The notes under the pieces were generated by a model. The model was not told where the DNA came from. It made no database searches and worked only from the letters and a program-made list of their open reading frames with translations. A stretch of 64,000 bases of DNA. Origin: Tetraselmis striata (lineage: Eukaryota; Chlorophyta; Chlorodendrophyceae; Chlorodendrales; Chlorodendraceae). This document shows positions 1 to 64,000 of this stretch, piece by piece. How positions within the stretch are numbered: the first letter of the stretch is position 1; the number at the start of each line of letters is the position of its first letter. Where the stretch lies: assembly GCA_006384855.1 (NCBI GenBank), contig VCJN01003309.1:186001-250000 (forward strand), given 5' to 3'. The position numbers were made by a program, and so were the translations under genes.

Positions 1-215
1 CACCGTACTGGTACCAATCCTTAGAACCTACCGGGCAGCGCTCCTACGGGTACTCGGCAGGGGACTCGTGTAAGATCCCCGCGTCCCAGCCACGGCCGCG
101 TTGTATCCAAACTTGCCCGCCTGCTACGCGGCGGCATCCAGGGACGTTTATTCCTGGCCGTCGGCGCAGCGTCCCGCAAGAGTGGCGAGTAACGCAAGCA
201 GGAAGGCCGATCGCC

Positions 216-1358
216 ATGCCGGGCGCCCCATGGGGACGCTACCTGCGCGGTTTGTTCTGCGGTGGGGGCTCCACCGCAGTGGAGTCGAAGTCCCCACGGC
301 CGGAACCCGCTTTCGCCCTTGAGGCCCAAGCCGCACCCAGCGTTGCTCCCGCGGCACAGCGGGCGGATCCGCCCCAGCGGGAGGCTCCCGCGGCACAGCC
401 TGTGGATCCGCCCCGGCCGCAAGCTTGCGCGCCAGGCCTCGTGAATGAGGGCGATGTGGGTGCTGCCGACGAGAAACCGGCCAACACTGCACCTGACGAC
501 GAGCCAGCTGCAGCGGCCGCGGCGAGCGCGGGGAAGGATCAGGCGGAAGGGCAGGAGGCGGGTGCGGGGGAGGCGGTGGTCCAGCAAGGGGATGAGTGCC
601 CCATCTGCCTGACGGCGATGGAGGAGCGCGCGTGCTACACCACGCAGTGCGGGCACCGCTTCCACCACTGCTGCATCGCCCACTGGCAGCGCTCCGGCAG
701 CGAGAACGCCGCCACGTGCCCTCTGTGCCGCAGCAGCATCACGATGCAGTCCGTGAAGGAGCTCATCTGGCGCGCCACCACCTTTGAGCTGGCGAGTGAC
801 GAAGACATCCAGGTGATGCAACAACATCTGCTCCTGCTAGGCGTGCAGCAGTGAATGTCCAGGGCGGCGTTGCAGTCGGTCAGGGGGGGGGGGGGGAGGG
901 GAGGGGAGGGACCTCATGCGGAAGGTTGATGCCTGTCCGGCCTGGATGCCGCCCGCCAGGCCAACCTGGACGAGCTCAAGCGCATTGTGGAGGAGGTGGA
1001 CGAGAGGAATCGAAACCTGGCCGGCAAGGAGGTTTACGACCGCGACGGCAACCAGATCGAGTACTTCATAACCGGCCGCATCCGCACACTGTACCAGTCC
1101 CATCAGTCCTTCTACTTCATCGTGTTTGCGCTCAAGGATCGGGTGAGCCCTCGCCTCCCCGTTCTTCCGGCGGTGCCATGTCCCGCGACGTGTGCTGGCA
1201 GGTCCGGGTAGGGGACGCTGACTCTGGCTGGGCGGGTGCTGTGTGCGCAGATCTACGAGGCGAGCGTCGACACGTCCGAGTCGATGGCGTACTACATGCG
1301 CCTGAAGGTCCGCTTGAGCCCCACAATTGAGTTCAAGATTGACTACATCGACCACTGA
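216..1358 (+). CDS. RING-H2 finger protein with unrecognised C-terminal domain, three exons
   Basis: Modelled as exons 216-812, 960-1142 and 1251-1358, giving 295 residues with both junctions in phase 0. Residues 1-120 are Pro/Ala-rich and look disordered. At about 127-170 there is a C3H2C3 RING: CPIC, then QCGH, HCC and CPLC with RING-H2 spacing. By family this is probably a RING-type E3 ubiquitin ligase that binds an E2; substrate and location are unknown. Exons 2-3 hold a hydrophilic helix (DELKRIVEEV) and then an aromatic-rich stretch (ITGRIRTLYQSHQSFYF) ending FKIDYIDH, which I do not recognise. Intron 1 (147 bases) carries a G-tract; intron 2 is 108 bases. Without splicing the first frame stops at 852, but CAG|GTGATG joined to CCAG|GCC keeps the frame open. 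A TGTAA motif lies at 1744-1748. The RING is certain; the fusion to exons 2-3 is inferred from phase. Confidence 0.72.
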
Positions 1359-2876
1359 AGAGGGGCCGAGGGGCGGGCAGGCGCAGTGGGGGCTGGATGG
1401 CAGCGGGGCTGGGCGGGGTCACAGGGCGAGAGTGGGACCAATGCGCCTCTTGGCAGCAGCGCGATGAGTGCACCCGGGGCAGCGACTCAAGCAGGGGGGC
1501 TCGCCCAGAGCAACTCAGCCGGTGTCCAGCGGCGCACCTTTTCAGCGCAGTATCAACGAATATATGAGATGGTTTCTTGTAGGCTTGCGTCCTGTGACGC
1601 AGCTGTAGCACCGGTCAACCTCCGCAGGGTGTGCACACCTCTGCAACAGCCAGTCTTAGTGTGAAGTTTGTACAGTAGTCGTGTGGAGCAATGGAATTGG
1701 GCGCAGAGTGCCGGGCCGGCGTTGGCCTCCCTACTAAACTGAATGTAAGCAATATCAGCCGCGACGCGGCTTCCTGCACCCACAAGACGGGGATGGGGAG
1801 TGTTGTTCCGCTGCCCACCGCACTATCGCGCAACCAAATGTACGCTGGACCCTGGGCTGACTGCGGCGCATCACGGCCTCCAACAGAAAGCCAGCTTCAG
1901 ACCGCTGCCAATATCCAACAGCCCATCAGGGCACCTGTAGCAAGACACTTCTGACAGGGGATAGCCACTGGATAGGTAATCACGGTGCCAGGCGGCGATG
2001 GAAAGGATGTCGTCGACGGTGAAAAGGAACTCGTTCAAGGGACCGCCCGCGCCCCAATCTGCAGCGCCCTGCAACAGGTGGTTACTGGGCAGCATACGAC
2101 CTGGCTAGTAGTGGCATATATAGCGATAGGGATTTATTGCTTGAGACCAGGCTCAGCGGCCAGTAGAGTGTTCACGGCTGTCAGGGCTACCAATGCACAG
2201 CGCGTGTGCCGGATGCCTGCGGCAGCCACCGACCAATACTGCGGATGCGGCACAGCGCCGCAAAAGGGACACCAGCTGCGTAGACTTGCGGGACTATACG
2301 TGAGCAATACAGGCACCTGCTACTGCAATGACATGCTGCTGATGTGATGACCAAGGGGGGGGGGGGGGGGGGGGGGGGTTACTGTCTTCCTAAACCCCCC
2401 CAAACCCCCGGTATTTACTACCGGTGCCGACACAATCATACGAATACTGCCAATAAAAAACTTGCCTGCTGTTGCCCGTCCTGTCTACTTGGGGGCGAAA
2501 AAAAAAAACTCCCCTACAGGTACTTGCCAGAGGATGTAGACAAACCTATAGCGAATACTCTTATAGATTGCAGGCACGCCCAGTTGGGTCTTATAATACG
2601 GATTTTTTTAGGTGCGTCGCCGCCCATAGCGCGGAAGTGGTGTGGCCTTTACACGTTGCATGCTGTTGTTAGAGGGCGCCCTGTGCGGCCCCAGGCGCCC
2701 CGTATCGCTAATAGTGCTGCGGGCGCCTGGCCGACCAAGGGGATTAGGGGATGTGGCGCATACCGCCGATGTTATCCCAGCCCTTGCTCTACTACTCCTC
2801 TACCATACATTATTTTTAAGAATGAATATCCGCCCGTGCACCAATTCAAGTGCCCCCTGCCCCCCCTAAGGGCACC
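1359..2876. other. intergenic region with no firm gene
   Basis: No gene can be built here. A minus-strand open stretch at 2095-1871 encodes protein-like sequence (LNEFLFTVDDILSIAAWHRD) and another lies at 2316-2134. They might be exons of one gene, but I found no convincing splice pair joining them. A 24-base G-run lies at 2355-2378, and TTACA at 2649-2653 is TGTAA on the minus strand, a likely polyadenylation motif for the transporter gene upstream. Confidence 0.4.
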
Positions 2877-4421
2877 TCACGCGCGCAGGTCGCCCCTATT
2901 ACCCCTCTCCTGGTCCATTTCCCCGGCGGCCTGGGACATGCTGCGCTTGGGGTGCCCCTTCCTGTCCTCCTCGTTCAGCTCGTGGTCCACGATGGCCCGC
3001 AGGTCGTCGCATGACACCTTGACCGCCAGGCTCTTCACGGCCGACTGGAGCTTCTCCTTGCGATTGTTTATTTTGTAGTAGAGCGCGGCGAAGATCACCG
3101 CCGTGGATACCCTGGCACACAGCCAATGGAGTAGGTGAGAGCGGGAGCCAGCTAGTTTGGCACACCGATGGGGGGTGTAAAGCATCCTTGGGGCGGTGGT
3201 GGTAGCGAAGGAGGGAAGGGGGGGGGGGGGGGGGGGGGCTGCGCACCACTGGCCGTGAGAGAGGGGGTGCAGGAAGACGGCACATGAGACGAGAATGGAC
3301 AGAAACTGGCGCGTGGTCATGACGGTGGCAAAGGTGAGCGCGCCGTGCTTCTTGATGGTGTAGCTGATGAATAGCTGAGCGGTGGCGGCGCTCACGCTGA
3401 GCCCCGCGATGTCCCAGATGCAGGCGGGGTACTGCCGGACAAAGGCCAGTGCGGCGCCCAACTGCCCGCTGCTGACGGCGGCGGAGGCGCTGATGGCGGT
3501 CGAGACGATGCAGCAGAAGATGATCTGATTGTAGATGGACATGTCGCGGTGGCCGCGGAAGAGGCGCTCCTGCAGCGTGGACGTCACGCCGTCAAACGTG
3601 AGGTACGTGGTCATGAGGAGGCCGCCGTACAAGTACTCTACGCCCTCCATCGCGTGGCTCGTGAGCGCGCGGCTCTTGATGTCGCCGGTGAGCACAAACA
3701 TGGTGCAGCCGAGCGTGATGATGGTGGCGATGATGTACTCCACGTGGCTGTAGCGCTTGCGGTTCATGAAGGTGCCCCACACCATGACGGGAATCATCTT
3801 GGCGCACTTGCCGAGCGTGGCAACAGGGAAGCTGACGTACTTGAGCGCGTCGTACTGGCACGTGGTGGCCAGCACGTTGGCCACGGATATGGAGCCGTAC
3901 GAGTAAAGCGGCGCCAGCGGCCGGATGGGCTGCCTCTCCACTAAGCTCAGCACGCATGCCAGCAGCAGCGTGCACAGCCGGTTGAGCAGCACAAGCACCA
4001 CGGAGGACCGGTACAGCGCGCCGCCCGGCGCGTACACCGTCGTCATGATGCGTTCCTGGAGCACGCCGTACACCATCAGGCTGACCACGATGCCAGAGGT
4101 GCACCAGATGGGGTGCATCTCTATGTCCGAGCCGCCCGGGTGCGTCAGCCGCCAACCGAAGAGCATACCGCAGCAGTTGTGCGCCGCGCCCGCCGCAAGC
4201 GAGCTGCCCGGACCGCACAGCTTGCCCTCGCGGCTGGGGCTAAACATCACGTCCGGCGCGCGGTCCATCGCGCTCATCGCGCGCTCGAGGTCTCGTCTCG
4301 GGCTCCTGCCGTTGTCGGAGCTGCACGCCTCGCCGTCGCCACCGTCCGCCACCCCCATTGAAGGCTTCGCCCCCGCGGTGGCGCTGTATCGCCGCCCGTT
4401 TGGACTTAAAGGCGAGGCCAT
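2877..4421 (-). CDS. PAPS/nucleotide-sugar transporter of the SLC35B (UAA) family
   Basis: Modelled as 4421-3247 joined to 3111-2877, 469 residues. After a roughly 100-residue polar N-terminus come about ten hydrophobic segments. The signature GVLQERIMTTVY and the stretches QYDALKYVSFPVATLGK and TSTLQERLF match the SLC35B2/PAPST1 branch, antiporters that bring 3'-phosphoadenosine 5'-phosphosulfate into the Golgi for sulfation. Substrate assignment from motifs alone is not certain; other UAA-family substrates are possible. The intron (3246-3112) reads through in frame as a proline-rich insert, but removing it (TG|GTGCGC to CCAG|G) gives GQWVSTAVIFAALYYK, the usual last transmembrane segment. 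The intron has a 21-base C-tract on the sense strand starting 8 bases after the donor. The charged C-terminus (REKLQSAVKSLAVK, then NEEDRKGHPKR) is cytosolic by family topology. Confidence 0.88.
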   Translation of the reverse strand: MASPLSPNGRRYSATAGAKPSMGVADGGDGEACSSDNGRSPRRDLERAMSAMDRAPDVMFSPSREGKLCGPGSSLAAGAAHNCCGMLFGWRLTHPGGSDIEMHPIWCTSGIVVSLMVYGVLQERIMTTVYAPGGALYRSSVVLVLLNRLCTLLLACVLSLVERQPIRPLAPLYSYGSISVANVLATTCQYDALKYVSFPVATLGKCAKMIPVMVWGTFMNRKRYSHVEYIIATIITLGCTMFVLTGDIKSRALTSHAMEGVEYLYGGLLMTTYLTFDGVTSTLQERLFRGHRDMSIYNQIIFCCIVSTAISASAAVSSGQLGAALAFVRQYPACIWDIAGLSVSAATAQLFISYTIKKHGALTFATVMTTRQFLSILVSCAVFLHPLSHGQWCAAPPPPPPLPSFATTTAPRMLYTPHRCAKLAGSRSHLLHWLCARVSTAVIFAALYYKINNRKEKLQSAVKSLAVKVSCDDLRAIVDHELNEEDRKGHPKRSMSQAAGEMDQERGNRGDLRA

Positions 4422-5192
4422 CCGCGCCAGGGCAGCAGCGGCGGCAGCGCCCCGAAGTTGGCGCCGGCGCAGACAACTGCCGACTGCCTTGCGGCGAAAT
4501 GTGAACGTGAGAGGGTTCCCTTGTGATTCCTTGCTGTATCCGTGATATCCGTGTTTTCGCCTGGAACAAACCCTGGACGCGTACCGACGCCGACTCAGCC
4601 GCGAGAGCGGCCGCGAAGCTGCGCAGCTTTAAACCGCGCGCTCCCACGGAGAGCGCAACCGAGCGGGCAGAGCCACCGCCCACGGTCCAGACGGCTGGCA
4701 GGCAAAGTGTGCTGACGGCTGTAATGCTCGCGCGCACGCCAAATATTGGCGCAGGCGCGCGGGGGGGGGGGGGGGGGGGGGGGGGGGACAGCTGCGTTCG
4801 TGTTGTCGATTTTGATCCCGTCCTGCCGGGCGCGTTGAGTACCTCGGTCGGTTCCTCGGTCGCCCGCTCCCACCAATCGGAGCGGCAGGTTGTAGATGCA
4901 AGGCCGCGCAGTCTGTGACCCTGATTTGTCTCTGACCCCCCCCCCCCCTTCTCTATCTAACGGTGCTACAGACTCGCGTGCTACGCAAAGAGAGGCAGCA
5001 GGGCGCGGGGCGGTGAGTGCACCCGGTCAGGCGCCCGGGGCGGGGACGAGTGCGTTGGGCCTGGCGCATCAGTACCTGTAGTGGTAGAGGCAGTGGGCGG
5101 CTACTGGTCGCTGCGGATGACCGCGATGACTAACGTACAGAGTAGTACCACTATTATATGATGTGTAATTCTGCTGGTAGTACAAATAGTTA

Positions 5193-5265
5193 CATGAGCT
5201 ACAGCTGCAAAAGGCGAGATCAGGAAACCACCCGGATAGGCAATAGGAAACATCTGCTGGTAAAT
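5193..5265 (-). mobile_element. 3' terminal scrap of the R2-like LINE
   Basis: The string CAGCTGCAAAAGGCGAGATC followed by AGGAAACCACCCGG is the reverse complement of the 3' end of the R2-like element (12360-12421) and matches the copies at 12646 and 63351. Only about 70 bases remain, as expected for severe 5' truncation. Confidence 0.55.
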
Positions 5266-6904
5266 CATCATATACATACTGATGCAGGGATACCCTGTAG
5301 CGACTACATCATGCTCGCGTACCACTCCGTATTGGTTTTATCGGTGCAGGATTTATTGTAGTGGCAATTTTGTAATTCACACCAGTGGAGTTAAACTTTA
5401 ACAGCATTGGTAATTAGTGACTAATAAGGCGGAAGACGATGATTTATAATATATATCGCTTCGTAGCAGGGCGGCTTGTACGGGTACTGATACTGGTAAC
5501 CGGCTGCTTTGCTAGAATGTTTCTGCTGGAGCCTTTTTTGCTGTGATTTTCAATCCTTAAATATTCCCACCACCAGAAGTTTATATTGGATTGTAAAGAA
5601 TGACCACTACACTCATTCATACTAAAAGCGCGCTCGCATGGCGCCAGACTACCTGTTGGCGTCGGGGCAAACAGTGAGTCATGTAGTACTGTGCGGTTCC
5701 AATGTATTTATATGAACTGCTTTCTAATCTCTTTCTCTTCCCCCCTTTTCTAGGATAATTTCACTCAGGCACCTCAAACAGAATATTAAAAATGATACAT
5801 AATACGACCTCATTTTGCCATAAAATCCCTTGAAAATATGGGTGACAATTGAACTGCATGCGAGGCAACATAACATACCGATGATGCAGAGGTATGACTA
5901 CAAACACAAGCCCCGCTACTCTGCTGCTCGGGATAGAGACTCTGCGGCTGGACGAATCAAATATTAAACAATACCAATCGTCCAAATCTGTGGACATTGA
6001 AGTTTCCTAGATGATGCACGTAGCAGCTGTCGCTTTTGTGACCAAAGTCGGCAGCTGCGTGACCATTTCGCATGTCACACGCAGCCGCACACAAAGTTCT
6101 ACTGAGGCAGGATGGGTTAGCCCTGGCAATAGTTGAGCATCCCAGCCAAAGCTGTAACTCGGTGCGGAAAAATACACAAATGAAGATTGGGTGGCTGCCA
6201 ATGAACAAAAATTTCTCCTGCATGAAACGATTGCCAATGTGCAGCAAACCATAACATGTATCATGCGGGGAGATAGCAATTGCACTCATGTAGTCTCACG
6301 ACAGTACTGCGCCACGTCAATGTAAAGTCATACGAAGGTTTGCTCCATTTATGCCCGCCCTGACAGCCTGCCACAAGGCTTGCCACACTGAGGCACAGCA
6401 AGGCCCACTGTAGACCTGTATTGGCAGTCCAGCAAAGCAACAATACAAATTTTCATTTCAGATGAGCGGTGCTACGCCCGCAAGGTGTGCCATGTCGTAG
6501 ATTGGCAGCAGATTCTTCGATTACTTGTTATGTGAAATTGCGCCATTTTCTGATGCACACCGTAGATAAACTCATCGCTATGCGATGATAACTGAACACC
6601 TAATACTTGATATCATGCGCACTTTGAAGTAGCACTTGGGGCTTCGTCTGCCTCAGCGCCTCAGTGTAATGCCCTGATGCCACCACTTCAACAGCAGCAC
6701 TGTCTGTGAGACAAAGGCTGGTTGCATGCGGACACTGTGGGACTTTGTTGACGCTTCATCCTGAGTCCGGCTGGCCTGAATGAGCGACTCACTTTGCGCG
6801 GCCGCTCGTAATCATGTGTAACCTCCCAGCGAAGATCTACACTGTGCCGTACAGCACGGAATGCCGCACTTGGTATGCACCTCACCCGACTTTCCTCAGC
6901 CCTG

Positions 6905-7346
6905 TTATTGCTTCAGCGGTTCTGCCATGCCGGCGCTTTCCCGTGTAGGCTGATGAAGCCGCGAAAAGCGGCCAGTCGCGCTCCCAATTGCCCAGGCTTG
7001 AGGCTTGGGCCGCACCCGTCAGCGTTGACCAGGCACGTAGGGGCGCGCAGCAAGGCGGCAGCAAGATTGTCGGAGCGGGTGAGGTAATTTGAGTACCGGA
7101 TCGCACCCGTACTTGGGAGAATGTCGCTCTCTCCTGCTGCAGACGACTGTGCTATCGGATGACACTTCTGCCCGAATTCACACGCCCGAAGACCCGTAGA
7201 TGCGCCTTCCGGAAGCGGCCTACCCCCCGAAGCGGGGCCCTACTGCTTGAGCTGCGCGTGCCTGACTGTGGCGCAGGGCAGGTCCGCACGCAGAGCGCTA
7301 TTATGCCGAATATGAGCAGCAGTCCCGCCAGCGCGCCGCCCTCCAT
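6905..7346 (-). CDS. possible small single-pass membrane protein, tentative
   Basis: The minus strand from 7346 starts MEGGALAGLLLIFGIIALCV, a good signal-anchor or single transmembrane helix, followed by a Ser/Arg-rich tail and a possible donor at 7223 (GTAGGC). Downstream, a frame from about 7133 to 6905 reads ESDILPSTGAIRYSNYL, then CLVNADGCGPSLKPGQL, and ends AEPLKQ. The two could be exons of one gene, but the acceptor is weak and the phase is not clean, so the model is a guess. No family is recognised. Confidence 0.22.
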
Positions 7347-8628
7347 GCTGCGGACGAAGGCGCCTGTGCGGGCTTGCGGCGCGCTGCTGATATGTTGCCC
7401 ACCTGGGCCACGCCCGTCAGAGTGCTGTGTCCTGCGGCGGCGTCCGCTCCGCAGGCTGCCCTACGATGGAAACTCTGACGATTAGAAGAGACTTGCTTGC
7501 TGCCTTGCTCTCGCGCCCTCGGTACCAGGCCGCTGTACGAACCGTTGCACGGATTTTACCGCGGTGTCTAGCGTGGGGGTACAAACTACGCAGGGTTGCG
7601 GGCTGTTTTGCGCCTGGCGTGTCTTCAGGGAAAATATATAAGATTAACCCAGGACTTCCACCACAGCACAGGCGTAGAGTCAAGTTTGATGCCGGCGTCC
7701 CGGTGTGACGCGAGGCGTCTTGCGGAACGGCCGCGATCCGTTGATTGTACTGCGTCGTCTACTCGCACGGCGACGATTCGGTTCGTCTCTTTATATAGAC
7801 GATAGCGACTAATATATATGTCTATTAATGGTCGGATTGCCGGAGCAGTGCGACGATTGGCGCAATCACGCGAACTTCAAATGCGCTACCGCTGTACTAT
7901 ACGTCTTAGAGCCTAATATATATAGAGCCTCCCCCGACCCCCAGCCTCTGGCTGTGGCGTGGCCGGTGGGGGTTCAGCACCGTGGGGCGTCCTCTGGCCC
8001 CTCCAGGCCCCTCTGCTAGGGGGTCTCCCGTGGGGGTCGCGGTCCCGGCGGGGGCGGCGGTGGTGGTGGGCGCGATGGCGCGGGTGCAGTCGTCGACGCC
8101 CGGCGGGGGCGTGGACTGGCAATTCCGGTGTTGCGATGGCGGCTGCGGACGCACCTACCGGCGGCCAGCCCCCTTGTGCACGCACGTGAACCACGGGATG
8201 GAGTCCGACGACCCGGAGGTAGCTGCCATGCACCTCGCCTACGCTACGACTTTCGACCCTTATGTGTATCTGCGGTGCGTCCCACGAGACGGCTGCCCGC
8301 GCTCGGGCCACCACGTGTTCCATGGCGCGCACGCATGCGGCGGCCCGTGCCGCCACCTGCCAGTTCTGCAGCCCCCCTCCTCCCACGGCTCCGCCCCCCG
8401 GTGTGGCTCTCCCGGCGTCGGCAGCTGGCGTGCGGGCGCTGCAGCGCCAGCACGCGCCGGCTCCTGCCTCAGCCGCTCATGATGCCGCTCTCGCGGCCAC
8501 CGCTCGGTGGTGCGCTACCAGCGATGTCTACCGCAAGATGCCCCGTACGCCGCTGCGGGGCACGGCTGTCGGCGTATGTCCCGCAGCTCGGCCTGTCCTC
8601 TTCCCCCTGCTAGACCGTACGCTGGCCT

Positions 8629-11600
8629 ATGCTGACCGCTTCCCTCTTACCGAGCGACGACCGGTCGTACGGGGCCGAAGGCGCTGGCTGCGTATTTGCG
8701 GGGCTACTACTGCGACCCTACCCATCCAGCAGCCCCGCAGTTGTGCGGAAATTGGCGGAGCGGCGAGTGCGGCTGTGGGAGGCAGGGGATGTTGTGCGCG
8801 CCGGCTTCTCGGTGTGCGGGATGCAGCAACTGTGGCGCGAATCGCGGGATGGCAGCGAGTTACATAATTACCAGATGGAGGCGGGTGAGCTGCCGACGAC
8901 CACATCTCGGAGTGCCCGCCGACGGAAGCGCCGGCGATCTGCGAGGGCGCGGGCGGCTGCTGCTGAGGCTGCGGAAGGGGGCGCTGATGCTGCGGCTGAT
9001 GGGGTGCCGCCGGCGGTGGTGGATGCTCACCGCCAAGCGGCGAAACTCACCGCTGTGCAGGAGCTGCGCCGCGCTCGCCAGGCGCTGGACACTGCTGACC
9101 TCGGCATGGTGTCTGACGCCGCTGCGGCGCTCCCTGCCCTCGATGCCCTCCATCCGCCTCCTGCTGCCACCAGCCCGGAGTACTCTCCCCCCGAAGAACC
9201 GCCGGACCTGCAACGGGCGCCGCCGTCGTGGGGCGACAATGCGGATGAGGTTATGCGGTGGGGGGAGGACCAGCGGCGGGTTCTGCGTCGTGCACCCCGC
9301 CTTTCCGCAGGGCATGTGGACTGGTGGCGTTGGGAGCACATCAGGGACCTAGACGTACCTTCATGGCGCCTGTGGGTGAACCGCTGCCTGGCGGGGCGGT
9401 GCCACTCGCGCACTGCGGCTTTCTTGGCGAGTGGCTCCGTCTTTGCGCTCCACAAGGACGACCCCGCCGCGCGCGAGGAGCGGGAAAAGAGCGGCGAGCC
9501 GCTGCGAGTACGCCCGCTCGGCGTCGGCTCCGTGCTGGTGCGCCTGGCCTCCGCCCACGCTCTGGGGCAAGTGGGTGCGGATGCGCGGGAGGTCATGGGC
9601 CCGGTGCAACGCAGCTTTCAGTCGGGAGCTGGCTGTGAGACGGCGTATATGAGCATGCGGGTGGCGCTGCAACTTTTCGGCGGGCGTGGTACTGGTGGGA
9701 AAGGACTACTACTCCTGGATATCCGGAATGCCTTCAATGAGGTATCCCGGGGTGCGATACTTTACGGCTTGCTTCAGCACCCGCGGCTACATGGCCTGAT
9801 TCCTTTTTTCCAGATGTTGTACGATCGCCCTAGCGACCTGTACTACTACGCGACGGATGATCCCGGTACTTTGCGCGCCACCCTACAGTCTCGTACGGGT
9901 GTACGCCAGGGTGATGTCCTGGCCCCGCTATACTTCTGCCTCGCTATCGCGGGCCCAGTGCAAGCGGCTGTGGCTCGTACCGCCGCTGATACTTTTTGCC
10001 AGAGTTTTGCGGATGATTGCGGCGCGGCCACTGCCGCGGCCCACGTTCCGCGCGTTTTCGACGAGTACTGCACGGAGCTTTCCAAAGTCGGACTGGTGGT
10101 ACAGGACAGTAAGACGCGGTACGTTCGTCACCCCGGCGACAGCGAGTCCGAGTTGCGGACAGTACGGGAGAAGTTGGCCCCGGGAGGATTTCGGACCCCG
10201 GCCGATGATCCTGTCCAGGATGGCGCCGTGTACATGGGTGCTCCTATTAGCCATTACCCCGAGTGGATGACCGGCGCGTTTGGGCGGCGCCGGGAGGCCC
10301 ACGCCACACTGTTGGAGTGCATCGCCTCCTTTGGCACGTCGGGATACGGCTGCCACCATGGGGCCATGCGGTTGCTGGTCGTATGCGCGGTGCGGCAGAC
10401 TGGCTTCCTCAACCGCATGATGCCGCCGTCGGAGCTGGACCCTTTTTTGGAGGCCGTGGACGCCGCCAACATTTCGGCTGCGTTTTCGCTGCTTGGCATG
10501 GACGCTTGCGACCAGTCTACACCGCGTATGGAGGCTGCAATCGTTCAGATGAGTATGCCCGCGGATTTTGGCGGTCTGAATCTGGCCTTGCTGCAGTCCG
10601 AGGCCCCTGCGGCGATTTATTCCGCGCAATCGGTTGTCCTGCCAAAGTTGGTACGGGAGTACGGGCCCGCCCTTGGCCCCTTATACGAGGCGGTCCGCGC
10701 CGAGGTGTCGTCCGTGGCTACGAGTGCTTTGCCATGGGCGCGTGAGACGCGCCGCGTGTACGAGATTGTACGGGCCCTAACCACGTTACCGCAAGAAGAT
10801 GTGCGGCGCGCACGCGCGGCGTATGGGCACGCCCACGAGATCTTCGAGTTACTTACGGTCAGTAGTGCTACGACCACCGCGTCAGTAGTGCTACGATCAG
10901 TAGTGCTACGACCAGTGCTACGATCACCGCGATGTAGCGCGCTACATCGGATCCAGCAGCTGGTACTACGACCCGTACGGGCACGTACGAGCACTAGCAG
11001 AGGATTGCGCGTCACCACATCTCCTTTTACGGCCACTCCTCTTGGAGTTGGTATTGGTGAGGCCGCCTCTGCTGCCCAGCAATTGCTTCCTATCGGTGGT
11101 ACGAGTACTGCCAATACCGTTACTACATGCGCTTTTGTAGCTCCGAAGATACCGTCGCCGGGCGAATTAGTGGCACACCCTCCGTCAGCAGCCACTGTTT
11201 CCCTCCCAGAATCGCTGCCAGGTTCTACTGCTCCGCCCTCGGGTACGGGTTCGGGTGCGACCTCCGATGATCAACCCACGACCATGGTTGTCCAACGCCA
11301 CCTCAGCCGTGCGATTCGCTTGCGTGACTTCGTGGCCCTCGATCTCAGCTTCCAACGTACTGGTGCAGCGGCCTCGCGACTTGATACCCTGCGCATGTAC
11401 AGCGCGTGCGGGCTGGGCTCCCTATCGCTTTTCCAGTCGGATCACGAGTCCGCCCGCAAGATTCCCCATGCTGCTTATGCGGCCGCCGCTGCGCGGGTAC
11501 TGGGCCTTTGCCCGCGCGGAGGTTCCGCGCTTGTCACTTGCCCTGGCCCAACGTGTGGTATTGATCCCTTATGGCTTCGCTCTACGGATGGCTCGAACCG

Positions 11601-12357
11601 GAGCGCTACGGATTTCATCGTGGATCATCTACCCATATGCCCCGTAGCGAACTACAAGCACCGCATGCATACCGCTTTGAAGAATATGTGGGCATCTGTG
11701 GCAATTGATGCGGGGGCGGTGCTTGACCGGGACCGCTCGGGGGCCGGCGACTTGACCCTTGAGACGAGTGGGCTGCGCCCAGCGGACCGCTCGCGGCCGT
11801 CGGACCTGACGCTGGCGGGGTGGGGAGGGGCAGCGTGCGATTACATGATCGACTTCGCGTGCGTGTCCTCCACGACCCCTACTTGGAGCAACGACCCCCG
11901 CTGTTGCATCCCGGGAATCGCGGCGACCGAGGCGGAGCATGCTAAGTTGGCAGCGGACCGGGCGTCTTCCGCCCCAGTGCAGGGTGTTCACCGGTACTAC
12001 CCTTTTGTGGTTGAGGACCGCGACCGTCTCGGGAAGTCCACTTTGACTGTGGTCTACATCTTCGCGGTGCTGTTGGCTGTGCGCAACTTCCATGGCGGTC
12101 CTTCCGCCCCGACCTCTTGCTTTCTTCGTGGTCAATCCGTTCAGGCACTTCGAAACTTTGTCGCCGGCCAACCTGCTGAGTTCCGCCGTCACCTGTCGCG
12201 CACACGGCGGGGGCTGTTGCAGCGGGTCTCGGCTTGCGTGCATGGTACCCTGGGCGGCATTCTCTCTGCCGGTGTGCAGATGGCCAAGTCTGATGCGTGT
12301 GCTCGTGCCCACTCTGCGTCTTCTCATGTTACTGCTTCCACCCCGCAGTCGATGTAG
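8629..12357 (+). CDS. reverse transcriptase / endonuclease polyprotein of the R2-like LINE
   Basis: An open frame of 1242 codons; the true N-terminus lies upstream in shifted frames. A basic linker (ARRRKRRRSARARA) near residue 100 precedes the RT. RT blocks: PLRVRPLGVGSVLVRL near 300; motif A LLLLDIRNAFNEVSR near 360 (catalytic Asp); motif B GVRQGDVLAPLYFCL near 425; motif C SFADDC near 458, where FADD replaces the common YADD. A CCHC knuckle (CPGPTC, then HLPIC) lies at about 970-1005. It is followed by RPSDLTL, DYMIDFACV and a downstream Lys, matching the PD-(D/E)XK-like endonuclease of R2 and related clades, and then FVVEDRDRLGK. By family it nicks a target and primes reverse transcription on it. 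A short in-frame tandem repeat interrupts the linker after the RT at 10857-10935. This is not a host gene. Confidence 0.8.
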   Translation: MLTASLLPSDDRSYGAEGAGCVFAGLLLRPYPSSSPAVVRKLAERRVRLWEAGDVVRAGFSVCGMQQLWRESRDGSELHNYQMEAGELPTTTSRSARRRKRRRSARARAAAAEAAEGGADAAADGVPPAVVDAHRQAAKLTAVQELRRARQALDTADLGMVSDAAAALPALDALHPPPAATSPEYSPPEEPPDLQRAPPSWGDNADEVMRWGEDQRRVLRRAPRLSAGHVDWWRWEHIRDLDVPSWRLWVNRCLAGRCHSRTAAFLASGSVFALHKDDPAAREEREKSGEPLRVRPLGVGSVLVRLASAHALGQVGADAREVMGPVQRSFQSGAGCETAYMSMRVALQLFGGRGTGGKGLLLLDIRNAFNEVSRGAILYGLLQHPRLHGLIPFFQMLYDRPSDLYYYATDDPGTLRATLQSRTGVRQGDVLAPLYFCLAIAGPVQAAVARTAADTFCQSFADDCGAATAAAHVPRVFDEYCTELSKVGLVVQDSKTRYVRHPGDSESELRTVREKLAPGGFRTPADDPVQDGAVYMGAPISHYPEWMTGAFGRRREAHATLLECIASFGTSGYGCHHGAMRLLVVCAVRQTGFLNRMMPPSELDPFLEAVDAANISAAFSLLGMDACDQSTPRMEAAIVQMSMPADFGGLNLALLQSEAPAAIYSAQSVVLPKLVREYGPALGPLYEAVRAEVSSVATSALPWARETRRVYEIVRALTTLPQEDVRRARAAYGHAHEIFELLTVSSATTTASVVLRSVVLRPVLRSPRCSALHRIQQLVLRPVRARTSTSRGLRVTTSPFTATPLGVGIGEAASAAQQLLPIGGTSTANTVTTCAFVAPKIPSPGELVAHPPSAATVSLPESLPGSTAPPSGTGSGATSDDQPTTMVVQRHLSRAIRLRDFVALDLSFQRTGAAASRLDTLRMYSACGLGSLSLFQSDHESARKIPHAAYAAAAARVLGLCPRGGSALVTCPGPTCGIDPLWLRSTDGSNRSATDFIVDHLPICPVANYKHRMHTALKNMWASVAIDAGAVLDRDRSGAGDLTLETSGLRPADRSRPSDLTLAGWGGAACDYMIDFACVSSTTPTWSNDPRCCIPGIAATEAEHAKLAADRASSAPVQGVHRYYPFVVEDRDRLGKSTLTVVYIFAVLLAVRNFHGGPSAPTSCFLRGQSVQALRNFVAGQPAEFRRHLSRTRRGLLQRVSACVHGTLGGILSAGVQMAKSDACARAHSASSHVTASTPQSM
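10857..10935 (+). repeat. in-frame tandem repeat inside the R2-like ORF
   Basis: About four imperfect copies of a 14-18 base unit containing CAGTAGTGCTACGA, followed by a small palindrome (GATGTAGCGCGCTACATC). The repeat keeps the reading frame and encodes a Ser/Val/Leu/Arg linker between the thumb region and the C-terminal domains. Confidence 0.6.
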
Positions 12358-12645
12358 AGGACCTTTCTGATTGCCTTTTATTTTGGTGATTTCCGATATC
12401 GCCTTCTGCTGCTAGCTCATGTAATTATATAACTATACGTCTATACCAGGATCCAGAATCGATTAGTCTTAGCTTCTCCTGGTGCGACCGGTTTGGATTA
12501 CAAAAGCGTACCTGGTGGTACTGGTAGTGTACTCCTTTCCACGTTATTGGGATTGCGACATTACGACACGACGCGACAGCAGTAGGCAATGATGGGTTTG
12601 GTTGCAGCACGGGGACTTGGGGTAGAGTTCAGCAGGTATATAGTA

Positions 12646-12929
12646 CATGACCTAGCTGCAAAAGGCGATCAGGAAACCACCCGAAAAGGCAATAGGAAAC
12701 GTCCACTACAGCAACTGCTGATGTGCGGTAGGGAAGCAGCAGCAGAAGAGGGTGCGGAATTAGAACCGGCAGACGCATCAGACTTCGCCGTCTGCACTCC
12801 GGCAGCGAAAATGCCGCCCAAGGTATTATGCACGCAAGCAGAGACTCGCTGCAACAACCCCCGCCGCGTGCGCGACAGGTGATGGCGGAACTCAGCGGGC
12901 TGGCTCAGAGTACAGCAGGTAATCATCCT
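12646..12929 (-). mobile_element. 5'-truncated 3' end of the R2-like LINE, inverted next to the long copy
   Basis: The minus strand encodes QPAEFRHHLSRTRRGLLQRV, then SACVHNTLGGI and AAGVQTAKSDA, closely matching the last 60 residues of the long copy, and then runs into the same 3' UTR (GCCTTTTCGGGTGG, then CGCCTTTTGCAGCTAG). It sits about 225 bases past the end of the long copy in the opposite orientation, so it is an independent insertion, not a duplication tail. Confidence 0.75.
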
Positions 12930-14422
12930 TACAGGTACTACTCGTCGTGAATTCAGTACTTATTACCGATAAGAGTAGTAGCAGCAGAACGACCATAAAA
13001 TCCCTCGTACCAGTAATCGACGAAGTGATCACGAAGTGACCGACGAATCGACGATATGATATATATAGAATATTTACATATTAATTTGTAAATATTAAAA
13101 AATGCGAAAGGCCTATTCGTCAGGAACCCGCTACCTTACTGGCTCTAATAGGCTGCAAAGGGCGATCATGACTCGCCGAAGGGCACTCCCTTATCGGGAA
13201 AAGCCCACTGCCGGTATAATACGGCGACATATGAGTGCCCGTACCCGTACCAGATGCTCATCCATCCCGCCTTATGCGGGATGCGGGCCGCTTTTAGGCG
13301 GCTTGCTGTGCTGATTTTCTAATTCTGGGGAACTGCCCTTTTTGCAATTCACACGAGATGCTCGGATACTACTCTGTATACGGTGGGCACTGTAGCGGGC
13401 ATTACCTAATAGCATTTACCGGTATCGCGACAATTCATGTATTTACAATACAGATAAACACTAAACTGGTATTAAAGGCAAGGCTTAATCTGTTGGTCCC
13501 TATATGAGCAGCCGTGCGAGTACATTGTCCGCCAGCAAGGTCGCCTGCTGGCCTAGTTATCTTTAACGGATTAAATGCAGCATTTTTCGCATCATGCCAA
13601 CAACTGAGCAAGCGCAATGATATCGTTTATTTATGGATTATTCGTCGCGCGGCCGGCGGCGTGGCGCACCGACAACATGCGCGTATCGCTCGCTGGTAAT
13701 CCTCACTTAACCTTCACCCAACTCGTTCCCGTATTAAGAGTACGGGCAACCATGCCCGCCATCATCACGTATTCAAACTTGCGCCACCAGTAAATAACCC
13801 TACTCTAGGGCTAGACCGAACATCCTAGGTCTGAAGCTCGCGCTGTAGTGAGCGCCCCAAACTAGAAGATAAGAATAAGTCATGGTTTATTCATGTATTC
13901 CAACTTCCTAAGTTTTCAGCACCCGGTGAACAGGATGACTTGCATACACGACACATTTATACAGCGACTATGGCTATACTATTTGTAAATTATTAAACAT
14001 CAGCCTTTCCAATAACATCTCGCCGCCATCTGGCCTTAATCGTCACGCACATGTTGCATTTATAGCGTGATGTCGTTATGTGTGCCTGGTCGCAGGTGCG
14101 CTGGGATGCTATCCTGGGGTTGCAGGACTATGAGCACGTGCCAGCTGTTGTCATGGCGTGGGGTGGCCGTTCAGTTTTAATGGGCCAGAGGTGCAAAGAC
14201 AACTGCGAAGCTGCTACGATACTGCACGGCACTGTGACATGCTGGCGCTAAAGGGGGGAGTGCCCTGTGCGAGGCCGACGCAGACGCTGCCACACAAATA
14301 ACACGCTTGGAGACACGTGTGTGGGCAAACAGTCGAAGCCCCCACCCGCGCGCTCTGCCTCCCCTACCTCGCTCCTCCTTCCCTAATCCAACTAGAACAC
14401 GGGGTCCTCACGTGTTCACCTA
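12930..14422. other. AT-richer gene-free stretch
   Basis: No coding frame is credible. It holds an AT palindrome (TATTTACATATTAATTTGTA at about 13072-13091), a hairpin repeat at 13258-13352 and otherwise unremarkable DNA up to the end of the NCBP3-like gene. Confidence 0.4.
13258..13352 (+). repeat. hairpin repeat, copy 1
   Basis: A roughly 95-base block beginning TCATCCATCCCGCCTTATGC, containing the hairpin GCGGGCCGCTTTTAGGCGGC and ending CTTTTTGCAATTCACAC. It is nearly identical to 48438-48540. The hairpin core also occurs inside the paired elements at 57.8 and 59.1 kb (GCGGGCCGCCTGTAGGCGGC). No coding capacity. Confidence 0.7.
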
Positions 14423-16574
14423 CTAAAGCTCCTCATAGGACACCGTTTCCCTGGCCGGCTTGTCCACGGGTGCATCGGTGTCCATCTTCTGCGCCTGCCC
14501 TGCCGCCTTCTGCCGCTTGGCCTGGATCAGCTGGCGCAGGTCGGTGATGCCCTCGGGCAGCCCAGGCTCCTCATCTACCTCCATGGCGTTGCCTCTGCGG
14601 CGGCGCTTCCCTCCGCGCTGCTTCCGCTGCTTGCCACCCCCTGTCATCACCGCCGCCGCACCACCAAGGTCACTCCCCCACCCCCACAAATCCTCTCCTC
14701 CCGTCCCTTTCCTTACTGGTTCAGCATTAACGCAACCAAGCTCGTGTGATGCAATCTAGAGCCATCATCAAAGGCAAAGTACCTGCCAGAGCCGCGTCGA
14801 TTTCGTCCTGTGTGGCACAAAGTAGGATTGCTGCTCAGTCAAGTACCAGCCCCAGTATAAATGCTCGTGCGGGTGGCGGGACGGGCAGCAGGGGCAGGAG
14901 GACAGACAGGACAGGGTGGGTGGGGATATGGGTCCGCACATGTGCCGCGCGGCTTTTCCACAGCTCGCGCGTCTTGTGGTCCTTCGTGATGTGCTTCTTG
15001 TCAAGGACGGTCGCGATGCGGAACAGCAGCGGCACTGGCACACCCTCCTTCATGAAGTCCTCCACGCCGCGGTGCCACAGGAATGGGATCTGGTCCAGGT
15101 CGATACCTGCACCGCATCGAGACTCATCACAAATGCAAGACCTAGTGGAGGAGTTAAAGACCTAATGCTGCTTCTCTGTGTGTGCGCACGCATGTTGGGG
15201 GGGGGGGGGGGGGGGGGCAGTGGTAGCTTTTTCCGGCCGCACCATAGCTATCTGGCGCTTCTGATGGCGGCAGCGGCCTGCCGAGCGTGACCACCGCCTT
15301 CTTTGCGGACAAGATGTCCCCAAACAGGACGTTACCTGTGCAGACAGCAGAAAGCCAGCCTCACACACATGCCCCCCCCCCTCCCCGTCCCCGCAGTCAC
15401 CGCGGTCGCGGGCGCGGGGGCCGCACATGAGGAGTCGTTGATCCACTCCACGTACTGCGGGTAAAACTCCTTGAAATACAGCCGGATGTCAGAGGTGCTC
15501 AGCACGTCGATGCCGTACACGTGGATGGCGTCCGGGCGACGCACCACGCTGGTGTCCACATCCTTGCGAGTCTCCAACAGGTCTGCCCGCCAGAGTCGAC
15601 TGCCGTCAGCGACCGCGCCACATCATGACATCTACCCCCCCCCCTCCCCTCTCTCCCAACGGTTCCATAAGTACTCACCAGCGTTCTTCACGCCTGTGAG
15701 ATCTACCGGCTCGTAATCCATGCCGAAACGCTCCGCGCGCTTCTTGCGCAGTCCTTCATCCTGAACCGCCCGCCACCGTATCCTCTCTTAGCATGTGCGC
15801 ATATGCGCTAAGTATGGCGGCCGGCATAGGGATGCGCTAAGTGTGGAGCCAGCATAGGGATGCGGCGGCCGGCACCTCTGGCGGACGGAGCGGCTCATAT
15901 GACACCAGATTCTTTGGCTCCTGGATGCCGAATCGCTCCGCGCGCTTCCTCACCTTCTCCTGCTCTTCCTGCGGTGATCCGTAAGGATGGTGTTAGTCCC
16001 CCCCCCCCCCTGCCCACCCACCCACCCAACGCTCACCCACCCGACGCGCTCCTCCCTGCCCCTGCAGGGGACCCGCCGCCTTCTCCCAGCACACCCACCT
16101 TGGTGAAGAGGTCTATCTGGCCAACTGTCTCCTGCGCTGGCTGCCGCCCCCTCCACCCCTTTGCAACCCCTGGCGCATCCTGCGCCTGGAGCGCCGTCCG
16201 CTCCGCAGGCGGCACGTATTCCATGCCAAAGCGATCTGCCCTGCGCTTGCAGCTAGGAGTAAGCTCCTCCGGCGTTACCCCCTCCCCCCCCCCCCCCCCC
16301 CCTTCCAAACACCTTTCACACTTGAGTAACTGACAACCAAGAGAGGGGCGTAGCCGTGACGCCCACGCGCTGTGATGCCCCCACGCAGGGCATCACCGCA
16401 CCTGCGCCGCCGACGGTCCTCGTCGCCCGAGTCCGAGTCGTCAGCGCCATCCTTGGCGCCATCCGGCCCCGCATCGTGGACCACGAGCTCTGGTTCGCCT
16501 GCGGCCTCCGGCTCCGCCACGGCGCCGACCCCCGCCGCCGCGGCGTCGGCCGGAGGCGCCTCGTCGACCTCCAT
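14423..16574 (-). CDS. NCBP3-like RNA-binding protein with RAERFG repeats, eight exons
   Basis: Exons on the minus strand: 16574-16402, 16252-16099, 15968-15876, 15760-15679, 15582-15427, 15335-15243, 15106-14940 and 14692-14423; 395 residues, every junction in phase. An acidic N-terminus leads to three copies of a short basic motif (KRRADRFGMEY, RKRAERFGIQE, KKRAERFGMDY), as in Tho1/SARNP/MOS11 mRNA-export proteins. The NCBP3 core follows: RPDAIHVYGIDVLST, IRLYFKEFYPQYVEWINDSS and CNVLFGDILSAKKAV. In animals NCBP3 binds capped RNA with NCBP1 and links it to TREX and export; the same nuclear role is inferred here. The exon-7 stretch (IDLDQIPFLWHRGVEDF) is unassigned. The C-terminus is very basic (KQRKQRGGKRRRRG) with two MEVDE/MDTD motifs. 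Introns 2, 4 and 5 have G-tracts and intron 6 a C-tract. The family call is strong; the 14940/14692 junction is the least sure. Confidence 0.85.
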
Positions 16575-16637
16575 CGCGCGGTCCGCCCGCCTCACCCGCC
16601 GCGAGCGCCGCAAACGCGGTGGTGGAACAATAAGGAG

Positions 16638-16646
16638 CTTATATAG
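16638..16646 (-). promoter_or_regulatory. TATA-like element upstream of the NCBP3-like gene
   Basis: The minus strand reads CTATATAAG 64 bases before the ATG at 16574. Position and sequence suit a TATA box, but no transcript start is known. Confidence 0.3.
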
Positions 16647-16847
16647 GTAGTTTGCTGCGATGTTATGTGCACAGGCCAGCGAAAGGAGGGCGCGTGGGGG
16701 AGCAGGCCGGGCACTCTTGGCGATGGGTGAGGCCTGCAGTGCTCTGCAGCAGCAGTCGTAGTGAGGGGTTTGGTTACACTGGGAAGTGTCTTCGGGTACC
16801 AGTGGTCCGGGACGCATTCAGGCGGCTTTGTTCCTGTGTACGTTGAT

Positions 16848-16950
16848 CTGGTGTGAATTACAAAAAGATCTGGTAAGGATTAATCCTTACCGCTTGTAGC
16901 AGTGGATATTTGTTAGGGAAGGGGAGTGGCCTTTTTGTAATTCACACCAG
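16848..16950. mobile_element. 103-bp miniature inverted-repeat element
   Basis: A perfect 20-bp inverted repeat (CTGGTGTGAATTACAAAAAG at 16848-16867, its complement at 16931-16950) encloses about 60 bases that contain a second perfect palindrome, GGTAAGGATTAATCCTTACC (16872-16891). Half-sites of the arm (GTAATTCACACCAG) recur at 5371, 48.39 and 48.52 kb, and as GTAATGCACACCAG at 57.93 and 59.24 kb. There is no ORF, and no clear target duplication. Confidence 0.6.
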
Positions 16951-17383
16951 TAGTCAGACCGAAAAGATTGGTAAAGATTGGATATTATTTTTTGACCACG
17001 AATCCTCCCCGACTTCGCCCGGATCAAAATCCTCATCTGCCGGTGTCCGCCTGCCGCGAAGTTGCTAACCCCAAAACTCGCTCTGCAAGCTCCAAATCCT
17101 GAGATGCGGCGGACACGGAGCGCGGCGGCCGCATCATTTGGCGCCGCATCATTTCAAGTGTACTCGCCAGCCCCGCCAGTTTGGCTCCCCACTGTCCCAA
17201 CCCTGCTACCCCTCGCGTCTGTCTCGCAGTCTCTCTCAGTCTCGGCCGAGATGCGGTTGTTGCGGTGCATATTGCTGACATCGCGCCCCAACCCCGCCGC
17301 GGTCACAGGGTGCGTCAAGCGCGTTGACCAGCCGTTTACCGCCCAGCCGCTCCGGTCGGAATATTTGAAAACTCGCCGCCGCC

Positions 17384-17554
17384 ATGGAGCACGCCTCGTT
17401 GCCCGACGCACCTGCTCCTCGCCAGAGCTTCGCCAGTCTGCTGGATGCAACTGACGAGCTTGACGCGGAGCTCGAAGACCCAGCGTCCGAGGGCGCGCCG
17501 GCCAAAGAGGCTAGCCGCAGGGGTCATGTTGTTAACCCTGGCGGCGGCGACTAG
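17384..17554 (+). CDS. short acidic ORF, unknown
   Basis: 56 codons from an ATG in good context (CCGCCATGG): MEHASLPDAPAPRQSFASLL, then DATDELDAELEDPASEG, ending NPGGGD. Acidic, no family recognised. About 80 bases downstream another frame encodes a basic stretch with a CxxC (ARKRCVVCG). These could be scraps of one decayed transposase gene or chance ORFs. No expression evidence is visible. Confidence 0.2.
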   Translation: MEHASLPDAPAPRQSFASLLDATDELDAELEDPASEGAPAKEASRRGHVVNPGGGD

Positions 17555-18631
17555 CACGTCGTCACCACGGCGGCACCAGCTGCAACGGCCGAAACGTCTA
17601 GGCAGGTAGTTTCGGTCCCGCTACGAGCAGCGCGGAAGCGCTGCGTCGTCTGTGGGGATGGCAGCAGTAAATGGCAATGGCGACGGGCGACGGGGCGGCG
17701 CGGAAGTGCGGGGGTGGTTCTGCCACTGCGCGAGCAGTCGCGCGCGTTCCGGTGCCAGCAATAATTATTAACTTCAATGCGGTGGACACACCCGCGTGTC
17801 CGCGTGCCGCAGAATATGGGTCATGTAAATCCTGCGGCGCCGCAGGATTTACCATATCCTCATCCTCACCGGAAATGTTTACCAACTTCAGACCATGATT
17901 GCGGTCTACTTCGCCGGCTTCGGTTACAGTCGTGGGGGCAAGATGATGTTTCAAGGGCGGAGGGGGGGGGGGGGGGGGGGGGGGACACGTGCACATTGCA
18001 GAAAAGATTATGTGCCTTCATAACAAACATTTGGGAGGGGCCGGAAAGGCTAAGAGGCAGACCCACGACGAAATTTAACGAAGTGAGGGGAGGGTGGGCG
18101 TGGCCATTGTGCGACCCCATGGTGGGTGCGCCGCGGCAAGGGAGATGGGGACAGACAAGCCCCCTGGTGCCTGTAAGCACACGACCAAGCAGCATGCGGG
18201 AGCAGCGCTACCCGGGATATGGTTGCGTCGGGAACCGCGTGCGGGTGGTGCCATACTACGGGAGTACCGCAACTTCCGCCGGACGATGAAATTGCCGATG
18301 GGATGCGAGGTCGATGCAGCTCCTCGGGCGTTACATACGGGCATACTACCACCGAAAATACTAGCATCGTATTGATTCCGTACCGCGCATGCTAAGTAGA
18401 CAAGGGAAAGAAAACCCCAACTATATTCGTAGTTAACATTTCAAGGGATGGGGGAGCGCGCGCATGCGCATTGCCAACATATATATCTAGGGCGCCGGCC
18501 TAGGGCGCTGGCCGGGCGGGAGAGCAGCGACCGCCCCCGAGGGAAAACGGCTGGCTACCGTTGCACGTCGAGGAGTGCGAAGGGCGGGCGGGGGGAAACG
18601 GACGCTGAATTATGCAGCCAGCTCCGCTCAT
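17555..18631. other. gene-free stretch with a 23-base G-run
   Basis: No supported gene. A G-run lies at 17962-17984. Around 17820-17860 an inverted repeat around AATCCTGCGGCGCCGCAGGA forms a hairpin. Otherwise nothing assignable. Confidence 0.35.
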
Positions 18632-18912
18632 CGACGGCCCAATGGCACCGACTGGATTGGTTGCGTGCTGCCCGGACTGCAAGTGCAACCGGGTACAATG
18701 TACAGCGACGGCCCGATGGCGCCGACCAACTGCGTGCCCGGGCCGCGGAAGCGACTGGGGCACCGGGTGCATTGGCGGCCCGTGGGTGCCGACAAGCTGC
18801 GTGCCCGGGCTGCGAAAGCAACCGGGGCACATCAACATGCAGTGACGGCCCGATGGCGCCGACTAGTTGCGTGCCCGAAGCTGCGAATCCAACCGGGCCA
18901 TAGGGTGCAGTA
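18632..18912 (+). repeat. minisatellite, about four units of roughly 70 bp
   Basis: Units start near 18632, 18706, 18776 and 18843. Each begins CGGCCCRWKGG..CCGAC, has TGCGTGCCCG in the middle and ends in a variant of CAACCGGGGCAC. Divergence between units is about 20-30 percent and unit length is not a multiple of three, so this is a minisatellite and not a protein repeat. Confidence 0.6.
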
Positions 18913-19003
18913 GTGGCGGGCTGACGTTTAAGCATTTAGCAACCCCCCGTACAGGGTTGCTGCCGCGCTACCGGGACTGCGACGAGTATTATTATTTGAA
19001 AAG

Positions 19004-19004
<1 letters not shown>

Positions 19005-19039
<35 letters not shown>
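19005..19039 (+). repeat. 35-base C homopolymer
   Basis: An uninterrupted run of 35 C. It is one of the longest in the window (others: 39 G at 52513-52551; 31 G at 55646-55676; 27 at 4761-4787, 55281-55307 and 58358-58384). Unlike most of those, it is not inside a gene I can model. Confidence 0.9.
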
Positions 19040-19040
<1 letters not shown>

Positions 19041-22000
19041 CCGATAGGGCTCCCCCGGTCCTCGCACGATCCGAGGCGGATCAGCGGCAACCGGCCACCC
19101 TGCTCAGCCCTCTACCGCGCCCAAGTAGGCACGGGACTTAGAGGCTACCAGCGCCCACCGCGTGGAGGTGGGGGTGGTGCCGCCATGCGGCCGCACTCAG
19201 GATCCTCCGCTCGTGGTGGGCCGCTGCCTGGCGGCGGGCGCCCCGCCGTCTGGACAATTAATGAAGCGGCCGTCGGCGCGGATAACAAGGGCGGTTCGAC
19301 GTAATTCCACATCAACAAGTTGTTATAGCTCGCGCACCACAAAATGTGCTAGACGTACCATCTGCACGTAGTAGCAAGTTACATTCCGGATAAAACAACG
19401 GTATGGCGGACGGCTTCGTCCCCGGCTCAAAGGGCAGCGCTAGACGATCAAGATTGGCAGTTGTTGCTTGCCATGTACTACTAGCGGTTCCTCGTCGCCG
19501 AGGTCGTCGAACTCTTCGACGTTGATGCATGCTTGGCCCCCTACTCGGCCGGAACGCGTACTGCGAGGTCTTTCGGTCGGCATTCGATTGTTGTCCGCCA
19601 TCACGGGCCATACATTCGATTGTTGTCTGCCATAACGTACCGGCATGTTTACAGAAACAACCCGCCGTTCGCGCCCGTGCCGTCGTCGCATGTTCGCATT
19701 CTCCCCGAGTGGGGCGTTGTTATCAGCTCAATGTCCCGTTTACAGGCTCTTGCAAATGCGGCTCACATGCAAGAAAGGGGGAAGAGGAACCACCTGGAGG
19801 CGGGGGGCCTCTAAAAGCACGCGATCGCAGCCATGGCACGCAGGACGGCCGCACATCACCCCAAGTGCGAATCGCACGCGCGTGCGCGCGCGCCGCACGC
19901 TAGCCGCAGTAGTACGCACTCGCATTGTCGAATCGTACTCATAAAGTCCTATGTTGCTACTTAGCTGCGGCTACAATGTTAGTCTTGCGCCTTGTCGTAC
20001 CAGCAGCAGCACAATACGTTGTCTTCTGCAGGTAGTCCCCCCCCCTTAGGGGTCTCTAATGCAAGTCCCAGTTTCGTGTACTATATGAGTTCCGTTAGAG
20101 GTCATGCCTAGGTGTGCTTGGGCGGGTCTTTGGTAGTCTCCTCGCTCCTTGCTCAGGGCTATGGGCAGGGTTTTAGGGTTTGGTGCCCTGTCTAAATTTG
20201 GTGCCCTGTCTAGGGTCGGAACCAAGCTGTAGAACCCTAGTTGTAATCCCATTTGACCAGGTAGGTCTTGGCTGTCTAGTTCTTCGTGCGTCCGCGCATA
20301 TGACAGATGCTATGGCACCGATCAAAGCATTCTTTAGCAATTCTTTTGCATTTTCGGGCCGACTTTCACGCGGCCCCGACGACGACGCATGCCACGTTCG
20401 TATTGCCGACGTTGTTTTCTGCGCCGTGGTGGAAACTGCTCGTTGGAGCCCGCGTCTTGGGCTATTTCCGGCGGGGCAAAACTATGTGTACGCGCCCGGA
20501 CTGGCGCCTCGCGTCGCGAGAGCAACCGGTGCCGCAAAAGCGCGTATTTGACGGCCTCACTGAGTGGGACGTCGTGCTAATTCATTTCCCGTCTGTGTTG
20601 TTGGGAGCCAGCGACCGCAAGACGTTGACTTGCCTCGCTTGTCGGGCGACATACACGCGGACGGTCTACTGTTGCGCGGACTGTGGGATGGCTTTGTGCG
20701 CGACATGCGGGGCGAAGAAACACAAGCGCGCCGGAGTGGTTTAATTATATGCACAAGGTGCAATTTGCCACTTGGAGGATCTGGTCACGTTGTTATTGAA
20801 TTGACCAGACTAGGGCGATTATTGGCGGACAACATGAAAGCACATCAGCGCCTATGCACGCACGTCGTTTGAGGACACCTACGAGGCGTCGCTTGCCATT
20901 TTCCAGCGGTTCCGCATGGCCGGATGTGAGAATGTGAGAATGAGAATGTGGCCATTTTCCAGCGGTTCCGAGGAGGTGTGTCACCCCTTCATACATGCAA
21001 CGGTGGGACTGCTGCGCACATTTATTGCACACTACATTAGCGACTTAAAGCATCACCTACTACGGTAGGAGCTAGAATAGCCGCTATCCGTGACTATCAG
21101 CGACTGTCAGCGTATGGCATGGGCGACAGCATCGCTCATTGCAGTGACGCGCTAGATGGTCGTTGGCAAACCCGTGACAGGATGCGGCGGTCAGATAACT
21201 ATTAAAGGTGATGGCCCAACGGGTTGTGCGCAAGGCCGGCACATGCCATATGGCACATGCCGGCACTCGCTTTAATCAACTTCGCAATATTTATAAATAC
21301 AGGCGGGGCTTCGACCTCAGCCTGCCTGTCATATGGTTTCCACCAGCGCTGATGCCTAGTGTTTTTGAACATATATAGGCTGTCTGAGGCTCTAGGGGTG
21401 TTGCAGCGTAGCGTCGGATGAAATACAGTATCATCACAGATGAGTTTGTAGCACAGATGAGTTTGTAGCATTTGATCCGACATGAGACTTGCGAATTTGC
21501 AGAGATTATGCACGCTTTCCACATCCGTAAATTCGCATCTGCGCTAATGTCGACACATGGTTGTGGAACAAAGTCGGCGGTTGATCGCGGATGTAGACCA
21601 TTATTGGGCCTGCAGCAGGGAGGATGCTATGGATGCATAGTTTCGCACATCTGTGGCACAGATTTTGCTGCCGCCGTTGATTGGTACTGGTACCCGTATC
21701 TCATACAGCAGGTATACCCGGATATAATTGTAATTAAAATAAATAATTACAAGCCAGCATTCAGCGCCGCGCAGCGCAGCGCGCGGCATGCGACCCGATG
21801 ATAACCTCGTGCCGTCGGGCCGTGCACAAGCGCGCTGCATGAGCCTACAAGCACTAGTGTTGTTACGAAGTTCGCGCCGGAATGGCGAAAAATTCTCTGC
21901 TGATGACGCGTGGATGTGAGAATTCTCTGCTGTTGACGCCCCGCTATACGCAGCGCGTACACGGTGGCATGCCCCGCAGGTCCTGCGAAGGATTAGTTCC

Positions 22001-22657
22001 GGTGGTGCCCCGCAGACATGCCAAGCATACACACTGGCAGGGTTCGGGAGACGGGGCCGGAGATGCACTGGCTTCCCGGCGGCAACCTCGCCGCTGATGA
22101 CGCTGCGGATATTACGCAGCTGCGTATACGTCGGCGTACACTTCCTTATTAATAGCTGATCCTGCCGGTGTTAAAAACGGGCGATGTAAATAACGGCGTA
22201 ACCTACAGTCTGTGTAGTGAGGGGAGTGTTGGGAGTACTGTACCTTTTAAGGTCTAAGGTTTTTGCTGCTTCCGCTGCCCCTTCAAAAGCACAAGAAATA
22301 AATGCGTCATCAGGCGGATACGAAACGTTGCCATTGCGCATGAATCATATTTGCGTTGACGTGCCGCGTTGACCGTGGGGACGACGCCTGCCACGAGCTC
22401 GACTATCAGAACGAGAGCGGACCCGCGTAACCAAACCCCGTCGCGCACACGAGAGCGGATTCGCAGCGCGGTGCTGCAGACTACCGAAGGCACAGCGAGA
22501 CTTCATCAGCAGAGGCCAGATATCACAGGCAGCGACCCAGCTCTTCACCGGTTGTCACACTTGACCGACAGGCTCACTTCTACAGCCCGTCAACCCGCGG
22601 GCAATACTGCGGGCTGATAGACCGACTTGCGGCAGCCGCACGGCACAGTACGGCCCG
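19040..22657. other. gene-poor region with a transposase remnant
   Basis: Apart from the cysteine-rich remnant at 20541-20744 I cannot support a gene. A minus-strand frame at 19691-19440 ends FDDLGDEEPLVVHGKQQLPI; it reads like protein but has no partner exon. Two near-identical blocks (ATTTTCCAGCGGTTCCG) repeat at 20.90 and 20.95 kb. From 21.0 to 22.3 kb nothing stands out. Confidence 0.3.
20541..20744 (+). pseudogene. remnant C-terminus of a piggyBac-like transposase
   Basis: The last ~65 codons of an open frame read LTEWDVVLIHFPSVLL, then LTCLACRATYTRTVYCCADC and GMALCATCGAKKHKRAGVV before a stop. The spacing CxxC, RTxYxC, xxC, LCxxC and a final His is that of the cysteine-rich zinc domain at the end of piggyBac-type (DDE_Tnp_1_7) transposases. 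No DDE core or TTAA-flanked ends are recognisable nearby, so only this tail seems to be left. Other zinc-ribbon proteins could look similar. Confidence 0.4.
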
Positions 22658-25449
22658 ATGGCGCGGCCGAACGCGGCGGACGGCCGGCGGCAGAGCCACG
22701 AGTCGATGGAGCGACTGGCTCGGCACGGCCTAGCGATGAGCGGCCTGGGCAAGGCCGCGGGCGGCAAGCACAAGCCGACCAGCGAGAGTGCGAAGACTAT
22801 GTTTGCTGTCGCTCTGTCGGTGCGGCGAGGGGCGGGGCCCACAGGGGTCGACGTACCGTTTTGTTGCAATCTGCTTGCACTCCCGCCCCCAATTCCGGCT
22901 GTATGGGCGTGTGTACCTTCTAGAGCAGTGACGCTTCCGCGGAGCCTCGTTGGAGCTTAATCTCACGCGCTGCCACTGCGCCCGCCGCAGGTGTCCTCTT
23001 CCGTGTCCATCGTGGTGTGCAACAAGTACCTCATCAGCGGGCTGGGCTTCCACCAGGCCACCAGCCTGACGGGCATGCACACCCTCGCCTGCGTGCTCAC
23101 CATGCGACTGGCGCTGGGCTTGGGGTGGATGGAATACAAGGACTGCCCGCGCCAGGCCATCCTCATCTTCGGGGTCATGCAGGGCATCTCCATCGGCCTC
23201 CTGAACCTCTCGCTCGGCTTCAACTCGGTGCGGCAGCGGCGATGGCCCGCCTCCTGCCTGTCCCCTGCCTCTGCTGGCTTGTAGACGCCGCGGCGTGACA
23301 CATCCTGGCCGCCGCTTGGTGCAGGTTGGCTTTTACCAGATGACCAAGCTTGCCATCATCCCATGCACGGTGTGCGTTGAGCGCATAGTGTACCGCAAGA
23401 TGTTCAGCTTGATGACCAAGGCCTCCATTGCGGTGCTGCTGCTGGTTGGTACCCGAGCTGACACATTGTGCACTGCCCGCAGCTGGGATGCAAGGACAGT
23501 TGCGGTCCGGCTGCCAAATGCAGGCAAGACAGTTGCTGGCCGCATCCCTGGCTTCCTCCCTCATCTCACCCCCTCCTGCGTGATTGGCTCGGCTCCGCCA
23601 CAGGGTGTCGGCGTGGCGACTGTGACGGACTTGCAACTCAATTTGAAGGGAAGCGTGCTGTCATTGCTGGCGGTGGTGACGACCTGCCTGGCGCAGATAT
23701 GGACCGGCACGACGCAGAAGCGGTGTGCTAGCCCCTTCCCCTCCCGGTCAGGTCACCATAGCCCGCGGCGGCGGCTGCAGATGGCTCTGCAGGATCCAGC
23801 CATCTTGCTGTCGCCGCGCCCAAAAGCCACCCCCTCATAGCACCATTCGTGAGCGAGATGGGGGATGCTCTCCACGATGTCCGCAGTGATCGTCCCCCGC
23901 ATACAATGACCGATTCCCTGCCCGCCATGCCCTGCAGGCACGGCCTCACCTCAGCGCAGCTGCTGTACCATGCGTCACCGGTGATGGCGGGCGTGCTGTG
24001 CAGCATCGGTGGGCCGCCCGCCGCACCTGGCCCTGCTCCGCCCCGACTCTCCCCATGAAGCTATTCTGGCGATCAACTTCCTCTGGCCTCGCGCATGCGC
24101 AACTTCCTCCTCCCCCCTCCCCCCCACCCCGCCTTCCGGCCTCTGTTGCCCTGGCAGGCCCCTTCATGGACTACATTCTGACAGGGGAGTCGCTGCTTTC
24201 CTACAACTACTCGCTGCCGTCCGTGTTCTTCATCCTGCTGTCGTGCTGCATTGCGGTAACGTCGCCCCCGGACCCCCGCACCTTGCTGCCGAACTGTTGA
24301 CGCACCGTCATACACCGCTCTGTGCGCGCTTAGATTTAGAATGCCATGCATTGCGGGGACAGGGATGGCGAGTGAGTGTGTCTTACACATAGGGGGGGGG
24401 GGGGGGTTGAAGGACTCGGGGTTTTAATGAGGACGTGCTCTGCCTGTTTGCGGTTGACTCTGGGCACCCGGTACAAGAACCTTCCCTGCCCTGCGTGTCC
24501 TGACGTGGTAAATAGAACACTCCGCATACAAGTCTGCCCCGCCTGGCGGGGGTCGAACGTAGACGACACTGTAGCGGAACTATAGTGAGTAGTGTTCTTA
24601 TGTTACCGGTTGCTCGCAAGGCCAATTTGAGGCTTACGATACGGGTTCATACAGGTGCGTTGGCATCCGTGTATGGCTCTGGGGATGTACTCTTAAATGG
24701 CTGGGGTATAGGCCTTACGTGGCCGAGTGGTACGTGTGCAAATGTGCTGGTTTAAATGATGTATGATTGTGTTCCTCCAATGTCCAAAACTTAGCAATGA
24801 CTGGTCGCGGATGTCACATTGCGAGACGCCAATCTCGGCAACGCCATCGTTGCACGTATCTGCGGTCGTTTGAGTGCGTCGGCACCCGTATGTTCGGCAA
24901 GGGCATCTGGTCATCTTCTGCAGAAACCCTTCCGCAGATAGCTCTGAACTGAAATGTTTGCCCGCAGGTTGCTGTCAACCTGGCAACGTTCCTGGTGATT
25001 GGGCGGTGCGATGCTGTGACGTATCAGGTGCGCCGGAGCCCACAACCCCCCCTCCCCCGACCACCACCACCAGAAAAAAACACGCGCCTGTGGACTTTCC
25101 GTTCCGGACCATAACCCTTTGCATTAACAGCGGCCTTGACAAGTGGCTTGGCCTGCGGGGCGCGGTGCAGGTGCTGGGCCACCTCAAGACGGTGCTGGTA
25201 CTGGGGTTTGGCTTTGTCACCCTGCAGAGCCCCGCGTCGGCGCGCAACCTGACCGGCATTAGCATCGCCATGGTGGGCATGGTGGGGTACGGCTTCTTCA
25301 AGGACAGGCAGACTCGGAGCGGCGCGCCCGTGCTGCCCAAGACCTCGCCCGTCAAGGGCGGCCGCCCGGAGGGTGCTGGTTACAGCGGCAGCGCGCTGGC
25401 CGGCGGCAGCATGACCAGTCGCAACTCCTCAGTTGCGCGGCGGCTGTGA
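22658..25449 (+). CDS. nucleotide-sugar transporter, TPT/KT group (UDP-xylose transporter-like), eight exons
   Basis: Exons 22658-22819, 22991-23227, 23325-23444, 23604-23722, 23938-24008, 24158-24255, 24968-25027 and 25171-25449; 381 residues, all junctions in phase. The spliced protein has about ten transmembrane segments and the hallmarks of the plant KT/TPT drug-metabolite superfamily: SSVSIVVCNKYLISGLGF, NLSLGFNSVGFYQMTKLAII, GVGVATVTDLQLNLKGS, QLLYHASPVMAG, ATFLVIG and TYQVLGHLKTVLVLGFGF. By family it exchanges a nucleotide sugar for a nucleoside monophosphate in the Golgi or ER membrane. UDP-xylose is the best guess, but substrate cannot be read from motifs. The C-terminus is short and polar and ends with a di-arginine (VARRL). 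Donors are mostly GTGCGG/GTGCGC-like. Intron 6 (712 bases) has a G-run near 24390. TGTAA lies 266 bases after the stop. Confidence 0.92.
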
Positions 25450-25714
25450 CGCAGCACTCGCGCGTCATCCACCCCCCTCCCCCCTCCCCCCCCTTGCTTC
25501 CTCGTCCCTTTCCCCGCTGCCCTGTCTTGCACAGGGGCCCTTCCTATCCCCGGCCGGGAAGACAGCGCGGATCATTGTAATTTCCGCCTTGGAAACAGCA
25601 CCGGGGGCTCAGTGCCCTGCTGCTTGCCAAGGTGGGGATGCTGGACCATGGGGTGATGTGACTTGATCCGCAGCTGCAGATCGTCCCTTGCACGTGTACA
25701 AGCAGCGACAGCAG

Positions 25715-25719
25715 TGTAA
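25715..25719 (+). terminator. TGTAA polyadenylation-type motif of the nucleotide-sugar transporter
   Basis: TGTAA is the usual polyadenylation signal of chlorophyte algae. This is the first one on the sense strand past the stop at 25449. Position fits; there is no transcript evidence. Confidence 0.35.
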
Positions 25720-27004
25720 GGCCCATTGCGCACCACACACGAGTGGCTCAAATCATGCAGTTTCGGCTCTGCGAGATCCGCTTGCCCGTATCGGCCCCCT
25801 AACGTGCTCCCCCCCCTCCTCTCCCCGCCGTTCCCCTCCAGCTCCATACTCGCACGAGTACCGCCACCATGCATTGACTGCTGCTCCGACTCTTGATCAC
25901 CAAGTTCATTACGGGGTGTGCCTGCTTCTAGCTCAGGGTAGCAGTGGGCAAGGCTTCATGCGATATTCAGAATATCTAAGGCGCTGTATTTATGATATCA
26001 TGTGCATCTGATGAATCTCGCCAATACAATGGTGCTGACGCACGTGACCATGCCCCCAGGTTTTACAACATACACCCCCCCCCCCCCCCCCCCCAAAGGG
26101 ATAAGAGACAACGAAGAAAGACAATAAACCATAAGAGAATCTACCATGACTGATACACGGGATGTCCCGGCACAGTGCATGTCGCAATAAAGAAGCTCGC
26201 ATTTTTTGGGGCCGCATGCGCATACGCAATGCGCAATTACAGATGTCGACGCACCTTTAATACCCCTTACAAGCCTGGAATAATCATCGCGCGTGCTATT
26301 AACTTAAGGATTCCGACACACTTAGAAGAACGAGAATATTATTTGCTGTAGAAATCGGGGTGCCTGCAAATTGTTCTTAGCTCCGAGATGAATCCGTGAT
26401 AATTTCGTCTGGTATGAAGCCCGACCGGGCATTGCACGCTCTTATAACATGCGTTCTTCGGAATGCGACAGCAGCACCCTGAAAACCAAGAGCAACAGCA
26501 ATGGCTTTATGAACTAGTGAAGTGTCGTCTGTGTGTGACTTTTGCCGGCAGGCAGGTCAGGTTCCGATTTCCGCATGAGCATCTGTAGTAAATGGTACTG
26601 TTCTCATGTCCTATGTACCCAGTGCACTACCGTATTGCTCGGTCATTGCTGCAGGAATGTATGCGGTGAGGATTACTGCTTAATGACACTGCTCATCCAT
26701 ATGGCTTACAACCCGGCGGTGACTGTTGCCAGACTCGGCGCTCTGTTTCACTTATACCGGCAGCGCTGACAGTGCAACCTCGAAACATGGGCTGAAAAAA
26801 GAAGAAAGGAAGTATTACATATGTGGATCGCCAGCATGTGCTACTGACAGGGATACAACTGGCCCATATGCGGCTGTCGAGCAGGCCTACGGCTCAAAAT
26901 GGCGAGGAGGGCCGCAGATCCAGCCAACCGCGAAAAGGCTGGCTGGATATGTAGACTAGGCGGCAGCGTGCCGCCAACTCTTATTTCGCGACCGCCAGAA
27001 TAAT
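25720..27004. other. gene-free intergenic stretch
   Basis: Holds a C-run at 26074-26094. TTACA at 26814-26818 is TGTAA on the minus strand and may serve the repeat-protein gene. A cysteine-containing open frame at 26542-26769 is not supported by any motif. Nothing else is seen. Confidence 0.35.
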
Positions 27005-29122
27005 TCAATCCCGACCCATACCGATCTTGATGTTGATCGAGTTCTCGAGCTTGTTCAAGGCGCCCGCGACGTCGTTGGCAATGATGGCGCTGATGGTGGC
27101 CTTCAGGTCGCTCACGCTGATGCTGTCCAGAACGGAGATCATGATGTTGTTCTTCAGCTCGTTGCTGTCGATGCCCTCCACGAGGTCGGAGCGAAGCGTG
27201 TTCACAATGATGGCCTCGATGTCCAGCGTTGCGCGCTTGATGGCATCAAGGGACTGCGCTGCCAGCACATCAGAGTTGGTGCCCGCAACGATCTTGATGG
27301 TGTTGTCAATGATGTTGTTCTTGCCGGAGATGTCGTTCAACATGATGGCAGACACCGTCATGTCAAACTCCGCCATGCCGCATGGCCTGCCGTCACACAG
27401 ACCGAGCACAATGTCCATGATGTTGGACACTTTGTTGTCGTCACCCTCGATCTGGTTGACCAGGATGGCCTCAATTTCTGCTTTGACGTTGGTGATATCA
27501 ACACCGTTGGCAACCGATATGGACATAAAGTTCTCAAGGTAGTTGCCGCTGCCACTGATGACCTCATTGAGCAGGATGGCGTCGACGATAACTGTCATAT
27601 TGGTCTGCGACATGTCGCCAATGCCACCGGGCAGCTTGAGGCCGTTCTCCTCGTTGAACGGCAGGGACGTGGGGAAATTGGGGTTGTTGGCGTTGCTGCC
27701 GAGGTTGGTGTACACACCCAGTGTGTTGAGAAGCTCGTTATTGTCACCGCTGACCGCCCCTGTTGCGTCGCCGATCTTGTTATAGGTAAGGCCGCTGATT
27801 TCCAGGAAGAGATTCTTCAGAATGTTGTCGCCGCCGTTCTGGCCCACCAGGTCGTACCACTGGATGTTGGCAGCTTCGTTGGCCGCACCGTTGATATCAT
27901 TTATGGCGAAAGCCTCCACAGCGGCATCCAGTCGCTCGATGAACGCGTTGTTACCAAGCAACACGCTGATGACGTTGTCGGCGATGTTCTCGTTACCGAT
28001 GATGACGTTGGATATAATGGCGGACAGCTCCACCTTCAGGTCCACTATGCTTGTGCCTGCTCGGGTGCTAGCCAGCTCCGCGTAAATTCCGTTGCGAACG
28101 CCGATGTCGTTACCTGCAACACGCGACGGGGATCAGCCTCCTGGCCGCTGACACATGGACCGCCCGGGGTCGACAAGTAAGAGCTACAATGGGAGGGGGT
28201 TGGCAAGTGCGCGCCCACGCGCGCGCGGGGGGGTGGGGGGGTGAAGGCAACGACGGACTCGACTTCGTCATGAAAGTGGAGTTCGCTCCGGGTCGTCGGC
28301 CGAAGCCACCTCACCACTTGCGTCTACTGCAGTCACAGGCCTGGTACAACCTTTAGACCATTACCTCACTCGAACCTCGAAGGCTAATGTATCCAGGTAA
28401 ACCCGGGACACGACCGGGACTGGACAACGTATGCAACAACATGTTTCCTCCCGCGCTTTACTTTATGCTTGACCTGGACGCTTCCAGCATAGTGACCGCC
28501 AAACCCCGCCACAGCAGATGCAACTTCGACACCTCCATGTGACAGCCTATGCACGAGGTGGGTCGCATTTCATAAGACATGATGGACACTGAGCACACCG
28601 CGAGCCTTGTCTCCGGAGCGTCGTCAGGTGAGGCTATTTCCATTCACGGTTCCACGTAGCGACTAAGTCATATATTTCAAGTGTCGCGCTTCCTATCGCG
28701 GGCCGGTCGCCGGTCGCGGGGCATATGCAACGCGGGGAGGCGGCTGTGCGATAGCCACGGCGCCGTCCGCTCAGTCCCAGTGTAGCCGCTGACCGGGTGG
28801 GAAAGGTTGGTAGGGTATGTTGGCGGGGCTGAAGGGGACAGCAGAGTGACGGCACGACTACAGGCTCCTGCGACAGGCTGACCGCGAACAGTCGCGGCGG
28901 CGGGGGGGGGGAGCACGACTCACCCCGCAGCTCGTTATAGATGAGTCCCGAGATAGTAGCGCCGATGTTCCGAAGCGTCGCCTCCGGGTTCGCGACTGGA
29001 CCGGGCGTGGTATTGGGATTGGATGGAACCCCTCCATCGACCTTCAGCTGGCGCCCGGCGGCGGGGCAGGCAAGCGCAACCACAGCGACCACCGCCAATA
29101 TCGTCCTTAGGGCGAGGGCCAT
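27005..29122 (-). CDS. secreted Asn-ladder repeat protein, two exons
   Basis: Exons 29122-28924 and 28113-27005 give 435 residues (phase 1 junction, CGG G|GTGAGT to GCAG|GT). It starts with a clear signal peptide (MALALRTILAVVAVVALACP, then AAGR). The mature part has about nine repeats of 33-45 residues with the core [hydrophobic alternation]-AIIxNxIxGxxNxxxNxIxI, for example ISAIIANDVAGALNKLENSI and VSAIMLNDISGKNNIIDNTI. Regular Asn positions and alternating hydrophobics suggest a beta-solenoid or curlin-like cross-beta fold; this is inference. It is acidic, nearly Cys-free and has no transmembrane segment or anchor, so it is likely extracellular or cell-wall material. I do not recognise a family. 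The 810-base intron has a C-tract 12 bases after the donor. Gene structure is firm; function is unknown. Confidence 0.8.
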
Positions 29123-29634
29123 TTGATATACGACGCGCCGGGGGCGGCGTTTCGCTGAGGAGCTGGCCGCCAGGGTGGGGCGCTAAATTCCAGGGGAGAT
29201 GCGACAGTTACAAGGCAGGCCCCAGGTGAGGACTGCTAGTGGGCAGCCGCTGATGGGGTTGGATTTGCGAGAGGTGGGGGGGGGGGGGGCGTTGCTCTGT
29301 GTTCTGCAAGGAAGCCGCGAGGCGGCGAGTTGTGCCGCGCGAGCGATTCGGCGCGACTGTCCGACCAGCCAGGTGCGAGCAGGCGGCAACGAGGGCTACA
29401 CATCCTGTACCTGTACCCTATAGGTAACGTCAGACCGGTATATATACCTGTACTACCGCCAGCAGTCGCGCGACAATAGTACTGGTACTGGTACTCGTAC
29501 CGGTACAGGGAGTGGCGCTTTCATTTTGTTCTACAGGTAGCGTGGTATAAATATACAGTGCATGCTGGGGTTTCCTCCTTGCCTAATGACTACCACTTTC
29601 CGGCTACATGTGTTACCGCCTGTACTATTAAGTG

Positions 29635-30700
29635 GTACGGATTACTACACCTCTCCACATAAGTACGGGGTTTGCGAATTTGATCCACATGCCCATGCGC
29701 GGCCACACTGAGACCGTGCGCGCGTGCATGCGTGTTACTCAGGGTCGTACGGCTGGGGGGAAATGCCGCGATAGCGCAATACACCCCATATTGCCACGTG
29801 GTGGCCGTTGCCGTCAACGCTTTCATTTAGGCAACAGCATGGCTTCTGGCGCTAGCGCTTCAAAACCACAAATTTCATATGTATAGAACATTAGGCAGGA
29901 GCTGTTTTGTGGTGGGCACCGCCCACAACGGCGAAGTGAAGCCCAGCAATGTAATAAAAGCGCCTCCGCGACACCGGCCCACACCTCCGCCGGGACTGCC
30001 GCGCAAGCCATGATCGCATGCCGGCAGCCTGCGATCATGGTTTGCCACGCACTCCCGGCACCCTGCCGGCACATGCATGCTGTGCCGCAACGCTTCGCGC
30101 GAACTAAGCACCATTGCTTAGAGTCGGCCGTGCCAGTACTTATCGTAATTACTCCTTGGCAGGGGCCGGGGGCGCGGCCCGCCAGCGTGGCGCACTGCGA
30201 CGCCAGCGACCCCGCGGTGTGCAGCGATGTGCAGCGATGTGCGGCGATGTGCAATGAGTGCATGCGTACATCCGCATGTACTTAGCCCGGGTGCTCCGCA
30301 TCGGCGGGCGACACGCGAGCCCGCGTGCGCATATCAATTTGATGAAATTATGGAAACGAGAAATTCATATAGTACTTTACAGGTCGCCTGCGATAGTCGT
30401 CGCTACTGGGTATGAAATCCACGTCCCTCGTCCGTCCCGTATCGTCCCCGTATGTCGTCGTTCGTCACCAGTAGGGCACATTTACGTCACATCTGAATCT
30501 CACAGTGAAATTGCCCCTTTCGTGCGCACAAGTAGGCATGGGACACCACAGCCCCCGCACTCATACCACACCACCCTCGGTATGATCACTATCCACCAGA
30601 CACGTAGAACATTGAAATTATGTCATTAACGACCTGGACCAAGCCACGTTTCGATGACAGTGGTTTATGGCCCAAATCATGGACAAAAATAGGTGCACAA
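29635..30700 (+). repeat. interspersed non-coding repeat, copy 1 (split by an insertion)
   Basis: 29635-29876 and 30508-30700 match 45715-45950 and 45950-46115 respectively at roughly 80-85 percent (for example CTACACCTCTCCACATAAGT and GGTATGATCACTATCCACCA). Between them lies a 631-base segment that the second copy lacks. No coding capacity is evident; family unknown. Confidence 0.65.
29877..30507. mobile_element. 631-bp insertion inside the interspersed repeat
   Basis: The copy at 45.9 kb reads straight through (ACCACAAATTGCGCC), while here AAATT is followed by 631 extra bases and then AAATT again (29872-29876 and 30508-30512), so the segment looks inserted with a 5-bp duplication. The ends show no inverted repeat. 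Inside is a perfect hairpin CCATGATCGCA / TGCGATCATGG (about 30009-30041). No ORF with recognisable function. Confidence 0.45.
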
Positions 30701-31201
30701 ATAAAGTGGGTATTGGAGAGGCGGTTTATTCAATGGGCAGCGGGTGTTCCACAACCTCCCTGCGCAGGACACGGTGGGAAGACGCCAGGCGGGCTCCAGT
30801 CCAGGCGCTCGGCGGCGGGCCCCAGACTGGCCGACCGGGGGACCAGCCTTGAAGTGGTCATTTACTCCCTTGAATTACAACAGTATGTAGAGATAGATCT
30901 TCAAGGAGATATATAGACTATAGAATGTATACATGCTATAATATATGATGTACAAACATCGATACTTACCGAATAGCTTATTTATCGGGCAGTATCTCAA
31001 TAATTATTAATAATTATATACTCGTACTCAGGATTACTGGCCGCCGGTCGTGATAATGATGGGTGCGAGTACAAGTATCCTTGCATTACTGGAATAGGCC
31101 GACGCCCAAACGGGTAGGGCGGACCTTTCGTGGTCGGTGCCGGGTATTTTCATAGCAGTGTTTTAGACGGTGATCCAACAGTGTTGGAAATTCTATCACT
31201 A

Positions 31202-31240
31202 GGGGGTTCCCGCGTCAAATTGCAACGCCATATTGCAACG
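31202..31240 (+). repeat. left terminal inverted repeat of the Harbinger-type element
   Basis: 39 bases, identical to the reverse complement of 34765-34803. Sequence similarity continues more weakly for another 20 bases inward. TTGCAACG-type subterminal motifs recur near both ends and may be transposase binding sites. Confidence 0.85.
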
Positions 31241-31430
31241 CATAATATACCGCCACGTCGCGCGGTGTCCGAGTCATGATGTAATCGTTACAACTGCTGC
31301 GGGTATATACCGGTACCGGCGCCGGCATGCGTCACATCACCCTGCCGCCACCACCCTTCTGGCAGCTCACAATCTTTCGCGCCCCACGCGACTTCACGCG
31401 GGTAATCGCTACAACCCTGCACCCTACGTC

Positions 31431-32579
31431 ATGGGCCGTCTAATAGGCAACGCGGCCGAGGTGCACCAGGCCCGGACGGCGCTGTCACGGGCGATTCGGC
31501 TACTGTCCATTTCCGCGCCTGAGCCGGAGCTCGCAGCTATATTCCTGCAGCGCACCATTCGGCACCGCCGCCGCCTGCGTCGCCTCATGCGCCCCGTATC
31601 CCGAGCCTGGCCGTCCCACCTCAACCGGCTAAACATTGACCTCGCCGTAGAGCGCGTTGACGAGGCGCTCTTTCAAGACACGTACCGGTGCCGCCCTGAG
31701 GTATTCGACCAGCTGCTGGAGCACCTGAAGATCCCTGATGTGCTTCGCTGCGAAAGTAGGCAAGGCAAGTTCACAGGAACGACCGGCTTGCTGGTTTTGC
31801 TGGCACGGCTAGGAACGGCAGGCGCTGCGCACAGCCTGGGGGCGAAGCTTCGCATGAATCCGAAGCGTATCTCGAAGATATGCACGCACATGGTGAAGTG
31901 GCTCACGCAGCGATGGGGCCACGTCGTTATGACCGGTGCGCTCGACAGCAGGCTGCCAGGATACGTGCGTGCCATCCAGCGGAAGTCGGGGGTGATGCTG
32001 CCTGTCTTCGGGTTCATCGACTGCACTTTGCGTGGATGTCGTCGTGTGAAATACAGTCAGGAAGCGATATACTCTGGACACAAGAAAAAACACGGTTTGA
32101 AATATCAAATTGTTGCTGTGCCAGACGGACTTATCACTTACCTTACAGGTCCTATCCAAGGTCGGCGTGGCGACAGCAGAATTTTAGAGGAGAGCCAGCT
32201 GGAGGATGTGCTCCGTGTGGTGCAGCAGCGCACAGGTGCAGATTATCTGATATATGGAGATGCAGCTTACGCAGAGTCTGATGTGATTATGACAGGGTAT
32301 AAAAAACATGAGCGTAGGGCAGACCCAGATAAGGATTGGCTCACAAAGAGCATGAACGGGCCCCGCACATCTGTGGAATGGGCGTTTGGGCTAGTGCAAT
32401 CTCTATTCCCATGGGTAGATGACGTGGCAGCAAACAACATAGCAGTCACCCCAGTGGGTTTGTTTTACCAGAGCGCAGTTTTGCTTACAAATTGCATTAC
32501 ATGCGCTAACAGGGGAGCAGGCAGTTTCATGTCCTACTTTAACCTGCCTCCCCCATCGCTAGCAGAATACCTTAGCTAG
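31431..32579 (+). CDS. Harbinger DDE transposase (DDE_Tnp_4)
   Basis: 382 residues from the ATG at 31431. The frame is open back to 31233, but that start lies inside the inverted repeat, so the inner ATG is preferred. The N-terminal half has a helix-turn-helix-like segment (GAKLRMNPKRISKICTHMV). The catalytic triad is visible: Asp in FGFIDCT (codon at about 32019), Asp in YGDAAYAE (about 32259) and Glu in SVEWAFG (about 32375), with the family signature YSGHKKKHGLKYQIV and GRRGDSRI between. By family it cuts and pastes the element with the help of the accessory protein. Its stop overlaps the end of the convergent accessory gene by 8 bases. No interruption is seen. Confidence 0.92.
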   Translation: MGRLIGNAAEVHQARTALSRAIRLLSISAPEPELAAIFLQRTIRHRRRLRRLMRPVSRAWPSHLNRLNIDLAVERVDEALFQDTYRCRPEVFDQLLEHLKIPDVLRCESRQGKFTGTTGLLVLLARLGTAGAAHSLGAKLRMNPKRISKICTHMVKWLTQRWGHVVMTGALDSRLPGYVRAIQRKSGVMLPVFGFIDCTLRGCRRVKYSQEAIYSGHKKKHGLKYQIVAVPDGLITYLTGPIQGRRGDSRILEESQLEDVLRVVQQRTGADYLIYGDAAYAESDVIMTGYKKHERRADPDKDWLTKSMNGPRTSVEWAFGLVQSLFPWVDDVAANNIAVTPVGLFYQSAVLLTNCITCANRGAGSFMSYFNLPPPSLAEYLS

Positions 32580-34501
32580 GCCTAGGTCTTGGCGGCGGCA
32601 GTGTTGCCTGTAATATATCACCTAGACGTGATAAAATTGCAGCTGTCTGCTTTTGGGAATTGCTTAACTCTGTGAATCCCTGCATCATCTTAGTCTGTAG
32701 TTGCTCTGAGCTGTCAATCATGCCGCGCATGCCCTGTTTCAAATCTTTAAACACCTCTGTCTGCTCCTGCCGCCTCTCCCTTTCCTCTGCCATAAATTCT
32801 CTCACTTCAATCATTTCTTGGTGCAGCTGCTCGTCCAGCTCCGCCGCCTTAGTGATTCTGGTGGTGCTGCTGCGGCTGGTGCGCTGTCGCTTGCGCCCTC
32901 CACTGCCACTGCCAGCGCCGCTCTCCCGGCATGCTTGCACAGCATCACTCCACTTTTGATTCCTCTCTGGAGTTGATGTTATGATCCTGCGCATAAGAAA
33001 CACACATTTATGTTAGGTCTATATGTGTGTGTGTGTGTGTGTGCCTGTGTGAGTATTACGTATATATCTGTGTGAGTATAATGGCTGTGTGAGTAAATAT
33101 GGGAGCGTACCTTTCATGCAGTGACCTAGATGCCGCCTCCGAAATCAGCAAGCCTACATACTTCAGCTTCTGTAGCTGCTGCTCCTGGCGCATGCCTTTG
33201 AGACGGCGCAGCTCCACCATGACGGTGTCACGGCGCTTTGCGCGGAACGCCGCCAACTCCTCCGGGCTGGTGTCCTTCCCCGGCACAGTACCTCCCTCAC
33301 CAACCTTAAGGTTGTAAGGGAAGTGGGCCAGGGACTCCAGCCTCTCCATGGTCTGCAGCATCTCCTCGCTGCCGCTGTTGCTGCTGCCGCCGCTGCCGGC
33401 CTGCTGCTGCAATATGTTGTGTGCCACCAGCACGGGCAAGTCCCTCTCCACCACCATCTCCTTCAGCTCTGTCATGTGCTGGCAGTCCATCGCGCACCAG
33501 GGCTCTGGCAGCTCTGTGTCTGCCGCTGACAGCAGTGGCAAGGTGTGGAAGGACTCACCATCACTGCAGAGCCGAAGCAGTCGCTGCTCTGTGGCTGTCA
33601 GCTCCAGCACCTGATCCAGCTCTGGCAGCTCCCCCTCATCACCTTGGGAGGGCTCCCACTCAGCCTCCTCCCCATTGCTGGGCGCGTTGCTGCGGCCCTC
33701 CGGGCGCATGCTTTCCAGAGTCTCCTTCCTGTTGCCCGTGGCGGTAGCCAGCCTGCGCAGCAGCAGAAGAAGCGAACTCGGTGGCTGCTAAACACAAAAA
33801 AAATATACAGAAACATATGTTTCTTTTATCGACGGCCAGCAGCAGGTAGCTTACCTCTCCGCTGCTCGCCCCCCCTTCTCCTTGCGGTTGTCCGCCCGGG
33901 CAGCCTTGTCGCGGTCGTTCTTCCGGTTGCTCTCCCTGGTTTCTTTCGCCGCCAGCGCCTCGTCCAGGCCGAGCAGCAGCGGGCGGTACTCCTCGACGAC
34001 CTCCACTGTGACCTCATCGGGGCACAGCGGGTCGTCCTCGTCGCACTCGGCGTCCACCCAGCCCAACAGTAGCAGATACTCGTGGATGCTGTTCCAGACT
34101 GCGTAGCCGGCCTGCCCTTTTCGCAGCGGCGAGTCGTCCCGCTGCTGTTTAAGCGCTGCCTGCCACTGGCTGTCGTTCATGGCGTCCTTGCGCGCCTCGC
34201 CAGCGCGCCAGGTCTCCACCATCTGCTGCAGCCGCTGCAGCAGCGACCGCCCCGAAGGGAGCTCCTCCGTGTGCGGAGGGCAGTCTTCCTTGAGCGCGTC
34301 GTACAGGCGAGCCTCCATAGCTAGCTTCTTGCCGTGTGGGTTGGTGTCGCGCCAGTGCGCAGCAACCTTGGCACGATCCGCGGCGGTCAGCAGCGCCGCG
34401 ATCCACAGGACGTCCGACTGCCAACGCCGTTTCCACACGTGGGACGCACCCTGAGCGCTCTCCTTCTTTACGTCTGCCGTCTCCTGAGTGGATTCCGCCA
34501 T
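32572..34501 (-). CDS. Harbinger accessory (Myb/SANT-like) protein, three exons
   Basis: Exons 34501-33855, 33776-33111 and 32986-32572 give 575 residues, both junctions in phase 2. I chose MAESTQETADVKKE over an in-frame ATG 51 codons upstream because that leader is Pro-rich and close to the terminal repeat. The N-terminal ~60 residues (HVWKRRWQSDVLWIAALLTA, then WRDTNPHGKK) resemble the Myb/trihelix-like domain of Harbinger second proteins. An acidic middle is followed by Arg/Lys-rich linkers, and the last exon is a long coiled coil (MIEVREFMAEERERRQEQTE, then LSNSQKQTAAILSRLGDI). In the family this protein binds the transposase and the ends and brings it into the nucleus. The link to Myb is by position and pattern, not a full motif match. 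Intron 1 is only 78 bases. Confidence 0.75.
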
Positions 34502-34764
34502 GGTGGTGCCGGGTTTTGCTGCGGTGACTGGGGGAGAGGCGGGGAGCTGCGAGCAGTTTTGAAATGGCGCAGGCGCCGGCGGAGTCCCGGCAGGTGGTGA
34601 CCGGGTACGGGATCCACCCGTACCCGTATCCGCGACTACCCAGATCACGGTCAAACTCAGACGTTGCAGAAGTAGTCGCTCGTTGCAGTTTCAGCCAAAA
34701 TGCAACGCCGCGAGCGTTGCATTTTGGTGCGTACGCGGGCGTACGGCTGACGTGTACCGCGTAT

Positions 34765-34803
34765 CGTTGCAATATGGCGTTGCAATTTGACGCGGGAACC
34801 CCC
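34765..34803 (-). repeat. right terminal inverted repeat of the Harbinger-type element
   Basis: Perfect complement of the left end. Followed by TACTAGCC, where the interrupted LINE sequence resumes. Confidence 0.85.
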
Positions 34804-35267
34804 TACTAGCCTTAAATTAGTCTTGCAGAATGCTTCGGCAATTTGCTTGATGACTATAAAAACTGAGCATCGCCTACCCAGGGCTTTCCGTAACTGGATT
34901 GCTGACAAAACGGCCGTCGCATAGACGCTGCAAGGGTTTCACTGGTGCCAGTCCTGTCCCGGGGGCGGAAAAAGGTATCCCCTACAGGTTGCATGTACCT
35001 GTACCCTTAACCGCGCCGTATGGTAGCTTCGTAGGCTCAGTTTAGATAGGTAGGTAGCAGACACATTATTTAGCGAAAACTCAAATATAAATATAAACTA
35101 CCGCACCGGTGAGGAACCTAATCCTGATATTGATACATGCCCGATTACACGGTTTTATTGTGCGGGTACTGCCGCGCCGCGGCGGCGCTGACCGAGCGGC
35201 TGCTGCCCACTGCTTCCCACTGGGCAGAACTGGTCATTCCCACATCTGCGGTGATAAGCTGCCAAAA

Positions 35268-38200
35268 GTGGTGCCAGTCCTGTCCCGGGGACGGAAAAAA
35301 ACTGCCAAAAGCGCTTCCCAAAATAACATGGGCAAAGTGGTCAGCTACCCGTAGTACGGCAGCCGGGTGCAGCCGTCATAGTGACGGGGGTTCGCCCTTG
35401 GACGGTTGGGCACTTGGCTGAGGGCGCTGGGGCGTCCCTGCGTCGTGTGTGTTGTTGGGGGGACCCGTCGCCACTACCTGCCTTTTGGAGCCGCGTCGAT
35501 CGGGCGTTTAATGGCCGGCCCTTGGCCATTCCGAAGATCGATCGTGTGTTGCAGCGGGATGGGCTAGTGCGCTTTGATGTGTATTATACCCAAGGGCAGG
35601 GTGCGCATGTCCGCGAGCGTTTACAACGTTTTGCATGTCGGTGGGGGTGGTACTTGCGGGAATACCGCTCGTACTGGGATCGCCACGCCGCCCGCCCTCC
35701 CCCTCCCTCCCACCCCTTGCCCTTTCCCCTCCCTCCCATGCCCGCCCACCTGTGCGTTGCGACGCTTAATGTGAATGGGTTGTCTTCTAAGGTGGAGGAT
35801 GTTGGCGCGTTGCTGATCGAGCGATCTGTAGATGTTCTGCTCGTTCAGGAGACCACGGTTAGGGCGACCGATATGCGAGTGCGTTTTAATGGGTACTCTG
35901 ACTACTATTCGTTCGGGGACCGCGTTGCATCGGAACGTGGGTGTTGTGTGTTAGTCCGGTCGCCGTACCGGGCGCGGGCAGTCGGCGCGCCCTACCCATG
36001 TTGGACATGTGTCCGGGTGGGGGGAGGTTGCAGTGACTCCGCGGCCACTATATTCATCTCGGCCTATTTGCCCACCGGCTCACAGGGGGAACCGTATCGG
36101 GACCGCCTGCGCGAAGAGTTGGCGCGGCTTCGTACGAGTTATCCGAGGGATATGATCGTGGTGGGGGGGGATTGGAACATGGATGAAAGGGAGTTGACGG
36201 CTCTACTCAGGCGTTGGCGGTGCCTTCCCGGCGGTAAGCCCATGTGGCCGCGGGATGCATCGGCGCGCGAACGGGGTACTTGCCGGAGGGGCAGCTGCCG
36301 CGTTCTCGACCACTTCATCGCATGGCCTCCCACCACAGCCCCCCCCCCTCTCTCGCCCTCGGCATGGGTGGACTACTCTTGGGACACCTCCGATCACTTC
36401 CCTGTCCTGTCTTCTTTCCCCATGGGCGCCATCCGTGAGGATGCTTGTCCACCTCCCCTGCATGAACGCATGTCTGCAAGGTCCATTCCCAAACCGGCCC
36501 ACGGTGACTCTCCCTCTGAATGGCCCAAGCCGTTCCACGATTTTGTCACCGCTAATCCGTTCGCGGTGCTCACCCCTCTAGATGACCCACCTGTAGACGG
36601 CGGGCCCTCGGGAGGGGGGGGATCCCTAGACACCGGCGCCGATCACTTTATTCAAGCAATATGGCCGGCGGCGCGTGGGGTAGGGGCTGTTACCAAGCCC
36701 AGGCGTCGTGGCCTAGGGCCGCCGCTCCAACGGTCTATCCTAGGTGCGATTAATCGTCGGCGCATGGCCGTTATGGCGTGCCGGGGGACTAGGGGCCCTC
36801 GGGATGCCGCCCTAGCGTCGCCACATTATGCTGCTGCACGGCATAGGGTCCGGACACTAGTACGTAATAACCGCCGCCGCCAGAGGGAGCGGGCCGTGCT
36901 AAAAGCGGTTCAGGATTTTAAGAAGGGTGGTGGGAGACGGGAGTTCTGGAAGTGGGCGCGCTCTCTCCGTGAGGGGCAGGGTTCATTCGAGGGCGCGAAC
37001 GACCAGCCAGTACGCGATCCGGTATCGGGGGTACTTCATACCGAGCCGGGCGAAATCAATGCGTGCTGGGCGCGGCACTATCGGGAGCTGCTGCGTGACC
37101 CCCACCCCCTAGCACAACGGGTTGCGATATACCGTGCGGCGTGGGAACACCGCCACGGTACATCCCCACCCATTGCCCCCGCACTAAACGGGATTAATGG
37201 GCATATAACATGGGAGGAACTAGTCAAGGCTCTTAGGCGTTTAAAAAGTAATAAGGCCCAGGGGCAGGATGGGATCACTGCAGAGGCTTTAAAATTGGCG
37301 ATATACGCCCCGAATAGCCATTTTGGAAAGGCATTGCTGGCCATAATTAACGGGATATGGACTAAGAACTATATCCCCCAGCAGTGGCGTAGCTCGGCCA
37401 TAGTATCGGTGCCCAAGAAAGGCGACGCGACCGTTATGGACAATTATAGGGGTATTTCGATTATGGGTGCCGCTATGAAACTCCTTATGACCGTCATTTC
37501 CCAACGCTTGCAAGACGTCTGCCAAGCTAAAGGGATAATCCGCCGTTGGCAAGCGGGTTTTATGCGGAATGAGGAGGGCCCCATGCAAGTCGCCAGCTTG
37601 TTCGATATCGCGGCTCGTCGCCAAGCGGAAGGTCTACCCACCTACGCGGGTTTTATTGACTTTAGGAAGGCATATGACACCGTACCTCATGAGCTTTAAT
37701 TACTAAAACTACAAGCCATAGGAGTTACGGGTCATATGCTTGCCTTCATTAAAACTTTATACAAGGATAGTATGGTACGGGTCAAGACAGGGGTGGCCCC
37801 GGGAACACTATCAGACCCCATACCCATAGAGCGTGGCCTCCGACAGGGATGCCCCGCTTCCCCCATCCTATTCAACATATTTATTAACGATATATTCGAT
37901 GGGGTAGAACATCTAGGGTGTGATGTACCAGGGTGCACTGACACATTAGCGGCAAGGCAACCACTACGGGTGCCAGGTCAGTTATACGCGGACGACGCTG
38001 TTGGTATCACAGGTTCGTTCGATAACCTGCATGCCATGTTCGCCCACTTCTCGCAGTGGGCGGAGGACCATTTTATGGGGTTTGGGGTACTTAAGTGTGG
38101 GGTGATGGCATTAGGCCGATATTCCGACGAGACCGCGTTACGCGAACAAGCTGCCCGATGGCAGCTTGGGGGGGAACGGGTACCGGTTGTAAATGAATAT

Positions 38201-39609
38201 AGGTACTTGGTACGGTCATTAAGTCGGATTTAGGTATGCAACACATAGTAGACGACCGGGTTAAGAAGGGTACGTAAACGCGCTATTGAGGCGCTCGATT
38301 CGGTATTAGTCGGTGGACGGGACATAATTCCTATTAATGTGCGTGTGTCGGTTTTTAAAACCTGTGTACTGCCGGTTTTAACTTATGGGTAATGGATAGA
38401 ACTAGCGGCGCAAATAAATTACAAACCGTACTCAATCAGTGCTTGCGTTGCCTCATTGGGGTAGGTAAAAACTCCCCTGGGGTGGCCACTGCACCGATGA
38501 TGCGGGAATTGGATATTGCGCCCATAGAGGCTACGGCCGCTGCGGCACGGGCTCGGGCGTTCCTTAAAGCATCCGACTTGAATACATGTATAACCCATTT
38601 AGTAGATCAGCCAAGTCGGGCGCGCCCTAACACGTGGACGTCGGGGACTGTGCGGTGGTTAGATCGACTAGCTAGGGCGAACGTAGGGCTAGCTGAGGGG
38701 CGCACCTTCCACTTGAGTGGAGGTCACTAGCCGCGCGCGATGCCGCTAAACTAGTAAAGGCATCGGTGTGGGCGCGTTACGAATCGTCGGTATCGTTAGC
38801 ACGCAATAACACCTGGGGAATATATGTCCAGGCGTCCTATGCGTCAAACCCGTTGCCACAGTACGGTGTGGGTGTCCCCGCGGGGGTTGTGGCCGGGTTG
38901 CACATTATGATACAATTACGCACCCGAGTATTTCCCACTGCCCGCCGATTGGCCCGGATTCATGCCATGCCTGAGCGGTTCCTTGAACACTGCCTTGCAT
39001 GTGGCGGAGGTGAATCTGAGACTATCGAACATAATATTATGTTGGTGGAGTGCCCGCGGTGGGGGTATCACCGTCATAATTTTGGGTTGTTAGTTCCGGA
39101 GTTCAGGGATTTTATTAGTAGTCAGGTTAGTGCGTCAACGCCTGAGGACTTAACTGCCTTTATTTTGGGCGGGGTCCCCCCCTCCCTTCACGGCGCCCTG
39201 GATTTTACTGGGAATGGGAAAATTTTCCAGCTATGGGGTCGGGCCCTCCCTCACATTGCTTTTTTTGTTGCACATGTATCGCACTCCCGAAATGCTTTGC
39301 TCCGCGGGTTGGGGCTTGCCCCAACTCGCATTACTCGAATGGGCCGACGCCCAAACGGGTAGGGCGGACCTTTCGTGGTCAGTGCCGGGTATTTTGATGG
39401 CAGTGTTTTAGACGGTGATCCAACAGTGTTGGAAATTCCGTCACTGGCCTCCAATTCGTCTTGCGAAATGCTTCGGCAATTTGCTTGATGACTATAACGG
39501 AGCGTCTCCTACCCAGGGCTTTCCGTAACTGGATTGCTGCCTAAACGGCCGTCGTAGAGACGCTGCAAGGGTTTCACTGGTGCCAGTCCTGTCCCGGGGG
39601 CGGGAAAAA
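35268..39609 (+). mobile_element. APE-type LINE (L1-like layout), near full length
   Basis: Contains apurinic endonuclease, RT and C-terminal zinc knuckle, then a 3' UTR ending CACTGGTGCCAGTCCTGTCC, CGGGGGCGGG and A(8). Two other 3' fragments of the family lie in the window. It sits directly downstream of the split fragment ending at 34975. The 5' edge is uncertain: ORF1 seems to be represented only by its last part. Confidence 0.8.
35381..39363 (+). pseudogene. endonuclease / reverse transcriptase ORF of the APE-type LINE
   Basis: 35381-37699 is open for 772 codons, then an in-frame TAA (37697-37699) is followed by the same frame to 38233, and the rest is split over two further frames (38392-38730 and 38766-39362). 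The first ~110 residues resemble an ORF1 end (VRFDVYYTQGQGAHVRERLQ). The APE domain has ATLNVNG, VQET, GGDWNMD and TSDHFPV with all catalytic residues. The RT has FIDFRKAYDTVPHEL (motif A), GLRQGCPASPILFN (B) and LYADDAVG (C). A zinc knuckle (CLACGGG, EHNIMLVEC) is near the end. The RT core itself crosses the stop, so this copy is probably dead, with about three or four breaks. Confidence 0.85.
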
Positions 39610-40025
39610 AAACGGCAGCCGCGCGTCCGCCCCCCCCCCCCCCCCCCCCCCGCGCCCTCGCCGGCGCGCCCGAGCGCGGATGTTGCTTTACGGCAGCGCA
39701 GCGCGCGCGCATGCCGCCAGAAATATCGCCAACCGCCCCGCCCGGGCCCGCGCCCGCCACGCCCGCTCCGATGCTTGATTTTTTATTTACATCGGGGCTT
39801 TCACAAAAACGCACTACAAAGAGAACTAAGAGCAATTATGAGAGGTTGCCAGCAAAAGAGATACTTAAGCCTGAAAACAAGGTCGAACAGGAGGACAGGG
39901 AGCCAATAGACAAAAAGGAGCCAAGGGAACCACGAAGTCACTTAGCTGCCAGAAACTCCAAGAACCCCCGCCCCGGGGTAGGCTATCAGGCACGGCGAGG
40001 ACGCTTGCAGCCAATGACCCGGGTC
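39610..40025. other. spacer with C-run
   Basis: A 20-base C-run near 39631-39651 is followed by GC-rich then AT-richer DNA. An open frame at 39711-40124 is basic and low in complexity (EREPIDKKEPREPRSH type); it could be a short coding exon but has no recognisable motif. Confidence 0.3.
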
Positions 40026-42690
40026 ATAGCAACACATGCCGACGAACGACGCGACGCGGGCGCAGGAGCACCATCACGTGCCACACGTGCGGCCGCGACC
40101 CCGCCAAGAACATTGTCTGCATGAGCCATGTTGATGAGCAAGGAGAAACGGCGGCGCCACGATGCTTGAGCTACGCGATATTTCTAGTCGGTGGTACCGA
40201 TATGCCAAAGACGACGACGCCGACGGGCCGGATAGTAGGCGCCCGGTAATATGTATCATACGCAATCCTGGCGGCGGCGAGTGCGGCAAGGAGGTAACCC
40301 CCGCCCGCCCGCCCGCCCCACCTCCTGCGGCTGGGCGCATGGCGGCGTTACGGCGTAGAGTAGGGTTATCGCGCCCTCCCTCCCTCCAACCCTTAACGTC
40401 TACACGACGACTGCACGCTCCATCGATGCTACCCGTCTCGTGCTGATGTCACAGCCTACACCTCTACTACTACCCGCGTTGTTGGTGCGCACACGTGTGC
40501 TCACTTGTGCCTGGCCGGCTGCACAGATGACGCGCAAAGGCAGGCTGCTGCGCCATGTTGCGGCGGCGCATCCCCACGTATAGCCTCGACCAGTCACAAG
40601 CCTTCCACGCTGGGGCTACAGCAGCCACGGAGCCACAGCAGGAGCCTGCCCGGACGACCAGTGGGGGTGCTGCCCCGCATGCTGGTGAGTAGCGCCAGCC
40701 GCCTCCCACAGGCTACCGCGCCCCACGCAGCCACTCACAGCCGCCCACAGCCAGGCGCGAAGATGCACAAGCCCCAATGGCAAGCCGTACTCAGCCCACC
40801 ACCCTGCACCGGACGGATGCTCTTGCATTACCGTCACTGGTCTCTACGCGGCCCTTTGGGCAGCAGGTGCCCCCCCCCCTTCCCGCCCCACCACACTGCC
40901 CCCCCCCCCCCCCCCCCCCCCGCCCGGCCTCCCCCTCTCTAACTAATGCCCTCCTTTGTAAGGGCACACCGTTGCTTGCCGCACACAATATTGCTCAGGT
41001 TCCCTGAACATGCGCTTGCTCACGGGCCCACAGATCCGCCAGGTCATGGATGTTGTGATAAGAGGCAACGCCACGGCAGGTGTGATTCCGTCCGCTGATG
41101 CCATTGCCGAAGAGGTACACCGATGCGCACAGGAGGTCAAAAATAAGCAAAATGTTGGCGTTGCTGGTACCTCTCATGGTAATCTAGCTGGTTGCCGCAC
41201 AATTCCTGCAATTATGCGGGCGGCTGGGCTAGAGTAAATAACTATTGAGGGAATAGAGTATGCGGTATGCCCTGCATGCAATGAGCATGCCTCCAATCCC
41301 AGGAGGGGGCTTTTCAAACGAGCTCGGGGTAGGGTGCGTAACTTTAGGAAGGCCGTTACGAAACATTTCGGTACCAGCATCCACCTAGGCAATATCCAAC
41401 GGAAGACCGAAGCAAGTACAAAGACGGCAGAAGCGCATTGGTGTCAACTTGGCTCAGCTGGCAACGCAAACCCTCCGTGAGGGCTCCTCCTATATGTAGT
41501 TTGAGAACAAGGTGGTTGATATGCACCTGGCTGCTGCGCTCATACGACTTTGTGGGCAGAGTGGTGATTCTTTATTGCCTTCTCCATACGTGCATGGAGC
41601 TTAGCCTCGAAATGCAGAAGGTCAACGTGCTACCGTGGGAAATGTACGACTCCCAGCAGCATCTTCTACACCGGCTTCACACAGTTGAAATCACATTGTG
41701 TGAGGGCACAGCTGCTCAGCGAAGGCGGGCTAGGGATATCTTTCCCCGGTCCGCTATGCCGGCGATGCACGCATATGCTGACCCAACAGGGCAGATCACT
41801 AGATCCAGGATAACTATGCTCTCCAGTGCTGCATTCATGGGTATCCCCCTCAAGATGTCACAGGAAGACTATACTGACCCCGAGACAGGCGACACAAACA
41901 CTGAATCTGAGGCTATCATCCAAGCGCTGCTTAGCCTGGGCTATCAGGGCATCTGATTGGGCGGCGGCTGCTCATCATTGGTACAAAGCCCCTTTTTTGG
42001 ACGACCAGCACGGCCTGATTGTCGATGCAAGGAAGTGCATGGACTTGCACCGCTTCGCCGTCCGTGACCTTCAATGGGTGAACAATGTGGACAACTTCCG
42101 ATCAGCCATGGATACTATGATCAGGAATTCCCTGAGCCATATTTTTACCAAGTTGAGGGAGGGCAGTGGCATCCAGTTGCCAGAGTTTGAGGAGTGCATG
42201 CAACAAGCACTTGTTTAGGCATGCGTGTTCCAGCTCGAGGTCCAGGAGCATTACGCGGATGGCTTGGACGTCCGCCGGCTTCACCACTGGCACAAGCTTG
42301 GGCCTGGTGACGAGCTCAAGATCCAGTCGGGCACTGTCATCCAGAAGGATGTGCTCACTAAATCACACTACTGCGATGGCAGAAAGGGCGTTGTCTTCAT
42401 GTAACAACATATGGCCCTGAAACCATGTGCGAGGCTGTAGTAGAGGGTATGTGCTCAGTGATAGCAAAGCATGATGTGCCGGGGAGGGGGCTGCACTTTT
42501 CTAGGTACGCAGCAGACTGAGGGAGTTATTGCATGGTCACTGGCCCCCGGTACCACTGCAAAACCCTTTCTTATTGAATCTGTAGACATAATGTTTGGGT
42601 ATAGGAGGGGTCTTGTTGAGGATGACAGCCCAGATGTGAAAGCCAAAAAGAAACGATGGAGGTTTTGGCATGTAGACAAAAAGTGAAGGC
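40026..42690 (+). pseudogene. decayed gene-like region of unknown family
   Basis: Protein-like segments follow one another on the + strand in shifting frames: a CxxC stretch (TITCHTCGRDPAKNIVCMSH) near 40070; MRLLTGPQIRQVMDVVIRGN at 41010; a CxxC stretch (GIEYAVCPACNEHASNPRRG) near 41260; KVNVLPWEMYDSQQHLLHRL near 41620; SRITMLSSAAFMGIPLKMSQ near 41810; FLDDQHGLIVDARKCMDLHR near 42000; and PGTTAKPFLIESVDIMFGYR near 42560. The series looks like one long ORF that has broken in several places. I do not recognise the family; a mobile or virus-derived origin is possible and it is treated as a fossil. C-runs lie near 40900. Confidence 0.4.
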
Positions 42691-43054
42691 TTAGGAAAGT
42701 GAGAGTTTCCAAGACCGTTAATAGGAATTGAAAGAGCGGGCAAAATTCAGGTTCATGCATGGAGACGGCGTAGTGCCGTAGTCAATGTGTAATTATATGA
42801 GTTTTGATACCTGATGACCTAGAGGCGCTGCCATGTCAACTAGTAAAATGACTAAAAATAGGTGATCGCTATAATGGAAACACCGTTACTTTAATGACAA
42901 ATCAAAAAAACATTGGGGGGAGGGCCCGGGATGGCCCTTCCCGCCCCAGACCCCCCACCCTTCGGGGGGGGGGGGGGGGGGGGGGGGGCTAGTGGGCAGC
43001 TCCACAAGCCGGGCTTTAACGCCGGGTCCACAAGCCGGGCTTTAACGCCTGTTT

Positions 43055-43805
43055 GTGCAGCCAGAGACAAAATGCGGCCGTGATCGCTGCACACGCAAGC
43101 GGGAGAGGGTTCTCGTGGCCTCCTTGCCGTTGGCAAAAGCGTTTCTATAGCAGTGCATGGCCGCATGCTCATAGTGCGCCATGGTGAGCCCAGTGGGGCG
43201 GCAATGGCGTGCTCCTTACTGCGTCGATGCTGGTGGAAATAATGTTGTGAAAAGATGGATCCCGCATGGCGCCCGTGGGCATCGCTCAAGGGGGTATGTT
43301 CCAAGTATGAGTAGTCCGTGCACAAGTACATACAACACAATGTCCCGCCACAGTGTATCAGGTTTTGAGATCCCCTTGGCGTAAAGTTTCACACCAACGT
43401 GCTGACCACACGCTGGCACATACGTCGGATTTCGGCATATCATTTCTAAATATGGAAAAAGTGGCTAATGAACCTCGGACGACCGTGCTTCTACTGTGGA
43501 ATATTTAGCCCTGCTCGCGTAGTTTTTATTAGTATTTATATGAAAATCTTTTGACGTTTCCTCGCAACGCACTGAGCCATACCGCGGGTTTGAGAGTCGC
43601 ACAACAAGGCGGCACTGCAGTGGCGATGTTCTCACGCCACATCGTGCACGGGCGCATGCCACTGTAGCCCCACCCCAAGCAAAAATACGCCAGCCTCCTT
43701 TGCTGACATGTTTTCTCGCCCACCCACGGCCAGCCCACCATGCACTGATCTATGCATGTGCGGCGGGAGGTGCGGGTCACTAACCCCCAGTGTCGCACCT
43801 AGCTT
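43055..43805 (+). repeat. interspersed non-coding repeat, copy 2 (right half)
   Basis: Matches 46105-46865 along its length at about 85 percent (AAAATGCGGCCGTGATCG at the start, GATCTATGCATGTGCGGCGG near the end). The left half of the family is missing; just upstream is a 24-base G-run (42967-42990). No ORF is conserved between copies, so it is probably a non-autonomous element or a remnant. Confidence 0.65.
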
Positions 43806-45714
43806 TCCTCAACTTCCTCAACAAATCTTAGCAAGTATAGCACCTAGCTTTCCTCAACTCATCAAGAGTTTCATCAATACGCGGTAAGATATCCCCTTCG
43901 TGTGGAACACAAATAGACAAATAGAAAAGCAGCCGCAAAAATGATCAGTCTGCCAGCTTCGAGTTTCGCTGATGTGTTACACACATCGAGTAATTTTCCG
44001 CCCGTAACATGCCGCGAGCAACATCACATGTTGTTTTGGACCACACATGGATCAGCATCCGTGCGTGCTATTATCATCCGTACGTCCGTGCGTAACCATG
44101 CAAAATGGGGAACGAAGACCCGGTCACCGAGCCGACGACACTCGAATCGCTTAAAGCAGACATGCAAGCCCAGTCTACATTGCTGCTAGAGCTCGCTTTG
44201 TCGTTGGCCCAACAGATGGCGCGACAGCTCGTGGACGCGGTGTTGATGGGGAAGAAGCATATGCCTTTGCTTCATCCGGGCAGCGCGGCTCGGGGCCGCC
44301 GACATGCAGCGGGGGAGCCGCATAGCGCCCCGAATCGCTAACGCCAACCGAGATCGGCCGTGTCAGTTCAGCATCCACGAGTGGCGAGGACGTCTATTTC
44401 ACGGTGGCAAAACTATTGCAGAGCATAGCATGGCTATGAGGACGTTCGACCGGTAAGCATGGTGGATGGGCTCGTACTTCCCGCTGCGTCTCGACATGGC
44501 GAACGACTACCTCAAGCAAGATGACAGGCGTTTGCCGACCATCTTGCTTGGTCGGAGTAGTACATTTGCATGACGTGCTTTGGGACACACACTGCTGATA
44601 TGTTCGTGGCTCTTGACGAGCTGCTACCTTTTGTCCCGGCGGCTAATCAAGACTTTACCCATTACCTCGCGCGTGCTCGCAACCACACCGTGGCTATATC
44701 GACAAGACGTTCCGTTGAAGGCTGGCCTTCCAAAGTGAGGGGGCTGAACGGGATCAAGTATGTACACGGTGACCAGCATGGGGCGTTGGCTGTGCTGCGG
44801 GCTCAGCATTTTTAGCCCGCAGCGGTGCACTTGGGATCTCCGGTCTTTTGCGATATGATGTGCGACTACGAGCGCATGGTTTTCGAGCCGACAGTCGCCA
44901 ACAACGCCAAGGCCACCACTACCGCTACTAGCGTGGGCGTGCGTGGGCAAGGTCGTGACTGCGTGCGGGGTCGCAAAGGTGAGCAATAGGGATGGCGTGG
45001 GGCGCCTTCCCTCGGAGCTGCTGGCGCTTTGCGAGGCCACCTTTCGGTGACCGCCGCACGGCGAACCGTGGCAGCTCAACGACGGGATGAGCGCCCCGTG
45101 TACGGACCGCCCCCCCCCCTCCCCCCCCCCCCCCCCCCCCCTTACCTACAACATACTTCATTTAGACCTTCCTCGGTACGTTTTGATAGGCATCGGGGTT
45201 TTAGGGTTTTCAGGGGCTTCGCGATAGTAAATTGTTAATAAACATAGAGGTTACGAAAGCTTGTTCGGCTTTGAAGCGGGGCTGGCGGGGAGTGTAGACG
45301 TCCTATATTGGGCCCATAGGTCTTACCTGTAGACTCAAGCTCAAGAGCCTTCATGTGGTTTGCGCGCATACAAGTAAAATCGGTGTGCGCAGTGGAAGGC
45401 CGCATGCTTGTCGACAGTGTTATCGGCGAGGTAACGATCCATGATCCAGTTGGTTGGTGGAATTGGCAAGTCGCCAATGCCAGTTGTGGCAGCGTGGAAT
45501 AAATATGTTCCGGCCGGGTACGGGGCGGGGATCGGGCGGTATACCGCGGGGATCGGGCGGTATATTTTAGACAATATGGGACGTCAAGACTTTCCGAGGT
45601 TAAAATGCCAAGCAGCGGGGTAACACAATATATTGGCACGGGTATGATATATCGTGTACTCCTGAGCATATAGTAATGCTGGGTAAATCAGGAATGATGA
45701 TATAGTCATAACTA
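43806..45714 (+). other. gene-poor stretch with small ORFs
   Basis: 44105-44341 encodes MGNEDPVTEPTTLESLKADM and QAQSTLLLELALSLAQQMAR, a possible helical N-terminus; 44570-44815 encodes TADMFVALDELLPFVPAANQ and later VHGDQHGALAVLRAQHF. These read like pieces of one decayed mobile-element gene of unrecognised family, broken in several places. A C-run lies at about 45109-45140 and a telomere-like GGGGTTTTAGGGTTTT at 45195-45210. Confidence 0.3.
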
Positions 45715-46985
45715 CACCTCTCCACATAAGTATAGGGTTTGCGAATTCGTTCTACATGCCCGCTATACACTGAGACCGTTCGCGTGCATGCATGTTACTC
45801 AGGGTCGTACGACTGGGAGGAAATACCGCGATAGCGCGATGCAGCCCATATTGCCACGCGGTAGCCGTTGCCGTCAATACTTTCATTCGGGCAAAAGCAT
45901 GGCTTCTAGCGCTAGCGCTTCAAAACCACAAATTGCGCCACTCGTGTGCATACTTAGGCATGGGACACTACTGCGCTCGTAATCATACCACATCACCCTT
46001 GGTATGATCACTATCCACCACACACGTAGGGCAGTAGAATTATGTCATTAACGACCTGGAACAAGCCCTACGTGTCGATGACGATGGTTTATGTGCAAAA
46101 TCATGGGCAAAATGCGGCCGTGATCGTTGCACGCGCAGGCGGGAGAGGGTTCTCGCGGCCTCCTTGCCGTAGGCTAAAGCTTGTCTATAGTAGTGCATGG
46201 TCGCATGCTCATAGCGCGCCATGGTGAGACCAGTGGGGCGGCAATGGCGTGCACGTTAATGCGTCGATGCTAGTGGAAATACTGTTGTGAAAAAGGGGGT
46301 CCGGCGTAGGTGGCGGCCGTAGCCGTTGGGCACATGCCCCCCTTGGCACATCGCCTGAGGGGGCCATGTGCCAAGAAGTATGAGTGGTCCGTACACAGCA
46401 AGTACACACAACGCACTGTCCTGCCACCGTGTATCAGGTTTTGAGATCCACTTGGCTTAAAGTTTTACGCTAACGTGTTGACCATACGCTGACATAGACG
46501 TCGACTTCGACATATTATTTCTAAAAATGGAAAAGTGGCTAATATGCCTCGGACGACCGTGCTCCTACTGTGAAATCTTTAGCCCTGCTCGTGTACACTA
46601 GTTTTATAGTGGTATTCATATGAAAATCGTCTGACGTTTCCTCGCAACGCATTGAGCCATACCGCAGTTCGAGAACCGCACCACAAGGCGGCACTGCATT
46701 GATGGCGATGGTTCATGCCACATCGCCCACGGGCGCACGCCACTATGGCCCCACCCCAAGCAAAAATACGCCAGCCTCCTTTGCTGACATGTTTCCTCGT
46801 CCACCCACGGCCAGCCCACCATGCACTGATCTATGCATGTGCGGCGGGATGTGCGGGTCACCAACCCCCGTTGTTATGGGGGTACTGGAAACGCTCAGTG
46901 TGGCGCGCGAGTGCCGCTCATGTAGAACACTCGTTTGGGCCAAAGGGCTTGCTTACACCCCATGGTGACAACGGCTGAGCATAAA
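45715..46985 (+). repeat. interspersed non-coding repeat, copy 3 (most complete)
   Basis: The left part matches copy 1 (29635-30700) and the right part copy 2 (43055-43805), so this copy spans the whole unit, about 1.2 kb. There are no terminal repeats I can see, no shared ORF and no tail. Likely a non-autonomous transposable element. Confidence 0.6.
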
Positions 46986-47883
46986 TGTACAACATTCCAG
47001 AATTTCAGGTCATGAACCCTAGATTCAGCTGTCCTACTAATCGTAAGCTCGGATTCGGCGACGAGTAAGGGGCCTATGACACATGTGGAGGGGTGTATGA
47101 CCCAACAGCAGCATGCCGACGAATTTTTATTATAATATTATATAAGCGCACATGCGTAATGTGCGAGGTAATTACACACAGTATGACCAATAACAAATGT
47201 AGATGACGGATCGTTGCGTGTACAGAAACTGGCGTTTCTGCATATAAATCAGCACGTCGAGTCAGGCCCCGGCTTGGAAAAGCTTCTCGGAACAATGCGC
47301 ACGCCGCTCCGCAGCAACATACATGCTAATAAGGGCGAACTCCACCATACCTTCCACGTCGTGGTCGCTACTCTGAGAGGCAATACTGCCACTAGAGTCT
47401 AACGACGGGGCGGTGGAGGCGTTAGCGAGCGCTGGCGCCACCCCGGAGAATAAGCATGGCGCCTCGTCGCCGGCCACAGCGGCCGTGCGAGTCGTTTCGT
47501 CTCTCGCCGGTCCTGCGCCGGCAGCCCGCAACGCTTGCTATGCACCATCGCTAAAGAACCCTTAACCACGAAACGGCTTCGGCAGCCCTGCGGTACATAT
47601 ATAGTGTACCGCGCCTCGCGCGGCCGGCGGCGGGTTGTGGAATGGCGACGGCGCCTGCGGCGCTAGCGAATGGGCCCAGGCCGCAACACCCGCGCTTGAC
47701 TGGGCGTCGAGGTTCCGCGAGGTACCAGTCCGCGATGGTACTTCCATGGAACCCATGGGTACGAAAGGTCAAAATTGGAGGGTGAGTTTTTATACTTACT
47801 TCCACGTTAACAACACGAACTGTCCCGGCAAAAGTTTCCCCCTTCGTTTAGCTGAAGGTCCCTAACATCTTTTAATACTACTT
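46986..47883. other. intergenic stretch
   Basis: A minus-strand frame at 47531-47262 (MRAAGAGPARDETTRTAAVA, then LALISMYVAAE-like sequence) and a plus-strand frame at 47642-47785 are open, but neither shows a motif. Nothing else is recognised. Confidence 0.25.
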
Positions 47884-48351
47884 GCGTCAACACCTGAGGA
47901 CTTAACTGCCTTTATTTTGGGCGGGGTCCCCCCACCCTTCACGGCGCCCCAGATTGTTCTGGGAATGGAAAAACTTTCTACCTATGGCGTCGGGCCCTCC
48001 CTTATCACATTGCCTTTTTGTTGCACATGTATCGCACTCCCGGAATGCTTTGTTCCGCGGGATGGGCTTGCCCCAACTCGCATTACTCGAATGGGCCGAC
48101 GCCCAAATGGGCAGGGCGGACCTCTCGTGGTTAGTGCCGGGCATTTTGATGGCAGTGTTTTAGACGGTGATTGTTGGAAATTCCGTCCATGGCCTCAAAT
48201 AAGTCTTGCAGAATGCTTCGGCAATTTGCTTGATGACTATAACGGAGCGTCGCCTACCCAGGGCTTTCCGTAACTGGATCGCTGCCTAAACGGTCGTCGT
48301 GGAGAGGCTGCAAGGGTTTCACTGGTGCCAGTCCTGTTCCGGGTGCGGAAT
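47884..48351 (+). mobile_element. 5'-truncated 3' end of the APE-type LINE
   Basis: Begins at the residues GCGTCAACACCTGAGGACTT, equivalent to 39134 in the long copy, keeps the end of the ORF (GLAPTRITRMGRRPNG) and stops at GTCCTGTTCCGGGTGCGG. About 5-8 percent diverged with a few small indels. No clear duplication flanks it. Confidence 0.85.
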
Positions 48352-48379
48352 TAACTGATGCTTTTAGCGCGGATTTAGT

Positions 48380-48560
48380 GTTGACAGTTTTCTGTAATTC
48401 ACACCAGTACCAGTGCGGGTGCCGTGTGCGCATCACTCATCCATCCCGCCTTATGCGGGATGCGGGCCGCTTTTAGGCGGCTTGCTGTGTTGATTTTCTA
48501 ATTCTGGGGAACTGCCCTTTTTTTGTAATTCACACCAGTGCGGGTGCCGACGCACCCAAA
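48380..48560 (+). repeat. hairpin repeat, copy 2, flanked by GTAATTCACACCAG motifs
   Basis: 48438-48540 is almost identical to 13258-13352. It is bracketed by two direct copies of GTAATTCACACCAG (about 48392 and 48526), each followed within 15 bases by GTGCGGGTGCCG, so the hairpin block may have arrived with, or been duplicated between, these motifs. Confidence 0.6.
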
Positions 48561-49191
48561 AGAAAAACACAGTTAAAGACTTTTGGGGGTCGGTAAGCGC
48601 ATTTTTAACGAATTTAGCCTTCGCAGTATATTCGTTGTGATATCGTTTTTGAACGAGCTACGAAAGGCGACCATTTTCCTATAGGCTTATAGCGCAGTTT
48701 CTCGTGGCCGTGTCGCACCCGCATTGAATAAACCCTACAACCAACGACTACTGATCCTTCCCAGGTACAGGTACCATACATACCGCTCCCCGCATCAGTA
48801 GCGAGAATTATAGGGGCTATAGAGAATCAATAATTAAAATGGAACACCGCCCGCAAAACATAATGAGGACATTTTGGCTTCGTTATCACCTGCTGTCCGC
48901 GCTGCTGGACGGCAATTGCCGAGAAACGAGCCCAGACGTAAAACCCCGTCGCAGCTGTCCCACAACCGAAGCACCAGTCCTCTATCCTTCTGTCGCACAC
49001 GAAGAACAGCCGTTCACCGCTGCAAGACGCCGGCTCGAGCCTACAGTCTTGCTCTTGCAGCTTCACGCGTGACTCGGGGCCATACCTGACACGTGACTCG
49101 CACTGAAACTTTAAACTGCGCCTCTCTGCGATTGCCAAGCCATTTCCCTAGCAGCTTGCACACGGCAGAGTGAAGGCGCCCCCGGCACAAT
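48561..49191. other. 5' flank of the carbonic anhydrase gene
   Basis: No gene supported. An open frame at 48839-49072 shows no motif. No TATA-like element is placed clearly. Confidence 0.3.
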
Positions 49192-51147
49192 ATGATGCGC
49201 CAACGCGCAACGGTCTCGGCAATTCTAGCCACCCTGGCTGTGGTGGGACTGACGTCTCGGTCATTGGCGGCTGTGCTTGGCGGTGGGTCGCTGGTCCCCC
49301 CCCCCCCCCCCCCCCCACCACCACCAGTGATCAGCTGCTCGCGGAAAAGGCGACTAAAACCATCCCCCTCAGTAGAGGATATGAGCGAAGCCGCACCGTC
49401 CATCGCCCCGGGTTCACACCGATTCCAGTCTATCATCACGTTGAAGCGCTTTCGCTTCGGGTGACTTACTGGTTTCGCCGGTGTTCGCCGGGCCCTGTCG
49501 GAAATTGTCCAGAGACGACTCACCGACTCTACTGCCGTCCCCTCACGCAGATGTGGCGCCTGTCGGCCCCTACGGTCACTCCTTTTGTCCCGGTGTCGAC
49601 CCCGCGACGCAGTCGCCACTGGCCATAGTAAAGGATCAGTGCGAGATAATTGCAGACGCGGCGCCGATAAACCACACGTGGCTGCATCAGCCTCTGCCGA
49701 TGGACCTTGCCACCGGAACGGTCTCGATCCCGGGGCCTGTGGTCGTGAAGTTGTCCAACGCCACCATGTACATCAACGTGGAGCCGAATCGCTTCAGGCT
49801 GTACCATGACGGCCTCAATTACTCGATGACCCAGGTAAATATTCATATTCGGGCGCCGCAAACCTGAAGTAAAGAGCAGAACAGCGGTCGCATGCCGTGG
49901 AGTGGTGTCACCCCCCCCTTCCGCGCGTGCGCCGGCGGCCTCCCGTTTGTGTTTTCAGCAAGATTGGCGATATCATTTCCCCGTGCAGATGCATGTCCAC
50001 CTTCCTGCCGAGCACGCCATCGACGGGACTCTTCCGCAGATGGAGCTGCACATGGTGCATGTGGTAAGGAAAACAGCATGTCTTCCCCAGACTTGTGGCT
50101 GCACATGTTCTCAAATCCAAATATTCGAGCATTTGATGACTTCGATGCACAAGTGGAGTGCATAGCTATCTGGAGATGTAGATTAGTGGATGTAAACTCA
50201 GAGAAAAATGATGTTACTGAGCGTGTGACTGCCATGTGCAGAACAATGCCAGCGAGATCGCGGTGCTAGGCTTCGTGTTCAAGCTGGGGGCGCCCTCGCA
50301 ATTCATGGAGGCGTTTCTCAACCATCTTCCCCCACCCACCATCAACAACAGCACCAACACGACTGAGTATGCGCCAGGCGAAGTTTCGGTGAGTGCATCC
50401 CTCAGCTCACCGCAGATATGTTTGGTTGACATATATAATATTATATATACATACATACATACATGTGTATATACACATATATGAGTATACATATATATTT
50501 TGCTTGGCTGACCGGTTGCTATCCCTCCCTGCAGCTCCCAAACGGTCTACCCATCAAGGCTCAGGAATGGGCCCAGATAGAACACGCGATGGCTGGGCCG
50601 TTCTTCTCCTACAATGGCTCGTGCGTGGCCCTGACTCTCAGTCTACATGACGATTAGCCATCCCAATCGCATTTTGTCCCTGCTGCGCACAATATCTTCA
50701 TCTGCCCAGTGGCGCTCATCGAGCAGCCTGATGCGTGCCCCAATCCGGTGCAGGCTGACAACTCCTCCATGCGCAGCTGGAGTGCACTGGGTCGTGTTTG
50801 AAAAGGACTGGGGCCTCACCCTCTCCCGCGACCAGATCAAGCAGTTCCAGAGGATCCTTCATGACGTAAGCGCATAGTCTGCTTGTCTCGCTGCTGCACC
50901 CTCGGCCCACTCATCTCGTGCGCGCCAATGGTGACCGTGTGTGCGTTTGTCGCAGGTTTCTGGCACTGCCACATCTGTCAACAACCGCGTCCCGTTCCCG
51001 ATGAACGGCCGCCGGGTCGAGTACCACAGCGTGGACATCGCCAACGCCATCTACAACACCAAGCTGCAGGACGCCCAGAGCAAGCAGCTCAACCCGCATG
51101 TGATGGCAGGGCCGGCGGCACGGAAGCTGCTCAACACGGCGCAATGA
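49192..51147 (+). CDS. secreted alpha-type carbonic anhydrase, seven exons
   Basis: Exons 49192-49282, 49551-49834, 49989-50063, 50242-50388, 50535-50620, 50754-50865 and 50956-51147; 328 residues, all junctions in phase. It starts with a signal peptide (RATVSAILATLAVVGLTSRS). The zinc site is complete: MHVHLPAEHAIDG gives the first two His and ELHMVH the third. NGSLTTPPCAAGVHWVVF carries the Thr gate and the conserved Cys; the partner Cys is in GHSFCPG, next to QSPLAIV. The enzyme interconverts CO2 and bicarbonate, here in the periplasm or wall space by signal peptide; it probably helps inorganic carbon uptake. The N-terminal Trp-Tyr part of the fold is shorter than usual. Intron 1 has a 22-base C-tract 13 bases after the donor; intron 4 has an AT repeat. 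The gene is convergent with the tRNase Z-like gene, 631 bases apart. Confidence 0.92.
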
Positions 51148-51778
51148 AGTGGAGTGCTGCTCCATGCGGCTCGTAGCTCGGACTATCGAACCTCACGGCG
51201 AGGGCAATAGGCATACGTGGCTAGAACAAGCAGGCGTCGCTGCTCCTGTGAATGCGAGTAGGCCAGGGTGGATGTACGGGCTGCCGACATTCACTTGCCA
51301 CCAGGGCTCTGGTGCCTCCTGAATTGTACCCATCCGTGACTTCCCCTGCTCCACTGCCGGATATGCCTCCCACCTCTGTTTGGCGCTGTGTGTGCTCAGC
51401 AGTGCTGGGCAGTCGTGCAGCGGATTCGCAGGATGTACCTGAGGCCGTTTAGCCATCCCGCGCCGGCTCTGTGACGGCCCGCATGTGGCCTGCCGGGCGG
51501 TTGTGAGCTGCCAAATCTGCAGCCTTACATGCGTTTACGCCGCGGTGTCTGCGCCAATGCTCCCCGCCCCCGCCAATGGGGTTTCTCCTGTACATGCCAT
51601 TGCCATGTATCCCATGACATGCCACGTCACTATACAAAGGCCACCAGATAAGACGTGACAGACACTAGTCCCTGCATAGAGACCGCGTGATACCGCACAG
51701 CGGTATCAATTGGCTCCTCCTGGCGCCGTGCCGGAGGTCATGGGCTCTGCGTGTGCTGAACCACAGCAACGGAGCCCT
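51148..51778. other. convergent intergenic region
   Basis: Lies between the stops of the carbonic anhydrase (+) and the tRNase Z homologue (-). TTACA at 51525-51529 is TGTAA on the minus strand, 250 bases past the tRNase Z stop. No gene seen. Confidence 0.4.
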
Positions 51779-52510
51779 TCACACGCCCCGAGGCCTCTCC
51801 CCCTCCCGCCGCGGAACGCTAAACTGAAACTGGTCAAAGCCGGACGCCACGGCGTGGCGGTGCCCAAAGGCCTCCGCCGCCGCGCTGTGGTGCGCCGCGC
51901 TCGCGGCCTCCAGCGCCGCGCGATCCGAGTCCGACAGGTCGTCGTTCTTCCCGAACCGGTCGAAATGAAACTGCGGGGCGGCGGCACAGGGTACGCAGTC
52001 TGAGGCAAGCTAACTGGAGCATTGGCGGCAGGGTTTTAGGGTTTTATAGGACATCCGCACCACGTGGCGTGACGGGGGCGCCCCGAAAAGCGCCAACGTG
52101 CCCCGAAAATGCCCAGAATGCTTCGGCCATCGCAATAAAAAGCACGAAGAGCGGCAACCCGTAAAGTAAAGTAAAGTAAAGTTCGCCCGGGACATCGGCC
52201 GAAGCCGCCCCAGCGGCAAACCCGTATTCAGCCACATCTCGCTGTCCCTCAAGTGTTGGAACAGCAGTGTCTCGGGTTGCGATCGCCGGACTCGCCTTTG
52301 TGGAGACGTGCGTGAGAAGAAGCCCCTTGGCGCCCACCGCCTTGGCAAAGCGCCCCGCCTCCGCGGAGCAGCAGGACCGCTGCATCGGGGCCTGCGCCGC
52401 ACGTACGCCCCGTGTTATAAAACCAACCGCCAGGCACGCAGTCGCTGCGTCGGTCCGGCCCGGCAGTGGACCTAGGGCAGCGCTGCTGGGATGAGGACGG
52501 CCTCGGCGGC

Positions 52511-52551
<41 letters not shown>

Positions 52552-53702
52552 CTGGGTGAAGGCGCACCGAGGGATCTGGCGCGTTCTGCGCCGCGTACAG
52601 GAGCAGGTCGCAGCCCTTGGCCAGCTCCGCGGTGGCGGCGCCGGGAGCGGTGCACTCGGCGACTATCACCACCTTGCGCCCCGGCCGGTCGGGGCCCACC
52701 ACCTGCGCAGTGAGCGCACGCCCGCTCAGCCGCGGCGCCTCCTCACGTCGGGAACCACCTCCCCAGTATCTCAATAACCATGGTTTCGGAGTATTTCATG
52801 TGCAGGTCGATATTCAAGCTGTCGACTCACCCAACGGACCCCGTAACCCCCCCCCCCCCCCCCCCCCACCGCCACCACCATTGGGAAAGAGGAGCAGAAA
52901 GTACAGTTATCATCAGGAAATCGAACAGCACGCACACACCACGAAAAGCTGGGGCGGCTTCGGCCGATGTCCCGGGGCGAACTTTACTTTACTTTACTTT
53001 ACCACGAAAATTGTGCGTATTTCCTGACGCAGTGGTGTCAAACACGGAATAAGTGCTTTTTGGACCCGTAATGAACCCAATATACTGTCCGCACCATTCG
53101 TTTCGGTCCAGGGGGATGGGTGGGTAGGTCGGCCCCATACCAGAAACAGGCGCAACGCGCCCCCCCCCCCCCCCCCCCCTTCCCCTGCCCCCTCAATACC
53201 TGTTTTAACCGAAGCTTCGCCAAGGCCGGTAACATCATTTCAGCAAATGCTGTGGCGTGCTCCGAAACCATGGCACTTCAGCCGGAGAGGAGCGGGGTGC
53301 GGTCCGTGCATCCAATTCAAGCAAGGGCAGAGGGGGGAGAGGGGGGGGGGGGGCTTGCCTGGTGCGGCTCTATCGTGACGCCATCAACCTCGATGGACTC
53401 GCCCGCCTTGAGCTGCGCCAGCATCTTGCCACGCGGGATGCCCAGCGCATCGCTCGCCTCCACGTCCACTTTGCCCACTTTGCGCGGCTCCTGCGCGCCC
53501 GGTGCGAGGTGGGTCACTACGCCTACGCTATAAATCACCCGCCCTGCGCCTGTCAGAGGTCAGATGCAGACGAAACTAAAGCGGAACTATGGCTAATGGT
53601 CTTATAGGTTGCATGCAAGCCAAATTTGATGCTTATAATAAGGGCTCTTCTAGGGGCGTCGGCACCCGCACACTTCCTGCCTTAGGTCATCGTACGCCAC
53701 CT

Positions 53703-53763
<61 letters not shown>

Positions 53764-54704
53764 CTGGGGGGGGGGGGGGGGTGCACCTCCACGCAGAAGG
53801 CAAACGTAGGGGTGTCCGCGACGCAGGCCGCCGCCGTCACAACATAGCCGCCATCGCAGGCAAAGGTCCACGTCAGCTCATCCGCGGCCTCGAAGCCGCC
53901 AGTGCTCGCTGGGCCTTGCCGCCGCACATCCTGCGTTGCCTGCCATTCCGATGCGCCCAGGAGATTCACGGCCAACAGGGGGGGGGGGGGGGGGGGGCAG
54001 TCAGCACGGCAGGGACCCACATGCATGAACAGATTGTGTCGGGAATGCACTTAAGGACATGCGGGTGGGACATATAAGGTGCGAATGGCCAACATACATA
54101 CTGTATGTATCTATTTTGTGTATATGTGTATCTGTATATATGCATATCAGGTTACCAAGGCCGACTTGGTGCTACTCGTGTCCGCTTCCCACAGCCCCAC
54201 ACCGTCCGCACATCGGAAAGGATGAAACGCACTTCTCCCCATTCACCTGTCCGCCTTTAATATATGTGTATATATAAAATTGGCGGCCATTATCCAGCGA
54301 AGCGTCGATTTTTCGGCGGTGAGCTTTATTGCCGTACGGTACCCGTATAGTGCAGCGGATCGGGCCTATAGGTGCATGAATAAAGCGCTTATCTACTGGA
54401 ATATACTACTAAGTACTATAATCCACCCACCCGCCCACCGCCCGCCCGCCCGCCCACGGTCCTTAATTACACAGCCGTCTGATTACGATCTCACGGCTGG
54501 TACTGGTACTGGTACTCGCTACTCGCTGCTGGTATTAATGGAAAAAAAAACTCAAAGCGCTGGCAATGCAAACGCTCGCTGCTGGTACTTCAAAGCGCTG
54601 GCAATGCGATTCATGAAACTGAACTCATGGAGTGATATAGAACCCGTTCTTTTAAAATTTTCTGAAAAATCGACGCATCGCTGATCCAACTGTCAAGTTA
54701 CTTC

Positions 54705-54748
<44 letters not shown>

Positions 54749-55645
54749 TATAATAATATGACGTAGGGGTGGGGTATAAATTCGTATACACATAAGAATA
54801 CATATATCTAATATATATATTGTATGTATGTATGTATACCATCTATGTATATTCACCTGGCCACCTGTATCTATATGTTATATATATCTAACATATACAT
54901 GTTTATACAAATACAATTTACAATACATGTACATATATGTATACATGTGTATATATAGATGCACATATACATATTGTTTTATATATGTATACTATACATA
55001 TTGTATGTATGTATGTTATATATATTGTGTGTAATACAATGTGTATATATAGTGTATGGTATACATATTATATATGCACACATATATATGTATGTAAAGA
55101 TGGTGGCCAGGTGAATGTGGGGGTGTGCCTTTTATCGTTCCGATGTACGGAGGTGTGGGGCGGGTAGGTACCGGACGCGATTAGCAACAAGTGCGCCTTG
55201 GTGACCTGGATATAGCGAGGTTGCATCCAGGAGAGGGTAGGGGGGGGGGGGGGGGGGGAAGGAGCGGGATGGGGACCAAAGGGGGGGGGGGGGGGGGGGG
55301 GGGGGGGTCGCACACCTTCAGCTCCCGGCTGTTGACCTTCCCAGCAAACAGGCCGTGCGCCGCGTCCGTGGGCCCCTCCGGATTCACCTGATCCGGTGGG
55401 ACCTGCACACAGACGCCCGTTGCATCCATGTGCTCAGCGCCGCGTGCGGCCATCGTCCCCACCGCCATGCCCAGGTTCATGTAGGTCAGGGATGCGGGCG
55501 CGGCGCACCTGTATGCGGGTGAGCTTGGCACGCCGAGTCAGCGGCTCCGGCTTGGTCTCCTGGGGGCCAGGGGGCGTGCATTATGGTTAGGCAGGGCTAG
55601 ACTGATGCGGCATCTGGCGAGCGAGAGGTTGGGGGGGGAGAGGAA

Positions 55646-55676
<31 letters not shown>

Positions 55677-56977
55677 CGCTCACGTGCGGCGCCAACGCGC
55701 CGGGCGCCATCTCGTAGATGTCGACAGGCATCGCGATGAAGGTCTTGGACGTGCTCATCACGCAGTCAACGTACGCCGCCAGCCCCGGGGGGCCCACTAG
55801 CTGCAGCAGCCCCCGCTGCCCGGCCGGCCGGTCGCCGGTCTGGTTGGCGGAGGAGATGGTGCAGAGCAGGCCCTGCAAGCCGAGCACGTGGTTGGGCGCC
55901 ATGCTGCTGACAAAGATGCGCGTGATCTGGCCGTTGCGGATGTCGGTGCTGTGGATCTGCCGCTGCAGGTCCTCGCCCGCGTTGAATGCCCACACCTCAT
56001 TCATCATCGACAGCATGGCGTTGCTGCTCAAGAAGGGCGAGCCCGTGATGTCGGGTGTGGCTAGCAGCATCACGTTCATGTGCTGCCCGCCGCAGTCCAC
56101 CTCCGCGCTGTGCACCAACGGCGCAAGACCCCCCGCGCCCGACTCCCCCATGCCGGACGCACTCCCCACCCCCACCCCCCCCCGCATCCGCCGCCCTCCC
56201 ATCGCCGGCCGCGCCCTCGTCAGGCAGCCTTCCCGCCTCCGCCTCCATCTGCAAGAGCGCCGTCTCATCCTCCGCCTCCCCGAGGTCCGCCTCCACCAGC
56301 TCCTCCGCTTCCGCTACCTTTTCCCCATCCCCCTCCTCCTCCTCCTCCTCTTCCTCCTCCTCCTCGTGTCCCTCCTCCTCCGTGATGGCCTCCTCCGTAA
56401 CATCGCCGCCACCTCCGACAAGCTCCTCCTCGCCGGTGTCGCCGTCCTCCGCGCTGGCGCTGAGCCCCAGAAAGTTGTCCAGTAGGTCGTCCTTCAGCTG
56501 CTGCAGCAGCGCCTCATCCCCCGCGCGTTCCTCCCCAAACTCCTCCGCAATCTCCAGAGCCAGCACCTCCTCCAGCTCCAATTCCACCGCCTTCATCAGC
56601 TTGCTCGCTAGCGCCGCCTTGGTTGACTGACCCCGCGGCGCGCCGCGCGCCACGAGCTCCTCGCGCAGCCCGTCGCGCGTGAATGCCTGCACCAGGCTGG
56701 CCGCCGTCAGCGCGTCTGGCCGCTTCCCCTCCGGCCACGCCACGCAGTCCAGCCCGATGCCGCTGAACCACGCCAGCTCTTCCGACGCTTCGCCGCCCCG
56801 AGCCGCCACGGGGGCCGCCGGGGCTCGCAACCCCTGCGGCGCCCACACACCCAGTGGGGGCGGAAGCGTACGACGTAGCGGCGCACGAGTCGCGCCCCGT
56901 CTGGCTGACGGCGCAGCCCCGCTGGTCCGCCGGCGTCCGGCCGCCCAACGGGGCAGGCCGGCCACCAGCGCCGCCAT
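51779..56977 (-). CDS. SAP-domain tRNase Z homologue with degenerate catalytic motifs, nine exons
   Basis: Exons: 56977-55684, 55559-55509, 55402-55316, 55205-55172, 53914-53787, 53490-53359, 52702-52568, 52391-52296, 51970-51779, about 715 residues. N-terminal transit-like leader, then a SAP motif (DGLREELVARGAPRGQSTKA), an acidic Glu-run region and a tRNase Z-type metallo-beta-lactamase fold: WAFNAGEDLQRQ (family GEGTQRQ), ITRIFVSSMAPNHVLGLQGL (family THxHxDH), VTAAACVADTPTFAFCVE, VDVEASDALGIPRGKMLAQL, VVIVAECTAPG (family GDT), CDLLLYAAQN (family HEAT), GLLLTHVSTK and VASGFDQFQFSVPRR. Most zinc ligands are absent, so cleavage of pre-tRNA 3' ends is unlikely; a structural or RNA-binding role is possible. 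The frame shifts once at the C-run near 56165-56183. Junctions of the 34-base exon are tentative. Two introns use GC donors (after 53359 and 52296). The N-half of long tRNase Z is similarly eroded, but this C-terminus is that of a short form. Confidence 0.78.
52162..52214 (-). mobile_element. mini-retroposon tail, copy 1 (in last tRNase Z intron)
   Basis: Minus-strand sequence GCTGGGGCGGCTTCGGCCGA, TGTCCCGGGCGAA and (CTTTA)4, 53 bases. Flanks are CGGCAACCCG (52152-52161) and CGGCAAACCCG (52214-52224), an imperfect 10-11 base duplication. It lies in the intron between 52296 and 51970, opposite in orientation to copy 2. Confidence 0.7.
52513..52551 (+). repeat. 39-base G homopolymer
   Basis: On the sense strand of the tRNase Z gene this is a 39-C tract beginning 16 bases after the donor at 52567. 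It is the longest homopolymer in the window. Confidence 0.9.
52948..53001 (+). mobile_element. mini-retroposon tail, copy 2 (in tRNase Z intron)
   Basis: 54 bases: GCTGGGGCGGCTTCGGCCGA, TGTCCCGGGGCGAA and (CTTTA)4. It has a perfect 9-bp flanking duplication, CCACGAAAA (52939-52947 and 53002-53010). Repeat-tailed end plus variable-length duplication is the signature of LINE-driven retroposition of a short RNA. Confidence 0.78.
53704..53762 (+). repeat. (TG)n microsatellite next to a G-run
   Basis: About 28 TG units at 53704-53762, directly followed by a 16-G run (53766-53781). Lies in a tRNase Z intron beside a 5' splice site. Confidence 0.9.
54711..55100 (+). repeat. (TA)n tract and ATGTATAC-rich DNA in the long tRNase Z intron
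   Basis: 54711-54752 is TA dinucleotide repeat; 54790-55100 is a degenerate mix of ATGT, ATAC and TATA units. It forms much of the 1257-base intron between 55171 and 53915. No coding content. Confidence 0.8.
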
Positions 56978-57250
56978 CCCGCCGCCGGGCGCACCAAGCT
57001 CGCCTGTGGAAGGTGCCCGGGAATTCGCGAGGAAGGCGGCGGATGTGCGGGGGCGGCCTGGCGACGCCCTATGGGGGTGGTCAACACACGTTGTCGCCTG
57101 AGGTGTGTTCGGTGCCAATGCGCGCAATGCTCCCCATCACTCCGCCGCCGCCACTATTAACTGAGGATTACCTGTATCAGTGATTGGTTTTGTTACACGG
57201 GGTGATGGGTTAGAATGTAGCCGAGTCTGGCGCAGGCAAAGCACTACATT
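56978..57250. other. 5' flank of the tRNase Z-like gene
   Basis: The frame is open upstream to 57127, so the start could lie earlier. The region contains no other gene and runs into the paired repeat element. Confidence 0.3.
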
Positions 57251-58124
57251 CCCCTACCTCTTGGGTTGAGCGGAGGAAAAGGAGAGCCGCGTCCGAAATC
57301 GCCTGGAATATGAGAGAATCAATACCGGTTACAATACGGTTTTATCACGGAGTTTTAGGCGTCCGTCCTCCGTCCTCCAGTGCTGCGTCTTCGCGTATGA
57401 ACCGTCATACGTTCGATCTGTGATCGTTTGATTTCTAGGATGACCTCCGAAGACGGCAAGATTCTCAATGGATGCGCGTGTATTCTAGCCCAGGCACGTC
57501 ATGTATTCGTCTGAAACGCCAAAATAACGCGGTACCGCAGCGCGTTTTTATTGCTGAATCAGCAAGCGAGACTCGCCCTCTATATTTATACAGCGACTAT
57601 ATACACGGTGGTCCGAGGATATGCTGTAACATGATGGTAGTGTAAAAAGGGGTCGCCGCGGTGCGGGGGCAGTCCGCCGACCCGGGGCCCGGCGTCCGTC
57701 GACGGACGGGCGACGGTCGAACGACGGCGTCCGGCGTCCGGTGCCGGTACAGGCGGCGGGCGTGGCGATTCGCGCCGTGCCCGCCCCGTAGACCTGACGA
57801 CCGGCCCGACCTGCGCGGCCTCGTGCGGGATGCGGGCCGCCTGTAGGCGGCTTGTACTGTATTGCTGATCTTGCAGTGCTGTTTTTTTTTTTTTTCCTTT
57901 AGCGGTGGGTTGGGTACCGGCCTTTTTGTAATGCACACCAGTAGTCGGCGGCCCGCTTTTACGCGGCTTGCAGATTTAATCTGTTTTACAAAATAATACG
58001 TCTCTGTTGAAAAATAAATTACTGACAGATCTAACGCTAAAAGCATTATTACCCGGAAACAACAGTATTACAAGATCAACACTACTGTACACGGCCGCAC
58101 CACGCTCAACCCAAGAGGTAGGGG
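57251..58124 (+). mobile_element. inverted-end element, copy A
   Basis: An 874-bp unit that starts CCCCTACCTCTTGGGTTGAG and ends with the exact complement, CTCAACCCAAGAGGTAGGGG: about 21-bp terminal inverted repeats. Inside are a homopolymer T run, the hairpin GCGGGCCGCCTGTAGGCGGC and GTAATGCACACCAG. Similarity to copy B continues 38 bases past the right end. No transposase-like ORF; a non-autonomous DNA transposon is likely. No clear target duplication. Confidence 0.6.
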
Positions 58125-58560
58125 CACCTCCACAGATCCCCGGCGCGAAGCGCCGCTTAGTGTAGACGCTACCGTAGTAATTTATCTTTTTGGTTACAGG
58201 GAGAGCGTCAAGAGAATGCACGGAAAGTACTGGGGAAGGACACCGTACACCGCGTAGTAATCGTCCCGCTGCGTCCTCGTCGCGCTGCGCCCGACACCGC
58301 GCGCTTCGCTTACCGCCGTGCACATACGATTTGCGGATAAATAATGACGTTTTCGAACCCCCCCCCCCCCCCCCCCCCCCCCCCACCTCCCCCCATCCGC
58401 GCGCCCGCGAAGAGGAAAACCGTATATTAAATTGGAGGAATAATACAGCATACATCACGAATATATCATGAGAACTCCGAAAGAGAGGTGCAAAACAATT
58501 CATTATTCTATGGCCCTGCGAACCGTATTTTATTCTACGGTAAGCCGGTATTCACAGATT
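58125..58560. other. spacer between the two inverted-end elements
   Basis: About 0.4 kb with a 27-base C-run (58358-58384). The first 38 bases also follow copy B. No gene seen. Confidence 0.4.
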
Positions 58561-59473
58561 CCCCTACCTCTTGGGTTGAGCGGAGGAAAAGGAGAGCCGC
58601 GTCCGAAATCGCCTGGAATACGAGAGAATCGATACCGGTTACAATACGGTTTTATCACGGATTTTTAGGCGTCCGTCCTCCGTCCGTCCTCGTGTGCTGC
58701 GTCTTCGTGAATGAACCGTCATACGTTCGATCTGTGCTCGTTTGATTTCTAGGCACACCTCCGAAGACGGTAAGGTTCTGAATTGATGCGCGTGTATTCT
58801 AGCCCAGGCACGTCATATATTCGTCTGAAACGCCAAAATAACGCGGTACCGCAGCGCGTTTTTATTGCTGAATCAGCAAGCGAGGCTATTCAGCGACTAT
58901 TCCTTACCTATACGGTAGTCCAAGTATGGTGCTGTAAAAAGGGGTCGCCGCGGTGCGGGGGCAGTCCGCCGACCCGGGGCCCGGCGTCCGTCGACGGACG
59001 GGCGACGGTCGAGCGGCGGCGTCCGGCGTCCGGTGCCGGTACAGGCGGCGGGCGTGGCGATTCGCGCCGTGCCCGCCCCGTAGACCTGACGACCGGCCCG
59101 ACCTGCGCGGCCTCGTGCGGGATGCGGGCCGCCTGTAGGCGGCTTGTACTGTATTGCTGATCTTGCAGTGCTGTTTTTTTTTTTTTTTTTTGGGTAGTAC
59201 AACTTTTAGCGGTGGGTTGGGTACCGGCCTTTTTGTAATGCACACCAGTAGTCAGCGGCCCGCTTTTACGCGGCTTGCAGATTTAATCTGTTTTACAAAA
59301 TAAATTAATACGTCTCTTTTTGAAAAATAAATTACTGACAAATCTATCTAACGCTAAAAGCATTATTACCCGGAAACAACAGTATTATTACAGGATCAAC
59401 ACTACTGTACAAGCCGGCTAAAAGCGGCCCGTATCCCGCACGGCCGCACCACGCTCAACCCAAGAGGTAGGGG
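58561..59473 (+). mobile_element. inverted-end element, copy B
   Basis: 913 bp, roughly 92-95 percent like copy A and in the same orientation, with identical ends. Differences include a longer T run and an extra ~28-base segment near 59411-59439 that complements the internal hairpin sequence (CGGCTAAAAGCGGCCCG). Direct duplication of a whole element or two insertions of one family. Confidence 0.6.
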
Positions 59474-59577
59474 CACCTCCACAAATCCCCGGCGCGAAGC
59501 GCCGCTTAGTATTGAAATGCACGAGAGAAAACTGCAGATGAGAACTAAACCGGTAAATAAGGTTTCTATCGCGTAAC

Positions 59578-61557
59578 TCAACGTAACCTAATGTAAAGTA
59601 ACTTTAATATGTCAATACTGGCGGACAAGGTACATCCCTTGTCCACACGGTTGAGCGGTCGTCTTGTACGCGAGAGGTCCCAGTACCGATTCCTCTCCGA
59701 CGTATTTTCGGCAATACCGTCCCGGCGGCTTCCACCTGGGTCGGGAGACAAAAGCGGAGCCAATACTTCGCCTTGTGTTGCATGCAATGCTTGAGCAATT
59801 TCCATGCGTGATGATGCAGGGCATGGGCGTACCGACGGTTGGGCTTGGTAGATATATAGGAGCTTGCTCATCATGCTGGCGTCCACCTCCTCGTGTAGCT
59901 CCGCCGCCTTGCGGCGCATGTAGCCATGCACGTACCATGGCGATCCGAGCGGCACGTTGAGGACATGGATGCCGTGGTGACCATCCATGTCGAGCCACTC
60001 GATGTCGGCCGGAGCCTCGCGCTGCGCGGCCTCCATGTCCGCGGTGTACGTGTGCATCTTGTCTAAGCGCGCCTCAAACCCCTCGGAGGCCTTGATGGAC
60101 GTGGGCAAGGCGTGAAGGGCCGGCCAAACGTGCTCCGGCGGGCCTACCAAATATCCTCCGCGTTGAAGCGCGCCGGCCCGCCAATGGTCTCCAGCGTGGT
60201 GTCTCACTCCTCCACTACTTCGGGGTGAATCGCGACGCATAAGGATCTCGTGGCGAACGGCGCGCCATGTTGCACGTTGTCCTCCGACCGAAGAGGGGCG
60301 GACCGATCGTCCACGAGCAGAAAAGCATCCGTGGGCAGGGAGTAGGCTAGCAACGCGGGAATAAATGGGTGAAGAGGAGAGCAATAAATATGGCTTTGGA
60401 TGATGGTGCAGCGCCACGCCTCGTTGCAAGCGTTGCGAAGATCAGTGTGGACGATGACGGCGCGCGGGCCGGGCATCTCGGTGATAAGGCGGACCCCGCG
60501 CGGCTCCGCCTCACTGACTGCCAGAGGCCGAGCGTCCGGGACACCGCCCGCGCCTACTTTATTGACAAGGGCCACAAGCCTTGCATAGCCTAATAGGCGA
60601 CTAGCCGATTCAACCAGCCGGGTAGGCGACCTTGGAGGTATACATGTAGGTCACCTCCGGCATAGCGCGAAGTAATTGTCGCATATGCCGCGACGCCGGG
60701 GCATATTCGCCCACGAAGCAACGTAGATACTCGTTGCGCATGCCTGAGGGCCCCACCGCCATGTGCTGCTTGAGCTGTTGGTATACGGCACGCGCAGGTC
60801 CACCGTCATGGCGGCCTTGTCGATTGGAGTATCATACGCAGCGTCTGGTTTCCGGTGGCTACGGGACGGGGGCTTGTCACGCAGCTGAGCGAGGATAGCA
60901 AGACCGGATATGTCGCCCATTCCCTTGGAAGACATGCGGTCCGCCGCTCAAGAGATCTCTCCGTCCTCTACCGCCAACGCCACAACGGTGTCCGCGGTGC
61001 CCAAGAGCAACGCCGCAAAGAGGTTAGCATCCGCCCGAGGATGGCGGGCATGTCCCGCATAGATCGCCTCGGTGCGGGCGTCATCCCATGGCCGCACGAA
61101 TTCGGCCATGCGCCGCTCTGCGGATGCGTGGAAGCGCCACGCCAAGGTTTGCTACCGCCGCCGCCCGACTCGGCTTGGGGTTTGCTCCGAAACCAGTGAA
61201 AGCAATTCAAAAGATCCGATCATGTCATATACACGCGGGCAACCGCATATATAGCCATACAGCGGTACACGGGCAGCCGAGTACTGGTATACCGCGCTAT
61301 ACTCGTATCGACACCGGGCAGCCGAGTATCGGTACGAGTATAGCTAACACCCTTCGCAAGAGCCGCGGCAGCAAATGCTTCCACTTCAACGCCCTATCCA
61401 ACGCCACGGGGTCGTGTGATACATGTTCAAGGTAACGTGCATGACTGCCGGCACCTAATTCGCCCACAGAAATTTCGAGGACAAATTTGGGGGACCCGCA
61501 ATATAGTTTCCCGTCAGGATCGTTGCGCCGAATCCTGCTGATCTGAAAGGCCGGCAA
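59578..61557 (-). pseudogene. worn reverse transcriptase of a second LINE group
   Basis: The minus strand encodes RT-like pieces in order: DPVALDRALKWKHLLPRLLR (N-terminal region, near 61.4 kb), RPLAVSEAEPRGVRLI, VIVHTDLRNACNEAW (motif A), SEDNVQHGAPFATRSLCVAI and HPEV (motif B, about 60240-60330), then in another frame HALPTSIKASEGFEARLDKM and HGIHVLNVPLGSPWYVHGYM (regions after the active site). The YADD motif is not recognisable. Reading frame changes several times and stops occur, so it is dead. It differs clearly from both other LINEs here; the single-ORF style with NACNEA is closer to the R2-like group. Confidence 0.6.
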
Positions 61558-62480
61558 TAAGGAAGGGCATCTCCGTGTGACGAGGGCTGCCGGATTAATC
61601 CGCGTGGTTGAATAATATCATCATCACTGCGGGTGAACGTGCGTGGAGGTCAATTTTGACTGCGAGAGGGGGGGGGGGGGGGCGAGCGGCAGCACTTCCA
61701 AATATGGTGACCCCCAAAGCTACGAGTTTTCACAATAACTGCACCGCCCCCCACCCCCTTTTCAAACGCGCCGTATACCCGTGTACCGGTGCAAAGGCGG
61801 AGGATGCTGCCCCAAGAATTTCATGAGCCGATGTCGTGCCACCTACGGGCACCGTGCGACTGGGAGCACCCCCCCCCCCCCTCTCCTCCTTCCCCCCCGG
61901 GTCGCCCTCTATGGCCGGTAGGACCGCGAGCCGGCGCGGATTGTGAGCATCATCTTTATAAACACGTATGGGTTGATAGTGAAGGGATACAACCGTATTA
62001 TGACTCGGATATTATCATATTAGCGCTGGCGCAAGTATCCCCGGTGGCTAGCTTCACTCCCCAGCCAAATCAGCCATGCGACCAATAAATCACACCCCCT
62101 CGTGGCTCGGGACATGCGCGAGTGGACTCAGCCTAGGGTGGGCGCAAGGGAATGGGCGAGAGAGGCGAGCGTGTTTGTCCGGACCGCCAGCGCAGCAAGC
62201 GCCATCATCCCCGCTTTGCTATTGCGGGACGAACACGCAGTAGTCGCGAGGTCGCGATTTTGTACTGCGCTGCCTACATAATATAGGTATCGGAATGACG
62301 GTATCCGTATAGTTTAAGTCGAACGTGAAAATGTTGTGTTCGCTTCACACTCCTCATATCCCGCGTGGAGTTGGAAACCCAACAACCCTCCGAGGGCATA
62401 TTGATCGCCACACCTACCCCCCAAACATGTCCGCATGCTCGCCCCATAGAGACAAGTAAAGGGCGGAAGAATCGAGGTGA
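61558..62480. other. gene-free stretch
   Basis: A G-run at 61670-61682 and a C-run near 61869. No credible ORF. Confidence 0.35.
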
Positions 62481-62489
62481 CCGGATAAG

Positions 62490-63178
62490 TGGACGGTCCG
62501 GGGTTGAACTGCGATTTCCCGGTCTCATTTTCGTGGTGCACAGTGAGTTGTACTGGGCGAGACCGTGATGCAAATCCTCCTCATTGTTCCTTGATAATCG
62601 CCGCCACACTTTGGTTGCATGAGTTCACTGGTCGTTCTGGCCATCATACTACCCGGGAACTTAGCTGACCGGGGCGCTTAATGGTAGAGCGAGTGACTAA
62701 GAATATATGTCAGTCGGTGGCTCGATATCGGCCGGGCCGTGAATGCATACAGTCGTCACTGCATGTCCGTACATGTACTGTCTTATCCCGTAATAAAGAC
62801 GAAGTGATTCGATACCAGCGTACGTCGCGACTTGAATGTGGTCTTTAAAAAAGGGCTGAAGCATGGATAGGTTGGCTGGTCCCATCTCGCCTATAGGCCG
62901 TATGTCTGGATTACGAGTATTTTGATCCCGTGGCACTACCGGCAATCCTTTACAAGCCACGTTGTCTGTCCGCACGGTAGAGCGGTGGTCTCCGACTCAA
63001 GACGAGGTCCCCGGATCGATCCCCGGCACTAAAAAATCAGGGTGATATATATCGACCGGGCCCGTGCGTGTCCCGGGTTTACCCGGTTGATGCATTAGCC
63101 CGTCGTCGGGGTTCGAATCAGGCGACGGTCTAATGGCTATGCCAAATCTACGACTACATTTGGGGCACCATGTCAAGT
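62490..63178 (+). repeat. cluster of tRNA-like (Pol III box-like) sequences
   Basis: Two stretches carry A-box- and B-box-like motifs about 35-45 bases apart: AATGGTAGAGCGAGTGAC with GGCTCGATATC (62680-62735), and CACGGTAGAGCGGTGGTC with GGATCGATCCC (62973-63025). A third has only a B-like GGGGTTCGAATCAGG (63107-63121) and a weaker one GGGGTTGAACTGCG lies at 62500. None folds into a good tRNA cloverleaf, so they are better read as heads of tRNA-derived SINEs than tRNA genes. Confidence 0.4.
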
Positions 63179-63222
63179 GCTGGGGCGGTTTCTGCCGATG
63201 ACCCGGGGCGAACTTTACTTTT
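63179..63222 (+). mobile_element. mini-retroposon tail, copy 3
   Basis: GCTGGGGCGGTTTCTGCCGA, TGACCCGGGGCGAAC and TTTACTTTTA match the two copies in the tRNase Z introns with four or five changes and a shorter tail. It directly follows the tRNA-like cluster and may be the end of a longer SINE whose body lies upstream. Confidence 0.55.
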
Positions 63223-63350
63223 AGTCGCTGTCGCGCGCGTGGGTGTATTCGTCGATAATAAAAACTTCCAAATAACTATCCACGGCACCTTTTGATTTCA
63301 TCGTGGTTTTCGCACAGGGAATCCTTTATATTTGTAGTGACACACTGACA

Positions 63351-63727
63351 CGAGCTAGCTGCAAAAGGCGATTAGGAAATCACCCAAAAAGAAAATATAG
63401 GAAACGTCCTACAACAATTGCGAGGTGGAAACAACACAAGAAGAGGGTGCGGAATGACCACGGGCAAACGCATCAGACTTGGCCGTCTGCACTCCTGCAG
63501 AGAGAATGCTGCCCAGGGTACCATGCACGCACGCAAAGACTCGCTGCAACAACCCCAAACCCTGAACCGAGCGAAAGGTGATGGCGGAACTCATCGGGTT
63601 GGTTGGCGACAAAGTTCCGAAGAGCCTGGACGGACTTGCCACGTAGGAAGCATGAAGTCGGGGCGGAAGGACCGCCAGGGAAGTTGCGCACAGCAAGCAA
63701 CACCGTGAAGATGTAGACCACCGTCAA
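63351..63727 (-). mobile_element. 5'-truncated 3' end of the R2-like LINE
   Basis: The minus strand encodes VYIFTVLLAVRNFPGGPSAP, SVQALRNFVANQPDEFRHHL and, in a shifted frame, GLLQRVFACVHGTLGSILSA, matching the C-terminus of the 8629-12357 ORF, then the shared 3' UTR ending CGCCTTTTGCAGCTAGCTCG. One small frameshift region is visible near 63575. Confidence 0.8.
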
Positions 63728-64000
63728 AGCGGTTTTTCCGAGGCGACCTAATATTTATCCTTTATATTTAAATTCTTGTATTTTCGCATCCACGCGCGCG
63801 CGGCGGCCCTCCCGCGTGTGCTGACCCAATAACACGGTTTTGTCGCTGCTGAATACCACCCCACGACTACCCGGTACCCCGGGCATGGCGTACCTGCAGT
63901 TGGCGACTACCTGTACTATCCTATCAACATATATTTCAAGGTGTCAACGTGTATAAGAGGGTTTATGTATATCCCACTGGCATTCCGTCGTCTTAAAAGG
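63728..64000. other. window end, nothing assigned
   Basis: No ORF or repeat recognised. Confidence 0.4.

Follow-up and report, generated by a model that had tools for sequence, protein, structure and literature searches.

A tRNase Z homologue encoded in the 64,000-nucleotide stretch of Tetraselmis striata DNA analysed here (the window) has undergone a selective loss: its catalytic positions are gone and its flexible arm is kept. A second SAP-fused short tRNase Z in the same genome, on contig C159, is in sequence the mirror image, with the cutting site kept and the arm a stump. What is new here is this selective catalytic loss with the arm kept, plus the reverse pattern in a second SAP-fused short tRNase Z. 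The explanation favored here, held tentatively, is that the window protein is a selected pseudoenzyme derived from a short (bacterial/ELAC1-type) tRNase Z and serves as the tRNA-binding chain of a two-chain tRNase Z together with the C159 protein. The case for a pseudoenzyme is strong; the partnership is a proposal drawn from the reciprocal pattern.

Three-frame translation of the minus strand from 56977 to 51779, with exons joined at consensus splice sites, places the ATG at 56977 and the stop at 51779, as the initial annotation had them. It yields 8 coding exons rather than the nine originally counted, with every junction in phase 0 and GC donors at two of them (exons 5 and 7); the exon 4 acceptor was picked from several AGs using phase and homology. 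Exon 1 (55684 to 56977; all features given here lie on the minus strand) encodes a putative transit peptide, a SAP-like motif, an acidic tract and the first half of the tRNase Z domain. In the window copy it carries a 1-nt frameshift at a G9 run (56175 to 56183), and skipping one base gives a protein of 712 aa. Exon 2 (55509 to 55559, 17 aa) encodes an insert between strands, and exon 3 (55316 to 55402, 29 aa) one that resembles the insert of the C159 relative. Exon 4 (53787 to 53939) encodes a strand region with motif III, exon 5 (53359 to 53490, 44 aa) the flexible arm, exons 6 (52568 to 52702) and 7 (52296 to 52391) motifs IV and V, and exon 8 (51779 to 51970) the C-terminal part and stop. 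The gene does end after one domain, a single metallo-beta-lactamase half followed by the stop, rather than containing the two tethered halves of tRNase ZL/ELAC2.

A search of the same assembly (224 Mb, 2903 contigs) finds a second copy of the gene on contig C704, with G8 at the run, open across the 8 exons and encoding 710 aa. This copy is most likely the other haplotype, since it is collinear with window positions 45438 to 63780, a few insertions aside. Across the 428-residue domain, the copies show 6 synonymous and 0 non-synonymous differences, a result with a chance of 2.4e-4 to 6.5e-4 (kappa 4 to 1) given the sequence's own non-synonymous opportunity of 70.5-75.0%. The domain is constrained now, a claim limited to the domain; a lack of constraint had been named beforehand as the mark of a pseudogene, and the 6 to 0 count argues that the gene is not one. 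Exons 2-8 show indels in 0 of 846 columns, with 3 substitutions, as against 113 of 3642 indel columns (not independent, many falling within homopolymers) and 64 substitutions in the non-coding remainder, a difference that supports the exon calls. Exon 1 has 17 substitutions, 13 of them in the acidic tract or the linker that follows (56417 to 56155), where a 6-nt indel is also found. The first 190 codons contain one replacement (Leu50Ser) and one synonymous change, and the two copies do not differ over the 116 aa that include the SAP-like motif.

The tRNase Z homology originally claimed is borne out. Against TIGR02651, the model for bacterial-type RNase Z, the domain gives E 1.6e-39 (135.7 bits, below the equivalog cut-off of 292.95). 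Among solved structures, the short human form ELAC1 comes first (3zwf, E 1.6e-30), and RNase Z chains from bacteria come next (2.9e-24 to 2.4e-21). Matches to long forms are weaker: 5mtz (874 aa) gives 2.4e-4 over the arm region, and ELAC2 gives E 0.005-0.014, within its N-half. Pfam finds nothing above cut-off on the whole protein, and one sub-threshold match, PF13691 "tRNase Z endonuclease" (E 0.056). By such comparisons, the domain appears to be a short tRNase Z of bacterial/ELAC1 type by descent. For the first half of the domain, which is contiguous, AlphaFold2 was given the window frame and 36 of the 78 prokaryote rows described below (from the best 80 of 520 loci). The model has a mean pLDDT of 81.8, and its first PDB match is again ELAC1; in the structure comparison proposed at the outset, the predicted fold of this half comes out as tRNase Z.

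All five motif changes listed in the initial annotation hold. Motif I reads GEDLQRQ (55957 to 55977), motif II reads SSMAPNH for THxHxDH (55888 to 55908), AEC stands for GDT and YAAQ for HEAT in exon 6, and QRSCC occupies the GHST region in exon 7. A further loss had not been listed: the motif III His is Ala (ACVADTP, within ACVADTPTFAF of exon 4). Where the family has the zinc ligands H,H,D,H,H,D,H, the window protein has S,A,N,H,A,E,H, which leaves 2/7 in place: the final His in motif II and the His of motif V (LLTHVS, exon 7). The proton-transfer motifs HEAT and HST are absent, with YAAQ at the one and SCC at the columns of the other. Judged from these residues, the protein is hardly capable any longer of holding the catalytic zinc pair. 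The motif II remnant falls within a single open exon and has the same sequence in the two copies, so another exon that brings back HxHxDH, which would have overturned this reading, is very unlikely.

The family alignment used for counting comprises 78 proteins from the best 80 of 520 confirmed prokaryotic loci, two of odd length having been dropped, and 54 of its positions are near-invariant (at least 85% conserved). Twelve of these were classed as catalytic (the 7 ligands, the motif I Asp, the Thr of HEAT and three of HST), the classes having been defined with the alignment already in view, from known and published motifs. The window protein retains 34 of the 54 positions in this alignment of the best 80 of 520 loci, but only 2/12 catalytic positions vs 32/42 others (p=3.2e-4); for the seven ligands alone, the same alignment gives 2/7 vs 32/47 (p=0.057), and 10 of its 12 near-invariant glycines are kept.

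In active enzymes, the flexible arm binds the tRNA elbow, according to the accessible part of PMC3714273. Scored on the C704 copy against a profile of the arm, for which prokaryote rows (best 80 of 520 loci) and an ELAC1 fragment were used, the arm encoded by exon 5 reaches 41-42 bits; the arm of the genome's long-type gene scores 44 bits, similar to the 41 of the window arm. All five conserved arm positions of the best-80-of-520 alignment are present. The arm lies between motifs III and IV, as in the family, with the GP motif altered to PRGK; that motif may not be essential, in the portion of PMC2942849 available.

In front of the domain, residues 1-62 (56792 to 56977) contain 11 Arg, 16 Ala and 0 Asp/Glu, and by composition only are a putative organelle-targeting N-terminus. 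The acidic tract originally reported is present, with 53 Asp/Glu in 132 residues (56192 to 56587). The SAP motif (residues ~97-131, 56585 to 56689) is weak in the window protein alone: PF02037 matches two pieces with 14.2 and 16.8 bits (the two E values being 0.0055 and 0.034), neither reaching the Pfam cut-off of 23.9, and a single-sequence structure model of the region has a pLDDT of 50.8. The SAP call gains weight because the C159 relative has a clear SAP domain, likewise before an acidic linker.

The C159 gene, read without a firm first exon, encodes a SAP domain (PF02037, 43.8 bits for a 50-aa piece, which passes the cut-off), an acidic linker and then a tRNase Z with motifs THHHGDH, GDT, HEAT, HST and LTHFS. 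In the alignment from the best 80 of 520 loci, it keeps 12/12 catalytic positions, 1/5 in the arm and 30/37 others; the window protein, in the same comparison (best 80 of 520 loci), keeps 2/12, 5/5 and 27/37. Catalytic and arm retention differ in both proteins (Fisher p of 0.0021 for C159, 0.0034 for the window protein). The C159 arm is a 23-aa exon (EPRRLVDITPEMANRHMLSGNTQ) that opens like the window arm exon (EPRK...). The two phase-0 introns flanking the arm exon coincide in alignment position and phase between the genes, with the junctions PTFAFCVE|EPR (window) and PTFGYCFL|EPR (C159), and the following exon has PGRK at residues 7-10 in both; random placement would give at least two intron matches with a chance of ~2.5e-4, a figure computed after the match was seen. 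An insert between strands is common to the two proteins (DAAHGLFAGKVNSR / DVCNLWYAGAVPSR), and the shared-insert tblastn match has E 0.006 with an alignment that also spans the following strand. Counting against paralogy of the two is their poor mutual ranking: out of 80 targets, the window domain has C159 in 73rd place, and C159 has the window domain in 78th. Among the six best matches shown, 4/6 are cyanobacterial for either domain.

Trees place the window protein and C159 on long branches without firm position. The AU tests used a tree with 45 of the 78 prokaryote rows; 21 archaeal rows and 12 further ones, near-duplicates or others, were left aside. The two as sisters are not rejected (p-AU 0.44), and the other constraints give 0.25 with ELAC1 added, 0.17 for the window protein with cyanobacteria and 0.064 for both with cyanobacteria; the tests neither establish nor exclude a sister relationship. 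Descent from a cyanobacterial (sll1036-like) protein that was dead from the start was considered and set aside: a standard enzyme above the RNase_Z cut-off is found in 6/6 cyanobacterial genomes (at one locus, L120, the standard enzyme is read from an inner Met). The extra cyanobacterial RNase_Z matches L124, L125, L126 and L133 are another kind of metallo-beta-lactamase (HSHWDH and alike), whose best match to the window domain has E 0.009. These are the four full-length proteins read from nine loci, four others of which (L127, L128, L132 and L137) yielded nothing beyond short, incorrect frames.

Reciprocal losses in the two genes suggest that they share the job done elsewhere by one long enzyme. 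The window protein, having lost the catalytic zinc pair and retained the fold and the elbow-binding arm, would be the substrate-binding chain that supplies the arm, and the cut would come from the nearly arm-less SAP-tRNase Z of C159, in which every catalytic motif is present. Through their SAP motifs and acidic linkers, the two may be held to nucleic acid or to one another, probably in an organelle. Labor would then be split as in a long tRNase Z, whose dead N-half has the arm and whose active C-half lacks it, with two genes in place of one. Activity of C159, dimerization, tRNA binding and compartment are all predictions of this proposal. Points against it include the poor mutual ranking of the two proteins, their unplaced branches, the p of 0.057 for the ligands alone and the altered GP motif. 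A 4-kb intron of C159 could also conceal an arm exon that has diverged beyond the reach of the profile; in the gap between the flanking exons, the best of 348 phase-0 candidates scores only 0.3 bits, 17/20 shuffles beat it (range -0.7 to 6.4), and a control exon scores 42.3 bits. Further tRNase Z genes of the genome could also do all the processing: the assembly has long-type genes on C102 and C398, probably two haplotypes, and a long-type-like gene on C915. (Further metallo-beta-lactamase matches occur in the assembly, such as C1972.)

A possible but less probable explanation is a stand-alone non-catalytic RNA- or tRNA-binding protein (a chaperone, splicing or nucleoid factor) that has no need of C159. 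Pseudoenzymes often take on new roles, and the same conservation, SAP and acidic features and retained arm would be expected; the reciprocal loss in the C159 relative is left without explanation. This is close to the initial view of a stable non-catalytic nucleic-acid-binding protein, which is supported in part: the protein is non-catalytic by its ligands and maintained by its synonymous changes, and binding is predicted from the arm and the N-terminal features.

Should the protein instead be a structural or recruiting pseudonuclease paired with an intact nuclease, as INTS9 is with INTS11, its arm would not grip tRNA. The acidic tract and the altered GP motif agree with such a role, and pseudonuclease/nuclease pairs exist in the same superfamily (available part of PMC7980224); an arm intact at all tested positions, and scoring close to that of the genome's long form, makes it unlikely. 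A residual one-metal enzyme with a different activity, using the motif II last His, the motif IV Glu and the motif V His, is more improbable still. Under the assignment of ligands to the two metal sites that we presume, coordination would still be possible for 3/4 residues at the second, but the first has lost its three His (S, A, A), and the HEAT and HST residues are absent as well. The frameshift of the window copy and the protein's long branch are what a pseudogene or gene-model artefact would show, and this is the least probable of the explanations in light of the open C704 copy, the indel-free exons 2-8 and the purely synonymous differences in the domain.

If the two-chain proposal is true, the same split held in two separate genes would show the logic of tRNase ZL directly, "inactive" green-algal tRNase Z relatives would become testable subunits, and a tRNA-processing example would be added to the nuclease/pseudonuclease pairs of the superfamily. 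To our knowledge, the existing pairs INTS9/INTS11 and CPSF100/CPSF73 are MBL/beta-CASP enzymes that act on other RNAs and have no tRNase Z flexible arm. They resemble the proposed pair in joining a pseudonuclease to an active nuclease of the metallo-beta-lactamase superfamily (PMC7980224, in the part available).

Green-algal tRNase Z-like proteins (TLPs), such as CreTLP1/2 of C. reinhardtii and VcaTLP1 of V. carteri, are described as tRNase ZS relatives without motifs and thought inactive (accessible text of Fan et al. 2011, PMC3161902). The window protein, a green-alga tRNase ZS relative without one or more catalytic motifs, is a TLP in this sense, a likeness of description only. That the host is probably a green alga agrees with the 475-aa rbcL frame of the assembly, on C1177, for which PDB 1gk8 from Chlamydomonas reinhardtii is the top match. 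Many TLPs, in the same accessible text, lack the flexible arm and have all other motifs, the reverse of the window protein, and SAP is not mentioned there; that description fits C159 better than the window gene. Synechocystis sll1036, cited in that text as having no tRNase Z activity, is likewise a short tRNase Z-like protein without conserved motifs, again compared by description only. A literature search pairing "tRNase Z" with "SAP domain" found no paper in the collection covered. Basidiomycetes have a pair of tRNase ZS, one arm-bearing and one arm-less, for which a tRNase ZL-like heterodimer has been proposed; unlike the case of the window protein, the available part of PMC2942849 describes no active-site loss in the arm-bearing chain and does not mention SAP. 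The parallel drawn for the proposed pair is long tRNase Z itself, thought to come from tandem duplication of a tRNase ZS gene whose halves then specialized, and its N-half, like the window protein, has a dead metal site and a retained arm beside an active arm-less domain (PMC3714273, accessible part). Unlike that N-half, the window protein is encoded by a separate gene, is bacterial/ELAC1-type in sequence, and has a SAP-like motif and an acidic tract in front.

A short tRNase Z gene on contig C159 (157125-164800, locus L033) encodes an N-terminal SAP domain and an acidic linker ahead of intact catalytic motifs, and its arm exon is just 23 aa long; a literature search found no paper combining "tRNase Z" and "SAP domain". 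A second long-type tRNase Z-like gene lies on contig C915 (L145:4731 and L034:2219-4409) with the motifs SHKHADH and LTHFSQRY, and an arm profile built from prokaryote tRNase Z rows and an ELAC1 fragment found no flexible arm for it across 18 kb (top score 6.6 bits, E 1).

Long poly-C runs follow several 5' splice sites, within about 20 bases on the 3' side, in both the window gene (at 55683, 55315, 53786, 53358 and 52567; GTGAGCGCCCC..., GTGTGCGACCCC..., GCAAGCCCC...) and the C159 gene (in L033). Such runs may be a broader intron trait across the T. striata genome. The window gene also carries a 31-nt, MITE-like inverted repeat (GTAAAGTAAAGTAAAGTAAAGTTCGCCCGGG, 97% complementary), whose arms lie in introns 7 (52161-52191) and 5 (52972-53002), with exons 6 and 7 between them.

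Two segments of the window haplotype, 57247-58156 and 58559-59510, are absent from the collinear position on contig C704, and are possible mobile insertions. Near-equal match pairs of contigs in the assembly (C102/C398, C1842/C1199, C890/C2473 and C704/C2671, the last being the pair compared base by base) suggest that two haplotypes are retained at many loci. Haplotype pairs kept in this way would be a resource for selection tests.
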